Below are positions 1 to 64,000 of a DNA stretch of 64,000 nt, piece after piece. Within the stretch, counting starts at the first letter, position 1, and every line of letters starts with the position of its first letter. The notes under the pieces are model-generated. The model did no database searches and was not told the DNA's origin. It saw only the letters and a list, made by a program, of their open reading frames with translations. The position numbers and the translations under genes are program-made. The stretch is from Petropleomorpha daqingensis (GTDB lineage Bacteria; Actinomycetota; Actinomycetes; Mycobacteriales; Geodermatophilaceae), in NCBI RefSeq assembly GCF_013408985.1, contig NZ_JACBZT010000001.1:3534001-3598000 (forward strand). The letters are read 5' to 3'.

Positions 1-1
1 G

Positions 2-2413
2 CTGCGCGGGGAGTTCGACGTCACCGGCCCCGTGCGGCGGGCGACGCTCTACGCCACGGCCCGGGGCCTCTACCAGGTCGAGATCAACGGCTCGGCCGTC
101 GACGAGGACACCCTCAAGCCCGGGTGGACCTCCTACCAGTGGCGCTACGTCCACGAGACGACCGACGTGACCGCGCTGCTGCGCCCCGGGCGCAACGCCA
201 TGGGCATCCAGCTCGCCGGCGGCTGGTACAGCGAGAGCTACGGCTTCGGGGAGGACAAGAAGCCGTTCTACGGCGACCAGCCGGCGGCGGCCGCCCAGCT
301 GGTCATCACCTACCAGAACGGGAACACGGCCGTGGTCGCCACCGGGGAGTCCTGGACGGCGTCGGGGGACGGCCCGGTCGTGAGCGCCAGCATCTACGAC
401 GGCCAGCACGACGACGCGCAGCGGAACCAGCCCGGGTGGTCGACGGCGGGGTTCGACGACTCCTCCTGGGACCCGGTGCGTGCGCAGACGGCGCCCACCC
501 CGGCGCCACGGCTCGGGCCACCCGTTCGCGTCGTCGCCGAACTCCCGGTGGTCGAGCGGTGGGTTGCGCCGTCGGGGGTCACGATCCTCGACTTCGGGCA
601 GAACATCGCCGGCCGCCTGCGCCTGCGTGTCGACGCGCCCGCGGGCACGACGATCGTCGTGCGGCACGCCGAGATCCTCGACGGCGAGGAGCTCGACACG
701 CACTCGCTGCGCGGCGCCGCCGCCACGGACTCGTTCGTCTCCGACGGCTCCCCGGGAACCTGGGAGCCGCAGTTCACCGTCCACGGGTTCCGCTACGCGA
801 GCATCGACGGGTGGCCCGGCGGCGTGCCCGAGGGTGCGGTCACCGCCGTCGCGATCTCCAGCGACCTGGAGCGCACCGGATGGCTGGAGACGTCGCACCC
901 CCTGGTGGACCGGCTGCACGAGAGCGTCGTGTGGAGCATGCGCGGCAACTTCGTCTCGCTGCCGACGGACTGCCCGCAGCGGGACGAGCGACTGGGCTGG
1001 ACCGGAGACATCCAGGTGTTCGCGCCGACCGCCGCCACCTTGTTCGACGTCAACGGCTTCCTCGCCAACTGGCTGGCCGATCTCGCCCTCGAGCAGAAGC
1101 GGCTCGACGGCGTCGTGCCCTACGTCGTGCCCAACATCTCGGGTGTGCCGACCTTCGCCACGGCGGCGTGGGGGGACGCGGCGACGGTGGTGCCGTGGGT
1201 GCTGCACCACCACTACGCCGACACGCGGGTGCTCGAGGACCAGTACGAGAGCATGACGACCTGGGTCGACCTCGTCGACCGGCTCGCCGGGTCGGGTCAT
1301 CTGTGGAAGGGCGGCTTCCAGTTCGGGGACTGGCTCGACCCGACGACACCGCCGGAGTTCCCGCTCGACGCCCGGGCGGACGCCGAACTGGTCGCCACCG
1401 CCTATTTCGCCTATTCGGCGCAGCTCCTCGCCTCGAACGCCGCCGCGCTGGGCAAGGCGGATGACGCGGCGAGGTACCGCGACCTGGCGGCCGGGATCAA
1501 GGCGGCCTTCCACGAGGAGTACGTCACGGGCAACGGCCGCGTGGTGTCGGACGCGCAGACCGCCTACGCGCTGCCGATCGTCTTCGGTCTCGCCGCGGAC
1601 GAGGAGGAGGTCCGCCGTCTGGGCGCGAACCTCGGCGCGCTCGTCCGCCGCAACGGCTACCACATCGGTACCGGCTTCGCGGGCACGTCGTTCCTCGCCG
1701 AGGCGCTGTCCCGGTCCGGCCAGCTCGCTGTCCTGGACCGCTTGCTGACCCAGACCGAGCAGCCGTCCTGGCTCTACCCGCTCACCCAGGGTGCGACGAC
1801 GACCTGGGAGGCCTGGGACGCCATCCGGCCGGACGGATCACCCCACCCGAACCACGTGTCGTTCAACCACTACGCCTTCGGCGCCGTGGCCCACTGGCTC
1901 CATGAGGGTCTGGCCGGCCTCGGCGCGGCCGAGCCGGGGTGCCGCACGCTGCGCATCGCACCGACGCCGCTGCCCAGCTTCGACCACGCCCGTTCGCGGA
2001 GGAGGACGCCGTACGGCGTCGCGGTCTCCGGTTGGCGGCGCGAGGGCGACTTGGTGCACGTGAGCGCGACGGTGCCGCCGAACACCACGGCGGTGGTGCA
2101 GCTCCCGGACGGATCGGCCGAGTTCACGGTCGGCGCGGGCAGGCACGAGTGGACGGCGCGCGTGCCGGTAGCAGCGCGCCGCCGTCCCGGCCTCTCGCTG
2201 GCGACGGACGGCGTCGACGTGATCGACGACCCGGCGGCCTACGCGGCGGTCCTGGCAGCGTTCGACCGGCACGCCCCCTGGGCCGCCGACGCGTTGCGGT
2301 CCCACCCGCGGTGGCATCCAGGTGTCCCGCTGATCATGGACGTGTTCATGCTCCCCGCCCCGGTGCGGGAGGCCATCGACGCGGAGCTGGCCACCTTCGG
2401 TCAGGACTCGTAG
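2..2413 (+). CDS. alpha-L-rhamnosidase, GH78 (5' end outside window)
   Basis: Hydrolyses terminal alpha-L-rhamnosyl residues from plant glycans or glycosides. The open frame runs to the left edge with no stop, and its first visible residues (LRGEFDV) already match the rhamnosidase N-terminal sugar-binding domain, so the true start is upstream. The (alpha/alpha)6 catalytic domain contains the GH78 signature CPQRDERLGWTGD around 970-1010, with its acidic residues, and later FGDWLDP. A C-terminal beta-sandwich follows. The last roughly 85 residues, ending in a VFMLPAPVREAI stretch, are an extra tail. No signal peptide can be judged. A T-rich terminator follows directly. Context (importer, GH43s, esterases) argues for uptake and breakdown of decorated plant oligosaccharides. 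Confidence 0.93.
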   Translation: MRGEFDVTGPVRRATLYATARGLYQVEINGSAVDEDTLKPGWTSYQWRYVHETTDVTALLRPGRNAMGIQLAGGWYSESYGFGEDKKPFYGDQPAAAAQLVITYQNGNTAVVATGESWTASGDGPVVSASIYDGQHDDAQRNQPGWSTAGFDDSSWDPVRAQTAPTPAPRLGPPVRVVAELPVVERWVAPSGVTILDFGQNIAGRLRLRVDAPAGTTIVVRHAEILDGEELDTHSLRGAAATDSFVSDGSPGTWEPQFTVHGFRYASIDGWPGGVPEGAVTAVAISSDLERTGWLETSHPLVDRLHESVVWSMRGNFVSLPTDCPQRDERLGWTGDIQVFAPTAATLFDVNGFLANWLADLALEQKRLDGVVPYVVPNISGVPTFATAAWGDAATVVPWVLHHHYADTRVLEDQYESMTTWVDLVDRLAGSGHLWKGGFQFGDWLDPTTPPEFPLDARADAELVATAYFAYSAQLLASNAAALGKADDAARYRDLAAGIKAAFHEEYVTGNGRVVSDAQTAYALPIVFGLAADEEEVRRLGANLGALVRRNGYHIGTGFAGTSFLAEALSRSGQLAVLDRLLTQTEQPSWLYPLTQGATTTWEAWDAIRPDGSPHPNHVSFNHYAFGAVAHWLHEGLAGLGAAEPGCRTLRIAPTPLPSFDHARSRRRTPYGVAVSGWRREGDLVHVSATVPPNTTAVVQLPDGSAEFTVGAGRHEWTARVPVAARRRPGLSLATDGVDVIDDPAAYAAVLAAFDRHAPWAADALRSHPRWHPGVPLIMDVFMLPAPVREAIDAELATFGQDS

Positions 2414-2431
2414 CGTCCCCGGACGCTTTTT
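2413..2431 (+). terminator. intrinsic terminator after GH78 gene
   Basis: GCGTCC and GGACGC (2413-2418 and 2421-2426) form a short GC stem overlapping the stop codon. Five T residues (2427-2431) follow directly. T-runs are rare in this GC-rich window, which supports a real rho-independent terminator. Confidence 0.65.
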
Positions 2432-2523
2432 CGGCCGACGCCCGCGCCCATGGCGGACGGGCGGCTCCAGATGCGGTTCTGCACTGCCACAGGGCATCAG
2501 CGCCGGCTATGGCGTCCATCGCC

Positions 2524-2538
2524 CGGAATCATAATCCG
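2524..2538. promoter_or_regulatory. possible operator/promoter upstream of the importer
   Basis: The 226-nt gap after the terminator contains no gene. It holds an AT-rich patch where CGGAAT and AATCCG form a near-palindrome around CAT, and CATAAT (2530-2535) could serve as a -10 box. No good -35 element is visible. It is the best candidate control site for the importer operon, but weak. Confidence 0.25.
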
Positions 2539-2656
2539 AACGTTGAATTTGGTTCCTCGCCCCGGCAGACTGACGGCCGACCGTGACCCACACCACCATC
2601 CCCCGACGGCGGCCGCCGGTCCTCAGCGGGGCGGTCTCGACCACCAGGAGAACCAG

Positions 2657-4207
2657 GTGCCCCTTGTCTCGATGACCCGGCTCGCCCGGGTGACCGCTGC
2701 CGCAGGCAGCGCTGTCGTCCTCGCGACGGCGCTGGCCGCGTGCGGCTCGTCCAGCGCGGACAGCGGTTCGTCCACCTCGCAGAGTCTCCCGATCGGCCTG
2801 AACGGGAGCGTCGCGTACTCGTTCAACCCCTACGACCAGTCGTCGCTCAGCGACCTGGAGGACCCGGCGTACGACACGCTCATCCACTACGTCGACGGCG
2901 AGCTGAAGCCGTGGCTGGCGACGTCGTGGGACTTCAAGGACCCGACGACGCTCGAGCTCAAGCTACGGAACGGCGTCACCTTCACCGACGGGACGACGTT
3001 TGACGCCGAGGCCGTGCGCGCCAACTTCCAGTACGCGATCGACAACAAAGCCAACTACGGCAGCTTGATCTTCCTGCAGAACGTCAGCGGTATGACCGTC
3101 GTGGACCCGACCACCCTCGACGTGACGCTCAGCACGCCCAACCCGGCGTTGCCCTACGACCTCAGCCAGAACGCCGGCTACATGGTCAGCCCCAAGGCGC
3201 TGCAGAACCCGGACGGGCTGAAGCAGGCGCCGGTCGGCACCGGACCGTACGTGCTCGACACCGCCGCGACGCGCGCCGGCGTCAGCTACTCGTTCAAGCG
3301 CAACCCCGACTACTGGGCGGCCAAGGAAAACGTCTTCCCGTACGACACGGTCACGTTCACCCTGCAGGGCGATCCCAACGCGGCCAAGAACGCCGCTGCC
3401 TCCGGTCAGGTCAAGGCCCTCACCGTGCAGCCCGGCACAACGATCCCGGGGTTCACGACGGTCACCAGCAACTCCGGCAACCAGTCCGGCTTCAGCGGCG
3501 CCTGGGTCGACGTGACCGGTACCGCCTTGAAGGCCATGGGTGACCAGCGGGTCCGGCAGGCGCTCAACTACGCGATCGACCGGGCGAAGATCGCCAAGGC
3601 GGTGTACCAGGACGCGGCGGTCGCCGTGCCGCTGGTGCCGGTCACCAAGGACAGCCCTGCCTGGAGTGAGCAGTTGGGTTCGATGTACCCGTACGACCCC
3701 GACAAGGCCAAGCAGCTGCTGGCCGAGGCCGGCTATCCGGACGGCTTCGAGCTCACGATGATCAGCCTCCCGCCGGCCGACCAGTTCGCCCAGGCGATCG
3801 CCGGCCAGCTGCAGCAGGTGGGCGTGAAGGTGAACATCGAGAGCCACACCAGCGACCTGGTGCAGGCCGTGCAGTCCGGCACCCGACCCACCGGCTTGCT
3901 GTTGTCATCCCTCACCGGTGACTTCGGCCAGGACATGGCGAACCTGTTCTCGTCGACCGCCTTCTACAACGTCCATCAGGCCGACGACCCGCAGCTCGAC
4001 GCGCTGCTGAAGCAGGCGGCGCAGGAGACGGACGAGAACGCCCGCAACCACCTGTACCAGCAGGCTGCCCAGCGCGGCGCGGACGACGCCTGGTTCCTCG
4101 GCACGGTTCAGCTCCAGACCATCACCGCCTTCGACCCGAAGGTCGTGAAGGTCGAGCCGCCGGACCGCGGCGCGATCCACCTGTACGACTACCACCTGCC
4201 CAGCTGA
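2657..4207 (+). CDS. ABC transporter substrate-binding lipoprotein (family 5)
   Basis: Extracytoplasmic binding protein of a dipeptide/oligosaccharide-type importer, anchored to the membrane outer face. I chose GTG 2657 because AGGAG lies 6 nt upstream; an in-frame ATG at 2672 is the alternative. The product is about 516 aa. It has a short positively charged start, a hydrophobic stretch and the lipobox LAAC, then a Ser-rich linker. The SBP_bac_5 fold is recognisable in repeated features such as LRNGVTFTDGTTFDAEAV, GTGPY and VRQALNYAIDR. Family-5 proteins bind peptides, nickel or sugars. The neighbouring rhamnosidase and GH43 genes make an oligosaccharide ligand likely, but the sequence alone does not prove it. 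Confidence 0.88.
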   Translation: MPLVSMTRLARVTAAAGSAVVLATALAACGSSSADSGSSTSQSLPIGLNGSVAYSFNPYDQSSLSDLEDPAYDTLIHYVDGELKPWLATSWDFKDPTTLELKLRNGVTFTDGTTFDAEAVRANFQYAIDNKANYGSLIFLQNVSGMTVVDPTTLDVTLSTPNPALPYDLSQNAGYMVSPKALQNPDGLKQAPVGTGPYVLDTAATRAGVSYSFKRNPDYWAAKENVFPYDTVTFTLQGDPNAAKNAAASGQVKALTVQPGTTIPGFTTVTSNSGNQSGFSGAWVDVTGTALKAMGDQRVRQALNYAIDRAKIAKAVYQDAAVAVPLVPVTKDSPAWSEQLGSMYPYDPDKAKQLLAEAGYPDGFELTMISLPPADQFAQAIAGQLQQVGVKVNIESHTSDLVQAVQSGTRPTGLLLSSLTGDFGQDMANLFSSTAFYNVHQADDPQLDALLKQAAQETDENARNHLYQQAAQRGADDAWFLGTVQLQTITAFDPKVVKVEPPDRGAIHLYDYHLPS

Positions 4208-4210
4208 GCT

Positions 4211-4248
4211 GTCCGGGGGTGGGCCGGCCTCCCGGCCCACCCCCGGAC
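4211..4248 (+). terminator. 17-bp hairpin between binding-protein and permease genes
   Basis: Perfect inverted repeat with arms GTCCGGGGGTGGGCCGG (4211-4227) and its complement (4232-4248) and a 4-nt loop. There is no T-run. Its position, 3 nt after the binding-protein stop, is typical of intercistronic stem-loops that reduce read-through or stabilise the upstream mRNA, giving more binding protein than permease. Confidence 0.7.
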
Positions 4249-4291
4249 ACCTAGGTCCGCCCCGAGCAGTACCAACGCCACGGAGGCCCCC

Positions 4292-5236
4292 GTGCTGAGA
4301 TTCGCTGCCCGTCGCCTCGCGGTGGCCGTACCGCTGCTGTTCGTCGTAGCCACCCTGTCCTTCTTCCTCGTCCAGCTCGTGCCCGGCAGCCCGGCCGCCG
4401 CCATCCTCGGGCTGAACTCCACCAAGCAGCAGGTCAGCGCCCTCGAGCACACCCTCGGCCTGGATCGTCCCGTGCTCACCCAGTACGGCGACTGGCTCGG
4501 CCGAGCGCTGCGCGGTGACCTCGGGCGCTCCTACGTCAACGGCCAGTCCGTCAGCGACGCGCTCGGCCAGGCGTTGCCCCCCACGCTCTCCCTGGCCCTC
4601 CTGTCGACGCTCGTCACCCTCGTGCTCGGTGTGGTGCTCGGCATGGCCGCGGCGGTGCGCGGCGGGCGCACCGACCGCACCGTCCAGTGGGCGGGCAGCC
4701 TGGGCATGGCGATCCCGAACTTCTGGCTCGCCGCCCTGCTGGTCTTCGTGTTCGCCCTCAAGGTCTCGGTGTTCCCGGCCACGGGCTACGCGGAGCTGAG
4801 CACCGCCGGCTTCGGGCCGTGGATCCTCCACCTCGTCCTGCCGGTCATCGCGCTCAGCGTGGCCAACCTGGGCCAGATTGCGTTCCAGGCGCGTGCCGCG
4901 GTGCAGGACGCGCTCGGCCGCGACTTCGTGCGCACGCTGCACTCCACCGGCGTGCCACGCCGGCGGATCCTCTACAAGCACGTGCTGCGCAACGCAGCGA
5001 CCCCCGTCGCCACGGTGACGGGGCTGACCTTCATCTTCACCCTGGGCGGCGTCGTCGTCCTGGAGCTGATCTTCGGCTTACCCGGGATGGGCAACCTGAT
5101 GCTGCGCTCGGTGCAGACCCACGACTTCTCCATCGTGCAGGCCGGTGTCCTGTACTTCAGCCTCGTGGTCCTCCTGGTCAACCTGGTCGTCGACCTGGCC
5201 ACGGCTGCTCTCGACCCCCGGGTGCGTGTCCGATGA
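4292..5236 (+). CDS. ABC importer permease, DppB-type
   Basis: Integral membrane half-channel of the family-5 importer, 314 aa. GTG start with GGAGG six nt upstream (4282-4286). The N-terminal transmembrane helix (LLFVVATLSFFLVQLVPG) is typical of DppB/OppB. The cytoplasmic coupling loop around residues 200-240, with RTLHSTGVPRRRILYKHVLRNA, matches the EAA motif that docks on the ATPase. About six membrane helices are visible. The stop overlaps the next start (ATGA), so translation is coupled to the DppC-type partner. Confidence 0.92.
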   Translation: MLRFAARRLAVAVPLLFVVATLSFFLVQLVPGSPAAAILGLNSTKQQVSALEHTLGLDRPVLTQYGDWLGRALRGDLGRSYVNGQSVSDALGQALPPTLSLALLSTLVTLVLGVVLGMAAAVRGGRTDRTVQWAGSLGMAIPNFWLAALLVFVFALKVSVFPATGYAELSTAGFGPWILHLVLPVIALSVANLGQIAFQARAAVQDALGRDFVRTLHSTGVPRRRILYKHVLRNAATPVATVTGLTFIFTLGGVVVLELIFGLPGMGNLMLRSVQTHDFSIVQAGVLYFSLVVLLVNLVVDLATAALDPRVRVR

Positions 5237-7245
5237 CCGCTGCCACCGTTCCCGCCCAGGGCGTCGGGGAGCCGGTCGCCCAGCCGGGGCGGCCACGACC
5301 CGCAGGCACCTTCTCCTCAGCAGTCCGGGCGGCGCTGCGCCGGCCGGCCGTGCTCGTGGCGCTCGGCTGGGTCGTGCTGGTCGTCCTATCCAGTGCGCTG
5401 GCCGGGGTCCTCGCGCCGCACGACCCGCTGGCCCAAGACCTCGACCACACGCTGTCCGGCCCGACCGGCACCTACCTGCTGGGCACCGACGAACTGGGCC
5501 GGGACCTGCTGTCCCGGATCCTGCACGGGGGCGGCAGCCTGCTGCTCGCGGCGCTCATCCCGCTCGCCGTGTCCTACCTCCTCGGCGTGCCTGCCGGCCT
5601 GCTCGTCGGGTACGTCGGCGGCAAGGCCGACGCGGTCGCCGACTTCGTGGTCAACGTCCTGTTCGCCATCCCGGCCCTGGTCATCGTCCTCGCCGTGGCC
5701 GTCGTCTCGAACAACAACCTGCTGGTGATGACGGTGATCTTCGGGGTCATCATCAGCGGCGGGATCTTCCGGCTGGTGCGCGCCTCGACCCAGGCCTCCC
5801 GGGACCTCCTCTACGTCGACGCCGCCCGGGTCAGCGGCGTCGCGCGGTGGACGATCCTGCTGCGGCACATCCTGCCCAATGTCTTGGGGCCGCTGATCGT
5901 GCAGGGCTTCCTGCTCTACAGCGGCGCCTTCCTGTTCCTGACCTCGCTGTCGTTCCTCGGCCTCGGCTTCGACCCGCAGCAGCCCAGCTGGGGACAACTG
6001 GTCTTCGACGCCTCCGGCCACCTCGACACCGACCCCTGGATGATGGTCCCGATCGGCATCGTGCTCATCGCCACGGTCGCCGCACTGAACTACCTGGGCA
6101 ACTCCCTGCTGGCCACGCTCCCCACCGCTCGACGAGCCCGGCTGCTGACCCCGCTGCGCCGACCGCAGCTGCCACCGGAGGCCGCGGCCAGGGCTGCGGG
6201 GGAGAGGCGGCGCTCGTCGGCCGCGGACCCGGCCGACCACGACCTCCCGCTGGTCGTGGAGGACCTCGTCGTCTCCTTCCGCACGTCCGAGGGGGGTTGG
6301 CAGTCGGTCGTGGACGGCGTCTCGTTCGCCGTCCGTCAGGGGCAGACCCTGTGCCTGGTCGGCGAGTCCGGCTGCGGCAAGACGATGACGGCGATGGCGA
6401 CCCTGGGCCTGCTCCCCGAGGGCGGTGCCGCCGCCGGCTCCGTCCGCCTGGGCGGCCGCGAGCTGCTGACCCTCTCGGAGAAGGACATGGCGCAGGTCCG
6501 CGGCTCGCAGATCGCGCTGATCTCGCAGGAGCCCATGGTGGCCCTCGACCCGTGCTTCTCCGTGCGCTCCCAGCTGGGCGAGGTGGTCACGCTGCACCGG
6601 GGCGGATCACGCGTGGAGGTCCGCCAGAGGGTGCACGACCTGTTGCGGCTCGTCGGCATCCCGAACGCCGAAGCCGTGGCCAAGAGCTACCCGCACCAGC
6701 TCTCCGGCGGGATGGCACAGCGGGTGTGCATCGCCCTGGCACTCGCGGGGGAGCCCCGGGTGCTCATCGCCGACGAGCCCACCACGGCCCTGGACCCCAC
6801 GATCCAGGCCGAGATCCTCGACCTGCTGCGCTCGCTGCAGGAATCCCTCGGCCTGGCGCTCGTGCTGGTCACCCACGACCTCGGTGTGGTGGCCGACATC
6901 GGCGACGTCGCGGCGGTCATGTACGCCGGGCAGATCGTCGAGCTGGCCCCGGTGGACGAGCTGCTCGCCACCCCCCGGCACCCCTACTCCCGCGGTTTGC
7001 TCGACGCGATGCCCGAGGACGCCGTCCGCGGGGAGCAGCTGCCCACCATCCCCGGCGTCGTGCCGCTGCCCCAGGACTGGCCGGCGCACTGCCGGTTCGC
7101 CGCCCGCTGCCCGCTGGCCGCCGACGCCTGCCGGGAGGGCACGATCCCGCTGATCCGCGTCGGGGACGAGCGGTCCAGCCGGTGCATCCGCACCGACGAG
7201 CTCGACCCGATCCCCGGCCTCGCGAAGACGGGAGCCATCCGATGA
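5233..7245 (+). CDS. ABC importer permease-ATPase fusion (DppC-DppD)
   Basis: One 670-aa protein combines the second membrane half-channel with an ATP-binding subunit. Residues 1 to about 310 are a DppC-type permease: an N-terminal cytoplasmic leader, a first helix, the GTDELGRDLLSRILHG motif, then the coupling loop DAARVSGVARWTILLRHILP. After an Ala/Arg-rich linker comes a DppD-type ATPase with Walker A GESGCGKT, signature LSGGMAQR and Walker B VLIADEPT. It ends in the oligopeptide-transporter C-terminal zone with spaced cysteines (CRFAARCPLAADAC). ATG 5233 overlaps the dppB-type stop, and the ORF is open through the junction, so this is a true fusion rather than two genes. Such fusions are known in actinobacteria. 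Confidence 0.92.
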   Translation: MTAATVPAQGVGEPVAQPGRPRPAGTFSSAVRAALRRPAVLVALGWVVLVVLSSALAGVLAPHDPLAQDLDHTLSGPTGTYLLGTDELGRDLLSRILHGGGSLLLAALIPLAVSYLLGVPAGLLVGYVGGKADAVADFVVNVLFAIPALVIVLAVAVVSNNNLLVMTVIFGVIISGGIFRLVRASTQASRDLLYVDAARVSGVARWTILLRHILPNVLGPLIVQGFLLYSGAFLFLTSLSFLGLGFDPQQPSWGQLVFDASGHLDTDPWMMVPIGIVLIATVAALNYLGNSLLATLPTARRARLLTPLRRPQLPPEAAARAAGERRRSSAADPADHDLPLVVEDLVVSFRTSEGGWQSVVDGVSFAVRQGQTLCLVGESGCGKTMTAMATLGLLPEGGAAAGSVRLGGRELLTLSEKDMAQVRGSQIALISQEPMVALDPCFSVRSQLGEVVTLHRGGSRVEVRQRVHDLLRLVGIPNAEAVAKSYPHQLSGGMAQRVCIALALAGEPRVLIADEPTTALDPTIQAEILDLLRSLQESLGLALVLVTHDLGVVADIGDVAAVMYAGQIVELAPVDELLATPRHPYSRGLLDAMPEDAVRGEQLPTIPGVVPLPQDWPAHCRFAARCPLAADACREGTIPLIRVGDERSSRCIRTDELDPIPGLAKTGAIR

Positions 7246-8300
7246 GCGCCGCCCAGCAGACAGCGCCGTTGCTCGCCGTCACAGACCTGCATGTCCGGTA
7301 CAAGCTGCCCGGGTGGCGAACCCCACCGGTCAAGGCCGTGGACGGCGTCAGCTTCACCATGGCCGCGCACGAGACCGTCGGCCTGGTCGGGGAATCCGGC
7401 TCCGGCAAGTCGACCATCGGCCGGGCACTGCTCGGCCTGGCCCCGGTCAGCGACGGTCGGATCGTGCTGGACGGGCACGACATCACGCACAGCAAGGCAG
7501 GCGAACGCCGGCACATCGCCTCGGACCTGCAGGTCGTCTTCCAGGACCCGTACGGGTCGCTGAACCCGGCCCGCACCGTGGGCAGAACGCTCGCCGAGCC
7601 GCTGGAGGCCGCGGGGGAACTCGACCGGTCGGCCGCTCTGGAGCGGATCCGCGAGGTGCTGACCAAGGTCCGGCTGCCCGAGGACGCTGCCGATCGCTAC
7701 CCGAACGCCTTCAGCGGCGGCCAGCGGCAGAGGATCGCCATCGCCCGAGCCCTCGCGGTCAACCCCAGGCTCGTCGTCTGCGACGAGGCGATCAGCGCCC
7801 TCGACGTCGTGACCCAGGCTCAGGTGCTCAATTTGCTCGCTGAGCTGCAGCGCGAGACCGGGGTCGGCTACCTCTTCATCGCCCACAACCTCCCGGTCGT
7901 CTCCTACTTCTCCGACCGTGTCCTCGTGCTCTACCGCGGCCGGATCATGGAGTCCGGCCCCGCCGCGGCGATACACGACCGGCCCGCCCACCCATACACG
8001 CAGGCGCTCCGGGCGGCCGTCCCGGTGCCGGACGCCGCGCAGCAGCGCATCCTCCGGCGCCAGAGGCAGGCCGTCGTCCGGGCCACCACGGCCCAGGCCA
8101 AACCCGCACCGGCGGAGGGCTGTCCGTTCGCGCCGCGGTGCCCGCACGTGGCCGACGTGTGCTGGAACAAGCGGCCGATCGACGCGCCGTTCGAGGACCG
8201 GACGGTCGCCTGTCACGTCTTCGACCCGTCCTCTGGCCACCCCCAGGCAGGGAACGCCGCCGCACAGGCGGCCGGCGAGCTCGCACCGACGACGCGCTGA
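7242..8300 (+). CDS. ABC importer ATP-binding subunit, DppF-type
   Basis: Second nucleotide-binding subunit, 352 aa, expected to pair with the fused ATPase. Walker A is GESGSGKST, the signature is FSGGQRQR and Walker B is LVVCDEAISALD. The Q-loop lies in VFQDPYGSLNP. The C-terminal oligopeptide-transporter region has CPFAPRCPHVADVC. The ATGA overlap with the fusion gene shows translational coupling. It is the last gene of the importer unit, followed by a 50-nt gap. Confidence 0.93.
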   Translation: MSAAQQTAPLLAVTDLHVRYKLPGWRTPPVKAVDGVSFTMAAHETVGLVGESGSGKSTIGRALLGLAPVSDGRIVLDGHDITHSKAGERRHIASDLQVVFQDPYGSLNPARTVGRTLAEPLEAAGELDRSAALERIREVLTKVRLPEDAADRYPNAFSGGQRQRIAIARALAVNPRLVVCDEAISALDVVTQAQVLNLLAELQRETGVGYLFIAHNLPVVSYFSDRVLVLYRGRIMESGPAAAIHDRPAHPYTQALRAAVPVPDAAQQRILRRQRQAVVRATTAQAKPAPAEGCPFAPRCPHVADVCWNKRPIDAPFEDRTVACHVFDPSSGHPQAGNAAAQAAGELAPTTR

Positions 8301-8350
8301 TCCCACGTCGCACCCGGCCCGCGCGGCCGGTGCCCCTAGGAGAACTCCTT

Positions 8351-9352
8351 ATGCCACTGCACCCGCACCTCGCCTCGAACCTGCACCTGCTCGACGGCAT
8401 GACGTCGATCGAGGCGGCCCTCGCCGATCCCCAACAGGCCCCCCGCCTGGCGCAGTTCATGTCCGTGGGGGAGGCGGCGCCTTGTCCCGAGGTGCTCACC
8501 CGCGACCTGGAGGCCCCAGGCCCGCACGGACCTGTGCGCGTCCGCGTGTACACCCCCGTGGAGGGCGACGGCTCGCCGGCCAGGCCCGGACTGGTGTGGG
8601 TGCACGGCGGCGGGTTCCGCATGGGGAACCTCGACGACGCACCGATCGACGGGCTCGTCCGCGAGTTCTGCGTGCGGGCGGACGCGGTGGTGGTCAGCGT
8701 GGATTACCGCCTGGCCGTCGACGGGGTCGCTTATCCAGTTCCGCACGACGACGTCGTGGCTGCGTTGCGCTGGGTGCGGGCCAACGCCGACGCCGTGGGC
8801 ATCGATCCGACGCGGCTCTCCGCGGGCGGGGACAGCGCGGGGGGCAACCTGGTCGCCGGAGCTGCTCTCCGCGTGCGGGACGAGGACGCCTGGACGCCCG
8901 CCGCGTTGCTGCTCGTCTATCCGGTCCTGCACCCCGTGGTGCCGCCGTTGTCGCCTGGACTCGCGGCTGCCGCCGCCACGCTGCCCGACCTCCTGCGTTT
9001 CCTGCCGAGCGATGTGGCGGAGATGAACCGCAACTACCTGGGCGGGCCGGAGACCACGGCCGACGGGTACGCGATGCCCGGCCTGGCGGTGCTGGACGGG
9101 CTCCCCCCGACGCTGGTCGTCAACGCCGAGTACGACGACCTGCGCGCCTCGGGGGAGGCCTTCGTGGCCTCGCTGGCCCTGGCCGGTGTCGATGTTCGGC
9201 AGGTCTGCGCGCCGGGGATGCTGCACGGCTTCCTCATGCTGCCGGACTCGATCGAGCCGGCCGGGCGGACCCGGCAGTTGCTCGCCGACACCATCTGCGA
9301 CGCCCGCAGCGCTGCGCCGTCCGCGGTCGCTCTCGAGCAGGCGGTCGGCTGA
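8351..9352 (+). CDS. alpha/beta-hydrolase, HSL-type (family IV) esterase
   Basis: Predicted carboxylester hydrolase, 333 aa. ATG 8351 is preceded by AGGAG (8338-8342). Family IV marks are clear: the oxyanion-hole HGGGFRMGN near residue 90, the nucleophile elbow GGDSAGGN near residue 160, and a C-terminal His in LHGFLM, with an Asp in the preceding strand region. No signal peptide, so it should act in the cytoplasm. Between importer and GH43 genes it is a good candidate for removing acetyl or other acyl groups from imported oligosaccharides. A drug- or lipid-ester substrate cannot be excluded. Confidence 0.85.
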   Translation: MPLHPHLASNLHLLDGMTSIEAALADPQQAPRLAQFMSVGEAAPCPEVLTRDLEAPGPHGPVRVRVYTPVEGDGSPARPGLVWVHGGGFRMGNLDDAPIDGLVREFCVRADAVVVSVDYRLAVDGVAYPVPHDDVVAALRWVRANADAVGIDPTRLSAGGDSAGGNLVAGAALRVRDEDAWTPAALLLVYPVLHPVVPPLSPGLAAAAATLPDLLRFLPSDVAEMNRNYLGGPETTADGYAMPGLAVLDGLPPTLVVNAEYDDLRASGEAFVASLALAGVDVRQVCAPGMLHGFLMLPDSIEPAGRTRQLLADTICDARSAAPSAVALEQAVG

Positions 9353-9446
9353 TGGAGGCGGACCTGGACCGGGCGGGGCGACGAGTCCGTCCTCGGACCC
9401 GGACAGTCCGAGAGCCGACGATCAGCCCACGACCGAGGAGTTCCCA

Positions 9447-10997
9447 GTGACGACGACCCAGCGATCCAGCCCCATTGCCGCCGGGTTCCACCCCGATCCC
9501 AGCGTCGTCCTCGTCGACGGGGTGTACTACCTCGTCAACTCGACGATGGAGTACCTCCCGGCCCTGCCCGTCCACCGCAGCACTGATCTGCTCGAGTGGA
9601 CACACATCGGCAACGTGGTCACCCGGCCTGAGCAGGTCGATCTCGGCGACGTGCCGACCCCCGGCGGGGTCTGGGCTCCCACGATCCGGTATCGCGACGG
9701 CGTCTTCTACGTCATCGTCACGGTGGCCCTCGGTGGGCGCGGCTGCGTCGTCTTCACCGCCACCGATCCGTCCGGCCCGTGGAGCGACGGGCTGTCCCTG
9801 CGGGCGGTCGACGGCATCGACCCCGATCTCGCCTGGGACGACGATGGCACCGCGATCGTCACCTACGCCCGGTACCCCCATGCCATCCAGCAGGTGCGGG
9901 TGGACCTCGCGACCGGTGAGGCGCTGGAGCAGCCGCGGCCACTCTGGGTCGGCAGCGGGCTGTCCACCCCTGAGAGCCCGCACCTGTACCGGCGCGGCGG
10001 CTACTGGTACCTGCTGGCTGCCGAGGGCGGCACCGAGCGCGGGCATGCCGTGACCGTCGCCCGGAGTTCCTCGCCCGAGGGTCCCTGGGAGGGCTGCCCG
10101 TCCAACCCCGTGCTGACCGCCGCCGGCACACGCCGGCCGGTGCAGAACACCGGCCACGGTGACCTGGTCGAGACCCCGGACGGTGGAACAGCGCTCATCC
10201 TGCTCGGGGTGCGCCCGGTCGGCTTCACCCAGGCGTTTTCCCCGCTGGGCCGCGAGACCTTCCTGACCGACGTGGACTGGGTCGACGGGTGGCCACGGCC
10301 GAGGCCGGTCCTGCTGGCCGGGGGTCCGGCCCGGCAGGAGGCGGTCTTCGACTTCGCCGACCCGGCCGCCCTGGACGACCCGGGATGGATCGCCGTGCGT
10401 CGCACGCCGGCCGAGGTTGCCTCGTTGGACGGGGCGACGGGGCGGCTGTGCCTCGCCGGCGACGGTGCCGGCCTCGACGCACGGCGCCCCGTGTTCCTCG
10501 GGCGCCGGCAACGGCATCTGTCCGCGACGGTGACCGCTCGGGTGGACGCGACGGTAGGGGTCGGGGGCCTGGCGGCCCGGCACGACGAGCGGCACTGGTT
10601 CGCCCTCGAGGTCCGCACGGAGGGGAGCGCGGCCGTGGTCACCGCGCGGGCCGCGCTGTCCGGGTTCGAGCGCACATGGGAGGCGACGCTGCCGGCCGGG
10701 GAGGTGGAACTCGCCATCGAGCTGCGCCAACCGTCCAGGGACATCCGGGCCATGTGGACCGGTGGGGACCACATCCGGCTGTGCGCGGCGGCCAGCGGCC
10801 GCCGCGTGGTGCTCGCCGAACTGGACGGCCGGTACTGGAGCTTCGAGACGGCGAACTCCTTCACCGGCCGGGTGATCGGTCTGTACGCCACCGAAGGCAT
10901 GGTGACCTTCGCCGACTACGCCTACTCCGGGACCGACCAGCTCCCCGACGCGGACGACGGCCCCTCTGCTGCGGAGCGTTCGGAGGAGGTGGCATGA
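9447..10997 (+). CDS. glycoside hydrolase family 43 (beta-xylosidase/arabinofuranosidase-like), copy 1
   Basis: Five-bladed beta-propeller glycosidase with a C-terminal beta-sandwich, 516 aa. GTG 9447 follows GAGGAG with good spacing; there is no signal peptide. The catalytic base Asp lies in GFHPDPSVV near residue 17, the pKa-modulating Asp in GIDPDLAWDDDG, and the acid Glu in STPESPHLY. A second block, EGGTERGHAVTVARS, is shared with the downstream GH43 gene. Roughly residues 300-516 form the accessory sandwich typical of XynB-like enzymes. Substrate could be beta-1,4-xylo- or alpha-arabino-linked oligosaccharides. It is coupled to the next esterase gene by ATGA. Confidence 0.88.
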   Translation: MTTTQRSSPIAAGFHPDPSVVLVDGVYYLVNSTMEYLPALPVHRSTDLLEWTHIGNVVTRPEQVDLGDVPTPGGVWAPTIRYRDGVFYVIVTVALGGRGCVVFTATDPSGPWSDGLSLRAVDGIDPDLAWDDDGTAIVTYARYPHAIQQVRVDLATGEALEQPRPLWVGSGLSTPESPHLYRRGGYWYLLAAEGGTERGHAVTVARSSSPEGPWEGCPSNPVLTAAGTRRPVQNTGHGDLVETPDGGTALILLGVRPVGFTQAFSPLGRETFLTDVDWVDGWPRPRPVLLAGGPARQEAVFDFADPAALDDPGWIAVRRTPAEVASLDGATGRLCLAGDGAGLDARRPVFLGRRQRHLSATVTARVDATVGVGGLAARHDERHWFALEVRTEGSAAVVTARAALSGFERTWEATLPAGEVELAIELRQPSRDIRAMWTGGDHIRLCAAASGRRVVLAELDGRYWSFETANSFTGRVIGLYATEGMVTFADYAYSGTDQLPDADDGPSAAERSEEVA

Positions 10998-11965
10998 GCC
11001 GGGCGGTCGGACCGCCGCCGTTCGACGCAGAGTGCGCCGCAGCGCTGGAGCGGTTGCCCGCGTTCCCGCCGCTGACCCTGGAAACGATCCCGGAGGTGCG
11101 CATCCCTCCTCCCGGCTTCGAGCCCCCGAGCGACGCCGACCTGAGCCGGGACGGCGCCTTCGACATCGTGCGTCGGACCGTCCCGGGACCGGAGGACGCC
11201 CCCGACGTGCGACTGGTCATCTGTCGTCCGGCGGAGGCAGATGGCACTCGACCGGTCATCTACCACGTGCACGGTGGTGGGATGTTCAGCGGCAGCCCCG
11301 AGATGTCGCTCCCGCAGGTCCTGGAGTGGGCGGGGGACCTGGGGGCCGTCGTGGTGTCGGTCGACTACCGGCTGGCGCCGGAGACGCCGCACCCCGGCCC
11401 GGTGGAGGACTGCTACGCGGGCCTGTGCTGGCTGGCCCGGCACGGGTCCGAGATCGAGGCCGACGCCCGGCGGATCGTCGTGGCGGGGGAGAGCGCCGGC
11501 GGAGGGCTCGCCGCCGCGCTCGTCCTCCTGAGCCGCGACCGTGGTGGTCCGCGACCCGCCGGGCAGCTGCTCAGCTGCCCGATGCTCGACGACCGCAACG
11601 ACCGGCCGTCCGTCCTCCAGATGGCCGGGGTCGACACCTGGGACCGCGCGCGCAACGAGGTCGGGTGGACGGCCCTGCTGGGCCCGGCGCGAGGGACGCC
11701 TGACGTCTCGGCGTACGCGGCGCCCTCCCGCGCGGAGGACCTCACCGGGTTGCCACCGACCTTTCTGGACGTCGGCTCGGCAGAAACGTTCCGCGACGAG
11801 GTCGTCGACTACGCCAGCCGCATCTGGCAGGCCGGCGGACGGGCCGAGCTGCACGTGTGGCCCGGCGGTTTCCACGGCTTCGACGTCCTCGCCCCCCACG
11901 CGGCCATCTCTCAGCAAGCCAGGGCGGCTCGTCTCAGCTGGCTGCGTCGGGTCCTGACCGACTGA
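10994..11965 (+). CDS. alpha/beta-hydrolase, HSL-type esterase, copy 2
   Basis: Second family IV esterase of the cluster, 323 aa, starting in the ATGA overlap with the GH43 gene. Oxyanion hole is VHGGGMFSGS, nucleophile elbow GESAGGG, and the C-terminal His is in FHGFDV. The two esterases share the fold but are clearly divergent, so they likely differ in substrate rather than being a recent duplication. No export signal. Probable role is deacylation of oligosaccharides taken up by the adjacent importer. Confidence 0.84.
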   Translation: MSRAVGPPPFDAECAAALERLPAFPPLTLETIPEVRIPPPGFEPPSDADLSRDGAFDIVRRTVPGPEDAPDVRLVICRPAEADGTRPVIYHVHGGGMFSGSPEMSLPQVLEWAGDLGAVVVSVDYRLAPETPHPGPVEDCYAGLCWLARHGSEIEADARRIVVAGESAGGGLAAALVLLSRDRGGPRPAGQLLSCPMLDDRNDRPSVLQMAGVDTWDRARNEVGWTALLGPARGTPDVSAYAAPSRAEDLTGLPPTFLDVGSAETFRDEVVDYASRIWQAGGRAELHVWPGGFHGFDVLAPHAAISQQARAARLSWLRRVLTD

Positions 11966-12008
11966 CCGCCCCACCGATTTCCCACCCACAGCCACCCAGA
12001 GGTTCCTC

Positions 12009-12335
12009 ATGCCTGATGACGATCTCGACCAGCTGCGCCGCGTCTACGACGAACTCGTAGATCTGCAGGGCTGGGCCCGGTTCCGCACGCCCCGCAACAT
12101 GGCCCTGGCGCTGACCGGGCGCGTTGGTGCCGTGGCCACCCATCTGCAGTTCGCCGGAGAGGGCGAGCCGACGGCGGAGCCGGCTGCTCCGGAGCTGCGC
12201 GCCGAACTCGCGGACTGCCTGGTGTACCTCGTGGCCCTCACCGACGCTCTCGGCTTCGACGTGGCCGAGGAAGCTGTGGTGCGGCTCCGCGCGGCAGTCG
12301 AGGACAGCCGGCCGGGGGCGGAGGTGCCGGCATGA
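12009..12335 (+). CDS. MazG-like small protein with degenerate metal site
   Basis: A 108-aa all-alpha protein resembling MazG/dCTPase-type nucleotide pyrophosphohydrolases. The layout fits: N-terminal helix, MALALTGRVGAVATHLQF, then ELRAELADCLVYLVALTDAL. Active enzymes have acidic residues where this protein has GRVGAV (normally GEVGEL-like), so the first pair of Mg ligands seems lost, while the second pair (E and D of AELADCL) remains. It is coupled to the GH43 gene by ATGA. SD GAGG at 11999-12002. A diverged copy of its leader and first 17 codons occurs at 13941-14021. Function in this glycan cluster is unknown. Confidence 0.6.
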   Translation: MPDDDLDQLRRVYDELVDLQGWARFRTPRNMALALTGRVGAVATHLQFAGEGEPTAEPAAPELRAELADCLVYLVALTDALGFDVAEEAVVRLRAAVEDSRPGAEVPA

Positions 12336-13810
12336 CGGCGCAGCGGCCCGTCGTCCCCGGGTTCTTCCCCGACCCCAGCATCTGCCGCGTCGACGACGCC
12401 TACTACCTGGCCTGCTCGAGCTTTGAGTACGCGCCGGGACTGCCGGTCTTCCGCTCGACGGACCTGCGCTCGTGGGAGCAGATCGGCAACGCGCTCGACC
12501 GGCCGTCCCAGCTGTCGGTGGCAGGGGCGGTCTCGTCCGGTGGCATCTTCGCGCCCACGCTGCGGCACCACGCCGGCCGGTTCTGGTTGATCACCACCAA
12601 CATGTCCGATCCGCAAGGCCACCTGCTGGTCACCGCCGACGATCCGGCCGGCCCGTGGTCCGAGCCGGTCTTCTTCCCGGAGGCCCCCGGCATCGACCCC
12701 GATCTCTCGTGGGACGAGGACGGCAGCTGCTACCTGACCTGGGCGGGCTTCGCCGACGGGCAGCCGCTGGGCGTCGTCCAGGCGGTCGTCGACCCGACGA
12801 CCGGAGCCGTCCTGTCCGAGCCACGGCAGCTGTGGCAGGGGACGGGTGGGAAGTTCCCGGAGGGCCCGCACATCTACCGGATCGGCGACCTCTGGTATCA
12901 GCTGATTGCCGAGGGGGGCACCGAGCGCGGGCATGCGGTGACCATCGCCCGCGGACCGTCGCCCTCCGGTCCGTTCGAGCCCTGCCCCTGGAATCCGGTC
13001 CTGACCACCCGGGGGACCGACTCCCCGGTGCAGAACGCCGGCCACGCCGACCTCGTCCAGCGGCCCGACGGCTCGTGGGCGCTGGTCTACCACGGCGTCC
13101 GCGTCCGCGGGTCCAGCCCCCAGTGGCACGTGCTCGGTCGGGAGACGTTCGCCGCGGACGTGACCTGGGAGGACGGCTGGCCCCGGGTGACGGAGCCGAT
13201 CGAGCCACCGCCGGTCGGGTTGGTCAGCGAGTCCCTGTCCGGACCGGAGCTCCCGCCGAGCTGGGTCTCGCCGGGACGCTTCCCCGGCGAGGTGCTGCAC
13301 CCCGCGGAGGGCGGCCGGCGTCTCACGGCCGACGACGCGGCGGAGCCGGTCTTCGTCGGCCGCCGGCAGCAGCACCTGCACGCCGGCGTCCGGGCGGACG
13401 TCCGCGTGGAGGACGGCGCGGGCGGCCTCGAGCTCCGCATCGACCCGCGACACGCCCTGCGTCTGGAGGCCGACGGAGAGCGGGTCCGGGCGGTGGTCCG
13501 GATCGGATCGATCACGTCGGTCCTGGGGGAGGCGGCCACCGGACCGGACGTGACTCTGGAACTGCGCGCCGAGCCGTCGACCGGCCACGTGTGGAGCACC
13601 GAGTCCGGCCCGGACGACCTGGTGGCCGGCGTCGTCACAGCAGGCAGGCTCGTCGAGCTCGGGCGTCTCGACGGCCGGTATCTCTCCACCGAGGTGGCCG
13701 GGGGGATGACCGGACGCGTCCTCGGCGTCTGGTGCAGTGCCGGCGAGGTGCTACTCCGGTCCTTCGAGTACACCGGCGCCGACGACCCGTCGGAACTACG
13801 CCGATCGTGA
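12332..13810 (+). CDS. glycoside hydrolase family 43, copy 2
   Basis: 492-aa paralogue of the upstream GH43 enzyme, starting in the ATGA overlap with the MazG-like gene. Catalytic base Asp in GFFPDPSICR, modulator Asp in GIDPDLSWDEDG, acid Glu in KFPEGPHIY. Also LIAEGGTERGHAVTIAR, nearly identical in wording to copy 1. The C-terminal third is the beta-sandwich domain. No signal peptide; acts inside the cell. The pair may split work between xylosyl and arabinosyl linkages, but specificity cannot be read from sequence. Confidence 0.88.
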   Translation: MTAQRPVVPGFFPDPSICRVDDAYYLACSSFEYAPGLPVFRSTDLRSWEQIGNALDRPSQLSVAGAVSSGGIFAPTLRHHAGRFWLITTNMSDPQGHLLVTADDPAGPWSEPVFFPEAPGIDPDLSWDEDGSCYLTWAGFADGQPLGVVQAVVDPTTGAVLSEPRQLWQGTGGKFPEGPHIYRIGDLWYQLIAEGGTERGHAVTIARGPSPSGPFEPCPWNPVLTTRGTDSPVQNAGHADLVQRPDGSWALVYHGVRVRGSSPQWHVLGRETFAADVTWEDGWPRVTEPIEPPPVGLVSESLSGPELPPSWVSPGRFPGEVLHPAEGGRRLTADDAAEPVFVGRRQQHLHAGVRADVRVEDGAGGLELRIDPRHALRLEADGERVRAVVRIGSITSVLGEAATGPDVTLELRAEPSTGHVWSTESGPDDLVAGVVTAGRLVELGRLDGRYLSTEVAGGMTGRVLGVWCSAGEVLLRSFEYTGADDPSELRRS

Positions 13811-13817
13811 GAGGTCC

Positions 13818-13940
13818 ATGCCTGCGCGTGTCCGACCGTCTCAGGTCTTGGCGCGGCCGGTGAGCGCCCCGCCGCATCTGCGGGTCGAGCACCTCGACAA
13901 CCCGCTCGGCGCCGCGACCGCCCGCCGCGCCTGTCTCGCC
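13818..13940 (+). pseudogene. 5' remnant of a second GH78 rhamnosidase gene
   Basis: Just after the GH43 stop there is GAGAGG and an ATG, followed by a frame reading PPHLRVEHLDNPLGAATAR, which is the typical extreme N-terminus of GH78 rhamnosidases. The family normally continues ...RPRLSW. Here the frame must shift by one base near 13925 to read PRLSRLP, after which rhamnosidase homology ends at about 13940. The rest of the gene is gone. The reading frame as it stands ends at 13977-13979. This is a gene start left behind by a deletion or recombination. Confidence 0.6.
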
Positions 13941-14021
13941 TTCCCCACCCACATTCACCCGGAGGTTCCTGATGTCTGACACCGATCTCGACCAACTGCG
14001 CCGCGTCCACGACGAACTCGA
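13941..14021 (+). repeat. diverged copy of the MazG-like gene's leader and start
   Basis: This stretch aligns with about 11980-12058: the same CCCACCCACA leader, GAGGTTCCT Shine-Dalgarno region, start codon and coding for LDQLRRV-DEL. By eye about four bases in five agree. Homology stops abruptly at 14021, where the monooxygenase begins. It is the trace of a paralogous MazG-like gene, not a recent exact duplication. Confidence 0.65.
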
Positions 14022-15213
14022 CATGACAAGTCTTCGGAATGCGCCGGGGACGGGGAAGCGGCTGAAGATCCTGGTGGTCGGGGCCGGCGTCGGCGGTCTG
14101 AGCGCTGCGATCGCGCTGACGCAGATCGGAGCCCAGGTCGATGTCATCGAGATCAAGCCGGACAACAGCGTGCCGGGAGTCGGTTTCGGCCTGCGGCTCA
14201 ACGGCATGCGCGCTGTTCGCGAGCTCGGACTTCTGGAGCAGTGCAAGGCGTTCGGGACCAAGCCGTCGGGGTTGACGTACTACGACAACCGCGGCCAGCA
14301 CCTAAGCACACTGAGCTACGGCCCCGATGACGGTGACGTCCCGAGCATCCTCGTCATGTCGCGAATCGGTTACCTGGACGTCGCCACCGCCCGGGCGCAG
14401 GAACTGGGATGCGACATCCGGATGGGAACGACCGTGGCGAGCCTGGAGCAGAAGCCGGACACCGTCGCGGTCACCTTCAGCAACGGGGACAGTGCGGAAT
14501 ACGACCTCGTCGTCGGCTTCGACGGGATCAATTCACAGATCCGCCACGAGTACTTCGGCGCCCGGTACGACCCCACCCCGGCCGGAGGCGTGGCGTGGCG
14601 ATGTCCTCTGCCGCTCGCGGACGGCCTGACCGACACCACCTTCCTCCAGGGCCACGGGGGCAAGATCGTCTTCTCTCCGCTGTCGAGCGACATGATGTAC
14701 ATGGTGCTGACCGTCGCCGAGGAGGGCCGCCCGCGCTACGACCCGGCCGAGATGCCCCGGATCATGTATGACCGCGCCCGCGCGCTCATGGGGGACTCGG
14801 AGTTCATGGCCGAATCCATCGTGCAGGTCCTGCAGTCGACCAGTGTCGCCTACACGCCGTACTCGACGGTGTGGGTGCCCTACCCCTGGTTCCGCGGCCG
14901 GGTGATGATCGGGGGCGACGCAGCGCACACCATGCCGCCGTACCTCGGCTCGGGCGCTGCCATGGCCATCGAGGACGGCGTCGTCCTCGCCCAGGAACTG
15001 GCCAAGGACCACTCCCTGCTCGACGCCCAGCTGATGTTCATGGCACGACGCCTTCCCCGCGCGAGAGCGGTGCACGAGCGGTCGATCGAGTCGATGCTCG
15101 AGGAATTCGACTCGGTCACACCCGAGGCCTTCCAACGGCGACTGCAGTTCTTGCGCGACCTGGAGCCGATCGCGAACGAGTACTCCAACCGACTCCTGGC
15201 CCTGCCCTACTGA
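13972..15213 (+). CDS. FAD-dependent monooxygenase with captured MazG-like N-terminus
   Basis: Flavoprotein hydroxylase of the PHBH/salicylate-hydroxylase type, 413 aa from ATG 13972. The first 17 residues (MSDTDLDQLRRVHDELD) copy the start of the MazG-like protein at 12009. The conserved enzyme begins at the in-frame ATG 14023. Only 13972 has a Shine-Dalgarno (GGAGG at 13961-13965), so the fusion start is probably used. FAD-binding VVGAGVGGLSAAIAL follows, and the second FAD/NADPH signature is GGDAAHTMPPYLGSGAAMAIEDG-like around residues 312-335. Substrate is unknown; an aromatic aglycone released from a glycoside would suit the cluster. Confidence 0.82.
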   Translation: MSDTDLDQLRRVHDELDMTSLRNAPGTGKRLKILVVGAGVGGLSAAIALTQIGAQVDVIEIKPDNSVPGVGFGLRLNGMRAVRELGLLEQCKAFGTKPSGLTYYDNRGQHLSTLSYGPDDGDVPSILVMSRIGYLDVATARAQELGCDIRMGTTVASLEQKPDTVAVTFSNGDSAEYDLVVGFDGINSQIRHEYFGARYDPTPAGGVAWRCPLPLADGLTDTTFLQGHGGKIVFSPLSSDMMYMVLTVAEEGRPRYDPAEMPRIMYDRARALMGDSEFMAESIVQVLQSTSVAYTPYSTVWVPYPWFRGRVMIGGDAAHTMPPYLGSGAAMAIEDGVVLAQELAKDHSLLDAQLMFMARRLPRARAVHERSIESMLEEFDSVTPEAFQRRLQFLRDLEPIANEYSNRLLALPY

Positions 15214-15300
15214 CCCCAGTCGGCGGCCAACACGTCCCTCTGCCCGCGGCGCACCAACGGGACGCATGTCGACATCACGCGCGAGACGAAAGGATCGATC

Positions 15301-16752
15301 ATGCCGGAGTTGCAAGCAGAGCCACACGTGCGCGTGCTGGAGATCGACGCGGGTGACGCCCGTGACTTCAGGTCGCACAAGGGGCTGGGTGGGATCCCCG
15401 GCCCCCTTCCCGAGCACCCCGATTTTCCCGACATGACCCCGTTGTGGCGGGAGGCCGGCGTGACGCTGGTGCGGTCCTACGACTGGATCTCGCGGCTCGA
15501 CACGAGGAACAACCCGGCGAGCCTCTTCCCCGACTGGGACGCCGATCCGACCGACCCGGCCAGCTACAACTTCGCGGCGACCGACCAGTGGGTCCAGGCG
15601 GTGCACTCCATCGGCGCCGACGTCCTGTTCACCTTCGCGAGCGCCATCCCCGCCAACAAGCTTCCGGCGCTGGACGTGGACAAGTACGGCGTGGTCGTCG
15701 AGCACGTCGTGCGCCACTACGCCCGCGGCTGGGCCGATGGCCCGGCCAGGCCCATCCGGATGTACGAGTTCGGCGACCAGCCGGACCTGGGACCGCTGCA
15801 CTTCGAGGGTCCGGCCGATGACTTCTTCGCCATGTACGAGGCCTTCTGCGCGGCCGTCAAGCGGGTCGACGACACCCTGGTGGTCGGGGGCCCGTCGCTG
15901 GCCTTCCCGCTCAACCCCGACGCCGACTACCGCGAGGGCTTCCTCTCGTTCGTGCGGGAACGACGACTGCCGCTGGACTTCTTCTCGTTCCTGTGGTTCG
16001 TGGACCCCACGCGGGATCCTCTGGACTTCCGGTTCGTCGCCGGGGAGATGCGCGCGCTGCTGGACAGCTACGGCTTCGATGACACCGAGCTGATGCTGTC
16101 CTACTGGAACTACCTGGCGATCCCCAGCAACGACGCCCCGTCACCGGAGAAGGCGGCGTTCCAGGCCGCCGCCGCGATCTACCTGCAGGACACGCCCGTG
16201 CACCACGCCCTCTTCTTCCGGGCGGACAGCGGCCGGGACCCTCACTACGGCTTCGTCGACCCGGCTGCCATCTACAACCGGGAGGGCTCGCCCGACGAGC
16301 GCGCCATGGCGTTCTCCTTCATCGGGCAGGCCATGACCGGTCAGCGACTCGCCGTCACCGGCGGGGACGAGGCCGGCTTCGCCTGTCTCGCCAGCCGCGA
16401 CGGCGACCGCGCGCGCATCCTCATCGCCAACTTCGTGGCACCGGAGTCAGCGCTCACGGCGAGGAACAGCGACGAGTTCCGGTTCCGCATCCCGATCGGC
16501 CCCAAGCACATCGAGCTCAGCTACCGCCTCCCACCGCAGCGCGACGGACTGGCATCGGCCGGCGTCGAGTCCGCGCAGGTACGGCTGACCAACCTCCCGT
16601 GGAAGGGGCGGGCCGTGTCGATCAGCCAGCGATCGCTACGCGGCGAACTCGGAGCAACCCGGGAAGAGCTCGTAACCGATTCCGGCTCCCTCGACCTGGA
16701 TGTCGAGATCGAGCCGCAATCCGTGGTGCTCGTCGAACTCGCCGCTCAGTAA
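15301..16752 (+). CDS. GH39-like (clan GH-A) protein with missing catalytic glutamates
   Basis: 483-aa protein with the pattern of a GH39-type TIM barrel (about residues 20-350) and a C-terminal beta domain. In active enzymes the acid/base lies in a W-N-E-P motif. Here the aligned segment is YEFGDQPDL (residues 155-163), replacing N-E with D-Q. The nucleophile segment T-E-W-N is replaced by SYWNY (267-271). The rest of the barrel, including FFSFLWF before the nucleophile strand, is well kept, so the change looks selective rather than decay. It may be a sugar-binding pseudo-enzyme or use other residues. No signal peptide. SD is GAAAGGA at 15287-15293. Confidence 0.6.
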   Translation: MPELQAEPHVRVLEIDAGDARDFRSHKGLGGIPGPLPEHPDFPDMTPLWREAGVTLVRSYDWISRLDTRNNPASLFPDWDADPTDPASYNFAATDQWVQAVHSIGADVLFTFASAIPANKLPALDVDKYGVVVEHVVRHYARGWADGPARPIRMYEFGDQPDLGPLHFEGPADDFFAMYEAFCAAVKRVDDTLVVGGPSLAFPLNPDADYREGFLSFVRERRLPLDFFSFLWFVDPTRDPLDFRFVAGEMRALLDSYGFDDTELMLSYWNYLAIPSNDAPSPEKAAFQAAAAIYLQDTPVHHALFFRADSGRDPHYGFVDPAAIYNREGSPDERAMAFSFIGQAMTGQRLAVTGGDEAGFACLASRDGDRARILIANFVAPESALTARNSDEFRFRIPIGPKHIELSYRLPPQRDGLASAGVESAQVRLTNLPWKGRAVSISQRSLRGELGATREELVTDSGSLDLDVEIEPQSVVLVELAAQ

Positions 16753-17405
16753 CGCCAGGCTGCTCGTGCCGCTGCGGCGCTTACTCGGGGTGCAGGTCCG
16801 GCGTCTCTGGCCGGGGGGAGGGAGCGCGATAGCCACTGACGGCACCGTCGACAGCAGTCGGTCAGCTCCTGGTTGATGGATCGTTCGGCGGGCCGATGTG
16901 CGGACGAGTGCCCAGCTCCGGGCGGCTCTGATCCAGCCGCATGAGCAATTTCCCTTGCATGGCATGGGGCGGCCTTGATCGGCCAAGCAGCCGTTGCCAT
17001 GGTTGGCCCTCTGCGCGATTCGGGCAGAGGGCCAACTGCTGGCTTCCTACGGCTCACGCTGGCACCGACCTGACCGACAAGACCCGCGGCGTCATGAGCG
17101 ATGACAAGGCCTACGTACTGCGCACAGGACTCCCACAGCACGACTTCGGCCTGCCTTCTCTTGATCAGGTTCTTGGCGAGAAGTCGGCGATTGGTGCTGA
17201 CCGCCGCGCTGCAGACGACGAACTGTTGCGCTTCGTCGACGAGGAGGATTTCGTTGTGGTTGCCCGGTGGCAAGCCGGCGCGGATCACCGATGACATGGC
17301 CGACCGGTGCTGCGAACGTGGTCCATGGATTACTCCTCTCCAGTCATACGACGGTGCGGCCACGTGGGACTGTCCCGGTCCTGGTGACCGGGGTTGCGGA
17401 GGCTC
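16753..17405. other. gene-poor stretch inside the putative island
   Basis: About 650 nt without a convincing gene. Open frames exist on both strands (for example 16941-17294 forward, 16746-17363 reverse) but none has a good start signal or recognisable protein family. It contains one strong hairpin, listed separately, and lies between the catabolic genes and the integrase. It probably contains degraded element DNA. Confidence 0.5.
17002..17036. repeat. 13-bp perfect inverted repeat
   Basis: Arms GTTGGCCCTCTGC (17002-17014) and GCAGAGGGCCAAC (17024-17036) with a 9-nt loop. No T-run follows. It could terminate transcription arriving from the GH39-like gene or be a relic of an inserted element. 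Confidence 0.6.
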
Positions 17406-18596
17406 TCATTTGGAGACGCCGTCTCTGACGGTGCCTGTGCTGTTGAGCGACTCGGTGTCGGCCAGTGCTTCGAGAACCGTGGCGGCGCCGGTCGCGGCGA
17501 TCTTGCGGCCGAAGTAGACGTCGGTGGTCATGGACGTGTTGGCGTGGCCGAGCTGGTCGGCGGCGGCGCGGGAGGACAGACCGGCCTGGTCCATGAGGGT
17601 GGCGACGGTCTTGCGGAAGACATGGGAGGTGACCCAGTCGAAGCCGGCGGCGGCAAACGCATCTCGTAGGTCGGCCTGGGTGTTGGACGGGTCGCGCCAG
17701 CCGCCAAGCGGTGCAGGAAACACCGGACGAGCTCCTCTGCCGCCGGTCGTGCCTCCGGAGCGGCGCGCTCGGTCGCGGAGCATGTCGGTGCACCAGCGGG
17801 GGAGGATCAGGGTGCGGCGGCCGGCGTCGGTTTTGGTCGACTTGATCGCCAGCCCTTCGCCACGCACGCGCACCGCGGCGGCTGTCACCTCGACCAGCCC
17901 GCCCTCGAGGTCGACGGCGCTCCAGGTCAGGCCGCAGGCTTCGCCGATGCGCAGGCCGGTGGCCATCAGGAAGGCGACCAGCTCGGGTAGGTCGCGTGCT
18001 ATGGCTTTCTCGTCGTAGGTGAGCGCGGCGCGCAGCTGCCGGAGCTCGGCCAGCGTCAGCGCGCGGGGGGCGGTCTTCGGCCGGCCGTTGATGCGGCCGA
18101 GGTCCTTGACGGGGTTGTGGGGGAGGGCGTCGTGGCGGGCAGCCAGCGCGCACATGCCCGACAGCACGGACCGGCACATCCGGGCGGTGGCGATCCCGTG
18201 GTGGTCGGCGATGTCGCGCAGGTGCCGGTCGAGGATCCCCACGGACAGTTCGCGGATGCGGAGCTGGCCGAGACGGGGCAGGAGCTGGCGGTCCAGCCGG
18301 TCGCGGTAGGCCTGCAGTGTGATGGGGGACAGGTTGTCCAGGCCCGCGTACCAGGCCTCGCCCAGCAACAGCACGCGACTGTCTGCGGTGAGCTCGCCGC
18401 CCGACTTGCCGGGTGCCCGGTCGCGCAGGGCGAGTTTGAGCGCGCGCTCGGCCGCGATCCTGCTGGCGGCGTTGCGTTCCACGGCCCGCACGTGCCCGTC
18501 GTAGTCGCGGACGAGCACGCGGGCGCGAAAGCCGGTGCTGGTCTTGTAGATGCGAATGGCGCCGGCGGTGCCCAGGGCCATCGGTGGGCGTCCCAT
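17406..18596 (-). CDS. tyrosine-type site-specific integrase
   Basis: Phage/ICE-family recombinase, 396 aa from ATG 18596 (MGRPPMAL). Residues about 60-150 form the SAM-like core-binding domain, and the catalytic domain follows. The full catalytic set is visible: Arg in ATGLRIGEACGL, Lys in STKTDAGRR, H-x-x-R in SHVFRKTVATLM, His in LGHANTSM, and the nucleophile Tyr in TDVYFGR. It is transcribed away from the tRNA-Asn fragment at 18758, the usual arrangement at the integrase end of a tRNA-integrated element. No excisionase gene is recognisable next to it. Confidence 0.93.
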   Translation of the reverse strand: MGRPPMALGTAGAIRIYKTSTGFRARVLVRDYDGHVRAVERNAASRIAAERALKLALRDRAPGKSGGELTADSRVLLLGEAWYAGLDNLSPITLQAYRDRLDRQLLPRLGQLRIRELSVGILDRHLRDIADHHGIATARMCRSVLSGMCALAARHDALPHNPVKDLGRINGRPKTAPRALTLAELRQLRAALTYDEKAIARDLPELVAFLMATGLRIGEACGLTWSAVDLEGGLVEVTAAAVRVRGEGLAIKSTKTDAGRRTLILPRWCTDMLRDRARRSGGTTGGRGARPVFPAPLGGWRDPSNTQADLRDAFAAAGFDWVTSHVFRKTVATLMDQAGLSSRAAADQLGHANTSMTTDVYFGRKIAATGAATVLEALADTESLNSTGTVRDGVSK

Positions 18597-18757
18597 GCCG
18601 GCGCACCCTAGCCCCCATTTATCCCCCACCAATCAAGAGTCCACAGGGGTCAGAAAGGGGCAACACCGGACAGGGCTGGAGGGAAACTGGAGGAAGTCTG
18701 CAGGTCAGGTGCGTACACAAGGTGCAGCAACGTGATGCCAGTCGAATGGAGCCGATC

Positions 18758-18795
18758 AATCGCAGGGTTATTGGTTCGAGTCCAATCGGGGGAGC
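18758..18795 (+). other. attR-like 3' half of a tRNA-Asn gene
   Basis: From AATCGCAGGG onward the sequence reads as a tRNA: variable loop, T-stem/loop ATTGG-TTCGAGT-CCAAT (18770-18786), and 3' acceptor strand CGGGGGA plus discriminator G. These are features of actinobacterial tRNA-Asn(GUU). The 5' half, D-arm and anticodon GTT are absent, so it is not a functional tRNA. With an integrase 160 nt away this is most simply the duplicated attachment site left by insertion into tRNA-Asn. Confidence 0.75.
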
Positions 18796-18856
18796 ACAAC
18801 CGCAGGTCAGCGGCTTGCCCCTCGGTCCAGTGACCGGGCCCCGGGCGCACCGCGGA

Positions 18857-20152
18857 TCAGTCGAGCACGGTCCCGGTCGGGACCGCTTCGGGGATCCCGC
18901 GCGCCAGCTCGTCGTCCCGGGGTGGGCTCTTCCACTCGACCATGAGCAGCGAGGCGTCGTCGCTGGTCCGGCCGCCGCGCCCCCTCAGGAGCGCGTGCGA
19001 GAGAAGCCGCACGGTCTCGGCAGGGTGCAGCGCGAGCAGCGAGGCGTCCTCGACGAACTGCTGCAGCCGCTGCTCTCCGAACTGGCCGCCGTCGTCGAGC
19101 CGTTCCTCGACCACGCCGTCGGTGAAGAACAGCACACGGTCCCCGGGCTCCAGTTGCGTCGAGTGCACACGGGGTTCGGCATGGCCGAACCCGACCGGCC
19201 GGGTGATCGGTCCACCCAGCTCACCGAGTACGAGGCCGTTGCGGATGAGCAACCCGCTGGGGTGGCCGGCGTTGATCCACGAAAGCCGTCCGGTGACGGT
19301 GTCGAGCTGTCCGATCAACGCGGTGGCGAACCGTCCCGGGAACGAGGCGGCCATGACGTCGTCCATCTGCCGGTACATGTCCGGCAGTGCCTGGTCGGAG
19401 AGCCGACCGTGCCGGTAGGCGGCGATCAGCAGGCTGGCCATGCTGGCCGCCTCGATGCCGTGGCCCATCGCGTCGAAGACCGCCAGGTGCAGCGTGTGCT
19501 CGTCCAGGGCGTAGTCGAAGCTGTCGCCGCCGACCTCGTAGGCCGGTTCCAAGGCTCCGGCCAGCGCGATGTCGGGCGTGGTCATGACCAGCGGCGGCAG
19601 CGTCTGCCACTGCAGGTGGGCCGACAGGCTCATGGGCTTGGTCATGCGGGCGCGCGCGAAGGTGTCCGTGTAGCCGGACTTGGTGACCACCAGGTCCGCG
19701 GTGAGGCCGGCGATGCGCTGGGCGAGCCGCCGATCGTTGTCGTCCACCTCGGGAAGGGTCAGGGCCAGCACGCCGACACGGTCCGAGCCGTCGAGCATCG
19801 GCACGAACAGCCGCACCGTGCCGTCCGCCTGGGGCACCTCGCACCGCTGGTCGGTGCGGAACGCGTCGCCGGCCGGGCTGCCGTCGATCGGTTCGGGCCG
19901 TCCGACCAGCCCCGGCCCTTGCAGCGGACGCAGCATCGCGTGCTCGAAGTCCTGCAGGTAGACGGCGACGTCGCGGCCGCCCATCTCGGCGACCTCCTGG
20001 GCGACGAGCGGACCGACCAGGCGCGGAGGCATGAGGTGCGCCCGGTCGAGCAGAGATCCCAGCAGCCGTTCGCCGAGGCTCTCGCCCCGGGTCCGCCCGC
20101 CGGGGTCGGCGAACCCGACACCCATCAGTGCATCCGCTTCGTCCTGCGTCAT
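18857..20152 (-). CDS. SpoIIE/RsbU-type PPM serine phosphatase with N-terminal sensor
   Basis: 431-aa cytoplasmic phosphatase of the kind that dephosphorylates anti-anti-sigma factors in partner-switching stress pathways. Residues about 30-165 look like a GAF-type sensory domain (VPMLDGSDRVGVLALTL). The PPM domain (about 185-415) has metal-binding GGDSFDY and FDAMGHG, then FFTDGVVEER and SDDASLLMVEW. No anti-sigma or STAS gene is adjacent, so its target is unknown. It is the first chromosomal gene to the right of the tRNA fragment. Confidence 0.87.
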   Translation of the reverse strand: MTQDEADALMGVGFADPGGRTRGESLGERLLGSLLDRAHLMPPRLVGPLVAQEVAEMGGRDVAVYLQDFEHAMLRPLQGPGLVGRPEPIDGSPAGDAFRTDQRCEVPQADGTVRLFVPMLDGSDRVGVLALTLPEVDDNDRRLAQRIAGLTADLVVTKSGYTDTFARARMTKPMSLSAHLQWQTLPPLVMTTPDIALAGALEPAYEVGGDSFDYALDEHTLHLAVFDAMGHGIEAASMASLLIAAYRHGRLSDQALPDMYRQMDDVMAASFPGRFATALIGQLDTVTGRLSWINAGHPSGLLIRNGLVLGELGGPITRPVGFGHAEPRVHSTQLEPGDRVLFFTDGVVEERLDDGGQFGEQRLQQFVEDASLLALHPAETVRLLSHALLRGRGGRTSDDASLLMVEWKSPPRDDELARGIPEAVPTGTVLD

Positions 20153-20380
20153 ACCCGCCCAACCGGTCAGCCCGCGCCGATCGCGGCGGGTCGACTCTTC
20201 CCGAGGGTTGCGGTGAGAGCAAGGGGCCGAGACCAGCGCGAGACGTTCGGCTGCCTGGACGCCGGCGCACGGGTCGGCGGGTGTCGCCGTGCCTTGGGCG
20301 TTACGACTCCAGATGGTGCGCTTAGTTGGCGGAAGAAACGGTTTGGGCGGGCATAGCTTTCCCCCGCCGCTTGCGGCCGG

Positions 20381-21241
20381 ATGAGGATCGGCCGGGGCGC
20401 TGCCTTGGGGGGCCTCGTGAGAAGAAGTCGGGTCGTCGTGATCACCGCCGGCGCTGTTGCGCTGCTCGGAGCTGCGGGAACAGCGTCCGCGCTGTCACCG
20501 AGTCCGGTGGACAGCTCGGGGGTGATCCACGGCTGCTGGACCAGCGCCGCGGTGAGGGGGAGCCACGTCGTCGTCCTGCAGGATGCAGGGACGTCATGCC
20601 CCCGAGGGACGACGGCGATCCAGTGGAACCAGACAGGTCCCCGCGGAGCGCAGGGTTCTCAGGGGTCTCCGGGCAAGGACGGAGCCTCCGTGCTCAACGG
20701 ATCGGGCGCTCCGGCGAACTCCGTCGGGCACGACGGCGACTTCTACATCGACACGGCGACCACCACGCTGTACGGGCCGAAGGCGAACGGCGTGTGGCCG
20801 ACGCCGGGGACGAGCCTCGTCGGTCCCCAGGGCGCGGCGGGCAGCTCCGGCGCGCAGCCCTTCTCCGTCATCGGAACGCCCGCTGCCGAAGGTGACCGGA
20901 TCTTCAACGGCGGCCAGGCCGAGGTGGAGGCCTTCTGCGGATCCGCGCCGGAGATGAGGGTCGCAAACAGGCCCGGGGCGACCGGCATCGTCGTCCGAGG
21001 GTTCGTCGCGCCCACCTCCGGGAGCCAGGCCTACTTCGACAACGGCTCCGACGCCCTGGATCCGCTGTCGACCGGATCCGTGAGCTTCCAGGGCACGACC
21101 ACGTTCGGGCAGCAGGCCGGGCTCACGACCGGGAATCTGCTCGTGACGCAGGGCAGCACGACGTTCACCGTCACGTTCGCGCTCTCGGGCGACAACAGCG
21201 GGTCGTGCGTGGTCACCGCTCAGGTCACACCCACGAGCTGA
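20381..21241 (+). CDS. secreted protein with short collagen-like segment
   Basis: 286-aa predicted extracellular protein. An N-terminal signal peptide is clear (basic RRSR, hydrophobic VVVITAGAVALLGAAGTASA). It continues with a small Cys-containing domain (GCWTS...SCPRG). A Gly-X-Y stretch (GPRGAQGSQGSPGKDG, about residues 86-101) and a shorter one (GPQGAAGSSGAQ) resemble collagen triplets, followed by a Gly/Thr/Ser-rich beta domain with two further cysteines. Proteins of this type are common in actinobacteria but have no assigned role. The start could also be GTG 20417. The 228-nt gap before it holds no recognisable gene. Confidence 0.72.
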   Translation: MRIGRGAALGGLVRRSRVVVITAGAVALLGAAGTASALSPSPVDSSGVIHGCWTSAAVRGSHVVVLQDAGTSCPRGTTAIQWNQTGPRGAQGSQGSPGKDGASVLNGSGAPANSVGHDGDFYIDTATTTLYGPKANGVWPTPGTSLVGPQGAAGSSGAQPFSVIGTPAAEGDRIFNGGQAEVEAFCGSAPEMRVANRPGATGIVVRGFVAPTSGSQAYFDNGSDALDPLSTGSVSFQGTTTFGQQAGLTTGNLLVTQGSTTFTVTFALSGDNSGSCVVTAQVTPTS

Positions 21242-21300
21242 CCTCATCACCGACGACCGGACGGGCGTGAACCGGAACCACCCGAGCGTGCGAAGGCTGG

Positions 21301-22032
21301 GTGACGCTGTCGCAGGAGCCTTCGAGACCGGGGGGCCGGCGCCCTGGTCGATCGGAGAGGGTTCTGAGCACCCAGATGCACGACCTCTACGCCGCTGCGC
21401 TGCGCTCGATGCGCCGGCCCGGCGGTGTCCGGCACTGGTATTCCCGGTGGGAGGACGGCGAGCGATCCTCGCTGGGAGCGCAGCTGCACCGGTGGTGCGG
21501 GCCTGCGGATCCGACCGACCTCGCCCTGCTCCGCCGCAGCCACGGCATGGTCCTGGACGTCGGCTGCGGGCCGGGTCGGCTGGTGACCGAGCTGACCAGG
21601 CAACGCCGTCAGACGGCGGGCGTCGACACCTCGGCAGCAGCCGTCGCGCTGGCTCGGCGGACCAGCGCCGCCGTCTTCCACCGCTCGGTCTTCGATCCGC
21701 TGCCGGGGGAGGGGCGGTGGGACACGGTGCTGCTCGCCGACGGCAACGTCGGGATCGGTGGTGATCCGGTTGCGCTCCTGGCCCGGTGCCGGGAGCTGAT
21801 CGATCCCCGCGGCACGATCCTGGCCGAGCTGCGCACCGGGGCGACGGGCCTGCGCACGGGGCTGCTCCGCCTCGAGAGCGACACGCAGAACGGGGGCTGG
21901 TTCCCCTGGGCGGACCTGGGCCCGGACGCGATCGACGGGGCGGCTCGCGCGGCGGGTCTGCACGTCGACGACGCGTGGCAGCACCACGGTCGCTCGTTCG
22001 CCGCCCTGTCCCTCGTCCGTGGCAGGGGCTGA
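21301..22032 (+). CDS. class I SAM-dependent methyltransferase
   Basis: 243-aa methyltransferase. The SAM-binding motif is VLDVGCGPGRLV near residue 85, followed by the acidic end of strand 2 (AGVDTSAAAV) and a motif II-like DTVLLADGNVG. I use GTG 21301; ATG 21376 would remove a non-conserved N-terminus. It is first in a seven-gene unit running to 27493 with very short or overlapping junctions (next start 4 nt after this stop). The acceptor is unknown; a glycan or lipid intermediate made by the downstream sugar genes is a reasonable guess. Confidence 0.78.
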   Translation: MTLSQEPSRPGGRRPGRSERVLSTQMHDLYAAALRSMRRPGGVRHWYSRWEDGERSSLGAQLHRWCGPADPTDLALLRRSHGMVLDVGCGPGRLVTELTRQRRQTAGVDTSAAAVALARRTSAAVFHRSVFDPLPGEGRWDTVLLADGNVGIGGDPVALLARCRELIDPRGTILAELRTGATGLRTGLLRLESDTQNGGWFPWADLGPDAIDGAARAAGLHVDDAWQHHGRSFAALSLVRGRG

Positions 22033-22035
22033 GCG

Positions 22036-23097
22036 GTGCGAGTGCTCGTCACCGGTGGCTGTGGCTTCATCGGTTCGCACGTCGTCGAGGAGTTCCTGGA
22101 CGCGGGCATCGAGGTGCGTGTGCTCGACGCGCTGCTGCCCGCGGTCCATCCACCCGGTTCTCCGCCACCGCCGGTTCCGCATGGCGTCGAGATGGTGGTG
22201 GGCGATGTGCGGGACGCCGGCGTCGTGCGGCGCGCGCTCGACGGGGTCAACGTGGTCTGCCACCAGGCGGCCATGGTCGGCCTCGGCATCGACATCGGTG
22301 ACATGCCCGACTACGCCGGCATCAACGGCGTCGGTACCGCGGTGCTGCTCTCCGGGATGGCCTCCGCGGGTGTCGGACGCCTGGTCCTCGCCGGCTCGAT
22401 GGTCGTCTACGGGGAGGGCCGCTACCGCTGCCCCGAGCACGGCCCGGTGCGGGCGGCGGCGCGACGGCGCGCCGATCTGGACGCCGGCCGTTTCGAGCCT
22501 CCCTGTCCGCTGTGCGGCCGCCAACTGGCCTGGGAGCGGGTGACCGAGGACGACGTCCCCGACCCGCGCAACACCTACGCGGTCACCAAGCTGGCGCAGG
22601 AACAGCTGGCCGGGGTCTGGGCTGCCTCGACCGGTGGCAGTGCCGTGGCGCTGCGCTACCACAACGTCTACGGACCGCGGATGCCGCGCGACACCCCGTA
22701 CTCCGGCGTGGCGGCGCTGTTCCGGAGCGCCCTGGAGGCCGGTCGGGCGCCACGGGTGTTCGAGGACGGCGCTCAGCAGCGGGACTTCGTGCACGTCCGA
22801 GACGTCGCGACCGCCAACCGGACGGCGCTGACCCGGGGCGGCGCCGATCACTGCCTGCGGGCCTACAACGTGGCGTCGGGCACCCCGCGCTCGGTGGGCG
22901 ACATGGCCCGCGCTCTCGCCGATGCCTTCGGCGGTCCGGCGCCGCAGGTCACCGGCGAGTACCGGGTGGGCGACGTCCGGCACGTGGTCGCCAGTCCGGA
23001 GCGTGCGGCCGAGGAGCTGGGCTTCCGGGCAGGAACGGCCTTCGAGGACGGCGTCCGCTCGTTCGCCACCGCGCCGCTGCGTGGCGCAGTGGCATGA
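22036..23097 (+). CDS. NAD-dependent epimerase/dehydratase (extended SDR)
   Basis: 353-aa nucleotide-sugar epimerase/dehydratase-type enzyme. The Rossmann motif TGGCGFIGSHV sits at the very N-terminus and the active-site Tyr-x3-Lys is in NTYAVTKLAQEQ. An insertion around residues 130-170 carries four cysteines in two pairs (RCPEHG and PCPLCGR), suggesting a structural metal site. HNVYGPRMPRDTPYSGVA is the usual substrate-loop signature. GTG start. The stop overlaps the next start by ATGA. Substrate not identifiable from sequence. Confidence 0.85.
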   Translation: MRVLVTGGCGFIGSHVVEEFLDAGIEVRVLDALLPAVHPPGSPPPPVPHGVEMVVGDVRDAGVVRRALDGVNVVCHQAAMVGLGIDIGDMPDYAGINGVGTAVLLSGMASAGVGRLVLAGSMVVYGEGRYRCPEHGPVRAAARRRADLDAGRFEPPCPLCGRQLAWERVTEDDVPDPRNTYAVTKLAQEQLAGVWAASTGGSAVALRYHNVYGPRMPRDTPYSGVAALFRSALEAGRAPRVFEDGAQQRDFVHVRDVATANRTALTRGGADHCLRAYNVASGTPRSVGDMARALADAFGGPAPQVTGEYRVGDVRHVVASPERAAEELGFRAGTAFEDGVRSFATAPLRGAVA

Positions 23098-24464
23098 GCA
23101 CCCCGCAGCTGGAGACCTCGCCCGTCCGAGCCGAGACGGCGCCGCAGGAACGGGGCCGGCGGCCCGTGCTGCTGGTCGCTGCCGTCGCGGTGTTCGTCGC
23201 CGCGGTGTGGTTCACCGGCCGGCACCTCACGCGCACCGGCACGAACCTGAGCCTCGCCGGCGGCTACCTGCTCGTCGGCCGGTTCGCCGTGGTGCTGACC
23301 CCCCGCGTGCTGCTGCCGCTCGGGGTGGCCACGGCGATCGTCGTCTGGGGGCCGGCGCTGGCTGCGCGGCTGCGGTGGCAGCCCCTGCTCGTGATCGCCG
23401 CGGCGGGCAGCGCCCTCTGGGCGGTGACCCTCGCACTGAGCAGCGGCTGGGATCGGCTCGTCGCGCCGCTGCTCAGCCGCCACGACTACCTGCACGACGT
23501 GCCGCGGGTGCGTGGTCTCGGCACCCTGCTGTCCACGTTCGTCGACCACGTGCCGGTCACCGCCGCTGACCACTGGACGACGCACGTGGCCGGCCATCCG
23601 CCGGGGGCACTGCTGACCTTCGTGCTGCTCGACCGGATCGGGCTGAGCGGTCCGGGCTGGGCGGCCGCGCTGTGCATCGCCGGCGGCTCGCTCGCCGTGG
23701 CAGCCGTGCTCATCACCGTGCGTGCCGTGGCGGACGAGACGGCGGCGCGCACGGTCGCCCCGTTCGCCGTGCTCGTGCCGGCCGCGGTGTGGATCGCCAC
23801 CAGCGCGGACGCGTTCTTCGCCGGGGTCAGCGCCTGCGGCGTCGCGGCACTCGCGACGGCCGCCCGGCGCCGGCGGGGCCCTGCTGCTGATGTGCGGGCG
23901 CTGGCAGGCGGTCTGCTGCTCGGCGGCAGCCTCTTCCTGTCCTTCGGCCTGGTCGCGGCCGGGCTGATCGCGCTGACCGTCGTCGTCGTTCAGCGGCGAC
24001 GGATCGGCTGGGTCGCGGTGCTCCGCGTGCTGGCGATCGCCGGGATCGGCGTGACCGTGGTGTTCGCGGTCTTCCGCCTGGGCGGCTACGACTGGTTCAG
24101 CGCTCTGCCGGTGGACGCGCAACGGGTGCGGGACGGCGCGGCGTATGCAGGCAGACCGGGCGAGTACTTCCTGTTCGCCGACGTCGCCGCCGGTGCCGTC
24201 GCCGCCGGCCCGGCCGTGGTCGCCGGGCTGGCCGGCCTGCGCCGGGGAGCGCTGCGCTGGCTCCCGCTGGCCGCGCTGGGCGCGATGGCGGTCAGCGTCA
24301 GCTCCGGGCTGGTGCTCGGGGAGACCGAGCGGATCTGGCTGCCGTTCGTCGTCTGGCTGCTCCCGGCGACCGCGACCATCCCGGACAGCCGGCGCCAGCC
24401 CTGGCTGGTCGCGGCCGCCGTGGTCGGGCTGCTGGTCGAGATCACGGTGCGCACACCGTGGTGA
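23094..24464 (+). CDS. polytopic membrane protein, GT-C glycosyltransferase-like
   Basis: 456-aa integral membrane protein with roughly ten to twelve hydrophobic helices. The N-terminus is cytoplasmic-like and charged. An extracytoplasmic loop after the third or fourth helix contains acidic/His residues and the motif HVAGHPPGALL, which resembles the conserved loop of polyprenyl-phosphate-dependent GT-C transferases. A long loop near the C-terminus (YDWFSALPVDAQRVRDG) follows. Placed between an epimerase and a GT2, it could transfer a sugar from a lipid carrier outside the membrane. Confidence 0.65.
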   Translation: MSTPQLETSPVRAETAPQERGRRPVLLVAAVAVFVAAVWFTGRHLTRTGTNLSLAGGYLLVGRFAVVLTPRVLLPLGVATAIVVWGPALAARLRWQPLLVIAAAGSALWAVTLALSSGWDRLVAPLLSRHDYLHDVPRVRGLGTLLSTFVDHVPVTAADHWTTHVAGHPPGALLTFVLLDRIGLSGPGWAAALCIAGGSLAVAAVLITVRAVADETAARTVAPFAVLVPAAVWIATSADAFFAGVSACGVAALATAARRRRGPAADVRALAGGLLLGGSLFLSFGLVAAGLIALTVVVVQRRRIGWVAVLRVLAIAGIGVTVVFAVFRLGGYDWFSALPVDAQRVRDGAAYAGRPGEYFLFADVAAGAVAAGPAVVAGLAGLRRGALRWLPLAALGAMAVSVSSGLVLGETERIWLPFVVWLLPATATIPDSRRQPWLVAAAVVGLLVEITVRTPW

Positions 24465-25168
24465 ACCGGCACAGGGCAGCGGCGCGAACACACCCAGTGC
24501 CCGCCCCCGAGAGAATCCACGTGGACGTCGTCCTACCGTGCCTGGACGAGGCCGCGTCCCTGCCGTGGGTGCTGTCCCGGCTGCCCGACGGGTACCGCGC
24601 GATCGTCGCCGACAACGGCTCGACCGACGGATCGGCCGAGGTGGCCGCCGCGCACGGCGCACTGGTCGTGCCGGTGCCTCAGCGCGGCTTCGGCGCCGCC
24701 GCGCACGCAGGACTCGAGGCGGCGACCGCCGACGTCGTGTGCTTCTGCGACGCCGACGGGTCGATGGATCCCGCCCAGCTCCCGCGCGTGGCCGACCCCG
24801 TGCTCGCCGGGAACGACGACCTGGTCCTCGGCCGGCGCCGACCGGTCCGCGGCGCATGGCCCGTGCACGCGCGACTGGGCAACGCCGTCCTCGCCCGCAG
24901 GCTCCGTCGCAGCACCGGCCTGTCGCTGCGGGACCTGGGCCCGATGCGAGCCGCCTCCCGCACTGAGCTACTCGGCCTGGGTCTCACCGACCGGAGGTTC
25001 GGCTACCCGCTGGAGATGGTGACGAGGGCGGCCGCCGCAGGCTGGCGGATACGCGAGGTCGACGTCGACTACGGGCTGCGCACCCCCGGGAGCCGGTCGA
25101 AGGTGACCGGCACGCTGCGCGGGACCGTGCGCACGGTGCGCGACATGCGGTCGGTCCTCGCCCGATGA
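24458..25168 (+). CDS. glycosyltransferase family 2 (DPM synthase-like)
   Basis: 236-aa cytoplasmic inverting glycosyltransferase of GT-A fold. Markers: VVLPCLDEAASLPWVL, VADNGSTDGSAEVA, and the DxD-type FCDADGSMDP. The region GRRRPVRGAW and the C-terminal VDYGLRTPGSRSKVTGT match polyprenyl-phosphate hexosyltransferases. Two GTG codons in tandem (24458, 24461) can start it; the second forms a GTGA overlap with the previous stop. It may charge the lipid carrier used by the membrane protein upstream. Confidence 0.85.
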   Translation: MVNRHRAAARTHPVPAPERIHVDVVLPCLDEAASLPWVLSRLPDGYRAIVADNGSTDGSAEVAAAHGALVVPVPQRGFGAAAHAGLEAATADVVCFCDADGSMDPAQLPRVADPVLAGNDDLVLGRRRPVRGAWPVHARLGNAVLARRLRRSTGLSLRDLGPMRAASRTELLGLGLTDRRFGYPLEMVTRAAAAGWRIREVDVDYGLRTPGSRSKVTGTLRGTVRTVRDMRSVLAR

Positions 25169-25830
25169 GCCCGAGGCAGATCCTGGTGATCACGAAGGCG
25201 CCGGTGCCCGGCCGCAGCAAGACCCGCCTGGCCCCACCCTGCAGCCCCGAGCAGGCGGCAGCGATCGCCGCCGCCGCCGTCGGTGACACGCTCGACGTCG
25301 TTCGGTCCGTGCCGGACGCTCGCGTCGTCGTCGCGCTGGACGGCGATCCGGGCCTGCTCGACCTGAGCGGCTGCGTCGTCGTCCCGCAGGCCCAGGGAGA
25401 CCTGGGCACCCGGCTGGCCGCCGCCTTCTCCGCCGCCCTGCCCGGCGGGCCGCTCCCCACCCTGCTGATCGGGATGGACACCCCGCAGGTCTCACCGGCC
25501 CTGCTCGACCGCTGCCTCGAGCACTTGGCGACCGCCGGACCCGGGGCGGCGGCACTCGGCCCGTCGACCGACGGCGGTTGGTGGGCACTCGGCCTGCACT
25601 CGGCCGAGCCGGCGCAGGTGCTGCCCCGGGTGCCGATGTCGCGGGCGGACACCGGCTCGCGCACCCGCGCGGCGCTCGAGGACGCCGGGCTGACCGTCAC
25701 CGACCTGCCCACCCTCACCGACATCGACGAGTTCCCCCAGGCGCTGGCAGTCGCGGCGCGCTGCCCGCCGACCAGCCGCATCGCGAGAACCGTGAGCGGG
25801 ATCGTCGACGAGCTGGAGCGGGCCGCGTGA
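25165..25830 (+). CDS. DUF2064 / TIGR04282-type nucleotidyl/glycosyl transferase-like protein
   Basis: 221-aa protein with a CofC/GT-A-like fold. The N-terminus ILVITKAPVPGRSKTRLAPP is the diagnostic phosphate-binding signature. IGMDTPQVSPALLD and LGPSTDGGWWALGL supply the acidic motifs of the active site. Members of this family sit beside GT2 genes and are thought to transfer sugars or nucleotidyl groups; none here is biochemically defined. It overlaps both neighbours by 4 nt, so it is produced together with the GT2 and the molybdoenzyme. Confidence 0.8.
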   Translation: MSPRQILVITKAPVPGRSKTRLAPPCSPEQAAAIAAAAVGDTLDVVRSVPDARVVVALDGDPGLLDLSGCVVVPQAQGDLGTRLAAAFSAALPGGPLPTLLIGMDTPQVSPALLDRCLEHLATAGPGAAALGPSTDGGWWALGLHSAEPAQVLPRVPMSRADTGSRTRAALEDAGLTVTDLPTLTDIDEFPQALAVAARCPPTSRIARTVSGIVDELERAA

Positions 25831-27038
25831 GCGCCCGGCTGGACCGGTTGCTCGGTGCCCGCCTCCCTGGTCCTCCGGACGGGCTGCGCCGCGGGCCGTT
25901 CCGCGCGGGTGCCTTCCCCAGCCCCTTGCACTCGGAGCGGCGCGCGGCGCGGGTCGGTGTCTGGCTCGGCATCGCGTTCGCGGTCTGCTTCGTCACCGGC
26001 CTGACCAGCCACCTCATCCAGCATCCACCGGGCTGGTTCTGGTGGCCGGCCTCGCCGAGCTGGCTCTACCGGCTCACCCAGGGGGTGCACGTCGCGACGG
26101 GCCTCGCGGCGATCCCGCTGTTCCTGGTCAAGCTGTGGACCGTCTACCCCAAGCTGTTCGAATGGCCACCGGCCGGCACCCCGGCCCGGCTGATCAGCCG
26201 GCTCTCGATCCTCGTCCTGGTCGGCGCCGGGGCCATGCAGCTGCTCACCGGGCTGATCAACATCGCCGAGTGGTATCCCTTCGGCTTCTTCTTCACGACC
26301 GCGCACTACTGGACGGGCTGGATCGCGATCGGGGCGGTCGCCGTGCACGTCGGTGCGAAGGCACCGCAGATCCGCCGGGGACTGGCCCGTCGCGGTGCAG
26401 CGCCGTCGCTCCCGGTCCGCTCGGACGACGCCGCTCCCGACGACGGGGTCCCCACGGTGGGCCGGCGCGCCTTCGTGCTCGCCGCGGGGCTCGGTGTCGG
26501 AGCCGTCACCCTCGCGACGGTGGGTCAGACGCTGTCCCCGCTGGCGAGCGTCTCGCTGCTCTCACCCCGGGTTCCCGGGATCGGGCCGCAGGGCCTGCCG
26601 GTGCGGCAGACCGCCCGCAGGGCCAGGGTCACCGACGTCGGACCGGACTACCGGCTGCTGGTCGACGGCCCGACGCCGCTGCAGCTGACGCTCGACGACC
26701 TGGGCCGGCTTCCGCAGCGCACCGTCCGGCTGCCGATCACCTGCGTCGAGGGCTGGAGCGCAGAGGCCGGCTGGACCGGCGTCCGGCTCATGGATGTCCT
26801 GGCGGCCGCCGGCCTCCCGGCCGGCACCCCGGTCGTCGTCGAGTCGCTGCAGCAAGGCGGTCTCTACCGGACGTCGACCGTGGCCGCCCCGCACGTGCGC
26901 AGTCCGCTGACGCTGCTCGCCACCCGGCTGAACGGAGAGGTCCTGGCCGCCGACCACGGCTACCCCGTCCGGCTGATCGCGCCGAACCGACCCGGCGTGC
27001 TGCAGACCAAATGGGTGCACCGGGTGCGACCGGCATGA
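25827..27038 (+). CDS. membrane cytochrome b-molybdopterin oxidoreductase fusion
   Basis: 403-aa protein with two parts. Residues about 45-185 form a four-helix diheme-b-type membrane domain with candidate heme His residues in SHLIQH, QGVHVATG, TTAHYW and AVHVGAKAP. After a linker and a further hydrophobic helix near residue 215, residues 260-403 are a sulfite-oxidase/YedY-type molybdopterin domain. Its conserved Cys lies in ITCVEGWS and is followed by WTGVRLMDVL. The Mo domain lies outside the membrane by topology, so the protein may pass electrons between a periplasmic substrate and the quinone pool. GTG start in a GTGA overlap. Confidence 0.82.
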   Translation: MSARLDRLLGARLPGPPDGLRRGPFRAGAFPSPLHSERRAARVGVWLGIAFAVCFVTGLTSHLIQHPPGWFWWPASPSWLYRLTQGVHVATGLAAIPLFLVKLWTVYPKLFEWPPAGTPARLISRLSILVLVGAGAMQLLTGLINIAEWYPFGFFFTTAHYWTGWIAIGAVAVHVGAKAPQIRRGLARRGAAPSLPVRSDDAAPDDGVPTVGRRAFVLAAGLGVGAVTLATVGQTLSPLASVSLLSPRVPGIGPQGLPVRQTARRARVTDVGPDYRLLVDGPTPLQLTLDDLGRLPQRTVRLPITCVEGWSAEAGWTGVRLMDVLAAAGLPAGTPVVVESLQQGGLYRTSTVAAPHVRSPLTLLATRLNGEVLAADHGYPVRLIAPNRPGVLQTKWVHRVRPA

Positions 27039-27493
27039 GCGAACCCACGTCGACGTCGCGCCCGCCCACGCCGGCACGGGGCCCGTGGTGGCGCTGGCTG
27101 TTCGTGGTCCCTGGGCTGGCCGCCGTCGGCTACGGCGCGGTCGGGCTGCTGACCGCCGGGAACAGCGTGCCGCTGTCCGCCTGGGCCACCTGGTTCATCG
27201 GGAGCGCCCTGCTCCACGACCTCGTCATCGCGCCGATCTGGATCGGCCTGGGCTGGCTGACCACCAGGTTCCTGCCTGCGGCGGCCCGCCCCCCGTTGGT
27301 CGTCGGGGGCGCCGTCACCGGGGTGCTCACCCTCGTGGCCCTGCCCTTCGTGTTCGCGCCGGGCCGCGACCCGGCGAACCCGTCCTTCCTGCCCCGCGAC
27401 TACGGGCGCAACCTGCTGCTGATCGACGCCGCGATCCTGGTCGTCACGGCCCTCTGGGCCGTCGCGGCGAGCCGCCGGAGCCCCGCCACGTGA
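27035..27493 (+). CDS. small four-helix membrane protein
   Basis: 152-aa integral membrane protein, unrecognised family. A Pro/Thr-rich cytoplasmic start is followed by helices at about residues 22-42, 46-68 (with SALLHDLVIAPIW), 85-106 and 122-142. A conserved-looking loop is PANPSFLPRDYGRNL. The ATGA overlap with the molybdoenzyme gene makes it a likely partner or membrane subunit of that enzyme. Last gene of the operon. Confidence 0.7.
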   Translation: MSEPTSTSRPPTPARGPWWRWLFVVPGLAAVGYGAVGLLTAGNSVPLSAWATWFIGSALLHDLVIAPIWIGLGWLTTRFLPAAARPPLVVGGAVTGVLTLVALPFVFAPGRDPANPSFLPRDYGRNLLLIDAAILVVTALWAVAASRRSPAT

Positions 27494-27598
27494 TCGATGC
27501 CGCTCCGGTACATCCGGATCGCGGGTCGGCTGCGAACCCCCAGTGGTAGATGACGCCAAATCTTGTTGACGTCAATCAATTTCCGAAGGGGTAACTCG

Positions 27599-28291
27599 AT
27601 GAGCCGCACCACCCTCCTGGCCAAGGGCACGATCGCCACCGCGATCGCCGCGAGCGCCGTGTTCGGACTCGGCGCCTGCAGCAGCGATTCCGGCACCTCG
27701 GCGGCCGCGTCCACGACCAGCAGCAGCTCCGGACACACGGCTCCGGAGCCGACCGCGACCGTGGCGGCCGTCCCCGGCGGCACCACCTCGGTGGCCCTGG
27801 ACCAGGGTTTCGTCGCGGCGCTGACCCAGCTCGGCCTGACGCCCGGCACGGTCGGCAACGCCGCGCTCGACGGCACCACGGTGACCTTCCCGATCACCGG
27901 CGGCACCGTGACGCTCTACGACAAGACGACCGGCTACCGGCCCTACGTGCAGGGCGTGCTGCTGCACGAGGGCAGCGGGCTGTCCCTCGCGGCCGGCGGC
28001 ACCACGGTCCAGCTGACCAACTTCACCGTCGACCCCGGCAACCCGGCCCGGGTCTTCGGCGACGTGACCGTCAACGGTCAGCTGGCCGCGCCGAGCGCCC
28101 CGATCTTCGATCTCAACGGCAGCACGCTCGAGCCGATCACGATGAACTCCGACGGTTCCGCGGTGCTCTCCGGTACCACCGTCACCATCTCGCCGGAGGC
28201 CGCCCAGCTGCTCGACCAGACCTTCAGCACCGATGCCGTCAAGGGTGGCCTGGTCGTCGGCATCTCCACCATCACCGTCCAGACCAAGTGA
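27599..28291 (+). CDS. cell-surface lipoprotein of unknown function
   Basis: 230-aa lipoprotein. ATG 27599 is chosen because AAGGGG lies just upstream; an earlier in-frame ATG at 27563 would spoil the signal sequence. A hydrophobic signal ends in the lipobox LGAC, then comes a Ser/Thr-rich linker. The mature domain has the pattern LDQGFVAALTQLGLTP ... VTFPITGGTVTLYD, followed by beta-rich repeats with VQLTNFTVDP. This layout recurs in actinobacterial surface proteins but I cannot assign a function. A strong hairpin terminator follows. Confidence 0.72.
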   Translation: MSRTTLLAKGTIATAIAASAVFGLGACSSDSGTSAAASTTSSSSGHTAPEPTATVAAVPGGTTSVALDQGFVAALTQLGLTPGTVGNAALDGTTVTFPITGGTVTLYDKTTGYRPYVQGVLLHEGSGLSLAAGGTTVQLTNFTVDPGNPARVFGDVTVNGQLAAPSAPIFDLNGSTLEPITMNSDGSAVLSGTTVTISPEAAQLLDQTFSTDAVKGGLVVGISTITVQTK

Positions 28292-28324
28292 TCCCCGCCG
28301 CCTGAGCGCGGCACAGGCACGAAG

Positions 28325-28357
28325 CGGCCCCTGCCCGGCGAGTCCGGGCAGGGGCCG
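28325..28357 (+). terminator. 14-bp hairpin terminator after the lipoprotein gene
   Basis: Perfect inverted repeat CGGCCCCTGCCCGG (28325-28338) and its complement (28344-28357), loop of 5 nt, 33 nt after the stop. There is no T-run, as is common in GC-rich actinobacteria. Confidence 0.75.
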
Positions 28358-28402
28358 GTCCTCGTCGCAGTGAGGGCGGGGGTTCCTGAGAGGCTGACCG
28401 GC

Positions 28403-29284
28403 ATGCGCGTGGGGATCGTCCTGCTGCCCGAGCTGGACTGGGCGGAGGACCGGCAGCGGTGGCAGCGGGCCGAGGAGCACGGATTCGACCACGCGTGGAC
28501 CTTCGACCACCTCGCGTGGCGGTCCCTGGCCGGCGGGCCCTGGCACGCCACGATCCCCACCCTCGTCGCGGCGGCCCTGGCGACGACGCGGATCCGGCTG
28601 GGCACCCTGGTGACCTCCCCGAACTTCCGCCACCCGGTGCCGCTGGCCAAGGACCTGATGACCCTGGACGTCATCTCCGACGGCCGGCTCTCCGTCGCGC
28701 TGGGAGCCGGCGGCCCGGGATTCGACGCCGCCGTCCTCGGTGGCCCCGCGCTGACGCCCGCGCAGCGGTTCGACCGGTTCGCCGAGTTCCGCGAGCTCCT
28801 CGACCTCCTGCTGAGCCAGCAGCGGACGACGTGGTCGGGCGCGTACTTCCAGGCCGTCGACGCCCGCATGATCCCCGGCCCCCGTCAACAGCCGCGGCCG
28901 CCGCTGCTGATCGCGGCGAACGGTCCCCGGGCGATGCGGCTCGCCGCATCATCGGCGCGCCGGCCCGGCGACGGGTGGGTGACCCTGGGGCCCGCCGAGG
29001 CGACCACGGAGGCGGAGTGGTGGACCGGCGTCGCGGCCACCGGGGCGCGGATGGACGACCTCCTCGCCGGCGTAGGAGGTGCACCCGACGGGTTCGTCCG
29101 GCTGCTCGACGCGGAGTCGTTCCGGGTGACCGGCGCCGACCACGCCCGCCATCTGCTGGGTCGCTCCGCGGAACTGGGTTACACCGACGTGGTGATCTCC
29201 TGGCCGCGCTCTTCCGAGCCCTTCGCGGGCAGCGAGGCGGTGCTCGACGCCGTCGCGGAGGTCCTCGCCGAACGGGCGTCGTGA
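28403..29284 (+). CDS. LLM-class (F420-dependent-like) flavin oxidoreductase
   Basis: 293-aa luciferase-like TIM-barrel oxidoreductase. ATG 28403 begins the conserved strand MRVGIVLLPELDW. Family marks include FDHAWTFDHLAW, TTRIRLGTLVTSPNFRHPVPLAK, ISDGRLSVALGAGGP and PPLLIAANGPRAMRLAA. In actinobacteria these proteins usually use coenzyme F420; the substrate cannot be predicted. Its 3' end overlaps an antisense small gene by about 106 nt. Confidence 0.85.
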   Translation: MRVGIVLLPELDWAEDRQRWQRAEEHGFDHAWTFDHLAWRSLAGGPWHATIPTLVAAALATTRIRLGTLVTSPNFRHPVPLAKDLMTLDVISDGRLSVALGAGGPGFDAAVLGGPALTPAQRFDRFAEFRELLDLLLSQQRTTWSGAYFQAVDARMIPGPRQQPRPPLLIAANGPRAMRLAASSARRPGDGWVTLGPAEATTEAEWWTGVAATGARMDDLLAGVGGAPDGFVRLLDAESFRVTGADHARHLLGRSAELGYTDVVISWPRSSEPFAGSEAVLDAVAEVLAERAS

Positions 29285-29439
29285 GGCGCGCCGTCCTCGT
29301 AGCGCGACAGCAGCCAACCTCCTAGGGGGATCAGCAGGACGACGAATCCGGCGAGCGGCGCACCGACCGCGGCGAACATGATCGCCACGCCGACCGCGCC
29401 GACCGCGAGCGCGCGAAGACCCTCCCGATCGGTGTGCAC
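29179..29439 (-). CDS. small two-helix membrane protein
   Basis: 86-aa protein from GTG 29439, with GAGGAGG just upstream on the minus strand, a very good ribosome site. It has a short charged start (HTDREGLR), then two adjacent hydrophobic stretches (ALAVGAVGVAIMFAAVG and LAGFVVLLIPLGGWLL), then RYEDG and a polar tail. The tail lies antisense to the 3' end of the LLM gene, so its length is less sure than its start. Two palindromic operator copies lie 83-128 nt upstream of its start. Confidence 0.55.
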   Translation of the reverse strand: MHTDREGLRALAVGAVGVAIMFAAVGAPLAGFVVLLIPLGGWLLSRYEDGAPHDARSARTSATASSTASLPAKGSEERGQEITTSV

Positions 29440-29521
29440 GATCCACCTCCTCGGTTCCGATCGTGCGTGCGCGGCCACGCCCCGACCAGGGCCGGCGTCG
29501 GCCATCCCGGACCGGCAGTGC

Positions 29522-29567
29522 TTGCCGAGCACCGGCAAGGAGCGGGCCGGTTGCCGGGCGTCGGCAA
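29522..29567. promoter_or_regulatory. two tandem TTGCCG-N5-CGGCAA palindromes
   Basis: Site 1 is 29522-29538 (spacer AGCAC) and site 2 is 29551-29567 (spacer GGCGT). Both have perfect 6-bp arms and their centres are 29 bp apart. They lie in the 374-nt divergent gap between the small membrane protein (minus) and the DksA-like gene (plus). The same palindrome recurs at 31372 and 32572, next to the PucR-type regulator gene. Most likely operators of that regulator. Confidence 0.65.
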
Positions 29568-29758
29568 CGGAGAGGGCTCCCGGTTCACCGGCGGCCGCCC
29601 TGTTCGCGCCGCCGGTAGGACGGGATGGTCGGGTTCCGGCGTCGGGGACGCAGTCGCAGAGGGGGTGATCGGGATGACCAGCAGGGCGTCGCTGCACCGC
29701 AGTCAGGACCGGTCGCCCCCGGGAGTGCGCTGACCCCGTCGTCCCAGCTCACGTCCCC

Positions 29759-29789
29759 AGGCGCGTCCCACCGATCGGTGGGCGCGCCT
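29759..29789 (+). promoter_or_regulatory. hairpin in the leader of the DksA-like gene
   Basis: AGGCGCG-T-CCCACCGA pairs with TCGGTGGGCGCGCCT, a stem of about 15 bp with one bulged T. It ends 24 nt before the ATG. A 19-codon open frame (29674-29733) precedes it. It could be a terminator for transcription from the left or an attenuator controlling the gene. Confidence 0.45.
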
Positions 29790-29813
29790 TCTCGTTGTCC
29801 GAAGGAGAGCGCC

Positions 29814-30122
29814 ATGTCCGTCACCCTCAGCTCGCCGGCGTGGGAGTCGTTCCGGGTCCTGCTCGAGGAGCAGCGCGCCGACTGCCTCCGGCAGCGCGAG
29901 CTCGCCCTGGCCGAGGCGGCCACCTCGGTGCCCGATCCGGTCGCCCAGAGCCGCGCCGCCTCCCTGGCGCTGACGATCGACGAGATCGACGCGGCGCTGC
30001 ACCGGATCGCCGGGGGCACGTACGGGTCCTGCGTGCACTGCGGGGGCGCGATCCCCGTCGAGCGGCTGAAGTTCCGGCCGTTCGCAGCCGGCTGCGTGAC
30101 CTGCCAGTCCTCGGTGCGCTGA
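29814..30122 (+). CDS. DksA/TraR-type C4 zinc-finger protein
   Basis: 102-aa protein. The N-terminal 70 residues are a helical hairpin (LLEEQRADCLRQRELALAEAA ... LTIDEIDAALHRIAGG). The C-terminal four-cysteine finger reads CVHCGGAIP ... GCVTC. The sequence GTYGSCVHCGGAIPVERL matches the DksA/TraR C-terminal signature. It probably binds RNA polymerase through the secondary channel and alters promoter choice. AGGAG precedes the ATG. The next gene begins 1 nt after its stop. Confidence 0.82.
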   Translation: MSVTLSSPAWESFRVLLEEQRADCLRQRELALAEAATSVPDPVAQSRAASLALTIDEIDAALHRIAGGTYGSCVHCGGAIPVERLKFRPFAAGCVTCQSSVR

Positions 30123-30123
30123 C

Positions 30124-31356
30124 GTGGACGTCGCCGTGATCGGGGCCGGCATGGTCGGCCTGTCCACCGCCTGGTTCCTGCAGGAGGCCGGCGCCCAGGT
30201 CACCGTCTACGACCGCGACCGGGTCGCCGCCGGCGCCTCCTGGGGCAACGCCGGCTGGCTGACCCCCGCGCTGACCGCGCCCCTGCCCGAGCCGGCGGTG
30301 CTGCGCTACGGGCTGCGTGCGGTGCTCAGCCCGCGCTCGCCGGTGTACCTGCCGCCGAGTGGCGACCGCACCCTGGCCCGCTTCCTCGCCGGCTTCGTCC
30401 GGCACAGCACCGCCCGGGCGTGGCGGCGCGGCATGGCCGCCTTGGTGCCGCTCAACCAGCGCGCACTGGAGGCGTTCGACGTCCTGGCCGCCGGCGGGGT
30501 GATGGCCCCCACCCACCGGGCCGAACCGTTCCTCGCCTGCTTCGCCACCGCACGAGACGCCCAGCGGCTGTGCGCGGAGCTGGAGCAGATCCGCGACGCG
30601 GGGCAGAAGACCGGCTTCTCGCCGCTGCTCGGCTGGCGGGTACGGGCGATGGAGCCGGTGCTGACCGACCGGGTGGACGCCGCAGTGGAGATCCACGGGC
30701 AGCGCTACCTGCACCCGCCGGAGTTCGTTCCCAGCCTCGCCTTCGCGGTGCAGGCCCGTGGCGGAGTCGTCGTCCAGGGCGCCGACGTGGCGCACCTGCA
30801 GCACCGCACGGGCGGGATCACCGTCGTCACGGCGGCGGGTGAGCGGCTGCAGCACGACGCGGTCGTCGTGGCCACCGGCGCCGACCTCGGCCGGCTGGCG
30901 GCGCCCTTCGGGGTGCGGTTCCCGGTGCAGGCCGGCCGCGGTTACAGCTTCAGCGTGCCCGTGGAGCGGATGCCGCGCGGGCCGCTGTACTTCCCGACCC
31001 AGCGAGTGGCGCTCACGCCGCTGGGGGAGCGGCTGCGCGTGGCCGGGATGATGGAGTTCCGCCGTCCCGGCGACCCTCTGGACCCGCGCCGCGTGGCGGC
31101 GATCGTCGACGCCGTCCGCCCCTTCCTGACCGGGGTCGACCTCGACGAGCGGCGCAACGAGTGGGTCGGCTCGCGGCCCTGCACCCCCGACGGGCTGCCG
31201 CTGCTGGGGGCGACCGCGTCGCCGCGGGTGTTCGTCGCCGGCGGGCACGGCATGTGGGGCATCGCGCTGGGCCCGGTCACCGGCCAGCTGGTGTCCCAGG
31301 CCGTGCTCAAGGGGGAGACCCCGCCGGAGCTCGCGCCGTTCGACCCGTTGCGCTGA
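30124..31356 (+). CDS. FAD-dependent D-amino acid dehydrogenase-like oxidoreductase (DadA family)
   Basis: 410-aa DAO-superfamily flavoprotein. The N-terminal VAVIGAGMVGLSTAWFLQEAG binds FAD, followed by the DadA-typical ASWGNAGWLTP. The C-terminal signature is SRPCTPDGLPLLG ... VFVAGGHGMWGIALGPVTGQLV. It likely oxidises D-amino acids or related amines and passes electrons to the respiratory chain. GTG start 1 nt after the DksA-like stop, so it is co-transcribed with it. The regulator gene follows at once with an operator between. Confidence 0.82.
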   Translation: MDVAVIGAGMVGLSTAWFLQEAGAQVTVYDRDRVAAGASWGNAGWLTPALTAPLPEPAVLRYGLRAVLSPRSPVYLPPSGDRTLARFLAGFVRHSTARAWRRGMAALVPLNQRALEAFDVLAAGGVMAPTHRAEPFLACFATARDAQRLCAELEQIRDAGQKTGFSPLLGWRVRAMEPVLTDRVDAAVEIHGQRYLHPPEFVPSLAFAVQARGGVVVQGADVAHLQHRTGGITVVTAAGERLQHDAVVVATGADLGRLAAPFGVRFPVQAGRGYSFSVPVERMPRGPLYFPTQRVALTPLGERLRVAGMMEFRRPGDPLDPRRVAAIVDAVRPFLTGVDLDERRNEWVGSRPCTPDGLPLLGATASPRVFVAGGHGMWGIALGPVTGQLVSQAVLKGETPPELAPFDPLR

Positions 31357-31371
31357 CCCGGCACGATGTCC

Positions 31372-31388
31372 TTGCCGATCGTCGGCAA
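31372..31388. promoter_or_regulatory. TTGCCG-N5-CGGCAA palindrome upstream of the PucR-type gene
   Basis: Perfect 6-bp arms, spacer ATCGT. It ends 5 nt before the Shine-Dalgarno of the regulator gene, so a bound regulator would block its own expression. Because of it, the further-upstream ATG 31366 is unlikely to be the start. Confidence 0.65.
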
Positions 31389-31407
31389 AGGCCAGGAGGT
31401 GGAGCGC

Positions 31408-32562
31408 GTGGACGACTGGCTGGCCTCGGTCGGGGCGGCGGCGGCCGCCGACGTCACGGCGCCGGAGGAGCTGCTCGGGGAGTACCTGCCGCTGCTGGCC
31501 GACGCGGCCATCAACGGCCGCCGTCCCGACTCGTTCGAGCTCGACGCGGTGCGCGAGCTCGGCCGGCGCGCCGCCGCCGAAGGCGTCACCGCGCGCCGCG
31601 CGGTCGACCTCTACCTGTCCGCGGCGTGGCGGCTGTGGCGGCAGCTGCCGGTCGTGGAGCGCTCGTCCGATCCGGAGAAGGTCCGCCGGGCCGCCGAGGC
31701 GGTGCTCCGGGTGCTCGACGACGCCATCAGCGTGCTGGTCGCCGGCCACCAGGCGGAGCGCCGCGCGATGATCCGCCAGGAGGAGACGCTGCGGGTCGAG
31801 TTCGTCGACGACCTGCTGCGCGGGGACGCCGACGTCTCCCGGATGGTGGTGCGGGCCGAGCCGTTCGGCATCGATCTGGGCAAGCCGCACCAGGTCGCGC
31901 TGGTCGCCCCGCTCGACGAGGACGGCGCGGCCGACCGGGTGGCGATCGCGCTGGAGCGGGCGGTGGTCGAGCGGTTCGGCGACCGCGAGGTGCTGGTGGC
32001 GACCAAGGACGGGCGGGTGGTCGTCGTCGCCCCCGGCGGGTCCGTCGCACCCGAGGTGGGGACGGCGATCCAGCAGGACCTGCGCCGGCGAGAGCTCCCC
32101 GGCCGGTGGCGCGTGGCTGCCGGACGCGCGTTCCCCGGCGCCTACGGTGTGGCCCGCTCCTACGAGGAGGCCCTGGAGGCGCTGACCTTCGCCGACCGGC
32201 TGGGCCTGGACGCCGACGTGGTGCACGCCCGCGACCTGCTCGTCTACCGGGTGCTCGGCCGCGACCAGGCGGCCCTCGTCGACCTGGTCCGCGACGTGCT
32301 GACCCCGCTGGACCGGGTGCGCGGCGGTGCGGACGTGCTGCTGGAGACCCTCCGCGAGTACTTCGCCGCCGGCGAGGTCGCGACCGAGGCCGCCCGCCGG
32401 CTGCACGTGTCGGTCCGGACGGTCACCTACCGGCTGGCCCGGGTCGCGCAGCTGACCGGCCACAGCGTCGCGCAGCCCGACCAGCGGTTCGCGCTGCACG
32501 CGGCGGTGCTCGGTGCACGGCTGCTCGAGTGGCCCGGGAGGGCGCTGCCCGCCGAGCAGTGA
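31408..32562 (+). CDS. PucR/CdaR-type transcriptional regulator
   Basis: 384 aa from GTG 31408 (AGGAGG at 31394-31399). The N-terminal half is helical and has a sensor-like character; the middle carries a GGDEF-like CdaR region (VALVAPLDEDGAADR ... VVVVAPGG). The C-terminus holds the HTH_30 DNA-binding domain: LLETLREYFAAGEVATEAARRLHVSVRTVTYRLARV. PucR-type regulators respond to small metabolites and often control purine, proline or amino-acid catabolism. Its position after the DadA-like gene and between palindromes suggests it controls this group. Confidence 0.85.
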   Translation: MDDWLASVGAAAAADVTAPEELLGEYLPLLADAAINGRRPDSFELDAVRELGRRAAAEGVTARRAVDLYLSAAWRLWRQLPVVERSSDPEKVRRAAEAVLRVLDDAISVLVAGHQAERRAMIRQEETLRVEFVDDLLRGDADVSRMVVRAEPFGIDLGKPHQVALVAPLDEDGAADRVAIALERAVVERFGDREVLVATKDGRVVVVAPGGSVAPEVGTAIQQDLRRRELPGRWRVAAGRAFPGAYGVARSYEEALEALTFADRLGLDADVVHARDLLVYRVLGRDQAALVDLVRDVLTPLDRVRGGADVLLETLREYFAAGEVATEAARRLHVSVRTVTYRLARVAQLTGHSVAQPDQRFALHAAVLGARLLEWPGRALPAEQ

Positions 32563-32571
32563 GCGGCGGGC

Positions 32572-32588
32572 TTGCCGGTCGTCGGCAA
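32572..32588. promoter_or_regulatory. TTGCCG-N5-CGGCAA palindrome upstream of the small-gene pair
   Basis: Perfect 6-bp arms with spacer GTCGT, 10 nt after the regulator stop and 98 nt before the next start codon. A good position for an operator within the promoter of the 32686-33020 pair. Confidence 0.65.
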
Positions 32589-32685
32589 CCGGGGCGGGTT
32601 CGAGTCGTCCGGCCGCGGCCGTGGTCCGTCCCGATGTCCGAGGGCACGCTGGAGGCACCAGCACTCGAAGAGAACAGGAGAACGC

Positions 32686-32850
32686 GTGCCTCTCACCCTC
32701 GTCAGGCCGCCGGAGTCCGAACTCGCCCGGGTCGCGGTCCTGGAACGACGGGTCGTCCCCGACGCGCCCCGGCGGCGGACGGCCGACGACATCGTCGAGG
32801 AGTGGGGGCTGCAGTCCTTCCCGGCCAGCGACCCGCCGGCCAACTGGTGA
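32686..32850 (+). CDS. small conserved protein with FPASDPP motif
   Basis: 54-aa protein from GTG 32686, with AGGAG 6 nt upstream. It has a charged, disordered start, then a short helix (TADDIVEEWG) and a terminal SFPASDPPANW. This ending recurs in many small bacterial proteins of unknown role. The stop overlaps the next start (GTGA). One of the palindromic operators is upstream. Confidence 0.6.
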   Translation: MPLTLVRPPESELARVAVLERRVVPDAPRRRTADDIVEEWGLQSFPASDPPANW

Positions 32851-33020
32851 GCGGCCTGTCCGTCGCGGCCCTGGTGCTCACCGCGGTCCTGGTCCTGGTC
32901 GGCCTCGTCCTGCTGGGCCGGTCGCTGCGCCGCGAGGACGCCACCGGTGATCTCGCCGGCCTGATGGCGCTGATCGCCGCCGGAGGCCCCGCCTCCGTCT
33001 ACGGCGCCGCGTCCGGCTGA
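32847..33020 (+). CDS. single-helix small membrane protein
   Basis: 57 aa, starting in the GTGA overlap with the preceding small gene. One long hydrophobic helix (LSVAALVLTAVLVLVGLVLLG) is followed by RSLRREDATGDLAGLMALI and a short tail. No family recognised. The coupling implies it works with the FPASDPP protein. Its last 22 nt overlap the convergent acetyltransferase gene. Confidence 0.5.
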   Translation: MSGLSVAALVLTAVLVLVGLVLLGRSLRREDATGDLAGLMALIAAGGPASVYGAASG

Positions 33021-33868
33021 CGCCCCGGCGCGTCCCGGCGTCGGTCGCGTCTCTCGGGGAGTCGCCGGAACCCCGCGGACTCGTACGTGGCGATTCCGCC
33101 GACGTTGGCACTCGGTGTGCAGACGGTCGCGCTCGACGAGCCCAGGTCGCGGAGCGCGGCGGCCGCGGCCAGGCAGATCGCCCGGCCGTGGCCCCGCCCG
33201 CGGCGGTCCCGGTGCACACCCATCGGCTCGAGCAACCCGGGTCGTCCCGGGCCGGCCGACCAGACGGTCACCGCCGCCACCGCGTCGCCGTCGTCGTGGG
33301 CGACCAGGCAGCGCGCCTCGGCGTACGCCGGTCCGCCCGCCATCGCGTGCCAGGACCCGTCGGTGAACGTCGAGCGGTCGAACGCGGCCCGGTGGACGGC
33401 GGCCCGCACCTCCGCCTGCTCAGGCCCGACCACCTCGATCCGGACCCCCGGCTCCTCGACCGGCTCGGTGAGCTCGAGGCGCAGCGGCGTCCACACCTCG
33501 TCGCTCGACCAGCCCTCCTCGGCCAGCCGCTCGTCGACCAGTGCGCCCGTCGGCGCCTCGACCGAGGCCGGCCCCGGCGGGAGGACGGCGCCCAGGTCGG
33601 TGATCAGCTGCCGGGCCAGCTCCGGGTCCCGCTGGAGCCCCGGCGCGATCCCCAGGCGCAGCAGCGTCGGACCGTCGAGCAGCCCGACGGCGACGAGCTC
33701 GCCGCCCCGGCTCCAGGTCCGCACCGCCGCGGCCGTCGCCTCGGCACCGAACCGCCAGAACCAGCCCAGGTCGCCCGGGTGCAGCTGGAACGGTGCGGCG
33801 TCGTCCTGCCACTGCCGCAGCGCGCCCACCGCCCGACCGAGGCCCTCGACCCCTGGCTCGCTGACCAT
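32999..33868 (-). CDS. GNAT-family N-acetyltransferase
   Basis: 289 aa from ATG 33868 (MVSEPGVEGL); an in-frame ATG at 33883 would add five residues. Two GNAT-like halves: a degenerate N-terminal one and a catalytic C-terminal one, with the acetyl-CoA loop HRDRRGRGHGRAICLAA and the C-terminal NVGGIATYESAGFRRL. Substrate unknown. It is convergent with the small-protein pair and divergent from the HU gene. Confidence 0.8.
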   Translation of the reverse strand: MVSEPGVEGLGRAVGALRQWQDDAAPFQLHPGDLGWFWRFGAEATAAAVRTWSRGGELVAVGLLDGPTLLRLGIAPGLQRDPELARQLITDLGAVLPPGPASVEAPTGALVDERLAEEGWSSDEVWTPLRLELTEPVEEPGVRIEVVGPEQAEVRAAVHRAAFDRSTFTDGSWHAMAGGPAYAEARCLVAHDDGDAVAAVTVWSAGPGRPGLLEPMGVHRDRRGRGHGRAICLAAAAALRDLGSSSATVCTPSANVGGIATYESAGFRRLPERRDRRRDAPGRQPDAAP

Positions 33869-33978
33869 GCACCGATCAGACACCAGGCGCTCGTGAAGTG
33901 CCTGCTCAGCGGCCGTCCCGCTAGGTTTGGCCCACCGTGCGCAGAGCGGCGCACCCTCCCACGGCAGGAGATCACCCG

Positions 33979-34476
33979 GTGAACAAGACCGACCTGGTGT
34001 CGCGGTTGACCGACCGGTTCGACGGCGACCGCAAGGCGGCGATCGCCGCCGTCAACGGTGTGCTCGAGGAGATCCAGCAGGGCCTCGCGCGCGGGGAGCG
34101 GGTGATCCTCGCCGGGTTCGGCACCTTCGACCGGCGGGAGCGCGGGCCGCGCACGGGTCGCAACCCGGCCACCGGCGAGACCATCCAGATCGGCGCCACG
34201 GTGGCGCCGGTGTTCCGGGCCGGTGCGGGTCTCCGGCAGGTGGTCACCCAGGCGGCCGGGACGGCGGTGGGGACCGCGCGCACCGCCGTGGCGGAGGTGG
34301 CCTCGGTCGCCCAGGCCGTCCCAGCGGCGGTGGCGAGTGCCGTTGCCCCCTCCGACGGCAAGGCGGCGAAGCCGGCCAAGGCGGCCAAGCCGGCGAAGGC
34401 GTCGGCGAAGAAGGCCAAGGCCGACGCCGCCAAGGCCCCCAAGAAGGCGGCCGCGAAGAGCGGCAAGAAGAAGTAG
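33979..34476 (+). CDS. hup: HU-family DNA-binding protein with lysine-rich tail
   Basis: Nucleoid protein, 165 aa from GTG 33979, preceded by CAGGAG. Residues 1-90 are the HU fold: VNKTDLVSRLTDRF, then GFGTFDRRERGPRTGRNPAT with the DNA-binding arm. The C-terminal part contains repeated KPAKAAK/KAKADAAK units, like the histone H1-like tails of actinobacterial HupB/HupS. The tail is preceded by an Ala/Val-rich linker (about residues 90-120). Binds and compacts DNA. Confidence 0.9.
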   Translation: MNKTDLVSRLTDRFDGDRKAAIAAVNGVLEEIQQGLARGERVILAGFGTFDRRERGPRTGRNPATGETIQIGATVAPVFRAGAGLRQVVTQAAGTAVGTARTAVAEVASVAQAVPAAVASAVAPSDGKAAKPAKAAKPAKASAKKAKADAAKAPKKAAAKSGKKK

Positions 34477-35205
34477 ATGGCGGGCCCCGACGTCGACCTG
34501 CGTCAGCGGTGGGCCGCCGGGCAGGCCTGTCACGGCGTGTGGAGCTCGCTGCCCGGTGCGGTGACCGGCGAGGTGCTGGCCCGGACCGGGGTGGACTTCG
34601 TCGTCGTCGACCTGCAGCACGGCGCGGTCGCGGAGGCCGAGCTGCCGGGCGTCGCGGCGGCGATCGGCTCCGCCGACGCCGTGCCGCTGGTCCGGACCCG
34701 CAGCCCGTTCTTCGCCGACGTCGGCCGCCCGCTCGACCTGGGTGCCCGGGGCGTGATCGTGCCCAACGTGCGCGATGCCGAGCACGCCCGCGAGGTGGTC
34801 GCCGCCTGCCGGTACGCCCCGGACGGCGGCCGGTCGATCGGGCGGCTCTCGGGCGGCGCCGACCAGCCGCTGGTGATCGTCATGGTCGAGTCGGCGACCG
34901 CGCTCGCCGATCTCGACGCCGTCCTCGCCGTGGAGGGGATCGACGGCGTGTACGTCGGTCCGGGCGACCTCTCCCTGTCCTTGGGCCTGACCGGTGCCGA
35001 CCGCCGGGCCGAGCTGCGCGAGGTCCTGTCCTCGATCATCGCCCGGGCCCGTGCCGCCGGGGTGCCGGTCGGCGTGCACGCCTACAGCGGGACCGACGCA
35101 GGCGGGTACGCCGCCGAGGGGGCGACGATCGTGACGGTCGCCGCCGACGCCGTGGCGCTGGGCGAGGCCGTGCGGGACCACCTCGGCGTCGCGCGCGGGC
35201 ACTAG
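34477..35205 (+). CDS. HpcH/HpaI-type aldolase/citrate lyase family protein
   Basis: 242-aa TIM-barrel class II aldolase, probably cleaving a 2-keto-3-hydroxy acid to pyruvate plus an aldehyde. Marks: VDFVVVDLQHG, LDLGARGVIVPNVRDAEHA, VMVESATALADLDAVLAVEGIDGVYVGPGDLSLSLG, with Mg-binding Glu and Asp. Substrate specificity is not evident. Starts at the base after the HU stop. Confidence 0.85.
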   Translation: MAGPDVDLRQRWAAGQACHGVWSSLPGAVTGEVLARTGVDFVVVDLQHGAVAEAELPGVAAAIGSADAVPLVRTRSPFFADVGRPLDLGARGVIVPNVRDAEHAREVVAACRYAPDGGRSIGRLSGGADQPLVIVMVESATALADLDAVLAVEGIDGVYVGPGDLSLSLGLTGADRRAELREVLSSIIARARAAGVPVGVHAYSGTDAGGYAAEGATIVTVAADAVALGEAVRDHLGVARGH

Positions 35206-35213
35206 ATTGCCCC

Positions 35214-36359
35214 ATGGCCGTCGCCGTGGACCCCGGAGCGCGGGCGGTGGCGCGGCGGATGGCCGAGGCGGCCGGCTCCTGGTTGGACAGCCTCGAGCCG
35301 GGGCAGCGGACGGTCGCGGTCGGCGCGGGGCCCGACGACGACGACGCCGAGCGCCGGCGCTGGTTCTACACGCCGACCGACCACGGCGGCCTGACCTTCC
35401 ACGAGCAGCGGCCGGCCCAGCAGCGGGCCGCCATGCGGCTGGTCTCCACCGGCCTGTCCGCGGCCGCCTACGTCACGGTCGCGACGATCATCGGCCTGGA
35501 GAACGTGCTCGATCAGGTCGAGGGCTTCCTCGCCCGGTTCGACCGGGAACGCGGTCGTGACCCGGGCCTGTACTACCTGCGCGTGTTCGGCGAACCCGGC
35601 GGGAGCGCGCCGTGGGGCTGGCGGTTCGGCGGCCACCACGTCTCGCTGAACAACCTCGTGGTCGGCGGCGCGGTGGTCGCCACGACCCCGTGCTTCCTCG
35701 GCGCCGACCCGGCCACGTCGCCGCTGCTGGGCGGGGCGGTCAACCGGCCGCTGGGCCGGGTCGAGGACCTCGCGCGCGACCTCGTCCGGTCGCTGCCGCC
35801 GGAGCTGGCCGACCGCGCGGTGCTGCTGCCGGCCCCGCCGTCCGACCTCGTCACCGCCAACCGCACGACGGTCGCGCCGGGGAACCGGGTGGTCCCGCTG
35901 GCCGGGATCTGGCGGGGCGCCTTCGCCGACCCGGTCGAGTGGGCCAAGCTGCGGGCCGCCAGCGACGCCATCGACGCGGCCGCGGGCTACCGCGACGAGG
36001 ACCACGCGGTGCTGGAGTACACGGCGGCGCCCAAGGGGGTCGCCGCCGCCGAGCTGGACGCCGAGCAGCGGGGCATGCTGCGGGCGCTGCTCGGCACCTA
36101 CCTCGGCCGGGTCCCCGACGAGGTGTCGGTGCTCTCCCGCTACGACGACGACGCCGCCCTCGACGCGGTGCACGTCGCCTGGGCCGGGTCGACCGAGCCC
36201 GGGGCGCCGAACTACTACCGGCTGCAGGGGCCGCGCCTGCTTCTCGAGTGGGACAACACCCAGCGCGGGGCGAACCACGCGCACTCCGTGTGGCGCGATC
36301 CGGGTGCCGACTTCGGCCTCGACGTCCTGGCCCGGCACCGGGCGGAGATGCACGCCTGA
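35214..36359 (+). CDS. DUF3500 family protein
   Basis: 381 aa. Recognisable from WFYTPTDHGGLTFHEQRPAQ, the central GWRFGGHHVSLNNLVVGG, and the C-terminal YYRLQGPRLLLEWDNTQR-like block ending in NHAHSVWRDP. Several conserved His (GGHHVS, NHAHS) and acidic residues would suit a metal site, but no biochemical function is known. No signal peptide in this copy. Follows the aldolase gene with an 8-nt gap, so likely in the same unit. Confidence 0.75.
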   Translation: MAVAVDPGARAVARRMAEAAGSWLDSLEPGQRTVAVGAGPDDDDAERRRWFYTPTDHGGLTFHEQRPAQQRAAMRLVSTGLSAAAYVTVATIIGLENVLDQVEGFLARFDRERGRDPGLYYLRVFGEPGGSAPWGWRFGGHHVSLNNLVVGGAVVATTPCFLGADPATSPLLGGAVNRPLGRVEDLARDLVRSLPPELADRAVLLPAPPSDLVTANRTTVAPGNRVVPLAGIWRGAFADPVEWAKLRAASDAIDAAAGYRDEDHAVLEYTAAPKGVAAAELDAEQRGMLRALLGTYLGRVPDEVSVLSRYDDDAALDAVHVAWAGSTEPGAPNYYRLQGPRLLLEWDNTQRGANHAHSVWRDPGADFGLDVLARHRAEMHA

Positions 36360-36388
36360 CCAGGATCTTCGTCGGGGGCGCAGGAATC

Positions 36389-36406
36389 TGACATCGAGAG
36401 GTGTCA
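36389..36406. promoter_or_regulatory. weak palindrome upstream of the AurF-type gene
   Basis: TGACA and TGTCA separated by 8 nt, in the 135-nt gap before the oxygenase gene. The arms are perfect but short, and no regulator gene is adjacent. Confidence 0.25.
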
Positions 36407-36494
36407 CATGCGCTGAACCGGGTTATCTATGTCCAGGCGTCACGGGTAACCGACCGGACGCGTCCATCACGACTCCGAGACCTGGGACAGCGCG

Positions 36495-37397
36495 ATGACC
36501 ACCATCGACGACACCGCCACCACTCGCGAGGGCTCGATCGCGGAGCGCCTGCTGCAGTCCAGCCAGGAGCTCTCCTACGACCCGCTGGTCGAGGTCGACT
36601 GGGACACCCCGCTCGACCGGAGCCACCACGGCGCCAGCCCCGAGTGGTCGACCCTCTACGGAACGCCCTACTGGGACGAGCTGAGCGAGAGCAAGCGCGC
36701 CGAGCTCACCCGCCACGAGTCGGCGTCGGTCGCCTGCACCGGCATCTGGTTCGAGATCGTGCTGCAGCAGATGGTGCTGCGGGACATGTACACCGCCGAC
36801 CGGAAGTCGCCGGAGTTCCAGTGGGCGCTCACCGAGATCGCCGACGAGTGCCGGCACTCGATCATGTTCGCCCGCGGCGTGGAGAAGCTGGACGCGCCGG
36901 CCTACCTGCCCTCGCGCAAGGTGCTGGAGCTGGGCCGGTTCTTCAAGACGGTCGCCTGGGGCGAGGCGGCCTACGCCGCGATCCTGGTCGCCGAGGAGGT
37001 CCTCGACGTCATGCAGCGCGACTGGATGCGCGACGAGCGGGTGGCGCCGTTCGTGCGCACGATCAACAACATCCACGTCGTCGAGGAGTCGCGGCACATG
37101 AAGTTCGCCCGCGACGAGGTGGCCGAGCGCATGAAGGGCGCCGGGCCGGTGCGCCGGCACGTCAGCGCGATGCTCGTCGCGTCGGCCGCATACCACATCG
37201 TGACCAGCATGGTCAGCCCGAAGGTCTACGCCGACGTCGGCCTGGACGTGGCCCGCGCCAAGCGCGAGGCCGCGGCGAACGAGCACTACACGTCGCTGCT
37301 GCGCTCCAGCTGCCGCAACCTCATGGAGTTCCTGCACGGCGTCGGCCTGCTGACACCACCGGCCGCGCAGATGTACAAACGGGCGAACCTGCTCTGA
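36495..37397 (+). CDS. AurF-type non-heme diiron oxygenase
   Basis: 300-aa protein of the AurF/DUF455-like diiron family, related to p-aminobenzoate N-oxygenase. The four-helix metal site is visible as paired motifs: RHESASVACTGIWFEIVL, EIADECRHSIMFAR (ExxH), VAEEVLDVMQ and NNIHVVEESRHMKFA (ExxH). Metal-ligand Glu/His are all present, so it should be active. It oxidises an unknown substrate. The gene directly downstream encodes a ferredoxin-fused reductase, which could supply the electrons. Start ATG 36495. Confidence 0.85.
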   Translation: MTTIDDTATTREGSIAERLLQSSQELSYDPLVEVDWDTPLDRSHHGASPEWSTLYGTPYWDELSESKRAELTRHESASVACTGIWFEIVLQQMVLRDMYTADRKSPEFQWALTEIADECRHSIMFARGVEKLDAPAYLPSRKVLELGRFFKTVAWGEAAYAAILVAEEVLDVMQRDWMRDERVAPFVRTINNIHVVEESRHMKFARDEVAERMKGAGPVRRHVSAMLVASAAYHIVTSMVSPKVYADVGLDVARAKREAAANEHYTSLLRSSCRNLMEFLHGVGLLTPPAAQMYKRANLL

Positions 37398-37407
37398 CCG
37401 CGCCGCC

Positions 37408-38925
37408 ATGACCTACGTCATCACGCAGAACTGCTGCAAGGACGCCACCTGCGTCTCGGCCTGCCCGGTCAACTGCATCGCGCCGGTGCCCGGTGCCGCG
37501 GACTTCGACGAGCCGCCGATGCTGTTCATCGACCCGGCGGTGTGCATCGACTGCGGCGCCTGCGCCGACGCCTGCCCGGTCGACGCCGCCGTCCCGGCGG
37601 ACGCGCTGAGCGAGGCCGAGCAGGTCTACGCCGACCTCAACGCCGACTACTACCGCGGCCGGGAGCCGGTGTCGCCGGTGGCCTCCGGGCCGCTGTTCCA
37701 CGCCTGGGACGAGGCGCGCTTCGACTGGTCGCTGCCCAGCGACTTCCGGGGTCTGGACGTCGCCGTCGTCGGCACCGGGCCGGCCGGGCTGTACGCGGCC
37801 GAGCTGCTCCTGCTGCGCACCCGCTCGACCGTCACCTTCGTCGACCGGCTCTCGACACCGGGCGGGCTGATCCGCTACGGCGTGGCCCCCGACCACCCCA
37901 GCACCAAGCGGATCGGGCGCACGCTCGGCCGGCTGCACGACCACCCCCGAGTGCGCACGGTGCTCGGCGTCGACGTCGGCACCGACGTGCCCGTCGACGA
38001 GCTGGCCCGGCACTTCGACGCGGTCGTCTACGCCGTCGGCGCGGCCACCGGCCGCCGGCTGGAGGTGCCGGGGGAGGACCTGCCCGGCATCCACACCGGT
38101 CCGGAGTTCGTCGGCTGGTACAACGGCCACCCGGACGTGCCGGCCGACGCCGTCCGGCTGGACGACGAGCGGGCGCTGGTCATCGGCACCGGCAACGTCG
38201 CCCTCGACGTCGCCCGGATCCTCAGCACCGACCCCGACCGGCTGGCGGGCACCGAGATCGCCGACGCCGCGCTGGACGCGCTGCGGACCTCGGCGGTGCG
38301 CGAGGTGGTGCTGCTCGGCCGCCGCGGCCCGGAGCACGCCGCCTACACGGGGCCCGAGCTCCTGGCGCTGCGCCGGCTGCCCGACGTGGAGCTGGTCGTC
38401 GACGACTCCGACCCCGCGATCGGCGAGGCCATCGACGCAGCTGCGCCCGGCAGCCAGGCGGCGCTGCTGCAGGGGGTGCGGCGGGCGTCGTTCGACCACG
38501 CCGGACCGCCGAAGCCGGGCCGCCGGATCGTGCTGCGCTTCGCCAGCTCGGTGACCCGCATGCTCGGGGACGACGCCGTCCGCGGGGTGTGCCTGGACGA
38601 CGGCAGCACGCTGCTGGCCGGGCCGGTCGTCAGCGCCATCGGCTACGGCGGCCACGAGGTGCCCGGGCTGCCCTTCGACCGGGCCAACGGCACCGTGCCG
38701 CACCAGGCCGGGCGGATCACCGGGGCTCCGGGCGCCTACTCCGTCGGCTGGTTCAAGCGGGGCTCGTCCGGGGGCATCGGCGACAACCGGGTCGATGCCG
38801 CGGAGACGGTCCGCACGCTGCTCGACGACGCTCTCGCCGGCCGGTTGCCCGCGCGGGACGGCTCCCCGCGGTCCTTCGCCCGCGTGGCCCGTGCGGCCAG
38901 GAAGGCTGCCAGGAAGCGGAGCTAG
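37408..38925 (+). CDS. ferredoxin-NADP+ reductase with N-terminal ferredoxin domain (FprB-type)
   Basis: 505 aa. Residues 1-75 are a 7Fe/8Fe-type ferredoxin with CCKDATCVSACPVNC and CIDCGACADACPVD. Residues about 105-505 form an adrenodoxin-reductase-like FNR: FAD motif VAVVGTGPAGLYAAELLL, LIRYGVAPDH, NADP motif VIGTGNVALDVARIL and a C-terminal GWFKRGSSGGIGDN. It moves electrons from NADPH to its own iron-sulfur clusters. The 10-nt gap to the AurF-type gene supports a redox pair. Confidence 0.92.
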   Translation: MTYVITQNCCKDATCVSACPVNCIAPVPGAADFDEPPMLFIDPAVCIDCGACADACPVDAAVPADALSEAEQVYADLNADYYRGREPVSPVASGPLFHAWDEARFDWSLPSDFRGLDVAVVGTGPAGLYAAELLLLRTRSTVTFVDRLSTPGGLIRYGVAPDHPSTKRIGRTLGRLHDHPRVRTVLGVDVGTDVPVDELARHFDAVVYAVGAATGRRLEVPGEDLPGIHTGPEFVGWYNGHPDVPADAVRLDDERALVIGTGNVALDVARILSTDPDRLAGTEIADAALDALRTSAVREVVLLGRRGPEHAAYTGPELLALRRLPDVELVVDDSDPAIGEAIDAAAPGSQAALLQGVRRASFDHAGPPKPGRRIVLRFASSVTRMLGDDAVRGVCLDDGSTLLAGPVVSAIGYGGHEVPGLPFDRANGTVPHQAGRITGAPGAYSVGWFKRGSSGGIGDNRVDAAETVRTLLDDALAGRLPARDGSPRSFARVARAARKAARKRS

Positions 38926-38935
38926 GGTCCGCGCC

Positions 38936-39808
38936 ATGACGGAGTGGGACGGCCGCGGTCTCCCTCCCGCGGCGGCCGCTCGCATGGCGCGGTTCCAGGC
39001 CGACGGGGTGCACACGTCGCTGCTCGACGTCCCGGGCGCCGCCGCCGTCACCGGCGTCGGCCTGCCGCCGGTCGGCGAGGTCATGGGCTGCATGGTCGAG
39101 CACATCGGCTGGGCGGGGTTCGGCGGCTGCGGCTACTGGGGACCCGGCGCGGGCTGGGGCCTGGGCACCGTGACCAGCGGCTCCGGCGCGCGCTACGCGG
39201 GCTTCGCGCCGTACGTCGACGCGCTCTACCGCGGCTACGACACCGCGCTGCACCGCATGCTCACCGAGGCCCAGGCGATGGGCGCCGACGGCGTCGTCGG
39301 CGTCCGGCTCTCCGTCGAGCACCTCGGGCAGGACAACCGGGAGTTCGTCGCGCTCGGCACCGCCGTCCGCGCCGCCGGCCCGGTGCACGCCCCGCGGCCG
39401 TTCGTCACCGATCTGCCCGGCGCCGACGTCGCCAAGCTGCTGCACGCCGGGTGGGTGCCGGTCTCGATCGCGTTCGGCATCTCGGTCGCGATCCGCCACG
39501 ACGACTACGCCACCCAGCAGCAGGCCCGCGCGTGGGGCTACAACACCGAGGTCTCCGGCTACACCGAGCTGGTGCAGCACGTGCGGCACGACGCCCGGAC
39601 CCGGTTCGCCGAGCACACCGCCCGGGCCGGCGCCGAGGGCGCGATCGTCTCGCACATGGACCTGCAGATCTGGGAGCGCGAGCCGGCGGAGGGCCACCGC
39701 GACCACGTCGCCGAGTCCACCGTCTTCGGCACCACGCTCGTCCGCTTCCACCGGGGGCGCACCGCGCCGACCCGAGCCCTGACCGTCCTCCCGCTGCGGC
39801 GGGTCTGA
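38936..39808 (+). CDS. protein with two YbjQ-like (heavy-metal-binding) domains, A
   Basis: 290 aa. Each half carries the YbjQ-type pattern of a helix with Met/Ala-rich face followed by G-A-D/E-G-x-V-G-V: RMLTEAQAMGADGVVGVRL near residue 115, and AEHTARAGAEGAIVSHMDL near residue 225. A Gly/aromatic segment (GWAGFGGCGYWGPGAGWG) occurs in the first half. YbjQ proteins form pentameric rings; their role is not defined. Start ATG 38936. First of three consecutive genes. Confidence 0.7.
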   Translation: MTEWDGRGLPPAAAARMARFQADGVHTSLLDVPGAAAVTGVGLPPVGEVMGCMVEHIGWAGFGGCGYWGPGAGWGLGTVTSGSGARYAGFAPYVDALYRGYDTALHRMLTEAQAMGADGVVGVRLSVEHLGQDNREFVALGTAVRAAGPVHAPRPFVTDLPGADVAKLLHAGWVPVSIAFGISVAIRHDDYATQQQARAWGYNTEVSGYTELVQHVRHDARTRFAEHTARAGAEGAIVSHMDLQIWEREPAEGHRDHVAESTVFGTTLVRFHRGRTAPTRALTVLPLRRV

Positions 39809-39823
39809 GCCTCCGGGAGCCCC

Positions 39824-40666
39824 ATGACCATCGAGGCCAACGAGCTCGGCGTCCCCGAGGACGCCCTGCGCAGGCTCGCCGAGATGCGGCCGGGGCAGCG
39901 GACGACGCTGTTCACCTCGGACCTGTCGGTCAACGAGTTCCTGCTGGTCCGGGAGGCCGGGTTCCGGCCGCTCGGCCTGGTGCTGGGCAGCTCGATCTAC
40001 CACGTCGGCTTCCAGATGGGCCGGTGGAGCAGGAACCAGGAGCTCGAGACGCTCTCGCAGGCGATGTACCACGCCCGCGAGCTGGCGATGACCCGCATGG
40101 AGGCCGAGGCCGACGTGCTCGGTGCCGACGGGATCGTCGGCGTGCGGCTGGACATCGAGTTCAAGGAGTTCGGCTCCGACCTGGCCGAATTCATCGCCGT
40201 CGGGACGGCGGTCAAGGCCGACGAGGCGCACGCCCGGACGCCGGACGGGTTCTCCTGGCGCAACAACCAGAGCAAGCCGTTCACCTCGGACCTGTCCGGC
40301 CAGGACTTCTGGACGCTGCTGCAGGCGGGCTACGCGCCGCTCGGCATGGTGATGGGCAGCTGCGTCTACCACATCGCCCACCAGCGGTTCTGGCAGGCGA
40401 TCGGCAACACCGGGCAGAACGTGGAGATCCCGCAGTTCACCGAGGCGCTCTACGACGCCCGCGAGCTGGCGATGAGCCGGATGCAGGCCGAGGCCGAGTC
40501 GCTGCAGGCCGAGGGGATCGTCGGCGTGCAGCTGCTGTCGCTGCCGCACCGCTGGGGCGGGCACACCACCGAGTTCTTCGCGATCGGCACCGCCGTCCGG
40601 CCGCTGCGCGAGGACCACACGATCGCCACGCCGTCGCTGGTGCTGCCCCTGACGGACGCGCCGTGA
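39824..40666 (+). CDS. protein with two YbjQ-like domains, B
   Basis: 280 aa, homologous in plan to the upstream gene. Repeats: RMEAEADVLGADGIVGVRL near residue 90-110 and RMQAEAESLQAEGIVGVQL near 220-240. Each is preceded by a strand reading FTSDLS and a G-x-V-x-G-S-x-x-Y-H segment (LGSSIYHVGF and MGSCVYHIAH). The internal duplication is therefore clear. 15 nt after the previous stop, and GTGA-overlapped with the next gene. Function unknown. Confidence 0.7.
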   Translation: MTIEANELGVPEDALRRLAEMRPGQRTTLFTSDLSVNEFLLVREAGFRPLGLVLGSSIYHVGFQMGRWSRNQELETLSQAMYHARELAMTRMEAEADVLGADGIVGVRLDIEFKEFGSDLAEFIAVGTAVKADEAHARTPDGFSWRNNQSKPFTSDLSGQDFWTLLQAGYAPLGMVMGSCVYHIAHQRFWQAIGNTGQNVEIPQFTEALYDARELAMSRMQAEAESLQAEGIVGVQLLSLPHRWGGHTTEFFAIGTAVRPLREDHTIATPSLVLPLTDAP

Positions 40667-41082
40667 CGCTGGAACCGCTCGGGCCGGACTCCGTCGACCT
40701 GGTCGCCTCGGCGCTGACCGCGTCTGCCGACCTGTCCGACGTCGGCATGTTCGTGCGGGTGTTCACCCGCAGCCTGGCCGACGCGCTGCCCGAGGGCGTG
40801 GTCGACGTCGACCACGACCGGACGATGGGGGACCGGCTGGCCGGCCGCCCGGGGACGCCGACGGCGCTGCGGCTGACCTTCCCCGAGCGGCGGCTGTCCC
40901 TCACCGCGACCCGCGGCTGGCCGGAGGCCGAGGTGCAGCAGGTCGTGCGCGGCGTCGTCCTCAGCCGGAAGCAGGTGCCGGTGGAGGAGTGGGTGCGGAC
41001 CCTCGCCGCCGAGCTGACCGATCTGGCCGCGCGCAACGCCTCGGCCCGGGCGGCGCTGGCGGCCCTGCTCGGCAGCCCTTGA
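40663..41082 (+). CDS. small unknown protein of the YbjQ-like unit
   Basis: 139 aa from GTG 40663, coupled by GTGA overlap to the second YbjQ-like gene. No signal peptide or membrane helix. It contains an alpha/beta segment (VFTRSLADALPEGVVDVDHDRTMGDRLAG, LRLTFPERRLSLTATRG) and a C-terminal helical stretch. Not recognised. Coupling implies it acts with the YbjQ-like proteins. Confidence 0.55.
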   Translation: MTLEPLGPDSVDLVASALTASADLSDVGMFVRVFTRSLADALPEGVVDVDHDRTMGDRLAGRPGTPTALRLTFPERRLSLTATRGWPEAEVQQVVRGVVLSRKQVPVEEWVRTLAAELTDLAARNASARAALAALLGSP

Positions 41083-41112
41083 GCGATCGCGTTCCGCCAC
41101 GTAACTTCCGGT

Positions 41113-41409
41113 GTGATCGACGTCACGGTGGGTGGCCCGGAGGAGATGCGCGTGGGGATCGTCCTGCACGACTGCGACCCCGATCTGTCGCGCGCGCCGG
41201 CGTGGGGTGCACCGCCTGCTCCTGGCCTGCGGTCGACCCTGGTCCTGCTCGCGCTGCTCCTCGCGACGGCCTATCTGGCCCTCGGCGGCTTCGCGCTCGG
41301 GCTCGCTCTGCCTGCCGGCGTGGTCGCGATGCTGACCGCGTGGGCGCTGGTGCGCCGGGCGGCCTCCGCGATCCGCTCGAGCAGCCGGCTCAGCGGCTCC
41401 GGGACCTGA
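41113..41409 (+). CDS. possible two-helix membrane protein
   Basis: 98 aa from GTG 41113, or 87 aa from ATG 41146, which has GGAGGAG just upstream and is the better start. Two hydrophobic stretches (TLVLLALLLATAYLALGGFAL, ALPAGVVAMLTAWALV). The last third lies antisense to the end of the TOPRIM gene. I cannot exclude a chance ORF. Confidence 0.35.
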   Translation: MIDVTVGGPEEMRVGIVLHDCDPDLSRAPAWGAPPAPGLRSTLVLLALLLATAYLALGGFALGLALPAGVVAMLTAWALVRRAASAIRSSSRLSGSGT

Positions 41410-41879
41410 TCGGGCACCAGTTCGGCGGCCAGCGCGGCCGCGAACAGCGACTTGCGCCCCGACGTCGTCCCCGCGAACCGGTGCAGCTGGTCGCCCAGCG
41501 GACGGCCGCGCCACGTCGGCTGGTTCCGGAAGGTCGCGAACCGCTCGCCCAGACCCAGCCGGTCGAGGACGTCGAGGACGCGGTCGTGCCCGCAGGCGCG
41601 GATGAGCTCGTCCTCCAGGTCGGCGTCGCACACGGAGAACCCGTGCTCGGCCAGCTCTTCCTCGCCGATCCGGAGCGCTCGGGCGACGACGTGCGCCTCG
41701 CCCGCGTCGCACATCCCGAGCACCTGCTCGCCGCCGAGAGAGGCCAGCTGCCGGCGGATGTTCGTGACCCCGCCCATGTCGACGAGCCGGTAGGCGTCGG
41801 GGGGCAGGCCGGACGTCGTCGCCACCGCTCGGACCGCCGCCACGTCGCTGCGACCCTCGAGGAGCACGACTGCCGGCAT
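41271..41879 (-). CDS. TOPRIM-domain protein (OLD-nuclease-like fragment/stand-alone)
   Basis: 202 aa. TOPRIM signatures: Glu in VVLLEGRSDVAAV at the N-terminus, GVTNIRRQL, and the acidic pairs in GMCDAGEAHVV and SVCDADLEDELIRACG. TOPRIM domains catalyse DNA strand cleavage/transfer or hydrolysis with Mg. There is no ATPase domain next to it, unlike full OLD nucleases, so it is a stand-alone TOPRIM protein. The last 30 residues (Ala/Ser/Arg-rich) overlap the antisense ORF and may be a non-conserved tail. Confidence 0.72.
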   Translation of the reverse strand: MPAVVLLEGRSDVAAVRAVATTSGLPPDAYRLVDMGGVTNIRRQLASLGGEQVLGMCDAGEAHVVARALRIGEEELAEHGFSVCDADLEDELIRACGHDRVLDVLDRLGLGERFATFRNQPTWRGRPLGDQLHRFAGTTSGRKSLFAAALAAELVPDQVPEPLSRLLERIAEAARRTSAHAVSIATTPAGRASPSAKPPRAR

Positions 41880-41932
41880 GCGGGCACCTTCGCACCCGCG
41901 CCCGAGGCCGTCGCGGCAATTCCGCCCGCGGC

Positions 41933-42139
41933 CTACCGGGCCACGCGCAGCGCCGGCGCCTGGGAGGAGCCGCCGTCGGACCCTCCGGACAGCAGCACCA
42001 GAGCGGGCCGGGCCCCGGCCGGACGCGGCCGGAGGAACGTGTTCGCGTAGCCGGCGGGCAGCCGGTCGCAGCGGTCACCGGCGGGCTCCTGCGCCAGGTG
42101 GACGTAGCAGATGCGGTCCGCGGGGTCGTAGGTCCTCAT
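41933..42139 (-). CDS. small hypothetical protein
   Basis: 68 aa from ATG 42139 with a GGAGGAGG sequence about 12 nt upstream on the minus strand. Starts MRTYDPADRICYVHLAQEPAGDR; no signal, helix or known motif. Same direction as the TOPRIM gene, 53 nt upstream of it. Plausible but unproven. Confidence 0.4.
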   Translation of the reverse strand: MRTYDPADRICYVHLAQEPAGDRCDRLPAGYANTFLRPRPAGARPALVLLSGGSDGGSSQAPALRVAR

Positions 42140-42241
42140 CCCGCCGTCGCCTCCTCCTGGAGCTCCCGGACGAGGACAGCGTGGACCCCGGGTACGACAG
42201 AACGGCCCAGGCGCGCCGAAGTCGGCGCAGCCACGATCAGC

Positions 42242-42637
42242 TCACCTGGTCCCGGCGCGCGGAACCGCGGCGACGGCGGCGAGGGCGGCCAGCGCGAGCT
42301 GGGCGCCGGCGAGCACCAGGCCGGCCCATGCGAGGGTGCCGGGACCGGCGGCACCGTGGTGCATCGCCATCCCACCGCCGGCCATCAGCGTCGCGTGCAC
42401 CAGGATCATCCCGGCGTCGAGCGCGGCGGTCATGCCCCACACCGCCGGCGTGGGCGCGCGCCACAGGTGCCACGCGCACGGCAGGCAGGCCACGGCCATG
42501 ACCGGCATGAGCAGCCCGGCCAGCGACGCCGTGTCGGCCTGCAGCACGTGGACGACCGCGGACGTCGCGACCAGGACGGCGGCCACCCGGCCGAGGGCGA
42601 GCGCCCCCGGCCGGGCGACCGGCACCACCGTCGTCAC
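42242..42637 (-). CDS. four-helix membrane protein downstream of amine oxidase
   Basis: 131 aa from GTG 42637, overlapping the amine oxidase stop by GTGA. Four hydrophobic helices, with His residues near membrane faces (SAVVHVLQ, CAWHLW, ILVHATLMAGGGMAMHHG). The His/Met-rich loop could bind copper, which the upstream enzyme needs, but this is only a suggestion. Family not recognised. Confidence 0.55.
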   Translation of the reverse strand: MTTVVPVARPGALALGRVAAVLVATSAVVHVLQADTASLAGLLMPVMAVACLPCAWHLWRAPTPAVWGMTAALDAGMILVHATLMAGGGMAMHHGAAGPGTLAWAGLVLAGAQLALAALAAVAAVPRAGTR

Positions 42638-44547
42638 TCGTGCGACGCGCAGTGCGACGAGGTGGACCGCGGCAGGCCCAGCGCCGGGTTGCGGTCGAAG
42701 AAGCCGACCGGCTTGAGCGTGAAGCCGGTGTAGTCGGTCGGCATGACCGGCCAGTCCTCCGGCCGCGGGAAGTGGGTCAGCCCGAAGGTGTGCCACAGGA
42801 CGACGTCGGCGTCCTCCAGCGGGGCGTCGTCCTCGACGAACGTGGGCAGACCGCCGGACCCGGGGTGCTGGTTGACGAAGTCGCCGGCCGGATACCGCTC
42901 GGCCGGGTCGTAGGCGGTGACCCAGAGGCTCTTCGTCGAGAAGTTCGCGCGCTGGTGGATCGACGACCCGTCGTCGGCCAGCAGGACGGGCGCGTTCTGC
43001 GGGTGCAGCGCGTAACCGACGGGCTGACCGAGCCGGTTGGTCCTGGCGCTGTTGAGCACGTGCCAGGTGCGCCCGACGGTGGCATCGCTCGCCCGTGCCG
43101 CCTCGGACTCGCGGGTCAGCGGCGTCAGCCGGCGGGTGAAGGCGTTGCCGTAGGGGTTGCCGTCGCCCATGGGCACGCGGACGGCGTCGACCTCGTGCAC
43201 GGTGTTGCGCTGCCCGTCGACGGCCATGTCCAGCCGCGCGGAGAACAGGTGCTGGTGGAACGGCGCTCCCAGCCCCGGCGCGATCTCGGTCGCGTACGGG
43301 TGCTCCTCGCCGCGGAACGCCGAGGTGAAGACGATGCCGGTGGCCTTGCTCTCCAGCTGGATGGTGCCGTCGGTGTAGAGGTACCAGTAGAAGCCGTAGT
43401 CGTAGTTGCCGATGGTCGTGAAGAAGCTGATCACCAGCCGCCGCGACCGGCGGGTCTCGGCCATCTGGTTGAACAGGTCGGTGTGCTTCCAGCCGACGCC
43501 GTAGTCCTCCTCGTGCAGGCAGATGGCGTTGGGGATGGTGCGCGGGTTGCCGTCCTCGTCGGCGAGCAGCGCGTCGAAGTAGTGGATCTCGCCGAGGCAG
43601 TCGCAGCCGAGCTCGAGGGAGTTCGTGTACCGGGCGAAGAGGTATTCGCCGGTGTCGAAGTAGTTCTGCCAGAACCGGACCGGTGAGGGGTCGGCGTAGG
43701 GCACGACCATCTCGGCGATCGAGGCCCGGTAGACCACCGAGCGGCCGTCGATCGAGAGCTGGTTGAGCACGAGGCCCTCGCGGGCGTCGAAGCCGACCCG
43801 GAACTCCCAGCCCGCCCAGCGGACGACGTCGTCCTCGACCGTGAAGCTCGGGCCCTCGGGCTGGGTGATCTCGATGGGCTTCAGGTCGCGGGGTGTCGCC
43901 GGGTGCGCGGGGCCGTCCCACTCGCCGCGCTCGGCCGGCACGGGCAGGTCGAAGTGGTCGTGCACCGCGGTCGCCACGCCGCGCGTGATGTCGACGTAGG
44001 CGACGACGCCGTCCACCGGGTGCGCCCACGGCAGGTCGGCCTCGTCGGCCTGGTGGAAGCCGAGCACGCGGACGGTGCGGTGGCCGAACTCCTCCGGGAA
44101 GTACGACCCGGCCGACAGCGGTACGGCGCGCACGTCCGCCACGTCCAGACCGCGCTTGGCCATGGCGGAGACCCAGCGCTCGTCCTCGGCGAGGATCGGC
44201 TCGATCGCCTCGAACTCCGCGTCGAGGATCGGCAGCTGCCCCTCGGCGACGGCGTCGATCTCCTCGTCGCGGACGACGGCGCCTGCGGTCACCGAGACGG
44301 TGAGGTCGCGGCCGTGGCCGGTGGCGCGGTCGAGCAGCAGCACGCGCAGCCGCCGCTCGATCGGCGTCCCCGGCGTCCAGCCGAGGACGTCGCGCTTGTG
44401 CGGCTCCTCGAGGCCGACGTAGACGAACTTGCTGGTCGCCCGCAGCAGCCCGGCGTCCGCGACGACCGCCTTCGCGGCGGCGATCTCCTCGGCGGTCATC
44501 CGCGACAAGGGGTGGGTGGCGGTGGTCTTCGGGGCGGTGAGGGTCAT
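42634..44547 (-). CDS. copper-containing primary-amine oxidase
   Basis: 637-aa TPQ/copper amine oxidase that converts primary amines to aldehyde, H2O2 and ammonia. The cofactor-forming Tyr is in TTIGNYDYGF (about residue 385, consensus N-Y-D/E). Copper-ligand His residues are in HQHLFSARLD, with the third in LTHFPRPEDWPVMP. The upstream catalytic Asp region YFARYTNSL-like is present (LFARYTNSLELGCDC). There is no signal peptide, so it is intracellular, as in Arthrobacter-type enzymes. An APC permease gene is 11 nt upstream. Phenylethylamine or tyramine is a likely substrate, given the paa genes nearby. Confidence 0.93.
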   Translation of the reverse strand: MTLTAPKTTATHPLSRMTAEEIAAAKAVVADAGLLRATSKFVYVGLEEPHKRDVLGWTPGTPIERRLRVLLLDRATGHGRDLTVSVTAGAVVRDEEIDAVAEGQLPILDAEFEAIEPILAEDERWVSAMAKRGLDVADVRAVPLSAGSYFPEEFGHRTVRVLGFHQADEADLPWAHPVDGVVAYVDITRGVATAVHDHFDLPVPAERGEWDGPAHPATPRDLKPIEITQPEGPSFTVEDDVVRWAGWEFRVGFDAREGLVLNQLSIDGRSVVYRASIAEMVVPYADPSPVRFWQNYFDTGEYLFARYTNSLELGCDCLGEIHYFDALLADEDGNPRTIPNAICLHEEDYGVGWKHTDLFNQMAETRRSRRLVISFFTTIGNYDYGFYWYLYTDGTIQLESKATGIVFTSAFRGEEHPYATEIAPGLGAPFHQHLFSARLDMAVDGQRNTVHEVDAVRVPMGDGNPYGNAFTRRLTPLTRESEAARASDATVGRTWHVLNSARTNRLGQPVGYALHPQNAPVLLADDGSSIHQRANFSTKSLWVTAYDPAERYPAGDFVNQHPGSGGLPTFVEDDAPLEDADVVLWHTFGLTHFPRPEDWPVMPTDYTGFTLKPVGFFDRNPALGLPRSTSSHCASHE

Positions 44548-44558
44548 CGGAGGTCCTC

Positions 44559-46019
44559 TCAGATCTGCGGGGCGGAGTCGGCGATCGAGGCGAGGCTGAG
44601 CTCGCGGGCGGCGTGGGGGCGCAGGCGGGCGAGCGGCCAGCCGGCGACCAGGGCGACGGCGAGCAGCACACCCGCGCCGACGCCGAGGGCCGTGGAACCG
44701 CCCATGAGCAGCGGCAGGTTCTGGACGAGGAGCACGAGGATCAGCGCCAGCCCGACCAGGCCGAGCGACGGGGCGATCAGCGTGTTCCACGGCCGCCGGT
44801 CGGTGTTCGTGCGGCGGAAGAACACGAGCACGGCCAGGCAGGCCAGCAGCATCAGGACGACGATGCCGACGCTGGCGACCCCGGCCAGCCAGGTGAAGAT
44901 CTGGGTCACCGGGTCGAGGCCGGCGATCGCGCCGATGGCCATGAGCGCCGCGCCGACGGCCGTGGTCACCAGCGACGCGACGTGCGGCGAGGCGTGCCGC
45001 GCGTGCGACCGGCCGCAGATGCCCGGCAGCACGCCGGTGTTGCCGAGGGAGAAGAAGTAGCGGCTGAGCACGTTGTGGAACGACAGGACGGCGGCGAACA
45101 GGCTGGTCACGAAGAGCACCTGCATCACGTCCGACGCCGCCGTGCCGAGATAGCGCTGCGCGGTCTCCACGACCATCGTCCCCGGGTCGGCGGTGGCGCG
45201 GGCGACGGCGGGTCCGTCGCCCCACGCGCTCACGATGGCCCACGCGGAGACGGTGTAGAAGACCCCGATGAGCGCGAGCGCGGCGTAGGTCGCGCGCGGG
45301 ATGGTCCGGTTCGGGTCACGGGCCTCGTCGCGGAAGATCGCGGTCGCCTCGAAGCCGATGAACCCGGCGATGGCGAACATCAGGCCGATGCCCGGGGCGC
45401 CGGAGAAGATCTCCGAGGGCTGGAACATCGCCGTCGACAGGCCCTCCGGACCACCGCCCTGGCCGGTGACCACGGCGTCCAGCAGCAGCACGATGCCGAC
45501 CTCGCAGACCAGCAGGACGCCGAGCACCTTGCTGGACAGCTCGATGTGCCGGTAGCCGAGCAGTCCGGCGACCGCGATCACCACGCCGGTCCAGAACCAC
45601 CACGGCAGGCTCGGGCCGCCCCAGCGGGAGACGAGGTCGCCGAGGGCGAAGCCGATGTAGCCGTACACGGCGCCCTGCACCGTGACGTAGCTGATCAGCG
45701 CGACCATCGCGCTGCCCAGGCCGGCGCCGCGGCCGAGACCGGTGCCGATGTAGGAGTAGAAGGCGCCGGCGTTCGGCACGTGCCGGGTCATGGCGGTGAA
45801 ACCGACCGCGAAGAACATCAGCACGACCGCGCTGATCACGTACATGGACGGGTAGGCGGGGCCGTTGCCCGCGGCGATGCCGATCGGCACGGTGCCGGCG
45901 ACGACGGTCAGCGGCGCGGCGGCGGCCACGACCATGAAGACGATCGAGCCGACACCCAGCCGGCCGGAGAGCCGTTTCTGGGTCGCGCCGGCCGTGGACG
46001 GGTCGGAGACGGTGGCCAT
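44559..46019 (-). CDS. APC-superfamily amino acid/amine permease
   Basis: 486-aa transporter with about 12 hydrophobic helices from ATG 46019 (GGAGG upstream on the minus strand). Features of the APC fold: GSIVFMVVAAAAPLTVVAG in the first helix, AGAFYSYIGTGLGRGAG, GFIGFEATAIFRDEARDPNRTIPRAT in helix 6, and SLFAAVLSFHNVLSRYFFSLG. Located immediately upstream of the amine oxidase gene and in the same unit, it should import the amine substrate. Confidence 0.9.
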   Translation of the reverse strand: MATVSDPSTAGATQKRLSGRLGVGSIVFMVVAAAAPLTVVAGTVPIGIAAGNGPAYPSMYVISAVVLMFFAVGFTAMTRHVPNAGAFYSYIGTGLGRGAGLGSAMVALISYVTVQGAVYGYIGFALGDLVSRWGGPSLPWWFWTGVVIAVAGLLGYRHIELSSKVLGVLLVCEVGIVLLLDAVVTGQGGGPEGLSTAMFQPSEIFSGAPGIGLMFAIAGFIGFEATAIFRDEARDPNRTIPRATYAALALIGVFYTVSAWAIVSAWGDGPAVARATADPGTMVVETAQRYLGTAASDVMQVLFVTSLFAAVLSFHNVLSRYFFSLGNTGVLPGICGRSHARHASPHVASLVTTAVGAALMAIGAIAGLDPVTQIFTWLAGVASVGIVVLMLLACLAVLVFFRRTNTDRRPWNTLIAPSLGLVGLALILVLLVQNLPLLMGGSTALGVGAGVLLAVALVAGWPLARLRPHAARELSLASIADSAPQI

Positions 46020-46172
46020 CGCAGGACCTCCGGGAGAGGGCAGCACCAGGACTGCCGGGGGCGGTTGCCGATGGCCGAAGAGCCTGACGCCTTCCGGGGC
46101 GGGGTCGGTTACACGATCGTCATATTCCGGAAACATCGCCGTGACATCGAACGGGAGACCGGCGTCACACTT

Positions 46173-46186
46173 TTCTCATTCGAGAA
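46173..46186. promoter_or_regulatory. palindrome in the divergent transporter promoter
   Basis: TTCTC and GAGAA arms separated by ATTC, in the 224-nt region between the two divergent APC genes. A TTCCGGAA palindrome lies nearby at 46125-46132. Either could be a site for the IclR-family regulator encoded two genes to the right. Confidence 0.35.
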
Positions 46187-46243
46187 CCGGCCCGCCGTCA
46201 CGGGCCGTCGTTAGGCTCGCCTCCCCGTCGTCCGGGAGGACCC

Positions 46244-47686
46244 ATGGCACAGCTGCCTGCCGAGTCGCCGGTCGCCGGTCTGCGGCGTCGCCGGCTGAGT
46301 TTCGTCGAGGTGCTGGCCCAGTCGGTGTCCTCGCTGGCGCCGTCGGCCGCGATGGTCGTCGTCCCCTCGATCGTGCTGGTCGCGTCGGGTGCGGCGACCC
46401 TGCCCGCCTTCGCGATCGCGACGGCCCTGGTGCTGCTGGTGGGCTGGTGCCTGACCCAGTTCGGCCGCCGGATGGCCGCGGTCGGCGGCACGTACAGCTA
46501 CACCGCGAAGGGGCTCGGCCCGGTCGGTGCGCTGATCGGCGGCTGGGCCCTCCTCATCGGCTACGCCGCCGTGGCCATGGCCGCACTGGTCGGGGCCGCG
46601 ATCTACCTGGCCGGCCTGTTCGGGATGACCGCCTCGCCGTTCGGGGTGGCCGGGCTCGGCGCGGTCCTCGGGCTGGCCGCGACGCTGTTCGCCGTCCGGG
46701 GGATCCAGCTTTCCGCGCGGGTCGCGCTCGGACTGGAGGTGGTCTCGATCGCCCTGGTGGTCGCCGTGCTGACGGCGCTGCTGGTGGCACCGCGGGGCGC
46801 CCCGGGCAGCGCGGCACCGGTGGTGGACGCCGGCGTGCACTGGGGCGGGCTGGCCGTCGGCGTGGTGCTGGGCGTGACCGCGTTCATGGGCTTCGAGAGC
46901 GCCGCGACGCTGGGCGTGGAGGCCCGCCGGCCGTTGATCGCGGTGCCGCGGGCGGTGCTGTGGACGCCGGTCGTGGCCGGGGTGCTGTTCATCGGCGCGG
47001 CCGCGGCGCAGGTGGTGCTGCTGCGGGCCGCGCCGCTCGACGTGCTGACCAGCCCGGTACCGGTCGCCGAGCTGGCGCAGCGCGACGGGCTGGACCTGCT
47101 GCGCCGGCTGCTCGATCTCGGCATCGCGGCGTCCTTCTTCGCCTGCGTCACCGGGTCGACGAACGCGCTGGGGCGGGTGCTGTTCTCCATGGGTCGGGAG
47201 GGTGTGCTGCCACGCCCGCTCGGGTCGACGCACCCGCGCTTCGAGACGCCGCACGTGGCGCTGGCGACGGTGCTGCCGGCGGTCGTCGGCGTGCCGGTGG
47301 TCGCGCTCGCCCTCGGCGCGCAGGCGCGCACCGTGCTCACCGACGCGCTGATCGTCTCGGTGTTCGGCTACGTCGTGGCCTACGCCCTGGCCTGCCTGGC
47401 GATGCCGCTGTTCCTGCGCCGGATCGGTGAGCTGACGGCGCTGCCGGCGGTGGCCGGCGTGGTGGCCTTCGTGGTCGGGGTCGGCGGGCTGGCCGCGGCG
47501 ATGGCCGGGACGGCGTGGTCGGGCGCTCGCGGGCTGGGGGTGGTCTTCCTGCTGGCGCTGCTGCCCGGGGTGGTCTGGGCCCTGTGGCTGCGGTGGCGGT
47601 CGCCGGGCCGGCTGCGGGCGGTCGGCGTCTACGACCAGGCGACCGTGAGCAGCGTCCTGCCCGGCAGCGTGCCGGCCGTGCGATGA
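46244..47686 (+). CDS. APC-superfamily permease, second
   Basis: 480-aa transporter with about 12 helices, divergent from the first permease. Helix 1 SVSSLAPSAAMVVVPSIVLVASG, then FGRRMAAVGGTYSYTAKGLG, GVTAFMGFESAATLGVEARRPLIAVPRAV and FFACVTGSTNALGRVLFSMGREG are characteristic of APC amino acid transporters. AGGAGG-type SD before ATG 46244. The stop overlaps the regulator start (ATGA). It may move an amine, amino acid or aromatic acid. Confidence 0.88.
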   Translation: MAQLPAESPVAGLRRRRLSFVEVLAQSVSSLAPSAAMVVVPSIVLVASGAATLPAFAIATALVLLVGWCLTQFGRRMAAVGGTYSYTAKGLGPVGALIGGWALLIGYAAVAMAALVGAAIYLAGLFGMTASPFGVAGLGAVLGLAATLFAVRGIQLSARVALGLEVVSIALVVAVLTALLVAPRGAPGSAAPVVDAGVHWGGLAVGVVLGVTAFMGFESAATLGVEARRPLIAVPRAVLWTPVVAGVLFIGAAAAQVVLLRAAPLDVLTSPVPVAELAQRDGLDLLRRLLDLGIAASFFACVTGSTNALGRVLFSMGREGVLPRPLGSTHPRFETPHVALATVLPAVVGVPVVALALGAQARTVLTDALIVSVFGYVVAYALACLAMPLFLRRIGELTALPAVAGVVAFVVGVGGLAAAMAGTAWSGARGLGVVFLLALLPGVVWALWLRWRSPGRLRAVGVYDQATVSSVLPGSVPAVR

Positions 47687-48438
47687 CGCCCGCCGTCGAC
47701 CGCGGCCTGACCGGCCGGCAGCCGAAGGCGGTGCAGAGCGCGCTGGCCATCCTCGAGGCGGTGGCCCGCGCTGGCGCGGGGGTGACCGCGAAGGAGGTCG
47801 CCGAGGACGTCGGCCTGCCCCCGGCGACCACCTACCGGCTGCTGAACCTGCTGGTGGGGGAGGAGTACCTGGTCCGGCTGCCGGACCTGCACGGGTTCGC
47901 GCTGGGTCGGAAGGTGGCCGGGCTGGCCGGTCCGTCGGTGGCGCCGGCGCTGTCGACCGCGGCGCGGGAGGTGGTGGCCGAGCTGCGTTCCCGGGTGCGC
48001 AGCGGCATCCACCTGGTGCTGTACACCCCCACCGCGCTCCGCTGCGTCGACGTCGACCCCGACCACCCGCTGCAGGCTCCGGAGCTGGTCGAGCGGCACC
48101 TGCACGCGTCGGCCGCGGGCAAGCTGCTGCTGGCCGAGCAGCCGGACTGGCAGGAGCTCGTCCACGCCCAGCGGCTGCACCGGCTGACCGACCGGACCGT
48201 GACCCGCGCGGCCGACCTCGACGCGGAGCTGAGGGCGATCCGCGGCGGCGGCTGCGCGGTCCAGGCCGGGCAGGTGCACGAGGACCTCGCGTGCTGTGCG
48301 GTCCCGGTGCGCGCGCCGGCCGGAGCGCTCGTGGCCGCCCTCGTGGTCACCGTGCGCAGCACCGATCCGGCGGCGGCCGTGGCGCACGCCGGGCTGGTCC
48401 GGGAGTTCACCGCCCGGCTGGGGCCGCTGCTCGGGTGA
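47683..48438 (+). CDS. IclR-family transcriptional regulator
   Basis: 251 aa. N-terminal winged helix: AVQSALAILEAVARAGAGVTAKEVAEDVGLPPATTYRLLNLLVGEEYL. The C-terminal effector-binding GAF-like domain contains RHLHASAAGKLLLAEQP and the Cys-containing CCAVPVRAPAG. Such proteins sense aromatic or short acids. It is coupled by ATGA to the second permease and convergent with an FAD hydroxylase gene, overlapping it by 32 nt. Confidence 0.9.
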   Translation: MTPAVDRGLTGRQPKAVQSALAILEAVARAGAGVTAKEVAEDVGLPPATTYRLLNLLVGEEYLVRLPDLHGFALGRKVAGLAGPSVAPALSTAAREVVAELRSRVRSGIHLVLYTPTALRCVDVDPDHPLQAPELVERHLHASAAGKLLLAEQPDWQELVHAQRLHRLTDRTVTRAADLDAELRAIRGGGCAVQAGQVHEDLACCAVPVRAPAGALVAALVVTVRSTDPAAAVAHAGLVREFTARLGPLLG

Positions 48439-49981
48439 GGCCGCGAAGGCGGTCGATCGCGGGGCCGACGTCCTCGGTGCGGGTGAGGACGGCGGCGACG
48501 TGGGCGTCCGGGCGCAGCACCCAGAGCTCGTCGGGTCGGGCGCCGAGCGCATCCCGCAGCACCGGCGTGGGGTCGAGGTCGGCGATCCGGTGGACGGCGA
48601 CCGGCGGACCAGCCGCGGGGAGGACGGCGTCGTCCCCCGCCAGCACGGTGATCCCCTCGCGGGCGAGCTGCCGGAGCCGGACGACGTCCGGCCGGCCGGG
48701 CACCGTGACCGGGCAGTCGGGCACGAGCACCCCCGGCGCGGGGGTCGGCACCTCACCGCGCGCCGGTCGGCCGGCGAACGGCCGCCGCGGGTCGGGCGTG
48801 GTCAGCGGGGAGTCGACGTACCAGAACGGCTCGGCCAGCCGGCCGGAGTCGACCAGCGCCCGGGCCGCCGGGTCGGTCGCGGCGCGGGCGAGGACGTCGC
48901 GGCGGTGCCGGGCCTCCTCCTCGGTGCCGGGCACCAGGAACCGCATGGTGGCGCTGGTGACCTCGAGGTTCTCCCGCGCGGCCGCGTGCCGCTCGGCGTG
49001 GTAGCTCTCCAGCAGCCGGTCCGGCGCCCAGCCGCGCAGCACGAAGGCGGTCTTCCAGGCGGCGTTCTCCGCGTCGAGCACGCCGGAGTTCAGGCCGCGG
49101 GCGCCGAACGGCGAGTACAGGTGCGCGGCGTCGCCGGCCAGCAGCACGCGGCCGACCCGCATCCGGTCGACGAGCCGGCCGGAGAAGCGGTAGACCGACC
49201 GCCACACGACCTCGTACGGCCGGTCGCCGATCACCTGCCGGATCCGCCGGTCCAGCCCGCCGGAGGCCTCCTCGGCCAAGAGGTCGAAGTCCGGCGGCAC
49301 CTGCCAGTCGATGCGGAAGGTCGAGCCCGGGCACGGGTGGACGAGCACCTGCCGGCCGGGGTTCCACTCCGGGTCGAACCAGAACCGCCGCTCGGTCTGC
49401 CAGCCGGGCAGCTCGGCGCGGATGTCGCAGATGAGGAACCGGTCCTCGAACGCCCGGCCCTGGAAGGACAGGCCCAGCGCCGAGCGCAGGTCGTCGCCGC
49501 GGGCACCGGTGCAGACCAGGGCGTAGGAGCCGCGCACCTCGCTCCCGTCCGCGCAGGTGAGGGTCACGCCGTCCTCGTCCTGCCCGATCCCGGTCACCGG
49601 CGTCCCCCAGCGGACGTCGATCCGCGGCTCGGCGGCGATCCGCTCGTCGAGCAGCGTCTCGGTCTCGCACTGCGAGATGTTCACGAACGGCGGGAACGGC
49701 GAGCGGCCGCGGTCGCGAAAGGTGAAGGAGAACAGCTCGCGGTCGCGGTGGAACGTGCGCGCGGTGGTCCAGGTGACGCCGCGGCGGGCGATCTCCGCGC
49801 CGGCGCCGACGGCGTCCCAGACGTCGAGGACGTCGCGCTGCTGGCAGATCGCCCTGCTGCCGACCAGGTCGCGTCGGGCGCGGCCCTCGAGGACGACGAC
49901 GTCCAGACCCCAGCGGGCCAGCAGCAGCGCCGCCGTCTGCCCGACCGGCCCGCAACCGACGACGAGGACCGGGTCCGCCAT
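48407..49981 (-). CDS. FAD-dependent aromatic hydroxylase (MhpA/PheA-type)
   Basis: 524-aa flavoprotein monooxygenase. N-terminal VLVVGCGPVGQTAALLLARWGL binds FAD; GRVLLAGDAAHLYSPFGARGLNSGVLDAENAAWKTAFVL is the second FAD signature of phenol-hydroxylase-type enzymes. The C-terminal 120 residues form a thioredoxin-like domain typical of this group. Substrate probably a phenolic compound such as a hydroxyphenylacetate or hydroxyphenylpropionate, by family and context. Six-nt gap from the upstream metallo-hydrolase gene. Confidence 0.87.
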   Translation of the reverse strand: MADPVLVVGCGPVGQTAALLLARWGLDVVVLEGRARRDLVGSRAICQQRDVLDVWDAVGAGAEIARRGVTWTTARTFHRDRELFSFTFRDRGRSPFPPFVNISQCETETLLDERIAAEPRIDVRWGTPVTGIGQDEDGVTLTCADGSEVRGSYALVCTGARGDDLRSALGLSFQGRAFEDRFLICDIRAELPGWQTERRFWFDPEWNPGRQVLVHPCPGSTFRIDWQVPPDFDLLAEEASGGLDRRIRQVIGDRPYEVVWRSVYRFSGRLVDRMRVGRVLLAGDAAHLYSPFGARGLNSGVLDAENAAWKTAFVLRGWAPDRLLESYHAERHAAARENLEVTSATMRFLVPGTEEEARHRRDVLARAATDPAARALVDSGRLAEPFWYVDSPLTTPDPRRPFAGRPARGEVPTPAPGVLVPDCPVTVPGRPDVVRLRQLAREGITVLAGDDAVLPAAGPPVAVHRIADLDPTPVLRDALGARPDELWVLRPDAHVAAVLTRTEDVGPAIDRLRGLTRAAAPAGR

Positions 49982-49987
49982 CGCCGC

Positions 49988-50950
49988 TCAGCCCTGCAGC
50001 TGGTCCCAGACGGCGCGGTCGCGCTCGGCCGTCCAGATGACGGGCCGCTCGATGCCGGAGAACTCGTCCCACAGCCGGGAGACGTCGAACGGCAGGCAGT
50101 GCTCGAAGATCGGCCAGGCGCCGTACTGCGGGGCCAGCGCGGCGTGGGTGGCGGCGAAGGCGTCCTGGAGGGTGCCTCCTGCGCGGTGCGCCTCGCCGAC
50201 GGTGCGCTGCATGGTGCGCAGGAAGTCGCGGGTCTGCTCGATGGCCGCGTCGACCTGGTCGCGACCCTTCGCGATCCTGCCGCGGCCCCCGACCAGCTGC
50301 TGGGCGCCGAGGGCCTTGACGCGGTCGAGGGTGCCGGCGGCCCAGTCGAAGTGGAACGCGTCGCCGGTGTAGAGCGCGGCCTGCGACTCGACGAGGTCGC
50401 CGGCGAAGACGATCCCCTGCTCCGGCAGCCAGGCGACGATGTCGCCCTCGGTGTGCCCGCGGCCGAGGAACTGCAGGACGAGCCGGCCGCGGTCGCCGCC
50501 GAGCTCGATGATCAGCGTGTCGCGGAAGGTCAGCGTCGGCCAGGTCAGGCCGGGGATCGACTCGGGCTCCTCGAACAGCCGCGGCATGCGGCCGTACTCG
50601 CTCTCCCAGTCCTGCCGGCCGCGCTCGGCGATGAGGTGCCTGGTCTGCTCGGAGCTGACGATCACCTCGGCGTCGAACGCGCTGGCGCCGAGCACGCGCA
50701 CCGCGTGGTAGTGCGACAGGACCAGGTAGCGCACGGGCTTGTCGGTGTGCTCGCGCAGCCTGGCCAGCCACCGGCGGGCGGCGACCGGGGTGGCCAGCGC
50801 CTCGAAGCAGACGAGGAAGTCCTCGCCCTCGATCGCGCCGATGTTCGGGTCGCCCTCGGCCGTGAGCGCGTAGACGCCGTCGGCGAGCACCTCGAGGGTC
50901 TGCTCCTTGACGCCCAGGTCGGCGGAGGAGGCGAACGGCTTCGCTGCCAT
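49988..50950 (-). CDS. MBL-fold metallo-hydrolase with atypical metal motif
   Basis: 320 aa from ATG 50950. The metallo-beta-lactamase fold is recognisable: GVYALTAEGDPNIGAIEGEDFLVCFEAL, then the motif at residues 80-85, HYHAVR, then GRGHTEGDIVAWLP and FAGDLVES. The canonical H-x-H-x-D-H has Val and Arg in place of Asp84 and His85, so the second metal site would be lost. A second His (GHTEGD) and Asp (AGDLV) remain. It is in a two-gene unit with the hydroxylase. Function unknown. Confidence 0.8.
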   Translation of the reverse strand: MAAKPFASSADLGVKEQTLEVLADGVYALTAEGDPNIGAIEGEDFLVCFEALATPVAARRWLARLREHTDKPVRYLVLSHYHAVRVLGASAFDAEVIVSSEQTRHLIAERGRQDWESEYGRMPRLFEEPESIPGLTWPTLTFRDTLIIELGGDRGRLVLQFLGRGHTEGDIVAWLPEQGIVFAGDLVESQAALYTGDAFHFDWAAGTLDRVKALGAQQLVGGRGRIAKGRDQVDAAIEQTRDFLRTMQRTVGEAHRAGGTLQDAFAATHAALAPQYGAWPIFEHCLPFDVSRLWDEFSGIERPVIWTAERDRAVWDQLQG

Positions 50951-50988
50951 GGGCGGACGCTACGCGGACGGTCCCCCTGCACCAACAG

Positions 50989-51046
50989 CTGTCCTCCCTC
51001 AGCAACGTTGCCGCAGGAGGACAGCCTTCGATCAGGTCACCTGATC
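50989..51046. promoter_or_regulatory. two palindromes upstream of the MBL-hydroxylase operon
   Basis: First element: CTGTCCTCC (50989-50997) and GGAGGACAG (51016-51024), flanking GCAACGTTGC. Second element: GATCAGGTCACCTGATC (51030-51046), a perfect palindrome around one central base. Both lie in the 114-nt gap between the paaE stop and this operon, upstream of the MBL gene. Likely operator(s) of an as yet unidentified regulator. Confidence 0.55.
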
Positions 51047-51064
51047 AGTGCTGAGCCCGCGAAG

Positions 51065-52141
51065 TCAGGCGTCGAAGTCGACCGTCACCGCGTCGGTGAG
51101 CGGCAGGCTCTGGCAGGTGAGCACGTACCCGGCCGCGACCTCGTTCGGCTCGAGGGCGTAGTTGCGGCGCATCTCCACCTCGCCGTCGGTGACCCGGGCG
51201 CGGCAGGTGCCGCAGACCCCGCCCTTGCAGGCGAAGGGCAGGTCCGAGCGCACCCGCTGCGCCGAGTCGAGCACGGGCTCGTCCTTGGGCAGGGCCAGCG
51301 TCGTCGAGCGCCCGTCGAGGACGACGGTGACCTGGCTGCTCGGCCCGACGACCAGCTGGTCGTCGCCGCGGACCGGCTGCGGCGGGATGTCGTCGACGTA
51401 GAACAGCTCCTGGTGCACCTTCTCGCGGGGGACGCCGAGCTCGGTGAGCAGCTCCCTCGCGTCGGTGACCATGCCGTGCGGCCCGCACAGCCACCAGTGG
51501 TCGACGTGCTCGGGATCGGTGAACGCGTCGACGAGCGTGCGCAGCCGTCCGGCGTCGAGCCGGCCGGTGGTCAGCTCGGCGTCCCTGGGCTCGCGGGAGA
51601 GGACGTGCACCAGCTGCAGCCGCGTGCCGTAGCGGTCCTTCAGGTCGGCGAGCTCGTCGGCGAACATCACCGTGTTGGTGCGCCGGTTGCCGTAGAAGAC
51701 GGTGACCGTCGACTCGCCGTCCCGGAGCACGCTGCCGGCCAGGCTGATCGCCGGCGTGATGCCCGAGCCGGCGACGACGAAGACGTGGTCGCCGGGCACC
51801 GACAGGTCCGCGGTGAAGGTGCCCGACGGCGGCAGCACCTCGATCTCGTCGCCCGGCCGGACCTCGTGCACCAGGTAGGAGGAGAAGAAGCCGCCCGGCA
51901 CCTCGCGGACGCCGACCCGCGGCGCGGCGCCCATCGGCGCGCAGATGGAGTAGGAACGCCGCTCGTCCTGCTCGCCGACGACCCGGCGCAGGGTGAGCGC
52001 CTGACCCGGCTTGAAGCGGTAGTCCTCCGCCAGCTCCGCCGGGACCTCGAAGGTGACCGCGACGGCGTCGTCGGTGAGCTGCTCGACCTTCGCGATCCTC
52101 AGCGGGTGGAACTGCGGTCGGCGCCGGGCGGGTGCGGTCAC
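51065..52141 (-). CDS. paaE: phenylacetyl-CoA epoxidase reductase subunit PaaE
   Basis: 358-aa FNR-type reductase that feeds electrons from NADPH to the PaaABC oxygenase core. FAD-binding RRSYSICAP around residue 62, NAD(P)-binding VFVVAGSGITPAISL, and a C-terminal plant-type 2Fe-2S site CKGGVCGTCRARV with the fourth Cys in VLTCQS. GTG start. Last gene of the paaABCDE unit. Confidence 0.93.
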   Translation of the reverse strand: MTAPARRRPQFHPLRIAKVEQLTDDAVAVTFEVPAELAEDYRFKPGQALTLRRVVGEQDERRSYSICAPMGAAPRVGVREVPGGFFSSYLVHEVRPGDEIEVLPPSGTFTADLSVPGDHVFVVAGSGITPAISLAGSVLRDGESTVTVFYGNRRTNTVMFADELADLKDRYGTRLQLVHVLSREPRDAELTTGRLDAGRLRTLVDAFTDPEHVDHWWLCGPHGMVTDARELLTELGVPREKVHQELFYVDDIPPQPVRGDDQLVVGPSSQVTVVLDGRSTTLALPKDEPVLDSAQRVRSDLPFACKGGVCGTCRARVTDGEVEMRRNYALEPNEVAAGYVLTCQSLPLTDAVTVDFDA

Positions 52142-52144
52142 GGG

Positions 52145-52648
52145 TCAGATCTCCTTGACGTGCTCGAACGGCTCGCCGCACTCGCGGCAGCGGCGCAGGG
52201 CCTTGCAGGCGGTGGCGCCGAACTCGCTCAGCTCGACGGTGTCGGTCGAGCCGCAGAGCGGGCAGGCGGCGGTGCGGCGGGTGGGGAGGAGGCTCAGCGG
52301 CACCGGGCCGGCCGCGCGCACCGGCGCCGTCCCGGGCGGGGCGATCCCGGCGTCGGCGAGCTTGCGGCGGCCGGCGTCGCTGATCCAGTCCGTCGTCCAG
52401 GCGGGGGACAGGACGGTGCGGACGTCGACGTCGGCGAAGCCGGCGCGGTGCAGGGCGTGCACGAGGTCGGCGCGCATGACGCCCATCGCCGGGCAGCCGC
52501 TGTAGGTCGGGGTGATCTCGACGACGACGGTGCCGTCCTCGACGCGGACGTCGCGCAGCACGCCCAGGTCGGCGAGCGTGAGCATCGGCAGCTCGGGGTC
52601 GGTCACCGTCTCCGCGACTGCGCGGGGGTCGGTCAGCAGGGCGGTCAC
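52145..52648 (-). CDS. paaD: PaaD, phenylacetyl-CoA epoxidase assembly protein
   Basis: 167 aa. N-terminal MIP18/DUF59 domain (VTDPELPMLTLADLGVLRDV ... TYSGCPAMGVM) with the conserved Cys, then a C-terminal zinc-finger-like tail with CPLCGS and CRECGEPF. PaaD is thought to help insert the iron-sulfur cluster of PaaE. GTG start overlapping the paaC stop (GTGA). Confidence 0.92.
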   Translation of the reverse strand: MTALLTDPRAVAETVTDPELPMLTLADLGVLRDVRVEDGTVVVEITPTYSGCPAMGVMRADLVHALHRAGFADVDVRTVLSPAWTTDWISDAGRRKLADAGIAPPGTAPVRAAGPVPLSLLPTRRTAACPLCGSTDTVELSEFGATACKALRRCRECGEPFEHVKEI

Positions 52649-53553
52649 CAGGTCGCCGCCGGGTGCTCGCGGGCCAGCCCCTGCAGCTCGGCCAGCAGCT
52701 CGGCGAGCTCCTCACCGTGCTCGCCGTCCCGTCCGCGGGGCCCGGTGTCGGACGGCCACTCCGGCACCCGCAGCGTCGCCCGCTCGAGCACGGTCGTCAG
52801 CACCTCGCGCACCTCGTCGCGCACCGCGGCCGGGTCGACGGCGACGCCGACCTCCACCAGCCGGCGCTCGACGTCCGTCGCCGTGAACAGCTCGGCCAGC
52901 AGGGGCCAGACGGCGGTGGCGCCGTCCTGCGCCCGGCGGTGCGACTCCTCGGTGCCGTCACCGAGCCGGAGCACCCAGCGCGCGGCGTGGTCGCGGTGGT
53001 AGGTGAGCTCGTTGACGCCCTTGACGGCGATCGCGGCGAGCACCGGGTCGCGGGACTGCCGCAGCCGCGCCAGCACCGCCAGCCGCACGGTGGAGGCGAC
53101 CAGCAGCCGGAGCATCGTCTGCGCGAAGTCCCCGTTCGGCGCCTCGACCAGCCCGGTGTTGCGGAACTCGTCGGCGTCCCGGAAGTAGGCCAGCGCGTCC
53201 TCGTCCGGGATGGACTCGGTCGCGCGCTCCCGCGACCGGCCGAGCACGCCGACCGAGCCGGCGCGGGCGAGCAGCAGCCGCGCCTGGCCGAGCAGGTCGA
53301 GGGCGATGTTGCCGATCGCGACCTCTTCCTCGAGCTCGGGGGCGTTGGTGATCCACTGCGTCAGCCGCTGCGCCAGCACGAGCGCGTCGTCGCCGAGCAT
53401 CAGGCAGTACGCGCCGAGGTCGGCGGGGACGACGCCGTCGGGCACCGTGGTGTCGACGCCGGCCAGCGGGTCGTCGAACCCCGTGCCGAACGCCCAGTGC
53501 CCCGCGTCGTCGTGCGCATTCGCCAGCGCGTCGTAGACGGTCTCTTCGTGCAA
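52645..53553 (-). CDS. paaC: PaaC, structural subunit of phenylacetyl-CoA epoxidase
   Basis: 302-aa ferritin-like helical protein, non-catalytic partner of PaaA. Characteristic DDALVLAQRLTQWITNAPELEEEVAIGNIALDLLGQARLLL and GVNELTYHRDHAARWVLRLGDGTEESHRR. The best start is TTG 53553, with CTGGAG upstream on the minus strand; no ATG or GTG fits. Translation from a TTG and the 86-nt gap to paaB suggest lower or separately controlled expression. Confidence 0.92.
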   Translation of the reverse strand: MHEETVYDALANAHDDAGHWAFGTGFDDPLAGVDTTVPDGVVPADLGAYCLMLGDDALVLAQRLTQWITNAPELEEEVAIGNIALDLLGQARLLLARAGSVGVLGRSRERATESIPDEDALAYFRDADEFRNTGLVEAPNGDFAQTMLRLLVASTVRLAVLARLRQSRDPVLAAIAVKGVNELTYHRDHAARWVLRLGDGTEESHRRAQDGATAVWPLLAELFTATDVERRLVEVGVAVDPAAVRDEVREVLTTVLERATLRVPEWPSDTGPRGRDGEHGEELAELLAELQGLAREHPAATW

Positions 53554-53581
53554 GGGGACTCCAGGTGAGGTGCTGGAACGG

Positions 53582-53630
53582 CTCCCTCCCAGGGGTCCCC
53601 GCGCCGAGGTACGAGGTGCGGGGGAGGGAG
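53582..53630 (-). promoter_or_regulatory. intercistronic stem-loop between paaB and paaC
   Basis: CTCCCTCCC (53582-53590) pairs with GGGAGGGAG (53622-53630). An inner CCCCGC / GCGGGG pair (53597-53602 / 53618-53623) competes with it. All other paa junctions here are only a few nt or overlap, so this 86-nt gap with structure stands out. Confidence 0.5.
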
Positions 53631-53639
53631 GGGGTCCTT

Positions 53640-54008
53640 CTACATGTGGGGGACGTTCTCGGGGATCTCGTAGAAGGTGGGGTGGCGGTAGACCTTGTCG
53701 CCGCTCGGGGCGAACATCGGGTCCTTCTCGTCGGGGCTCGAGGCGGTGATGTCGGCGGCCTTGACCACCCAGATGCTCACGCCCTCGTTGCGCCGCGTGT
53801 ACAGGTCGCGCGCGGCGTGCACGGCCATCTCGTCGTCCGGCGCGTGCAGCGACCCGACGTGCACGTGGTTGAGCCCGCGCTTGCCGCGCACGAACACCTC
53901 GTACAGCGGCCAGTCGCGCTTGGCGGTGCTCGCCTTCGGCGTCACCGGGACGTCGGCCGAGGTCGGGACGGCGCCGTGCCCGCCCTCGGCGGTCATGTCG
54001 GAGCTCAT
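53640..54008 (-). CDS. paaB: PaaB, phenylacetyl-CoA epoxidase subunit
   Basis: 122 aa. Small bridging subunit; [38 protein letters not shown] and [10 protein letters not shown] are diagnostic. The first 26 residues are a non-conserved extension; ATG 53996 (MTAEGGHG) is an alternative. Start overlaps the paaA stop (ATGA). Confidence 0.92.
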
Positions 54009-54958
54009 GCGTGCTTCTCCGCGTACGCCGTGGCCGCGTCCATCACCCAGGCGTTGTCGTCGCGGGCGGCCCGCCGGCGGGCGATCCGCACCGCGTTCAT
54101 CGGTCCGCTGCCCGAGACGACCTGCTTGAACTCGGCCCAGTCGATCTGGCCGAACCGGTAGTGCCCGGTCTCCGGGTCCAGCGACAGCTCCGGGTCGGGC
54201 AGCGTGACACCGAGGACATCGGCCTGCGGGACGGTCATGTCGACGAACCGCTGGCGCAGCTCGTCGTTGGTGTGCCGCTTGATGCCCCACGCCATCGACT
54301 GCGCCGAGTTGGGGGAGTCGGCGTCCGGCGGGCCGAACATCATCAGCGACGGCCACCACCACCGGTCGACGGCGTCCTGCACCATCGCCCGCTGGCCCTC
54401 GGTGCCGCGCATCATCGTCATCAGCAGCTCGTAGCCCTGCCGCTGGTGGAACGACTCCTCCTTGCAGATGCGGATCATCGCCCGGGCGTAGGGCCCGTAG
54501 GAGGAGCGGCACAGCGGCACCTGGTTGCAGATCGCGGCCCCGTCGACCAGCCAGCCGATGACGCCGACGTCGGCGTAGGTCAGCGTCGGGTAGTTGAAGA
54601 TCGAGCTGTACTTCTGCTTCTGCTCGATGAGCTTGTCGGTGAGGTCGGCACGGTCGGCGCCGAGCGTCTCGGTGGCCGAGTACAGGTACATCCCGTGGCC
54701 GGCCTCGTCCTGCACCTTGGCCAGCAGGATCGCCTTGCGGCGCAGCGACGGCGCGGCGAGCAGCCAGTCGCCCTCGGGCTGCATGCCGATGATCTCGGAG
54801 TGCGCGTGCTGCGCGATCTGCCGGATCAGCGTCTTGCGGTAGCCCTCGGGCATCCAGTCGCGCGGCTCGATGCGGTGGTCGGCCGCGATCGTCGCGTCGA
54901 AGTGGGCCTGCAGCGCGGACTCGTCGGTGGTCGGGCGGTCGAGGGGAGGCGCGGACAT
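54005..54958 (-). CDS. paaA: PaaA, catalytic diiron subunit of phenylacetyl-CoA epoxidase
   Basis: 317-aa oxygenase that epoxidises the ring of phenylacetyl-CoA. Diiron ligands lie in [37 protein letters not shown] and [41 protein letters not shown] and the C-terminal [20 protein letters not shown] are strongly PaaA-like. First gene of the leftward paa unit. A palindromic operator sits 18 nt upstream. Confidence 0.95.
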
Positions 54959-54976
54959 CGGACTCCTCGGAGGTCT

Positions 54977-54998
54977 TTACTGACCGGACGGTCGGTAA
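54977..54998. promoter_or_regulatory. TetR-type operator in the paaA/paaK divergent promoter
   Basis: Arms TTACTGACCG and CGGTCGGTAA around a central GA; only one mismatched pair. It is centred between paaA (minus) and paaK (plus), as expected for control of both by the TetR-family regulator encoded after paaK. Confidence 0.75.
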
Positions 54999-55051
54999 TA
55001 GTGTGCATCACCGGAACGGGTGGCACAAGGACGGCGGGAGAGACACCGACG

Positions 55052-56392
55052 ATGACGACGGCGACCAGCGAGACCAACCGACGGCTGGGCAGCGCCCCGG
55101 ACCCCGCCCTCCTGGACGACGCCGAGCGGCTGGACCTCGACGAGCTGCGCGCCCTGCAGCTCGAGCGGCTGCAGTGGACCCTGCGGCACGCCTACGAGAA
55201 CGTCCCGCACTACCGGCGCGCGTTCGACGAGGCCGGCGTCCACCCCGACGACTGCACGGACCTGTCGGACCTGGCCAGGTTCCCCACCACGAGCAAGGCC
55301 GACCTGCGCGAGAACTACCCGTTCGGCATGTTCGCCGTCCCGCAGGACCAGGTCCGCCGGGTGCACGCCTCGTCCGGCACGACCGGGCGCCCCACCGTCG
55401 TCGGCTACACCGAGAAGGACATCGACACCTGGGCGACCGTCATGGCCCGGTCGATCCGCGCCGCGGGCGGGCGGCCCGGGGACAAGCTGCACAACGCCTA
55501 CGGCTACGGCCTGTTCACCGGCGGGCTCGGCGCGCACTACGGCGCGGAGAAGCTCGGCTGCACCGTCATCCCCGTCTCCGGCGGCATGACCCCGCGGCAG
55601 GTCCAGCTCATCCGCGACTTCGAGCCGCGGATCATCATGGTCACGCCGTCCTACATGCTCACCGTGATCGACGAGTTCGAGAAGCAGGGCGTCGACCCCC
55701 GGGACAGCTCGCTGGAGATCGGCATCTTCGGCGCCGAGCCGTGGACCGAGCAGATGCGCCTGGAGATGGAGGAGCGCGCCGGCATCCACGCCGTCGACAT
55801 CTACGGCCTGTCGGAGGTCATGGGCCCCGGCGTCGCCCAGGAGTGCGTGGAGACCAAGGACGGCCTGCACGTCTGGGAGGACCACTTCTACCCGGAGGTC
55901 ATCGACCCGATCACCGGCGAGGTGCTCCCGGACGGCGAGAAGGGCGAGCTGGTCTTCACCTCGCTGACCAAGGAGGCCATGCCGGTCATCCGCTACCGCA
56001 CCCGCGACCTGACCCGGCTGCTCCCGGGCACCGCCCGGCCGGGCATGCGGCGGATGGAGAAGATCACCGGCCGCACCGACGACATGATCATCCTGCGCGG
56101 GGTGAACCTGTTCCCGACGCAGATCGAGGAGATCGTGCTGCGCACCCCCGGTCTGTCGCCGCACTTCGCCCTCGAGCTGATCACCAAGGGCCGGATGGAC
56201 CACCTCATCTGCCGGATCGAGGCCCGCCCCGACTGCCCGCCCGAGCGCCGCGAGGCGGCCGCCGCCGAGGTGGCCAAGGGGGTCAAGGACACCGTCGGCA
56301 CCAGCATCGAGGTGCTCGTCGTCGACCCGGAGACCCTGGCCCGGTCGGTGGGCAAGCTGCAGCGGCTGGTCGACCACCGGAACCGCGTGTGA
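55052..56392 (+). CDS. paaK: phenylacetate-CoA ligase PaaK
   Basis: 446-aa adenylate-forming enzyme that makes phenylacetyl-CoA. AMP-binding P-loop SSGTTGRPTVVGYT, then YGYGLFTGGLGAHYG, IFGAEPWTEQMR, IYGLSEVMGPGVAQEC and the C-terminal GRTDDMIILRGVNLFPTQIEE. Start ATG 55052. Coupled by GTGA to the downstream TetR gene. Confidence 0.95.
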   Translation: MTTATSETNRRLGSAPDPALLDDAERLDLDELRALQLERLQWTLRHAYENVPHYRRAFDEAGVHPDDCTDLSDLARFPTTSKADLRENYPFGMFAVPQDQVRRVHASSGTTGRPTVVGYTEKDIDTWATVMARSIRAAGGRPGDKLHNAYGYGLFTGGLGAHYGAEKLGCTVIPVSGGMTPRQVQLIRDFEPRIIMVTPSYMLTVIDEFEKQGVDPRDSSLEIGIFGAEPWTEQMRLEMEERAGIHAVDIYGLSEVMGPGVAQECVETKDGLHVWEDHFYPEVIDPITGEVLPDGEKGELVFTSLTKEAMPVIRYRTRDLTRLLPGTARPGMRRMEKITGRTDDMIILRGVNLFPTQIEEIVLRTPGLSPHFALELITKGRMDHLICRIEARPDCPPERREAAAAEVAKGVKDTVGTSIEVLVVDPETLARSVGKLQRLVDHRNRV

Positions 56393-57009
56393 CCGCCACC
56401 GCGCGCCGAGGCCGGCCCGGGCACTCGCTGGAGTCGCTGCTCGACGTCGCCGTCGCCGTCTTCAACGAGCGCGGGTACGACGCCACGAGCATGGACGAGC
56501 TGGCCGGCCGGCTGGGCATCACGAAGTCGGCGATCTACCACCACGTGCCGAGCAAGGTCGAGCTGCTGCGCCTGGCGCTCGACCGCGCGCTGGACGGCCT
56601 GTTCGCCGTCACCGAGGAGCCGGCTGCGACGACCGGGCGGGCGATCGACCGGCTCGAGCACGTCGTGCGCGGCTCGGTCCGCGTGCTGGTCGGCGAGCTG
56701 CCGTTCGTCACCCTGCTGCTGCGCGTGCGCGGCAACTCCGAGGTCGAGCAGGCCGCGCTCAAGCGCCGGCGCGAGTTCGACCGGATCGTCACCGACCTCG
56801 TGGCCGCGGCGGAGGACGAGGGAGACGTCCGGCAGGACGTCGACCCGGCCGTCACCAGCCGGCTGCTGTTCGGCACCGTCAACTCCCTCACCGAGTGGTA
56901 CCGGCCGGACGGCGGCCTGTCCGCCGACGCCCTGGCCGACGCCCTCGTCGCCACCACCTTCGACGGCCTGCGCACCCGCCCCCGCCGATCTGCGGTTTCG
57001 CGCGCTTAA
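56389..57009 (+). CDS. TetR-family regulator of the paa genes (PaaR-like)
   Basis: 206 aa. N-terminal TetR helix-turn-helix: LLDVAVAVFNERGYDATSMDELAGRLGITKSAIYHHVPSKVELL. The C-terminal domain is typical of TetR regulators controlling paa genes, which respond to phenylacetyl-CoA. GTG start in the overlap with paaK. The stop codon lies inside a 22-bp inverted repeat. Confidence 0.88.
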   Translation: MTATARRGRPGHSLESLLDVAVAVFNERGYDATSMDELAGRLGITKSAIYHHVPSKVELLRLALDRALDGLFAVTEEPAATTGRAIDRLEHVVRGSVRVLVGELPFVTLLLRVRGNSEVEQAALKRRREFDRIVTDLVAAAEDEGDVRQDVDPAVTSRLLFGTVNSLTEWYRPDGGLSADALADALVATTFDGLRTRPRRSAVSRA

Positions 57010-57038
57010 CCGCGCACGGTTAAGCGCGCGAAACCGCA
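56991..57038. repeat. 22-bp perfect inverted repeat across the tetR stop codon
   Basis: Arms 56991-57012 and 57017-57038 are exact reverse complements around a 4-nt loop. The left arm starts TGCGGTTTCG and holds the last codons and TAA stop of the regulator gene. The right arm ends 17 nt before the paaZ start. It is not a typical terminator (no T-run) and could be an attenuator, mRNA stabiliser or an extragenic palindromic element. Confidence 0.75.
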
Positions 57039-57055
57039 TCAGAGAGGACTCCCCG

Positions 57056-59101
57056 ATGACCGCACCGCTTCTCGAGAGCTACGTCGCCGGCCGCTGGTAC
57101 GCCGCGCCCGACGCCGGCACCCCGATCGCCGACGCGGTGACAGGGGAGACCGTCGCCCGGATCAGCAGCACCGGCCTCGACGTCCCGGCGATGCTGGCGC
57201 ACGCCCGCGACGTCGGCGGTCCCGCGCTGCGGGAGCTGACCTTCCACCAGCGCGCCGGCCTGCTCAAGGCCCTGGCGCTGAAGCTGATGGCCGACAAGGA
57301 CGCGTTCTACGCGCTGTCCCGCCGCACCGGCGCCACCGACCGGGACAGCGCCGTGGACGTCGACGGCGGCTTCGGCACGCTGCTGTCCTACGCGAGCAAG
57401 GGCCGCCGCGAGCTGCCCGACGACACCGTCGTCCTGGACGGCGCGGTCGAGCCGCTGGGCAGGGCCGGCACGTTCGCCGGCCAGCACCTCTACACCCCGC
57501 TGCGCGGCGTCGCGGTGCAGATCAACGCCTTCAACTTCCCCGTCTGGGGCTTCCTCGAGAAGCTGGCCCCGGCGTTCCTCGCCGGGATGCCGACGATCGT
57601 CAAGCCGGCCAGCCAGACCGCGTACCTCACCGAGGCCGTGTTCCGGGCGATCGTCGAGTCGGGGCTGCTGCCCGAGGGCACCGTGCAGCTGCTCGCGGGC
57701 AGCGCCACCGGCCTGCTCGACGGGCTGGCCGGGCAGGACCTCGTCGCCTTCACCGGCTCGGCCGCGACCGCCCGCAAGCTGCGCAGCCACCCGGCGGTGG
57801 TCGCCAACAGCGTCCGGTTCAACGCCGAGGCCGACTCGCTCAACTGCGCCGTCCTCGGCCCGGACGCCACGCCCGGCACCCCCGAGTTCGAGCTGTTCGT
57901 GGGTCAGCTGGTCACCGAGATGACGGTCAAGGCCGGGCAGAAGTGCACGGCGATCCGGCGCGCGTTCGTCCCGCGCGAGCTGGTGGACGACTTCGTCGAG
58001 GCCACGCGCGACCGGCTGGCCCAGGTCGTGGTCGGCGCGCCCGGCGCAGAAGGCGTCCGGATGGGCGCGCTGGCCTCCCTCGACCAGCGCGAGGAGGTGC
58101 TGCGCTCGCTCAAGGCACTGCGCGGCGTGGCCGAGCTGGTCGCCGGAGACCCCGAGCACTTCGAGGTGGTCGGCGCCGACCGCGACCGCGGCGCGTTCCT
58201 CCCGCCGCTGCTGCTGCGCTGCGACGACCTCGCCGCCGCCGAGCCGCACGACGTCGAGGCGTTCGGTCCGGTCAGCACCGTGCTGCCCTACGACGGGGTC
58301 GAGCAGGCCGTGGAGCTCGCCGTCCGGGGCCAGGGCAGCCTGGTCGGCTCGGTGGTCACCCACGACCGCGAGTTCGCGCGGGCGTTCGTGCTGGGCGCCG
58401 CGCACGCCCACGGCCGGATCCTGGTGCTCGACCGCGACGACGCCGAGGAGAACACCGGGCACGGCTCGCCGCTGCCGGTGCTCGTGCACGGCGGTCCCGG
58501 CCGCGCCGGCGGGGGAGAGGAGCTCGGCGGCATCCGCGGCGTGCTGCACCACATGCAGCGCACCGCCGTGCAGGGCTCGCCCGACATGCTCACCGCGATC
58601 GGCGGCCGCTGGGTGACCGGCGCGCACCGGACCGACGACGGCGTCCACCCGTTCCGCAAGTCGCTGGCGCAGCTGCGCATCGGCGACTCGATCACCGCCG
58701 GCCCGCGCGCGGTCACCCTCGACGACATCGAGCACTTCGCCGAGTTCACCGGCGACACCTTCTACGCGCACATGGACGAGGAGGCCGCCCGCGCCAACCC
58801 GCTGTTCGGCGGCCGCGTCGCGCACGGCTACCTCATCGTCTCCTGGGCGGCCGGGCTGTTCGTCGACCCGGCGCCGGGCCCGGTGCTGGCCAACTACGGC
58901 GTGGACAACCTGCGCTTCCTCACGCCGGTCAAGCCGGGGGAGGAGCTGACGGTCACGCTCACCGCCAAGCAGATCAGCCCGCGCGGCGGCGCCGACCACG
59001 GCGAGGTCCGCTGGGACGCCGTCGTCGTCAACGGGGAGGGCAAGCCCGTGGCCACGTACGACGTCCTCACCATGGTGGCGAAGACCTGGCCGCAGGCCTG
59101 A
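57056..59101 (+). CDS. paaZ: PaaZ bifunctional ring-opening enzyme
   Basis: 681 aa. The N-terminal 520 residues are an aldehyde dehydrogenase with catalytic Cys in KAGQKCTAIRRAF (about residue 294) and Glu in RFNAEADSLNC. The C-terminal 150 residues are an (R)-hydratase/MaoC domain with FTGDTFYAHMDEEAARANPLFGGRVAHGYL. Together they open the oxepin-CoA ring and oxidise the reactive semialdehyde. It has its own leader after the hairpin. The 3' end overlaps the convergent P450 gene by 35 nt. Confidence 0.94.
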   Translation: MTAPLLESYVAGRWYAAPDAGTPIADAVTGETVARISSTGLDVPAMLAHARDVGGPALRELTFHQRAGLLKALALKLMADKDAFYALSRRTGATDRDSAVDVDGGFGTLLSYASKGRRELPDDTVVLDGAVEPLGRAGTFAGQHLYTPLRGVAVQINAFNFPVWGFLEKLAPAFLAGMPTIVKPASQTAYLTEAVFRAIVESGLLPEGTVQLLAGSATGLLDGLAGQDLVAFTGSAATARKLRSHPAVVANSVRFNAEADSLNCAVLGPDATPGTPEFELFVGQLVTEMTVKAGQKCTAIRRAFVPRELVDDFVEATRDRLAQVVVGAPGAEGVRMGALASLDQREEVLRSLKALRGVAELVAGDPEHFEVVGADRDRGAFLPPLLLRCDDLAAAEPHDVEAFGPVSTVLPYDGVEQAVELAVRGQGSLVGSVVTHDREFARAFVLGAAHAHGRILVLDRDDAEENTGHGSPLPVLVHGGPGRAGGGEELGGIRGVLHHMQRTAVQGSPDMLTAIGGRWVTGAHRTDDGVHPFRKSLAQLRIGDSITAGPRAVTLDDIEHFAEFTGDTFYAHMDEEAARANPLFGGRVAHGYLIVSWAAGLFVDPAPGPVLANYGVDNLRFLTPVKPGEELTVTLTAKQISPRGGADHGEVRWDAVVVNGEGKPVATYDVLTMVAKTWPQA

Positions 59102-60419
59102 GCCGAGCCGGTTCGGCGGTCCAGCGGATCGGCAGCCTCTTCACGCCCCGCTGGAAGTTCGACCGCAGCAGCGCAGGCGGCCCGTCGGGCTCCAGCGTCC
59201 GGGTGCGGCGCAGCAGCTCGCCGAGCAGCGCCCGCATCTGCACCCTGGCCAGCTGCGCGCCGAGGCAGAAGTGCGGCCCGTGGCCGAAGGACAGGTGGGG
59301 GTTGGGCGCGCGGCGCGGGTCGAAGCGGTCGGGGTCGGGGAAGACCGACTCGTCGCGGTTGGCGGAGGTGAAGGAGACGACCACCTTGTCGCCGGCCCGG
59401 ACGTCGACGTCGCCGAGCCGCGCGTCGGTGGTCGCGGTGCGGCGGAAGACCATGACCGGCGTCCACCAGCGCAGCATCTCCTCGACCGCGCCGGGCAGCA
59501 GGGACGGGTCCGCGCGCAGGGCCGCCAGCGCGGCGGGGTGCTGCAGCAGGGCGATCAGGCCGCCGGGCAGCCCGTTGCGCAACGTCTCGTTCCCGGCGAC
59601 GGCGAAGAGCCAGAACATGTTCTCGAACTCCGCGTCGCTGACCCGGCCGCCGCCCTCGTCGACCTGGGCCAGCAGCACCGACATGACGTCGTCGCCCGGG
59701 TGTCGGCGCTTCTCCTCGGCGAGCAGCCCGGCGTAGGCGTAGAGGTCCGGCATCCCGGCGCGGGTCCGTGGGTCCGGCATGCGGCCGCTGTCGTCCGGCC
59801 GCGGTCGGACGGTGAGCGCCTCGCGGGCCATCGCCGTCCCGCCGGTGCCGTCGAACGCGGCCGAGTTCGCGTAGTCGGGGTCCTGCCAGCCGATCACCCT
59901 GTTGGACCAGTCGAAGAGCAGCCAGCGGTCCTCGGCCGGTACCCCGAGGACGTCGGCGAGGGTGAGCAGCGGCAGGTCGGCGGCGACGTCCTTCGCAAAA
60001 TCGCAGGATCCTGACCTCGCCCCGCCGATCATCCGGTCGACCAGCCCGGCGGCCGTGGCCTCGATCGACGAGGTGAGCGCCGCGACCGCCCGGGGGGTGA
60101 ACGACCTCGACAGCAGCCGCCGCAGCCGGGAGTGGTCCGGCGGGTCCATGTTCAGCATCATCCGGCGCACCCACTCGAGGTCGGTGGCGTCGCGGACCTG
60201 GGTCGCCCCGAGCCAGGAGGAGTACGTGGCCGGGTCGCGCAGGACCCGGTCGACGTCGGCGTGCCGCAGCACCAGCCAGAACCCCGGCCCGGCGGCCTGG
60301 CCGTGCAGCGCCGGCTCCTCGACCCACGCGACCGGCGCCTCGGTGCGCAGCCGGCGCAGCAGCTCGAAGGGAGGCCCGTTCTCGTAGGTGGCCGGGTCGA
60401 TGAGGGCTTCGGTGTCCAC
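59067..60419 (-). CDS. cytochrome P450
   Basis: 450-aa soluble class I bacterial P450 from GTG 60419. I-helix AGNETLRN, K-helix ExxR in EEMLRWW, and heme-binding FGHGPHFCLGAQLAR with the axial Cys. No redox partner gene is adjacent. A CYP family and substrate cannot be assigned by eye; similar P450s act on terpenoid, steroid or aromatic compounds. It is convergent with paaZ. Confidence 0.92.
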   Translation of the reverse strand: MDTEALIDPATYENGPPFELLRRLRTEAPVAWVEEPALHGQAAGPGFWLVLRHADVDRVLRDPATYSSWLGATQVRDATDLEWVRRMMLNMDPPDHSRLRRLLSRSFTPRAVAALTSSIEATAAGLVDRMIGGARSGSCDFAKDVAADLPLLTLADVLGVPAEDRWLLFDWSNRVIGWQDPDYANSAAFDGTGGTAMAREALTVRPRPDDSGRMPDPRTRAGMPDLYAYAGLLAEEKRRHPGDDVMSVLLAQVDEGGGRVSDAEFENMFWLFAVAGNETLRNGLPGGLIALLQHPAALAALRADPSLLPGAVEEMLRWWTPVMVFRRTATTDARLGDVDVRAGDKVVVSFTSANRDESVFPDPDRFDPRRAPNPHLSFGHGPHFCLGAQLARVQMRALLGELLRRTRTLEPDGPPALLRSNFQRGVKRLPIRWTAEPARLRPAARSSPPW

Positions 60420-60507
60420 GGCTGGGCTCCCGGCGGCGCTCGGAGGGGCAGGACGCGACGCTACGTCCGCCCAGAGCTGAACAGGAACAGAGGGGACGAC
60501 GCCGGGG

Positions 60508-60526
60508 TTGAGTGGGGCAGGCTCAA
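60508..60526 (+). promoter_or_regulatory. HAIR-like HspR operator upstream of lon
   Basis: TTGAGT-N7-GCTCAA, where the published HspR-associated inverted repeat (HAIR) is CTTGAGT-N7-ACTCAAG. Spacing is exactly 7 nt and one inner position differs. It ends 18 nt before the lon ATG. In Streptomyces lon is a known HspR target, so heat-shock derepression is likely here. Confidence 0.7.
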
Positions 60527-60544
60527 CCCTAGGAAGTGAACGAC

Positions 60545-62866
<2,322 letters not shown>

Positions 62867-62962
62867 GAAACCGCGCTCGGCCACGGAAGCGACCACCCGT
62901 TGGGTGGACGTTCGCGGAACAGGCGTCGACCCGCGCGACCGCCACCCCCTAGGGTCCGCGCC

Positions 62963-63193
62963 GTGAACGGCGGGCAGTGCCTGGTGGAACGGCAGATGCA
63001 CCGAGCGCGCCCGGTCGAGGTCCTCGTCGACGGCCGGTGGTGGCCCGGCGTCCAGTACGGCTGGCGCATGTACGACGACGGGACCGGCTGGCGCGCGGCG
63101 GTGCGGTTCGTGGTCCCCGGGCCGGGCTCCCCGAAGGCCCGGCACGCGCACCTGCCCATGGACGCGGTGCGCCCCCTCGGTTCACCCGCCTGA
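62963..63193 (+). CDS. small conserved actinobacterial protein
   Basis: 76 aa from GTG 62963. Likely globular: VEVLVDGRWWPGVQYGWRMYDDGTGWRAAVRF is a compact beta-rich segment full of Trp. No signal peptide or helix. Function unknown. The last 12 nt overlap the convergent adenylate kinase gene. It lies 97 nt after lon. Confidence 0.6.
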   Translation: MNGGQCLVERQMHRARPVEVLVDGRWWPGVQYGWRMYDDGTGWRAAVRFVVPGPGSPKARHAHLPMDAVRPLGSPA

Positions 63194-63787
63194 GCCGCCA
63201 GGTGCCGCAGCGGGCGGCAGCGCCGCGCGGAGGCGGGCGGTGACCTCGGCGACCTCGCCGTGCGCGTCGACCCGCCGGAGCAGGCCCGCGGCGGCGTAGA
63301 AGTCCGACAGCGGGGCGGTCAGCTCCCGGTAGACCTGCATTCGCCGCAGGACCGTGTCGGGCCGGTCGTCGTCCCGGGTCACCCAGGCACCGTCGACCTG
63401 CACCCGCCGCGCACCCAGCCGCCGGACCACCTCGTCCTCGTCCACCACGAGCTCGAGCACACCGTCCAGCGAGAGTCCCGCGGCGGCCAGGTGGTCGTGC
63501 AGCCGCTCGGCCTGCCCGAGCGTGCGCGGGAAGCCGTCGAGGAGGTAGCCGCCCCGGCAGTCCGCCTCCGCCAGGCGCGTCGCCAGCATCGCGACGGTGA
63601 GTTCGTCGGGCACGAGCTCACCGGCCGAGGAGTACACCTCCGCCTGCCGGCCGGCCTCCGTCGCGGCGGCGATCTGGGCCCGGACGATCTCGCCGGTGGA
63701 GATCGCGGGGATGCCCAACTCCTCGGCCAGGACGGCGGCCTGGGTCCCCTTGCCGGAGCCCGGCGGGCCGAGCAGGACGAGTCGCAT
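63182..63787 (-). CDS. adenylate kinase-like protein with short LID
   Basis: 201-aa P-loop kinase from ATG 63787. GPPGSGKGTQAAVLAEELGIPAISTGEIVR is the adenylate kinase N-terminus and GYLLDGFPRTLGQAERL the AMP-binding core. The LID between residues about 120 and 150 is short (RRVQVDGAWVTRDDDRPD) and lacks the four-Cys zinc site of some kinases. The C-terminal DTVLRRMQVYRELTAPL is conserved. In actinobacteria the main adk sits in the ribosomal protein operon, so this is probably a second copy. Confidence 0.85.
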   Translation of the reverse strand: MRLVLLGPPGSGKGTQAAVLAEELGIPAISTGEIVRAQIAAATEAGRQAEVYSSAGELVPDELTVAMLATRLAEADCRGGYLLDGFPRTLGQAERLHDHLAAAGLSLDGVLELVVDEDEVVRRLGARRVQVDGAWVTRDDDRPDTVLRRMQVYRELTAPLSDFYAAAGLLRRVDAHGEVAEVTARLRAALPPAAAPGGSGG

Positions 63788-63799
63788 GCCGGATTCTGC

Positions 63800-64000
63800 T
63801 CAGTTCCCGGTGGTCGGCACCAGGCCGCCCTGCGACCAGGTGGCCCAGTCGAGGTTCCAGTCGCCCCAGCCGTCCTCGACCGGGATGACCGTGCCGGTCC
63901 CCGTGTTGGTCCAGGTCACCGGGTCGCCGATCTGGGCGAAGCCGTAGTACCACTCGGCGTCGGCCGGGCTGAGGTTCGTGCAGCCGTGCGAGAGGTTCTG
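63800..64000 (-). CDS. L,D-transpeptidase (YkuD), C-terminal end only
   Basis: The reverse strand is open from the right edge to a TGA at 63800-63802. Its first residues read QNLSHGCTNLSPADAEWYY, where H-G-C-x-N is the catalytic YkuD signature with the active-site Cys. The last 66 residues continue to GLVPTTGN. The enzyme forms 3-3 peptidoglycan cross-links outside the membrane. The N-terminal part is beyond the window. Confidence 0.85.
   Translation of the reverse strand, partial: QNLSHGCTNLSPADAEWYYGFAQIGDPVTWTNTGTGTVIPVEDGWGDWNLDWATWSQGGLVPTTGN

Follow-up and report, generated by a model that had tools for sequence, protein, structure and literature searches.

Positions 13811-14030 of the window (the whole 64,000-nt stretch of DNA analysed here, G000:C1:3534001-3598000 of a genome consisting of a single contig of 5.38 Mb) most likely hold a scar in which the start of a MazG-like gene was captured by a monooxygenase gene, with the fusion predating its presence at two loci and with separate deletions and gene conversion following it; we place the probability of this reading at roughly 0.7. 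The features first needed are given below, where A denotes the leader of the MazG-like donor and B its captured counterpart in the window, together with the fusion that it begins. The second fusion copy in the genome is referred to as C.

10994-11965, plus strand: alpha/beta-hydrolase (esterase) gene (Pfam Abhydrolase_3, 6e-54)
11978-12057, plus strand: donor leader A, an 80-nt direct repeat with 13941-14020
12009-12335, plus strand: MazG-like gene, the intact donor (phmmer against PDB, dCTPP1, 1.6e-12; homologue alignment)
12332-13810, plus strand: GH43 gene, 5' of the scar (Pfam Glyco_hydro_43, 1.2e-81)
13941-14020, plus strand: captured leader B; its ribosome site, start codon and opening 16 codons derive from the MazG-like gene
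13961-13965, plus strand: GGAGG ribosome-binding site of the captured start (-10.7 kcal)
13972-15213, plus strand: chimeric FAD-dependent (group A type) monooxygenase gene, 413 aa (Pfam FAD_binding_3, 5.5e-28)
14023-14025, plus strand: internal in-frame ATG (codon 18), a possible former native start, absent from copy C
15301-16752, plus strand: GH39-like gene, the conserved partner of the monooxygenase (Pfam Glyco_hydro_39, 1.2e-6)

The earlier note had claimed that a diverged copy of the MazG-like leader (11978-12060 against 13936-14025) precedes the monooxygenase, and the alignment bears this out, with A and B matching without gaps over 80 nt at 86% identity. With BLAST E-values of ∼1e-19 in the window and 1.7e-20 in the whole genome, the repeat is not a product of chance. 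It spans the closing ∼30 nt of the intergenic leader with the ribosome site, followed by the ATG and 16 MazG-like codons, and A sits 1963 nt upstream of B in direct orientation, so that the donor of the captured expression signals is identifiable elsewhere. As also claimed, the captured start, with its ATG at 13972, runs in frame into the FAD enzyme. This enzyme matches NCBIfam PRK06847 at 4e-97, which is under that model's curated cut-off, and the group A motifs GxGxxG, DG and GD are present as VVGAGVGG, GFDGINS and GGDAAH and are conserved in the orthologue alignment. The closest solved structures by sequence are aromatic hydroxylases, for example 6-hydroxynicotinate 3-monooxygenase (E 1e-25).

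The donor gene is homologous to the dCTPP1 fold family and is a relative of dCTPP1/RS21-C6 in which two metal-binding glutamates have been replaced. Its GEVGELAE motif, the glutamates of which bind metal in the dCTPase/MazG family, reads GRVGAVAT, and so the conserved glutamates are missing. With the motif so altered, and with this the only such gene in the genome and located in a sugar-catabolic operon, the protein is probably not an active nucleotide pyrophosphatase. Relatives of the MazG-like gene in the family and order (30-44% identity) were never beside the esterase or GH43 genes of this operon in the 14 family loci inspected, which therefore do not supply the ancestral gene order.

A scan of ∼85,000 species genomes returned 23 orthologues of the monooxygenase (62-72% identity), from Microbacterium, Naasia, Amnibacterium, Pseudolysinimonas and one MAG. 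The 17-residue start, whose presence in orthologues from unrelated contexts the earlier note had held to count against a capture, is absent from all 23; their starts instead lie 4-5 residues ahead of KILIVGAG. Each of the five orthologues with scored starts possesses a Shine-Dalgarno of its own, of the AAGGAG or GAGGAG type. One further protein alone has this start, a paralogue encoded elsewhere in the genome that carries upstream DNA of the donor as well, as capture predicts. A search of 59 relatives at loose thresholds gave no leader-monooxygenase fusion, one of 394 members of the class gave no strong match (E <= 1e-100) outside the window's own genome, and plasmid records held only relatives of <60% identity. 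The view that the monooxygenase gained its signals and N-terminus by recombination is consequently supported as to the recombination, but the signals would have been replaced and not gained, since the orthologues have good ribosome sites of their own.

The paralogue (copy C) was found by searching the window's own genome, and lies 871 kb away at G000:C1:4418815-4421681. The homologous block, at 9815-12681 of locus L025, comprises leader, monooxygenase and GH39 at 95% identity. The last ∼40 nt of the esterase and the intergenic leader recur 5' of this copy, with window 11924-12042 matching L025 9758-9879 at 82%. The leader of copy C lies behind a truncated transporter signal peptide, the sequence 5' of the esterase end being the promoter of a transporter lipoprotein gene with the start of its signal peptide, to which the only close match is window 2481-2749 (74%). 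These fragments follow one another as the intact genes do in the window operon, which would fit the collapse of a related operon through deletions. Copy C is without 36 nt of the window copy (codons 12-23), and its protein begins MPDTDLDQLRR-EPGRGKQLKILVVGAG. An assembly artefact was rejected, as the genome forms a single contig and 78 substitutions in 2.7 kb, along with indels, separate the copies. No tRNA was found near either fusion copy or anywhere in the window. A TetR-type regulator at L025 8491-9138, just upstream of copy C, is 35% identical to a TetR that stands divergently beside the closest full-length monooxygenase orthologue (L043), and on the basis of this identity it may be a regulator of the monooxygenase-GH39 cassette.

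The presence of the same chimera at a second chromosomal place makes the fusion an established product of ordinary duplication and deletion, and not a local or fresh event. The earlier note's picture of a single recombination at 13811-14030 therefore does not stand, as at least one fusion and one later deletion are needed. Copy C retains 54 nt of donor DNA (11924-11977) that are missing from B, while B retains MazG codons 13-16 that are missing from C; as each holds donor sequence that its counterpart is missing, neither can be a simple copy of the other, and a common fused ancestor holding both donor parts would be the simplest explanation. Over the shared ∼65 nt of leader, counted from the alignments, A and B differ at 10 sites, A and C at 6, and B and C at 4, which, on these few sites, is consistent with an ancestral leader that was C-like.

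It might be argued that two independent events, with differing junctions, each attached the MazG-like leader to the monooxygenase, the leader being a strong start within the same regulon. The junctions do differ on both sides, the donor of B being 11978-12057 and that of C 11924-12042. Both fusions, however, share a reading frame and lie almost at the same point, B and C are closer to each other in the leader than either is to A, and one fusion followed by deletions needs fewer coincidences, so that two captures appear unlikely. A still more doubtful proposal is that selection has made the MazG-derived start a portable cassette for starting translation, supplied twice to the monooxygenase-GH39 pair for regulated or coupled translation; were this true, the genome would hold a small record of how genes gain new 5' ends by start-signal capture.

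A later exchange between the two loci has probably left its trace in a single tract:

14518-16200, no strand: probable gene-conversion tract, 99.76% identical to copy C

Identity to copy C is 95.4% in the flank at 14041-14517 and 90.9% in that at 16201-16752, whereas the intergenic gap of the cassette is identical at 87 of 87 sites. The longest identical run of 726 nt was reached in none of 20,000 permutations, and neither was the run at third codon positions (0/20,000). A near-identical core that includes the intergenic gap and sits between diverged flanks suggests that the core was probably homogenised by gene conversion after B and C had diverged.

Upstream of the captured leader, the scar retains the beginning of another gene:

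13860-13943, plus strand: 5' remnant of a GH78 alpha-L-rhamnosidase gene, from the start codon to about codon 27, with one frame break
13818-13979, plus strand: remnant ORF of 53 codons (from translation and anti-SD energy)

Over 58 nt, window 13878-13935 is 84% identical (E=8e-9) to the beginning of an intact GH78 gene located at 4.91 Mb in the same genome, and the GTG start codons of the two align (VSAPPHLRVEHLDNPLG in the remnant against VSTAPSGLRVEHLDTALG in the intact gene). Past the frame break the remnant reads PPRLSRLP against PRLSWRLP, confirming the claim of a GH78 gene start with a break in frame. The remnant is without the catalytic (alpha/alpha)6 domain, with its ORF stopping after 53 codons, and the three GH78 catalytic domains of the genome all lie elsewhere. 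The window's own GH78 gene, which begins 5' of the window, was rejected as the source of the stump because its N-terminus differs. Comparison with relatives, which the earlier note had proposed, yielded the 23 monooxygenases without the extension and, in Pseudolysinimonas yzui (L061), an intact GH78 gene immediately upstream of the monooxygenase-GH39 pair; given this arrangement, the stump is plausibly the residue of an ancestral GH78 neighbour.

Read directly from the sequence, the stump meets the leader at ∼13941 within a short shared TTCCC. Such a junction, along with the position of the donor 1963 nt upstream in direct orientation, could be taken to mean that the leader is filler DNA, copied by a replication template switch into a break between GH78 and the monooxygenase and then spread to C by gene conversion. 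This is very improbable, and was already weakened by copy C holding more upstream donor sequence (the esterase end) than B, with which extra sequence C cannot have obtained its leader from B.

In both copies, translation probably begins at the captured start. In copy C the captured ATG is the sole ATG, GTG or TTG before the FAD fold; the next start codon, a GTG at codon 23, falls inside KILVVGAG, leaving the MazG-derived ATG as the only start that keeps the FAD-binding strand intact. In the window copy, anti-SD energy scoring found no pairing at the internal ATG at 14023, against energies of -10.7 kcal at the captured start, -7.0 at the donor and about -6.3 at the orthologues. The claim that only the captured start has a Shine-Dalgarno is correct with respect to this internal ATG, but not with respect to the in-frame upstream ATG of the remnant ORF (13818), which closely follows GAGAGG at a spacing of 1-3 nt, a weak ribosome site of -7.0 kcal. 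As the stop of this ORF (13977-13979) gives it an 8-nt overlap with the monooxygenase start, termination-reinitiation from the stump could add to initiation of the monooxygenase. No promoter- or terminator-like sites were found near the scar. Because MTSLRNAPGTGKR, which separates the junction from the conserved core, exceeds the N-terminus of any orthologue in length, the native start of the monooxygenase can be placed only approximately.

In the AlphaFold model, residues 1-30 have a pLDDT of 44-54 and the FAD fold from residue 31 one of ∼87-92, and with confidence this low in the extension no structural role is suggested for it. That the N-terminus is a selected functional domain or tag, linking a partner such as the degenerate MazG-like protein or altering folding, is the least probable of the explanations considered, since, although it is in frame in both genomic copies and residues 4-15 are modelled as a helix with low confidence, it is missing from the 23 orthologues, copy C has lost one third of it and the model confidence is poor.

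The GH39-like gene lies directly 3' of the monooxygenase in all 23 orthologous loci, and the pair (13972 to 16752) is conserved nearly entirely within Microbacteriaceae (L043-L065). Genes with a C-glycoside deglycosidase domain (CGDB, PF19906) are near the pair in L063 and L047, genes with an N-terminus resembling those of CGDB genes in L045, L049 and L053, and a GMC oxidoreductase gene in L045. The pair likely has a role in aromatic glycoside breakdown. Eight clustered CGDB-domain hits were observed at G000:C1:4827061-4870588, in the vicinity of a GH78/ABC-transporter operon (4.90-4.92 Mb), itself a paralogue of the operon at the window start. The transporter promoter (2481-2620; L025 9516-9660) has a AACGTTGAAT-type sequence, which by eye resembles palindromes such as GAATCAGAACNNNGTTCTGATTC upstream of Microbacterium monooxygenase genes and is possibly a shared type of operator. 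After the operon, an ORF resembling a tyrosine-recombinase integrase was noted by eye at 17406-18632 on the minus strand.

Taken in order, as reconstructed from the three sequences A, B and C, the events in this glycoside-catabolic operon would have begun with the 5' end of the MazG-like gene (leader, GGAGG, ATG and first codons) and the esterase end being placed before the monooxygenase-GH39 pair. The sequence from MazG codon 16/17 to the monooxygenase start would then have been deleted in frame, such that the monooxygenase was initiated at the MazG-derived ATG with a foreign N-terminus and its expression was presumably driven by the captured signals. We infer that the fusions of B and C share this origin, the fusion having formed before the cassette existed at two loci. 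Deletion would later have removed the duplicate esterase and almost the whole upstream GH78 gene from the window copy, producing the stump/leader junction at ∼13941, and from copy C the interval from the transporter signal peptide to the esterase end along with 36 nt of the fusion; gene conversion would afterwards have homogenised both cores. No new mechanism is required, as operon duplication and deletion, expression-signal capture and gene conversion suffice.

Automatic annotation gives both enzymes N-termini unlike those of any orthologue, and may in this instance be correct. Fusion of genes by in-frame deletion between operon neighbours is a known process, and the present case shares with it the in-frame joining of one gene's 5' end to a second gene; here, however, the upstream gene is represented by just 16-17 codons, and an intact donor survives 2 kb away. 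Capture or co-option of promoters by deletion or duplication is known from the Lenski experiment, at citT (PMC4718724), and E. coli provides examples of promoter capture deletions (PMC5526668). The scar resembles these in that rearrangement puts a gene under the expression signals of another, but differs in that what was captured is a translation start, with ribosome site, ATG and initial codons joined in frame, and in that the event is old and present in two copies. Intragenomic gene conversion between paralogues has been described for a PE_PGRS pair (PMC1762029), for which a near-identical tract likewise sits between diverged flanks, although the tract in this genome takes in the greater part of a cassette of two genes within a catabolic operon. 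The scar is thus a well-resolved case of operon remodelling and expression-signal capture of a known kind, illustrating how a foreign start and N-terminus may be acquired through ordinary duplication, deletion and gene conversion. As a natural case it is a clear one, since a single genome still preserves in legible form the donor, the recipient, the stump and a second copy of the product.

Follow-up and report, generated by a model that had tools for sequence, protein, structure and literature searches.

A predicted operator of a PucR/CdaR-type regulator and its candidate target genes, including a DksA-like gene, in Petropleomorpha daqingensis and its relatives

Introduction

PucR-type regulators often serve amino-acid and nitrogen metabolism, and few of them have known operators (PMC7652997). 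GabR of Corynebacterium glutamicum, an activator of the PucR family, binds two inverted repeats that extend from -87 to -23 relative to the start of its target and needs both of them for strong binding (PMC7652997). PutR and AdeR of Bacillus subtilis are PucR-type activators as well, with inverted-repeat operators of 17 bp and 24 bp, respectively; their targets belong to amino-acid catabolism, with no DksA-like target named (PMC7652997). MabR (Rv2242) of Mycobacterium tuberculosis (PDB 9f80) forms dimers and tetramers, combines a GGDEF-like domain with a C-terminal PucR-type helix-turn-helix (HTH), controls the fas-II operon and has an AT-rich operator (GTTTTGTTGGTTATATACAAAAA probe) (PMC11617747). 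Outside this family, DevR/OsdR is a two-component response regulator with the palindrome AGGGCCGATCGGCCCT, and OsdR has been predicted to control the DksA/TraR zinc-finger gene SCO6164 together with universal stress proteins (PMC5069765).

The locus described here lies in a 64,000-nucleotide stretch of the Petropleomorpha daqingensis genome (NZ_JACBZT010000001.1:3534001-3598000), referred to below as the window, where copies of the palindrome TTGCCG-N5-CGGCAA accompany the gene of a PucR/CdaR-type regulator and genes for a DksA-like protein, a DadA-like oxidoreductase and three tiny proteins. To our knowledge, the DksA-like proteins of actinobacteria are poorly understood. The regulator belongs to the same family as GabR and, like it, would be a local activator beside its targets, with a predicted span of sites (about -85 to -33) close to that of GabR; GabR differs in having no GGDEF-like domain, a 21-bp repeat, a role in GABA use and a single target operon (PMC7652997). 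The GGDEF-like domain and the C-terminal PucR-type HTH are shared with MabR, which is also the closest solved relative of the regulator by sequence, with a match that covers only the C-terminal part at low identity. The two nevertheless differ in the recognition helix (HPNTVRYRL in MabR, SVRTVTYRL here), in the base composition of the operator and in the targets. PutR and AdeR resemble the present case in the form of their operators, and OsdR in its predicted control of a DksA/TraR gene. No account of this operator, of the FPASDPP peptide encoded at the locus or of any PucR regulon in Geodermatophilaceae was found in the open-access literature searched.

Results

Four copies of a palindrome in a single stretch of the genome

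Four perfect copies of the palindrome, with 6-bp arms and a 5-nt spacer as given in the original prediction, start at 29522, 29551, 31372 and 32572 (Table 1). By chance, 0.01 copies would be expected in the window, and 100 shuffles never gave as many as four. The earlier statement that the window holds no other full copy was borne out and can be extended to the whole genome, whose 5,376,835 bases contain these four perfect copies and none besides, while the reversed control pattern occurs once across the same sequence. A random genome-wide frequency, at which the prediction would fail, is thus not what was found in these 5.38 Mb. Given four copies, a simple estimate puts the probability of their all falling inside one 3,067-base stretch at about 7e-10. 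Palindromes with one mismatch elsewhere in the genome number 19, against 48 for the control, which is at or below background, and there is therefore no hidden set of weaker genomic sites.

The sites are also placed as had been described. The regulator gene has one directly ahead of its Shine-Dalgarno sequence, the FPASDPP/membrane-protein pair has another in front of it, and the remaining two share the divergent region that separates the minus-strand gene of a small membrane protein from the DksA-like/DadA-like pair. Because of their flanking promoter elements, the two divergent sites can be assigned to one promoter each, the site at 29522 to the membrane-protein gene and the site at 29551 to DksA-DadA. 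The former ends 82 nt before the GTG start of its gene, and the corresponding distance is 82-88 nt in most relatives.

A perfect inverted repeat, two copies of which follow directly on stop codons (those of dadA and of the regulator gene), could also be read as an RNA hairpin with the function of a terminator or attenuator, or as a dispersed intergenic repeat. We regard this as very improbable, since just 1 of 92 strand-sites is followed by four or more T within 8 bases, the spacer length never departs from 5, changes in one arm such as CTGCCG are usually uncompensated on the other, and the distances to the downstream genes are conserved. A dispersed repeat was rejected on account of the genome having no further perfect copies, and an RNA hairpin or terminator on account of the near absence of T-runs after the site and the conserved promoter geometry.

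Table 1. Coordinates of the sites, promoter elements and genes of the locus, counted from the first base of the window
Feature	Position	Strand	Basis
-10-like CACGAT, membrane-protein promoter	29460..29465	-	layout
Small membrane protein, 86 aa	29179..29439	-	similarity to relatives' proteins
Second element GGCCGA-N6-CCCTGG, membrane-protein promoter	29486..29503	-	layout
Palindrome, upstream site of the small membrane-protein gene	29522..29538	-	pattern counts; layout 18-6-20
Palindrome, upstream site of the dksA-dadA promoter	29551..29567	+	pattern counts; layout
Second element CACCGG-N6-CCCTGT, dksA-dadA promoter	29586..29603	+	layout; genome pattern search
-10-like GATGGT, dksA-dadA promoter	29624..29629	+	layout; genome pattern search
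DksA/TraR-like C4 zinc-finger protein, 102 aa	29814..30122	+	Pfam zf-dskA_traR
DadA-like FAD-dependent oxidoreductase, 410 aa	30124..31356	+	Pfam DAO, 205 bits
-10-like CACGAT, regulator gene	31362..31367	+	4 nt before the palindrome; orthologue pattern
Palindrome, regulator's own promoter	31372..31388	+	predicted span about -2 to +15
PucR/CdaR-type regulator, 384 aa	31408..32562	+	GTG start after AGGAGG; GGDEF_2 + HTH_30; SVRTVTYRL
Palindrome, upstream site of the FPASDPP promoter	32572..32588	+	pattern counts; layout
Second element GTCCGG-N6-CCGTGG, FPASDPP promoter	32607..32624	+	layout; genome pattern search
-10-like CACGCT, FPASDPP promoter	32645..32650	+	layout; genome pattern search
FPASDPP small protein, 54 aa, C-terminal end WGLQSFPASDPPANW	32686..32850	+	members of the family follow the palindrome in relatives too
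Small membrane protein, 57 aa	32847..33020	+	overlaps the FPASDPP stop codon, read from sequence

The regulator and the proteins encoded beside it

The regulator scores 65.9 bits against HTH_30, the C-terminal PucR helix-turn-helix (cut-off 27), and 70.3 bits against GGDEF_2, the GGDEF-like domain (cut-off 24.5), and both domains are present in 16 of 16 relatives; of the 16 members examined, none matched the N-terminal PucR domain (Pfam PF07905) with E values up to 1 allowed. The earlier designation as PucR-type can thus be kept for the HTH and the GGDEF-like domain but not for the N-terminal domain, and this combination of presence and absence places the regulator, as judged from its sequence, in the MabR/CdaR type. 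Eight HTH_30 proteins above cut-off are encoded in the genome, and the SVRTVTYRL helix occurs in the window's regulator only. The other seven have mostly H-x-N/Q-T-type helices, and no palindrome was found within the 1.5 kb flanks read around their genes. The SVR helix is common to all 16 aligned relatives, including a paralogue with 45% identity. MabR-like regulators have an N-terminal sensor domain of the non-heme globin-like kind. A single-sequence structure model of the present regulator was poor (mean pLDDT 48.4), with an N-terminal part that is all helical at a pLDDT of about 70, and fold searches returned no specific match. One relative of the regulator gave a weak match to RsbRD_N (E 0.064).

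The set of genes that the original prediction had linked (DksA-like, DadA-like and three tiny proteins) proved right. The DksA-like protein belongs to the DksA/TraR family of C4 zinc fingers (Pfam zf-dskA_traR, 36.0 bits, above cut-off) and stays below the NCBIfam DksA equivalog level, with 47 bits against cut-offs of 105 and 115.5. The DadA-like protein likewise stays below the level of the NCBIfam D-amino acid dehydrogenase subfamily PRK00711 (194 bits, cut-off 383), and its best solved relatives are glycine oxidases. The 86-aa membrane protein has 37-42% identity, over part of its length, to the small membrane proteins found behind the site in relatives. The 54-aa protein has the C-terminus FPASDPPANW, and the 57-aa membrane protein is probably translated together with it, because its start overlaps the FPASDPP stop codon.

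A conserved promoter layout behind the palindrome

The palindrome is followed by about 18 nt, the sequence NNCCGR, 6 nt, the sequence CCSTGK, about 20 nt and a -10-like hexamer, SANNST. This layout, the patterns of which were chosen after inspection of the sequences, is present at 47 of 217 strand-sites with at most one mismatch, where about 2 would be expected from a random-position rate of 0.0087. Matches to the second element within 80 nt fall at one exact offset in 44 of 54 cases. Within the window, three promoters have the second element, those of DksA, of FPASDPP and of the minus-strand membrane protein. The genome contains four exact matches to the strict pattern that includes the -10, and two of them are the dksA-dadA and FPASDPP promoters; the minus-strand promoter is missed, as its -10, CACGAT, deviates slightly from the pattern. 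On these counts, we rejected the idea that the second element marks promoters throughout the genome; it could be part of the core promoter or a site for another protein. The 16-bp box of DevR/OsdR was rejected in a by-eye comparison, its sequence fitting neither the palindrome nor the second element and its spacing also misfitting the latter.

A possible anchor for the start sites comes from three paralogue loci (L067-L069). Here a better -10, TAGCGT, is found at a similar spacing, and an ATG six bases after it opens the frame of a STAS-type protein in a leaderless-like arrangement. When this start is extrapolated to the target promoters, their palindrome would cover about -85 to -69 and have its centre near -77; for the second element the corresponding values are about -50 to -33 and -41.5. 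In most orthologues the regulator's own promoter has a different order, namely CAnnCT, about four bases, the palindrome and then the Shine-Dalgarno sequence, so arranged that the palindrome would cover the start site. All these -10 and start-site assignments are inferred from sequence pattern and, for the start sites, from a different set of promoters.

The position of the target palindrome near -77, together with a second element near -41.5, suggests activation, and the position of the own-promoter palindrome just after the -10-like CAnnnT suggests autorepression. Alternatively, the palindrome could be the operator of the regulator and yet serve mainly to repress all targets, with a ligand that releases or inactivates the protein. 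MabR was first described as a repressor (PMC11617747), and the own-promoter site is placed for repression, but the centre of the target site lies some 77 bp before the predicted start, far from the core promoter, and the target promoters have weak -10-like hexamers and no clear -35. Activation is also the mode of GabR and of most PucR-type regulators that have been characterised (PMC7652997). We therefore consider general repression unlikely, although it is the alternative that we would take most seriously.

Conservation in the family and beyond

In a family set of 112 genomes, with perfect sites counted and orthologues accepted at an identity of at least 69%, the regulator has an orthologue in 29 genomes, that of the window included. 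A perfect site is present in 26 of these 29 (49 sites in total), compared with 10 of the 67 genomes that have neither orthologue nor paralogue (13 sites in total). This comparison gives a Fisher p of 3e-12, a value uncorrected for relatedness and based on per-genome site counts that were transcribed by hand. The 488 kb around the family orthologues contain 33 copies of the exact site, compared with an average of 0.08 for the half-site in its other permutations, and within these sequences spacer 5 is the only one found among spacers of 0 to 12.

When one mismatch is allowed, 22 of the 30 orthologue loci taken from other genomes, a set that includes second copies, have a site in the 200 nt ahead of the regulator. 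Most loci also have the site before DksA (with or without DadA), FPASDPP or the small membrane protein, which forms family c2. In some genomes, CBS-domain and other small proteins are found behind the site. Universal stress protein genes are also near the regulon in some relatives. Perfect sites far from the regulator in regulator-bearing genomes adjoin the DksA, FPASDPP or membrane-protein family at seven loci (L076-L081 and L084). Fragments of the regulator are also present in L079 and L084. The proposal that the 17-mer should recur near orthologous regulators is thereby sustained across the family, and more weakly in other families and orders of the class, where the majority of examined loci with a relative of the regulator carry a perfect or one-mismatch site close to its gene. 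The notion of a local regulon applies to the P. daqingensis genome, whereas in relatives some of the targets are unlinked from the regulator.

PucR-type paralogues with 43-48% identity have a related site, of the TTGCCGG-N3-CCGGCAA type, which lies a few bases after their own stop codon and is perfect at 6 of 10 loci, with one mismatch at 2 more. In other families of the order, 20 loci contain 11 perfect sites across 9 loci, and a search at the level of the class (29 loci and 117 kb, including a few loci from the order and the family) found 7 perfect sites and none for the control. In most of the remaining loci of this search a copy with one mismatch is present, in many cases some 100 bases ahead of the regulator; single copies of this kind carry less weight. 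Two loci from other orders (L175 and L176) have a perfect site in front of a DksA-like gene located close to the regulator. Fourteen other genomes of the class and order have 0 to 2 sites each, about as often as the control pattern, and the link there therefore rests on position and not on number. A search of a contig collection with the regulator as query returned only a partial match, from Amycolatopsis, without the site.

Some loci count against an operator of this regulator. Of the 30 orthologue loci, 8 have no site, even with one mismatch allowed, shortly upstream of the regulator, no recognised target accompanies the perfect sites of L082 and L083 in regulator-bearing genomes, and several paralogue and class-level loci are without the site. 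The orthologue loci without an upstream site include L054-L056, L061, L062 and L064. Moreover, among nine loci from regulator-less genomes (L085-L093), L089 is the only one with a family member beside the site: here, in genome G088, a perfect site lies 84 nt before a gene with a 35% match to the membrane-protein family, and the genome encodes distant PucR-type proteins only, with no close orthologue of the regulator. The eight loci and the target-like gene of G088 would be in keeping with another DNA-binding protein, encoded elsewhere, that recognised the palindrome and had the PucR-type gene as just one of its targets. This seems improbable to us, as the site count tracks the presence of the regulator across the 112 genomes and, at most of the paralogue loci examined, the site directly follows the gene of the paralogous regulator.

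Discussion

We put the probability at roughly 0.7 that the palindrome is the operator of the regulator encoded at 31408-32562 and that the regulator activates three target promoters and represses its own gene. A dimer of the regulator, probably within a tetramer or higher oligomer as reported for MabR and GabR, would bind the palindrome and contact it through the recognition helix SVRTVTYRL, which is unlike the usual H-x-N-T-type helix of the family. The targets would be the small membrane protein, DksA-DadA, and FPASDPP with its membrane protein. At these three promoters the bound regulator would most likely recruit RNA polymerase, while binding over its own start site should shut the regulator gene off. 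The inducer that would fit these targets may be an amino acid or a related nitrogen compound, or else a cue of starvation or stress. The first possibility would suit the DadA-like enzyme, since PucR-type regulators often serve such metabolism, and a starvation or dormancy cue would suit the DksA-like target and the stress-protein neighbours seen in relatives.

A broader proposal, about which we have rather more doubt than conviction, is that a class-wide actinobacterial subfamily of PucR/CdaR regulators, with an altered helix and a conserved operator, governs both a DksA-like factor and small proteins of a stress type. It would do so from promoters with two rigidly spaced sites, where the second element, near -41.5, replaces the -35 box.

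The analysis provides a precise and testable predicted operator, a recognition-helix signature that accompanies it, a predicted set of genes and a promoter layout common to many genomes. With these, it becomes possible to test directly how the DksA-like protein and several tiny unannotated proteins are controlled and what they do. If the proposed control is true, a ligand-sensing regulator would be linked to the modulation of RNA polymerase in these organisms, and would be something other than a simple switch for amino-acid catabolism.

The DksA-like protein of the window

Alignment with Escherichia coli DksA shows that the DksA-like protein of the window retains the zinc-finger cysteines, and the PDPV stretch of the E. 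coli protein is found in it as well. The tip of E. coli DksA carries a second aspartate, which appears to be absent from the window protein, in a part where the alignment is weak.

Features with coordinates in the window and in locus L089
Feature	Position	Remark
DksA-like protein	window 29814-30122 (+)	102 aa
HU-type DNA-binding protein	window 33937-34476	long tail rich in alanine and lysine
Perfect site and following gene	L089 (genome G088), 5672-6017	84 nt from site to gene

The palindromic site in related genomes

The genome that contains L089 has no close orthologue of the PucR-type regulator. The gene behind its site resembles the small membrane-protein family, and a universal stress protein gene adjoins them. 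Copies of the regulator that are second, partial or broken occur at L063 (G059), L065 (G111) and L084 (G093), each with a site in its region. At the loci L067-L069, the site lies directly past the stop codon of the PucR-type paralogue gene itself, about 1,190 bases from the paralogue start, and is followed downstream by a STAS-type gene with a good -10 element (TAGCGT), which is apparently leaderless. In several relatives (L036-L062, L076-L084), genes for universal stress, CBS-domain and STAS-domain proteins are close to the sites, a neighbourhood that recalls dormancy regulons.
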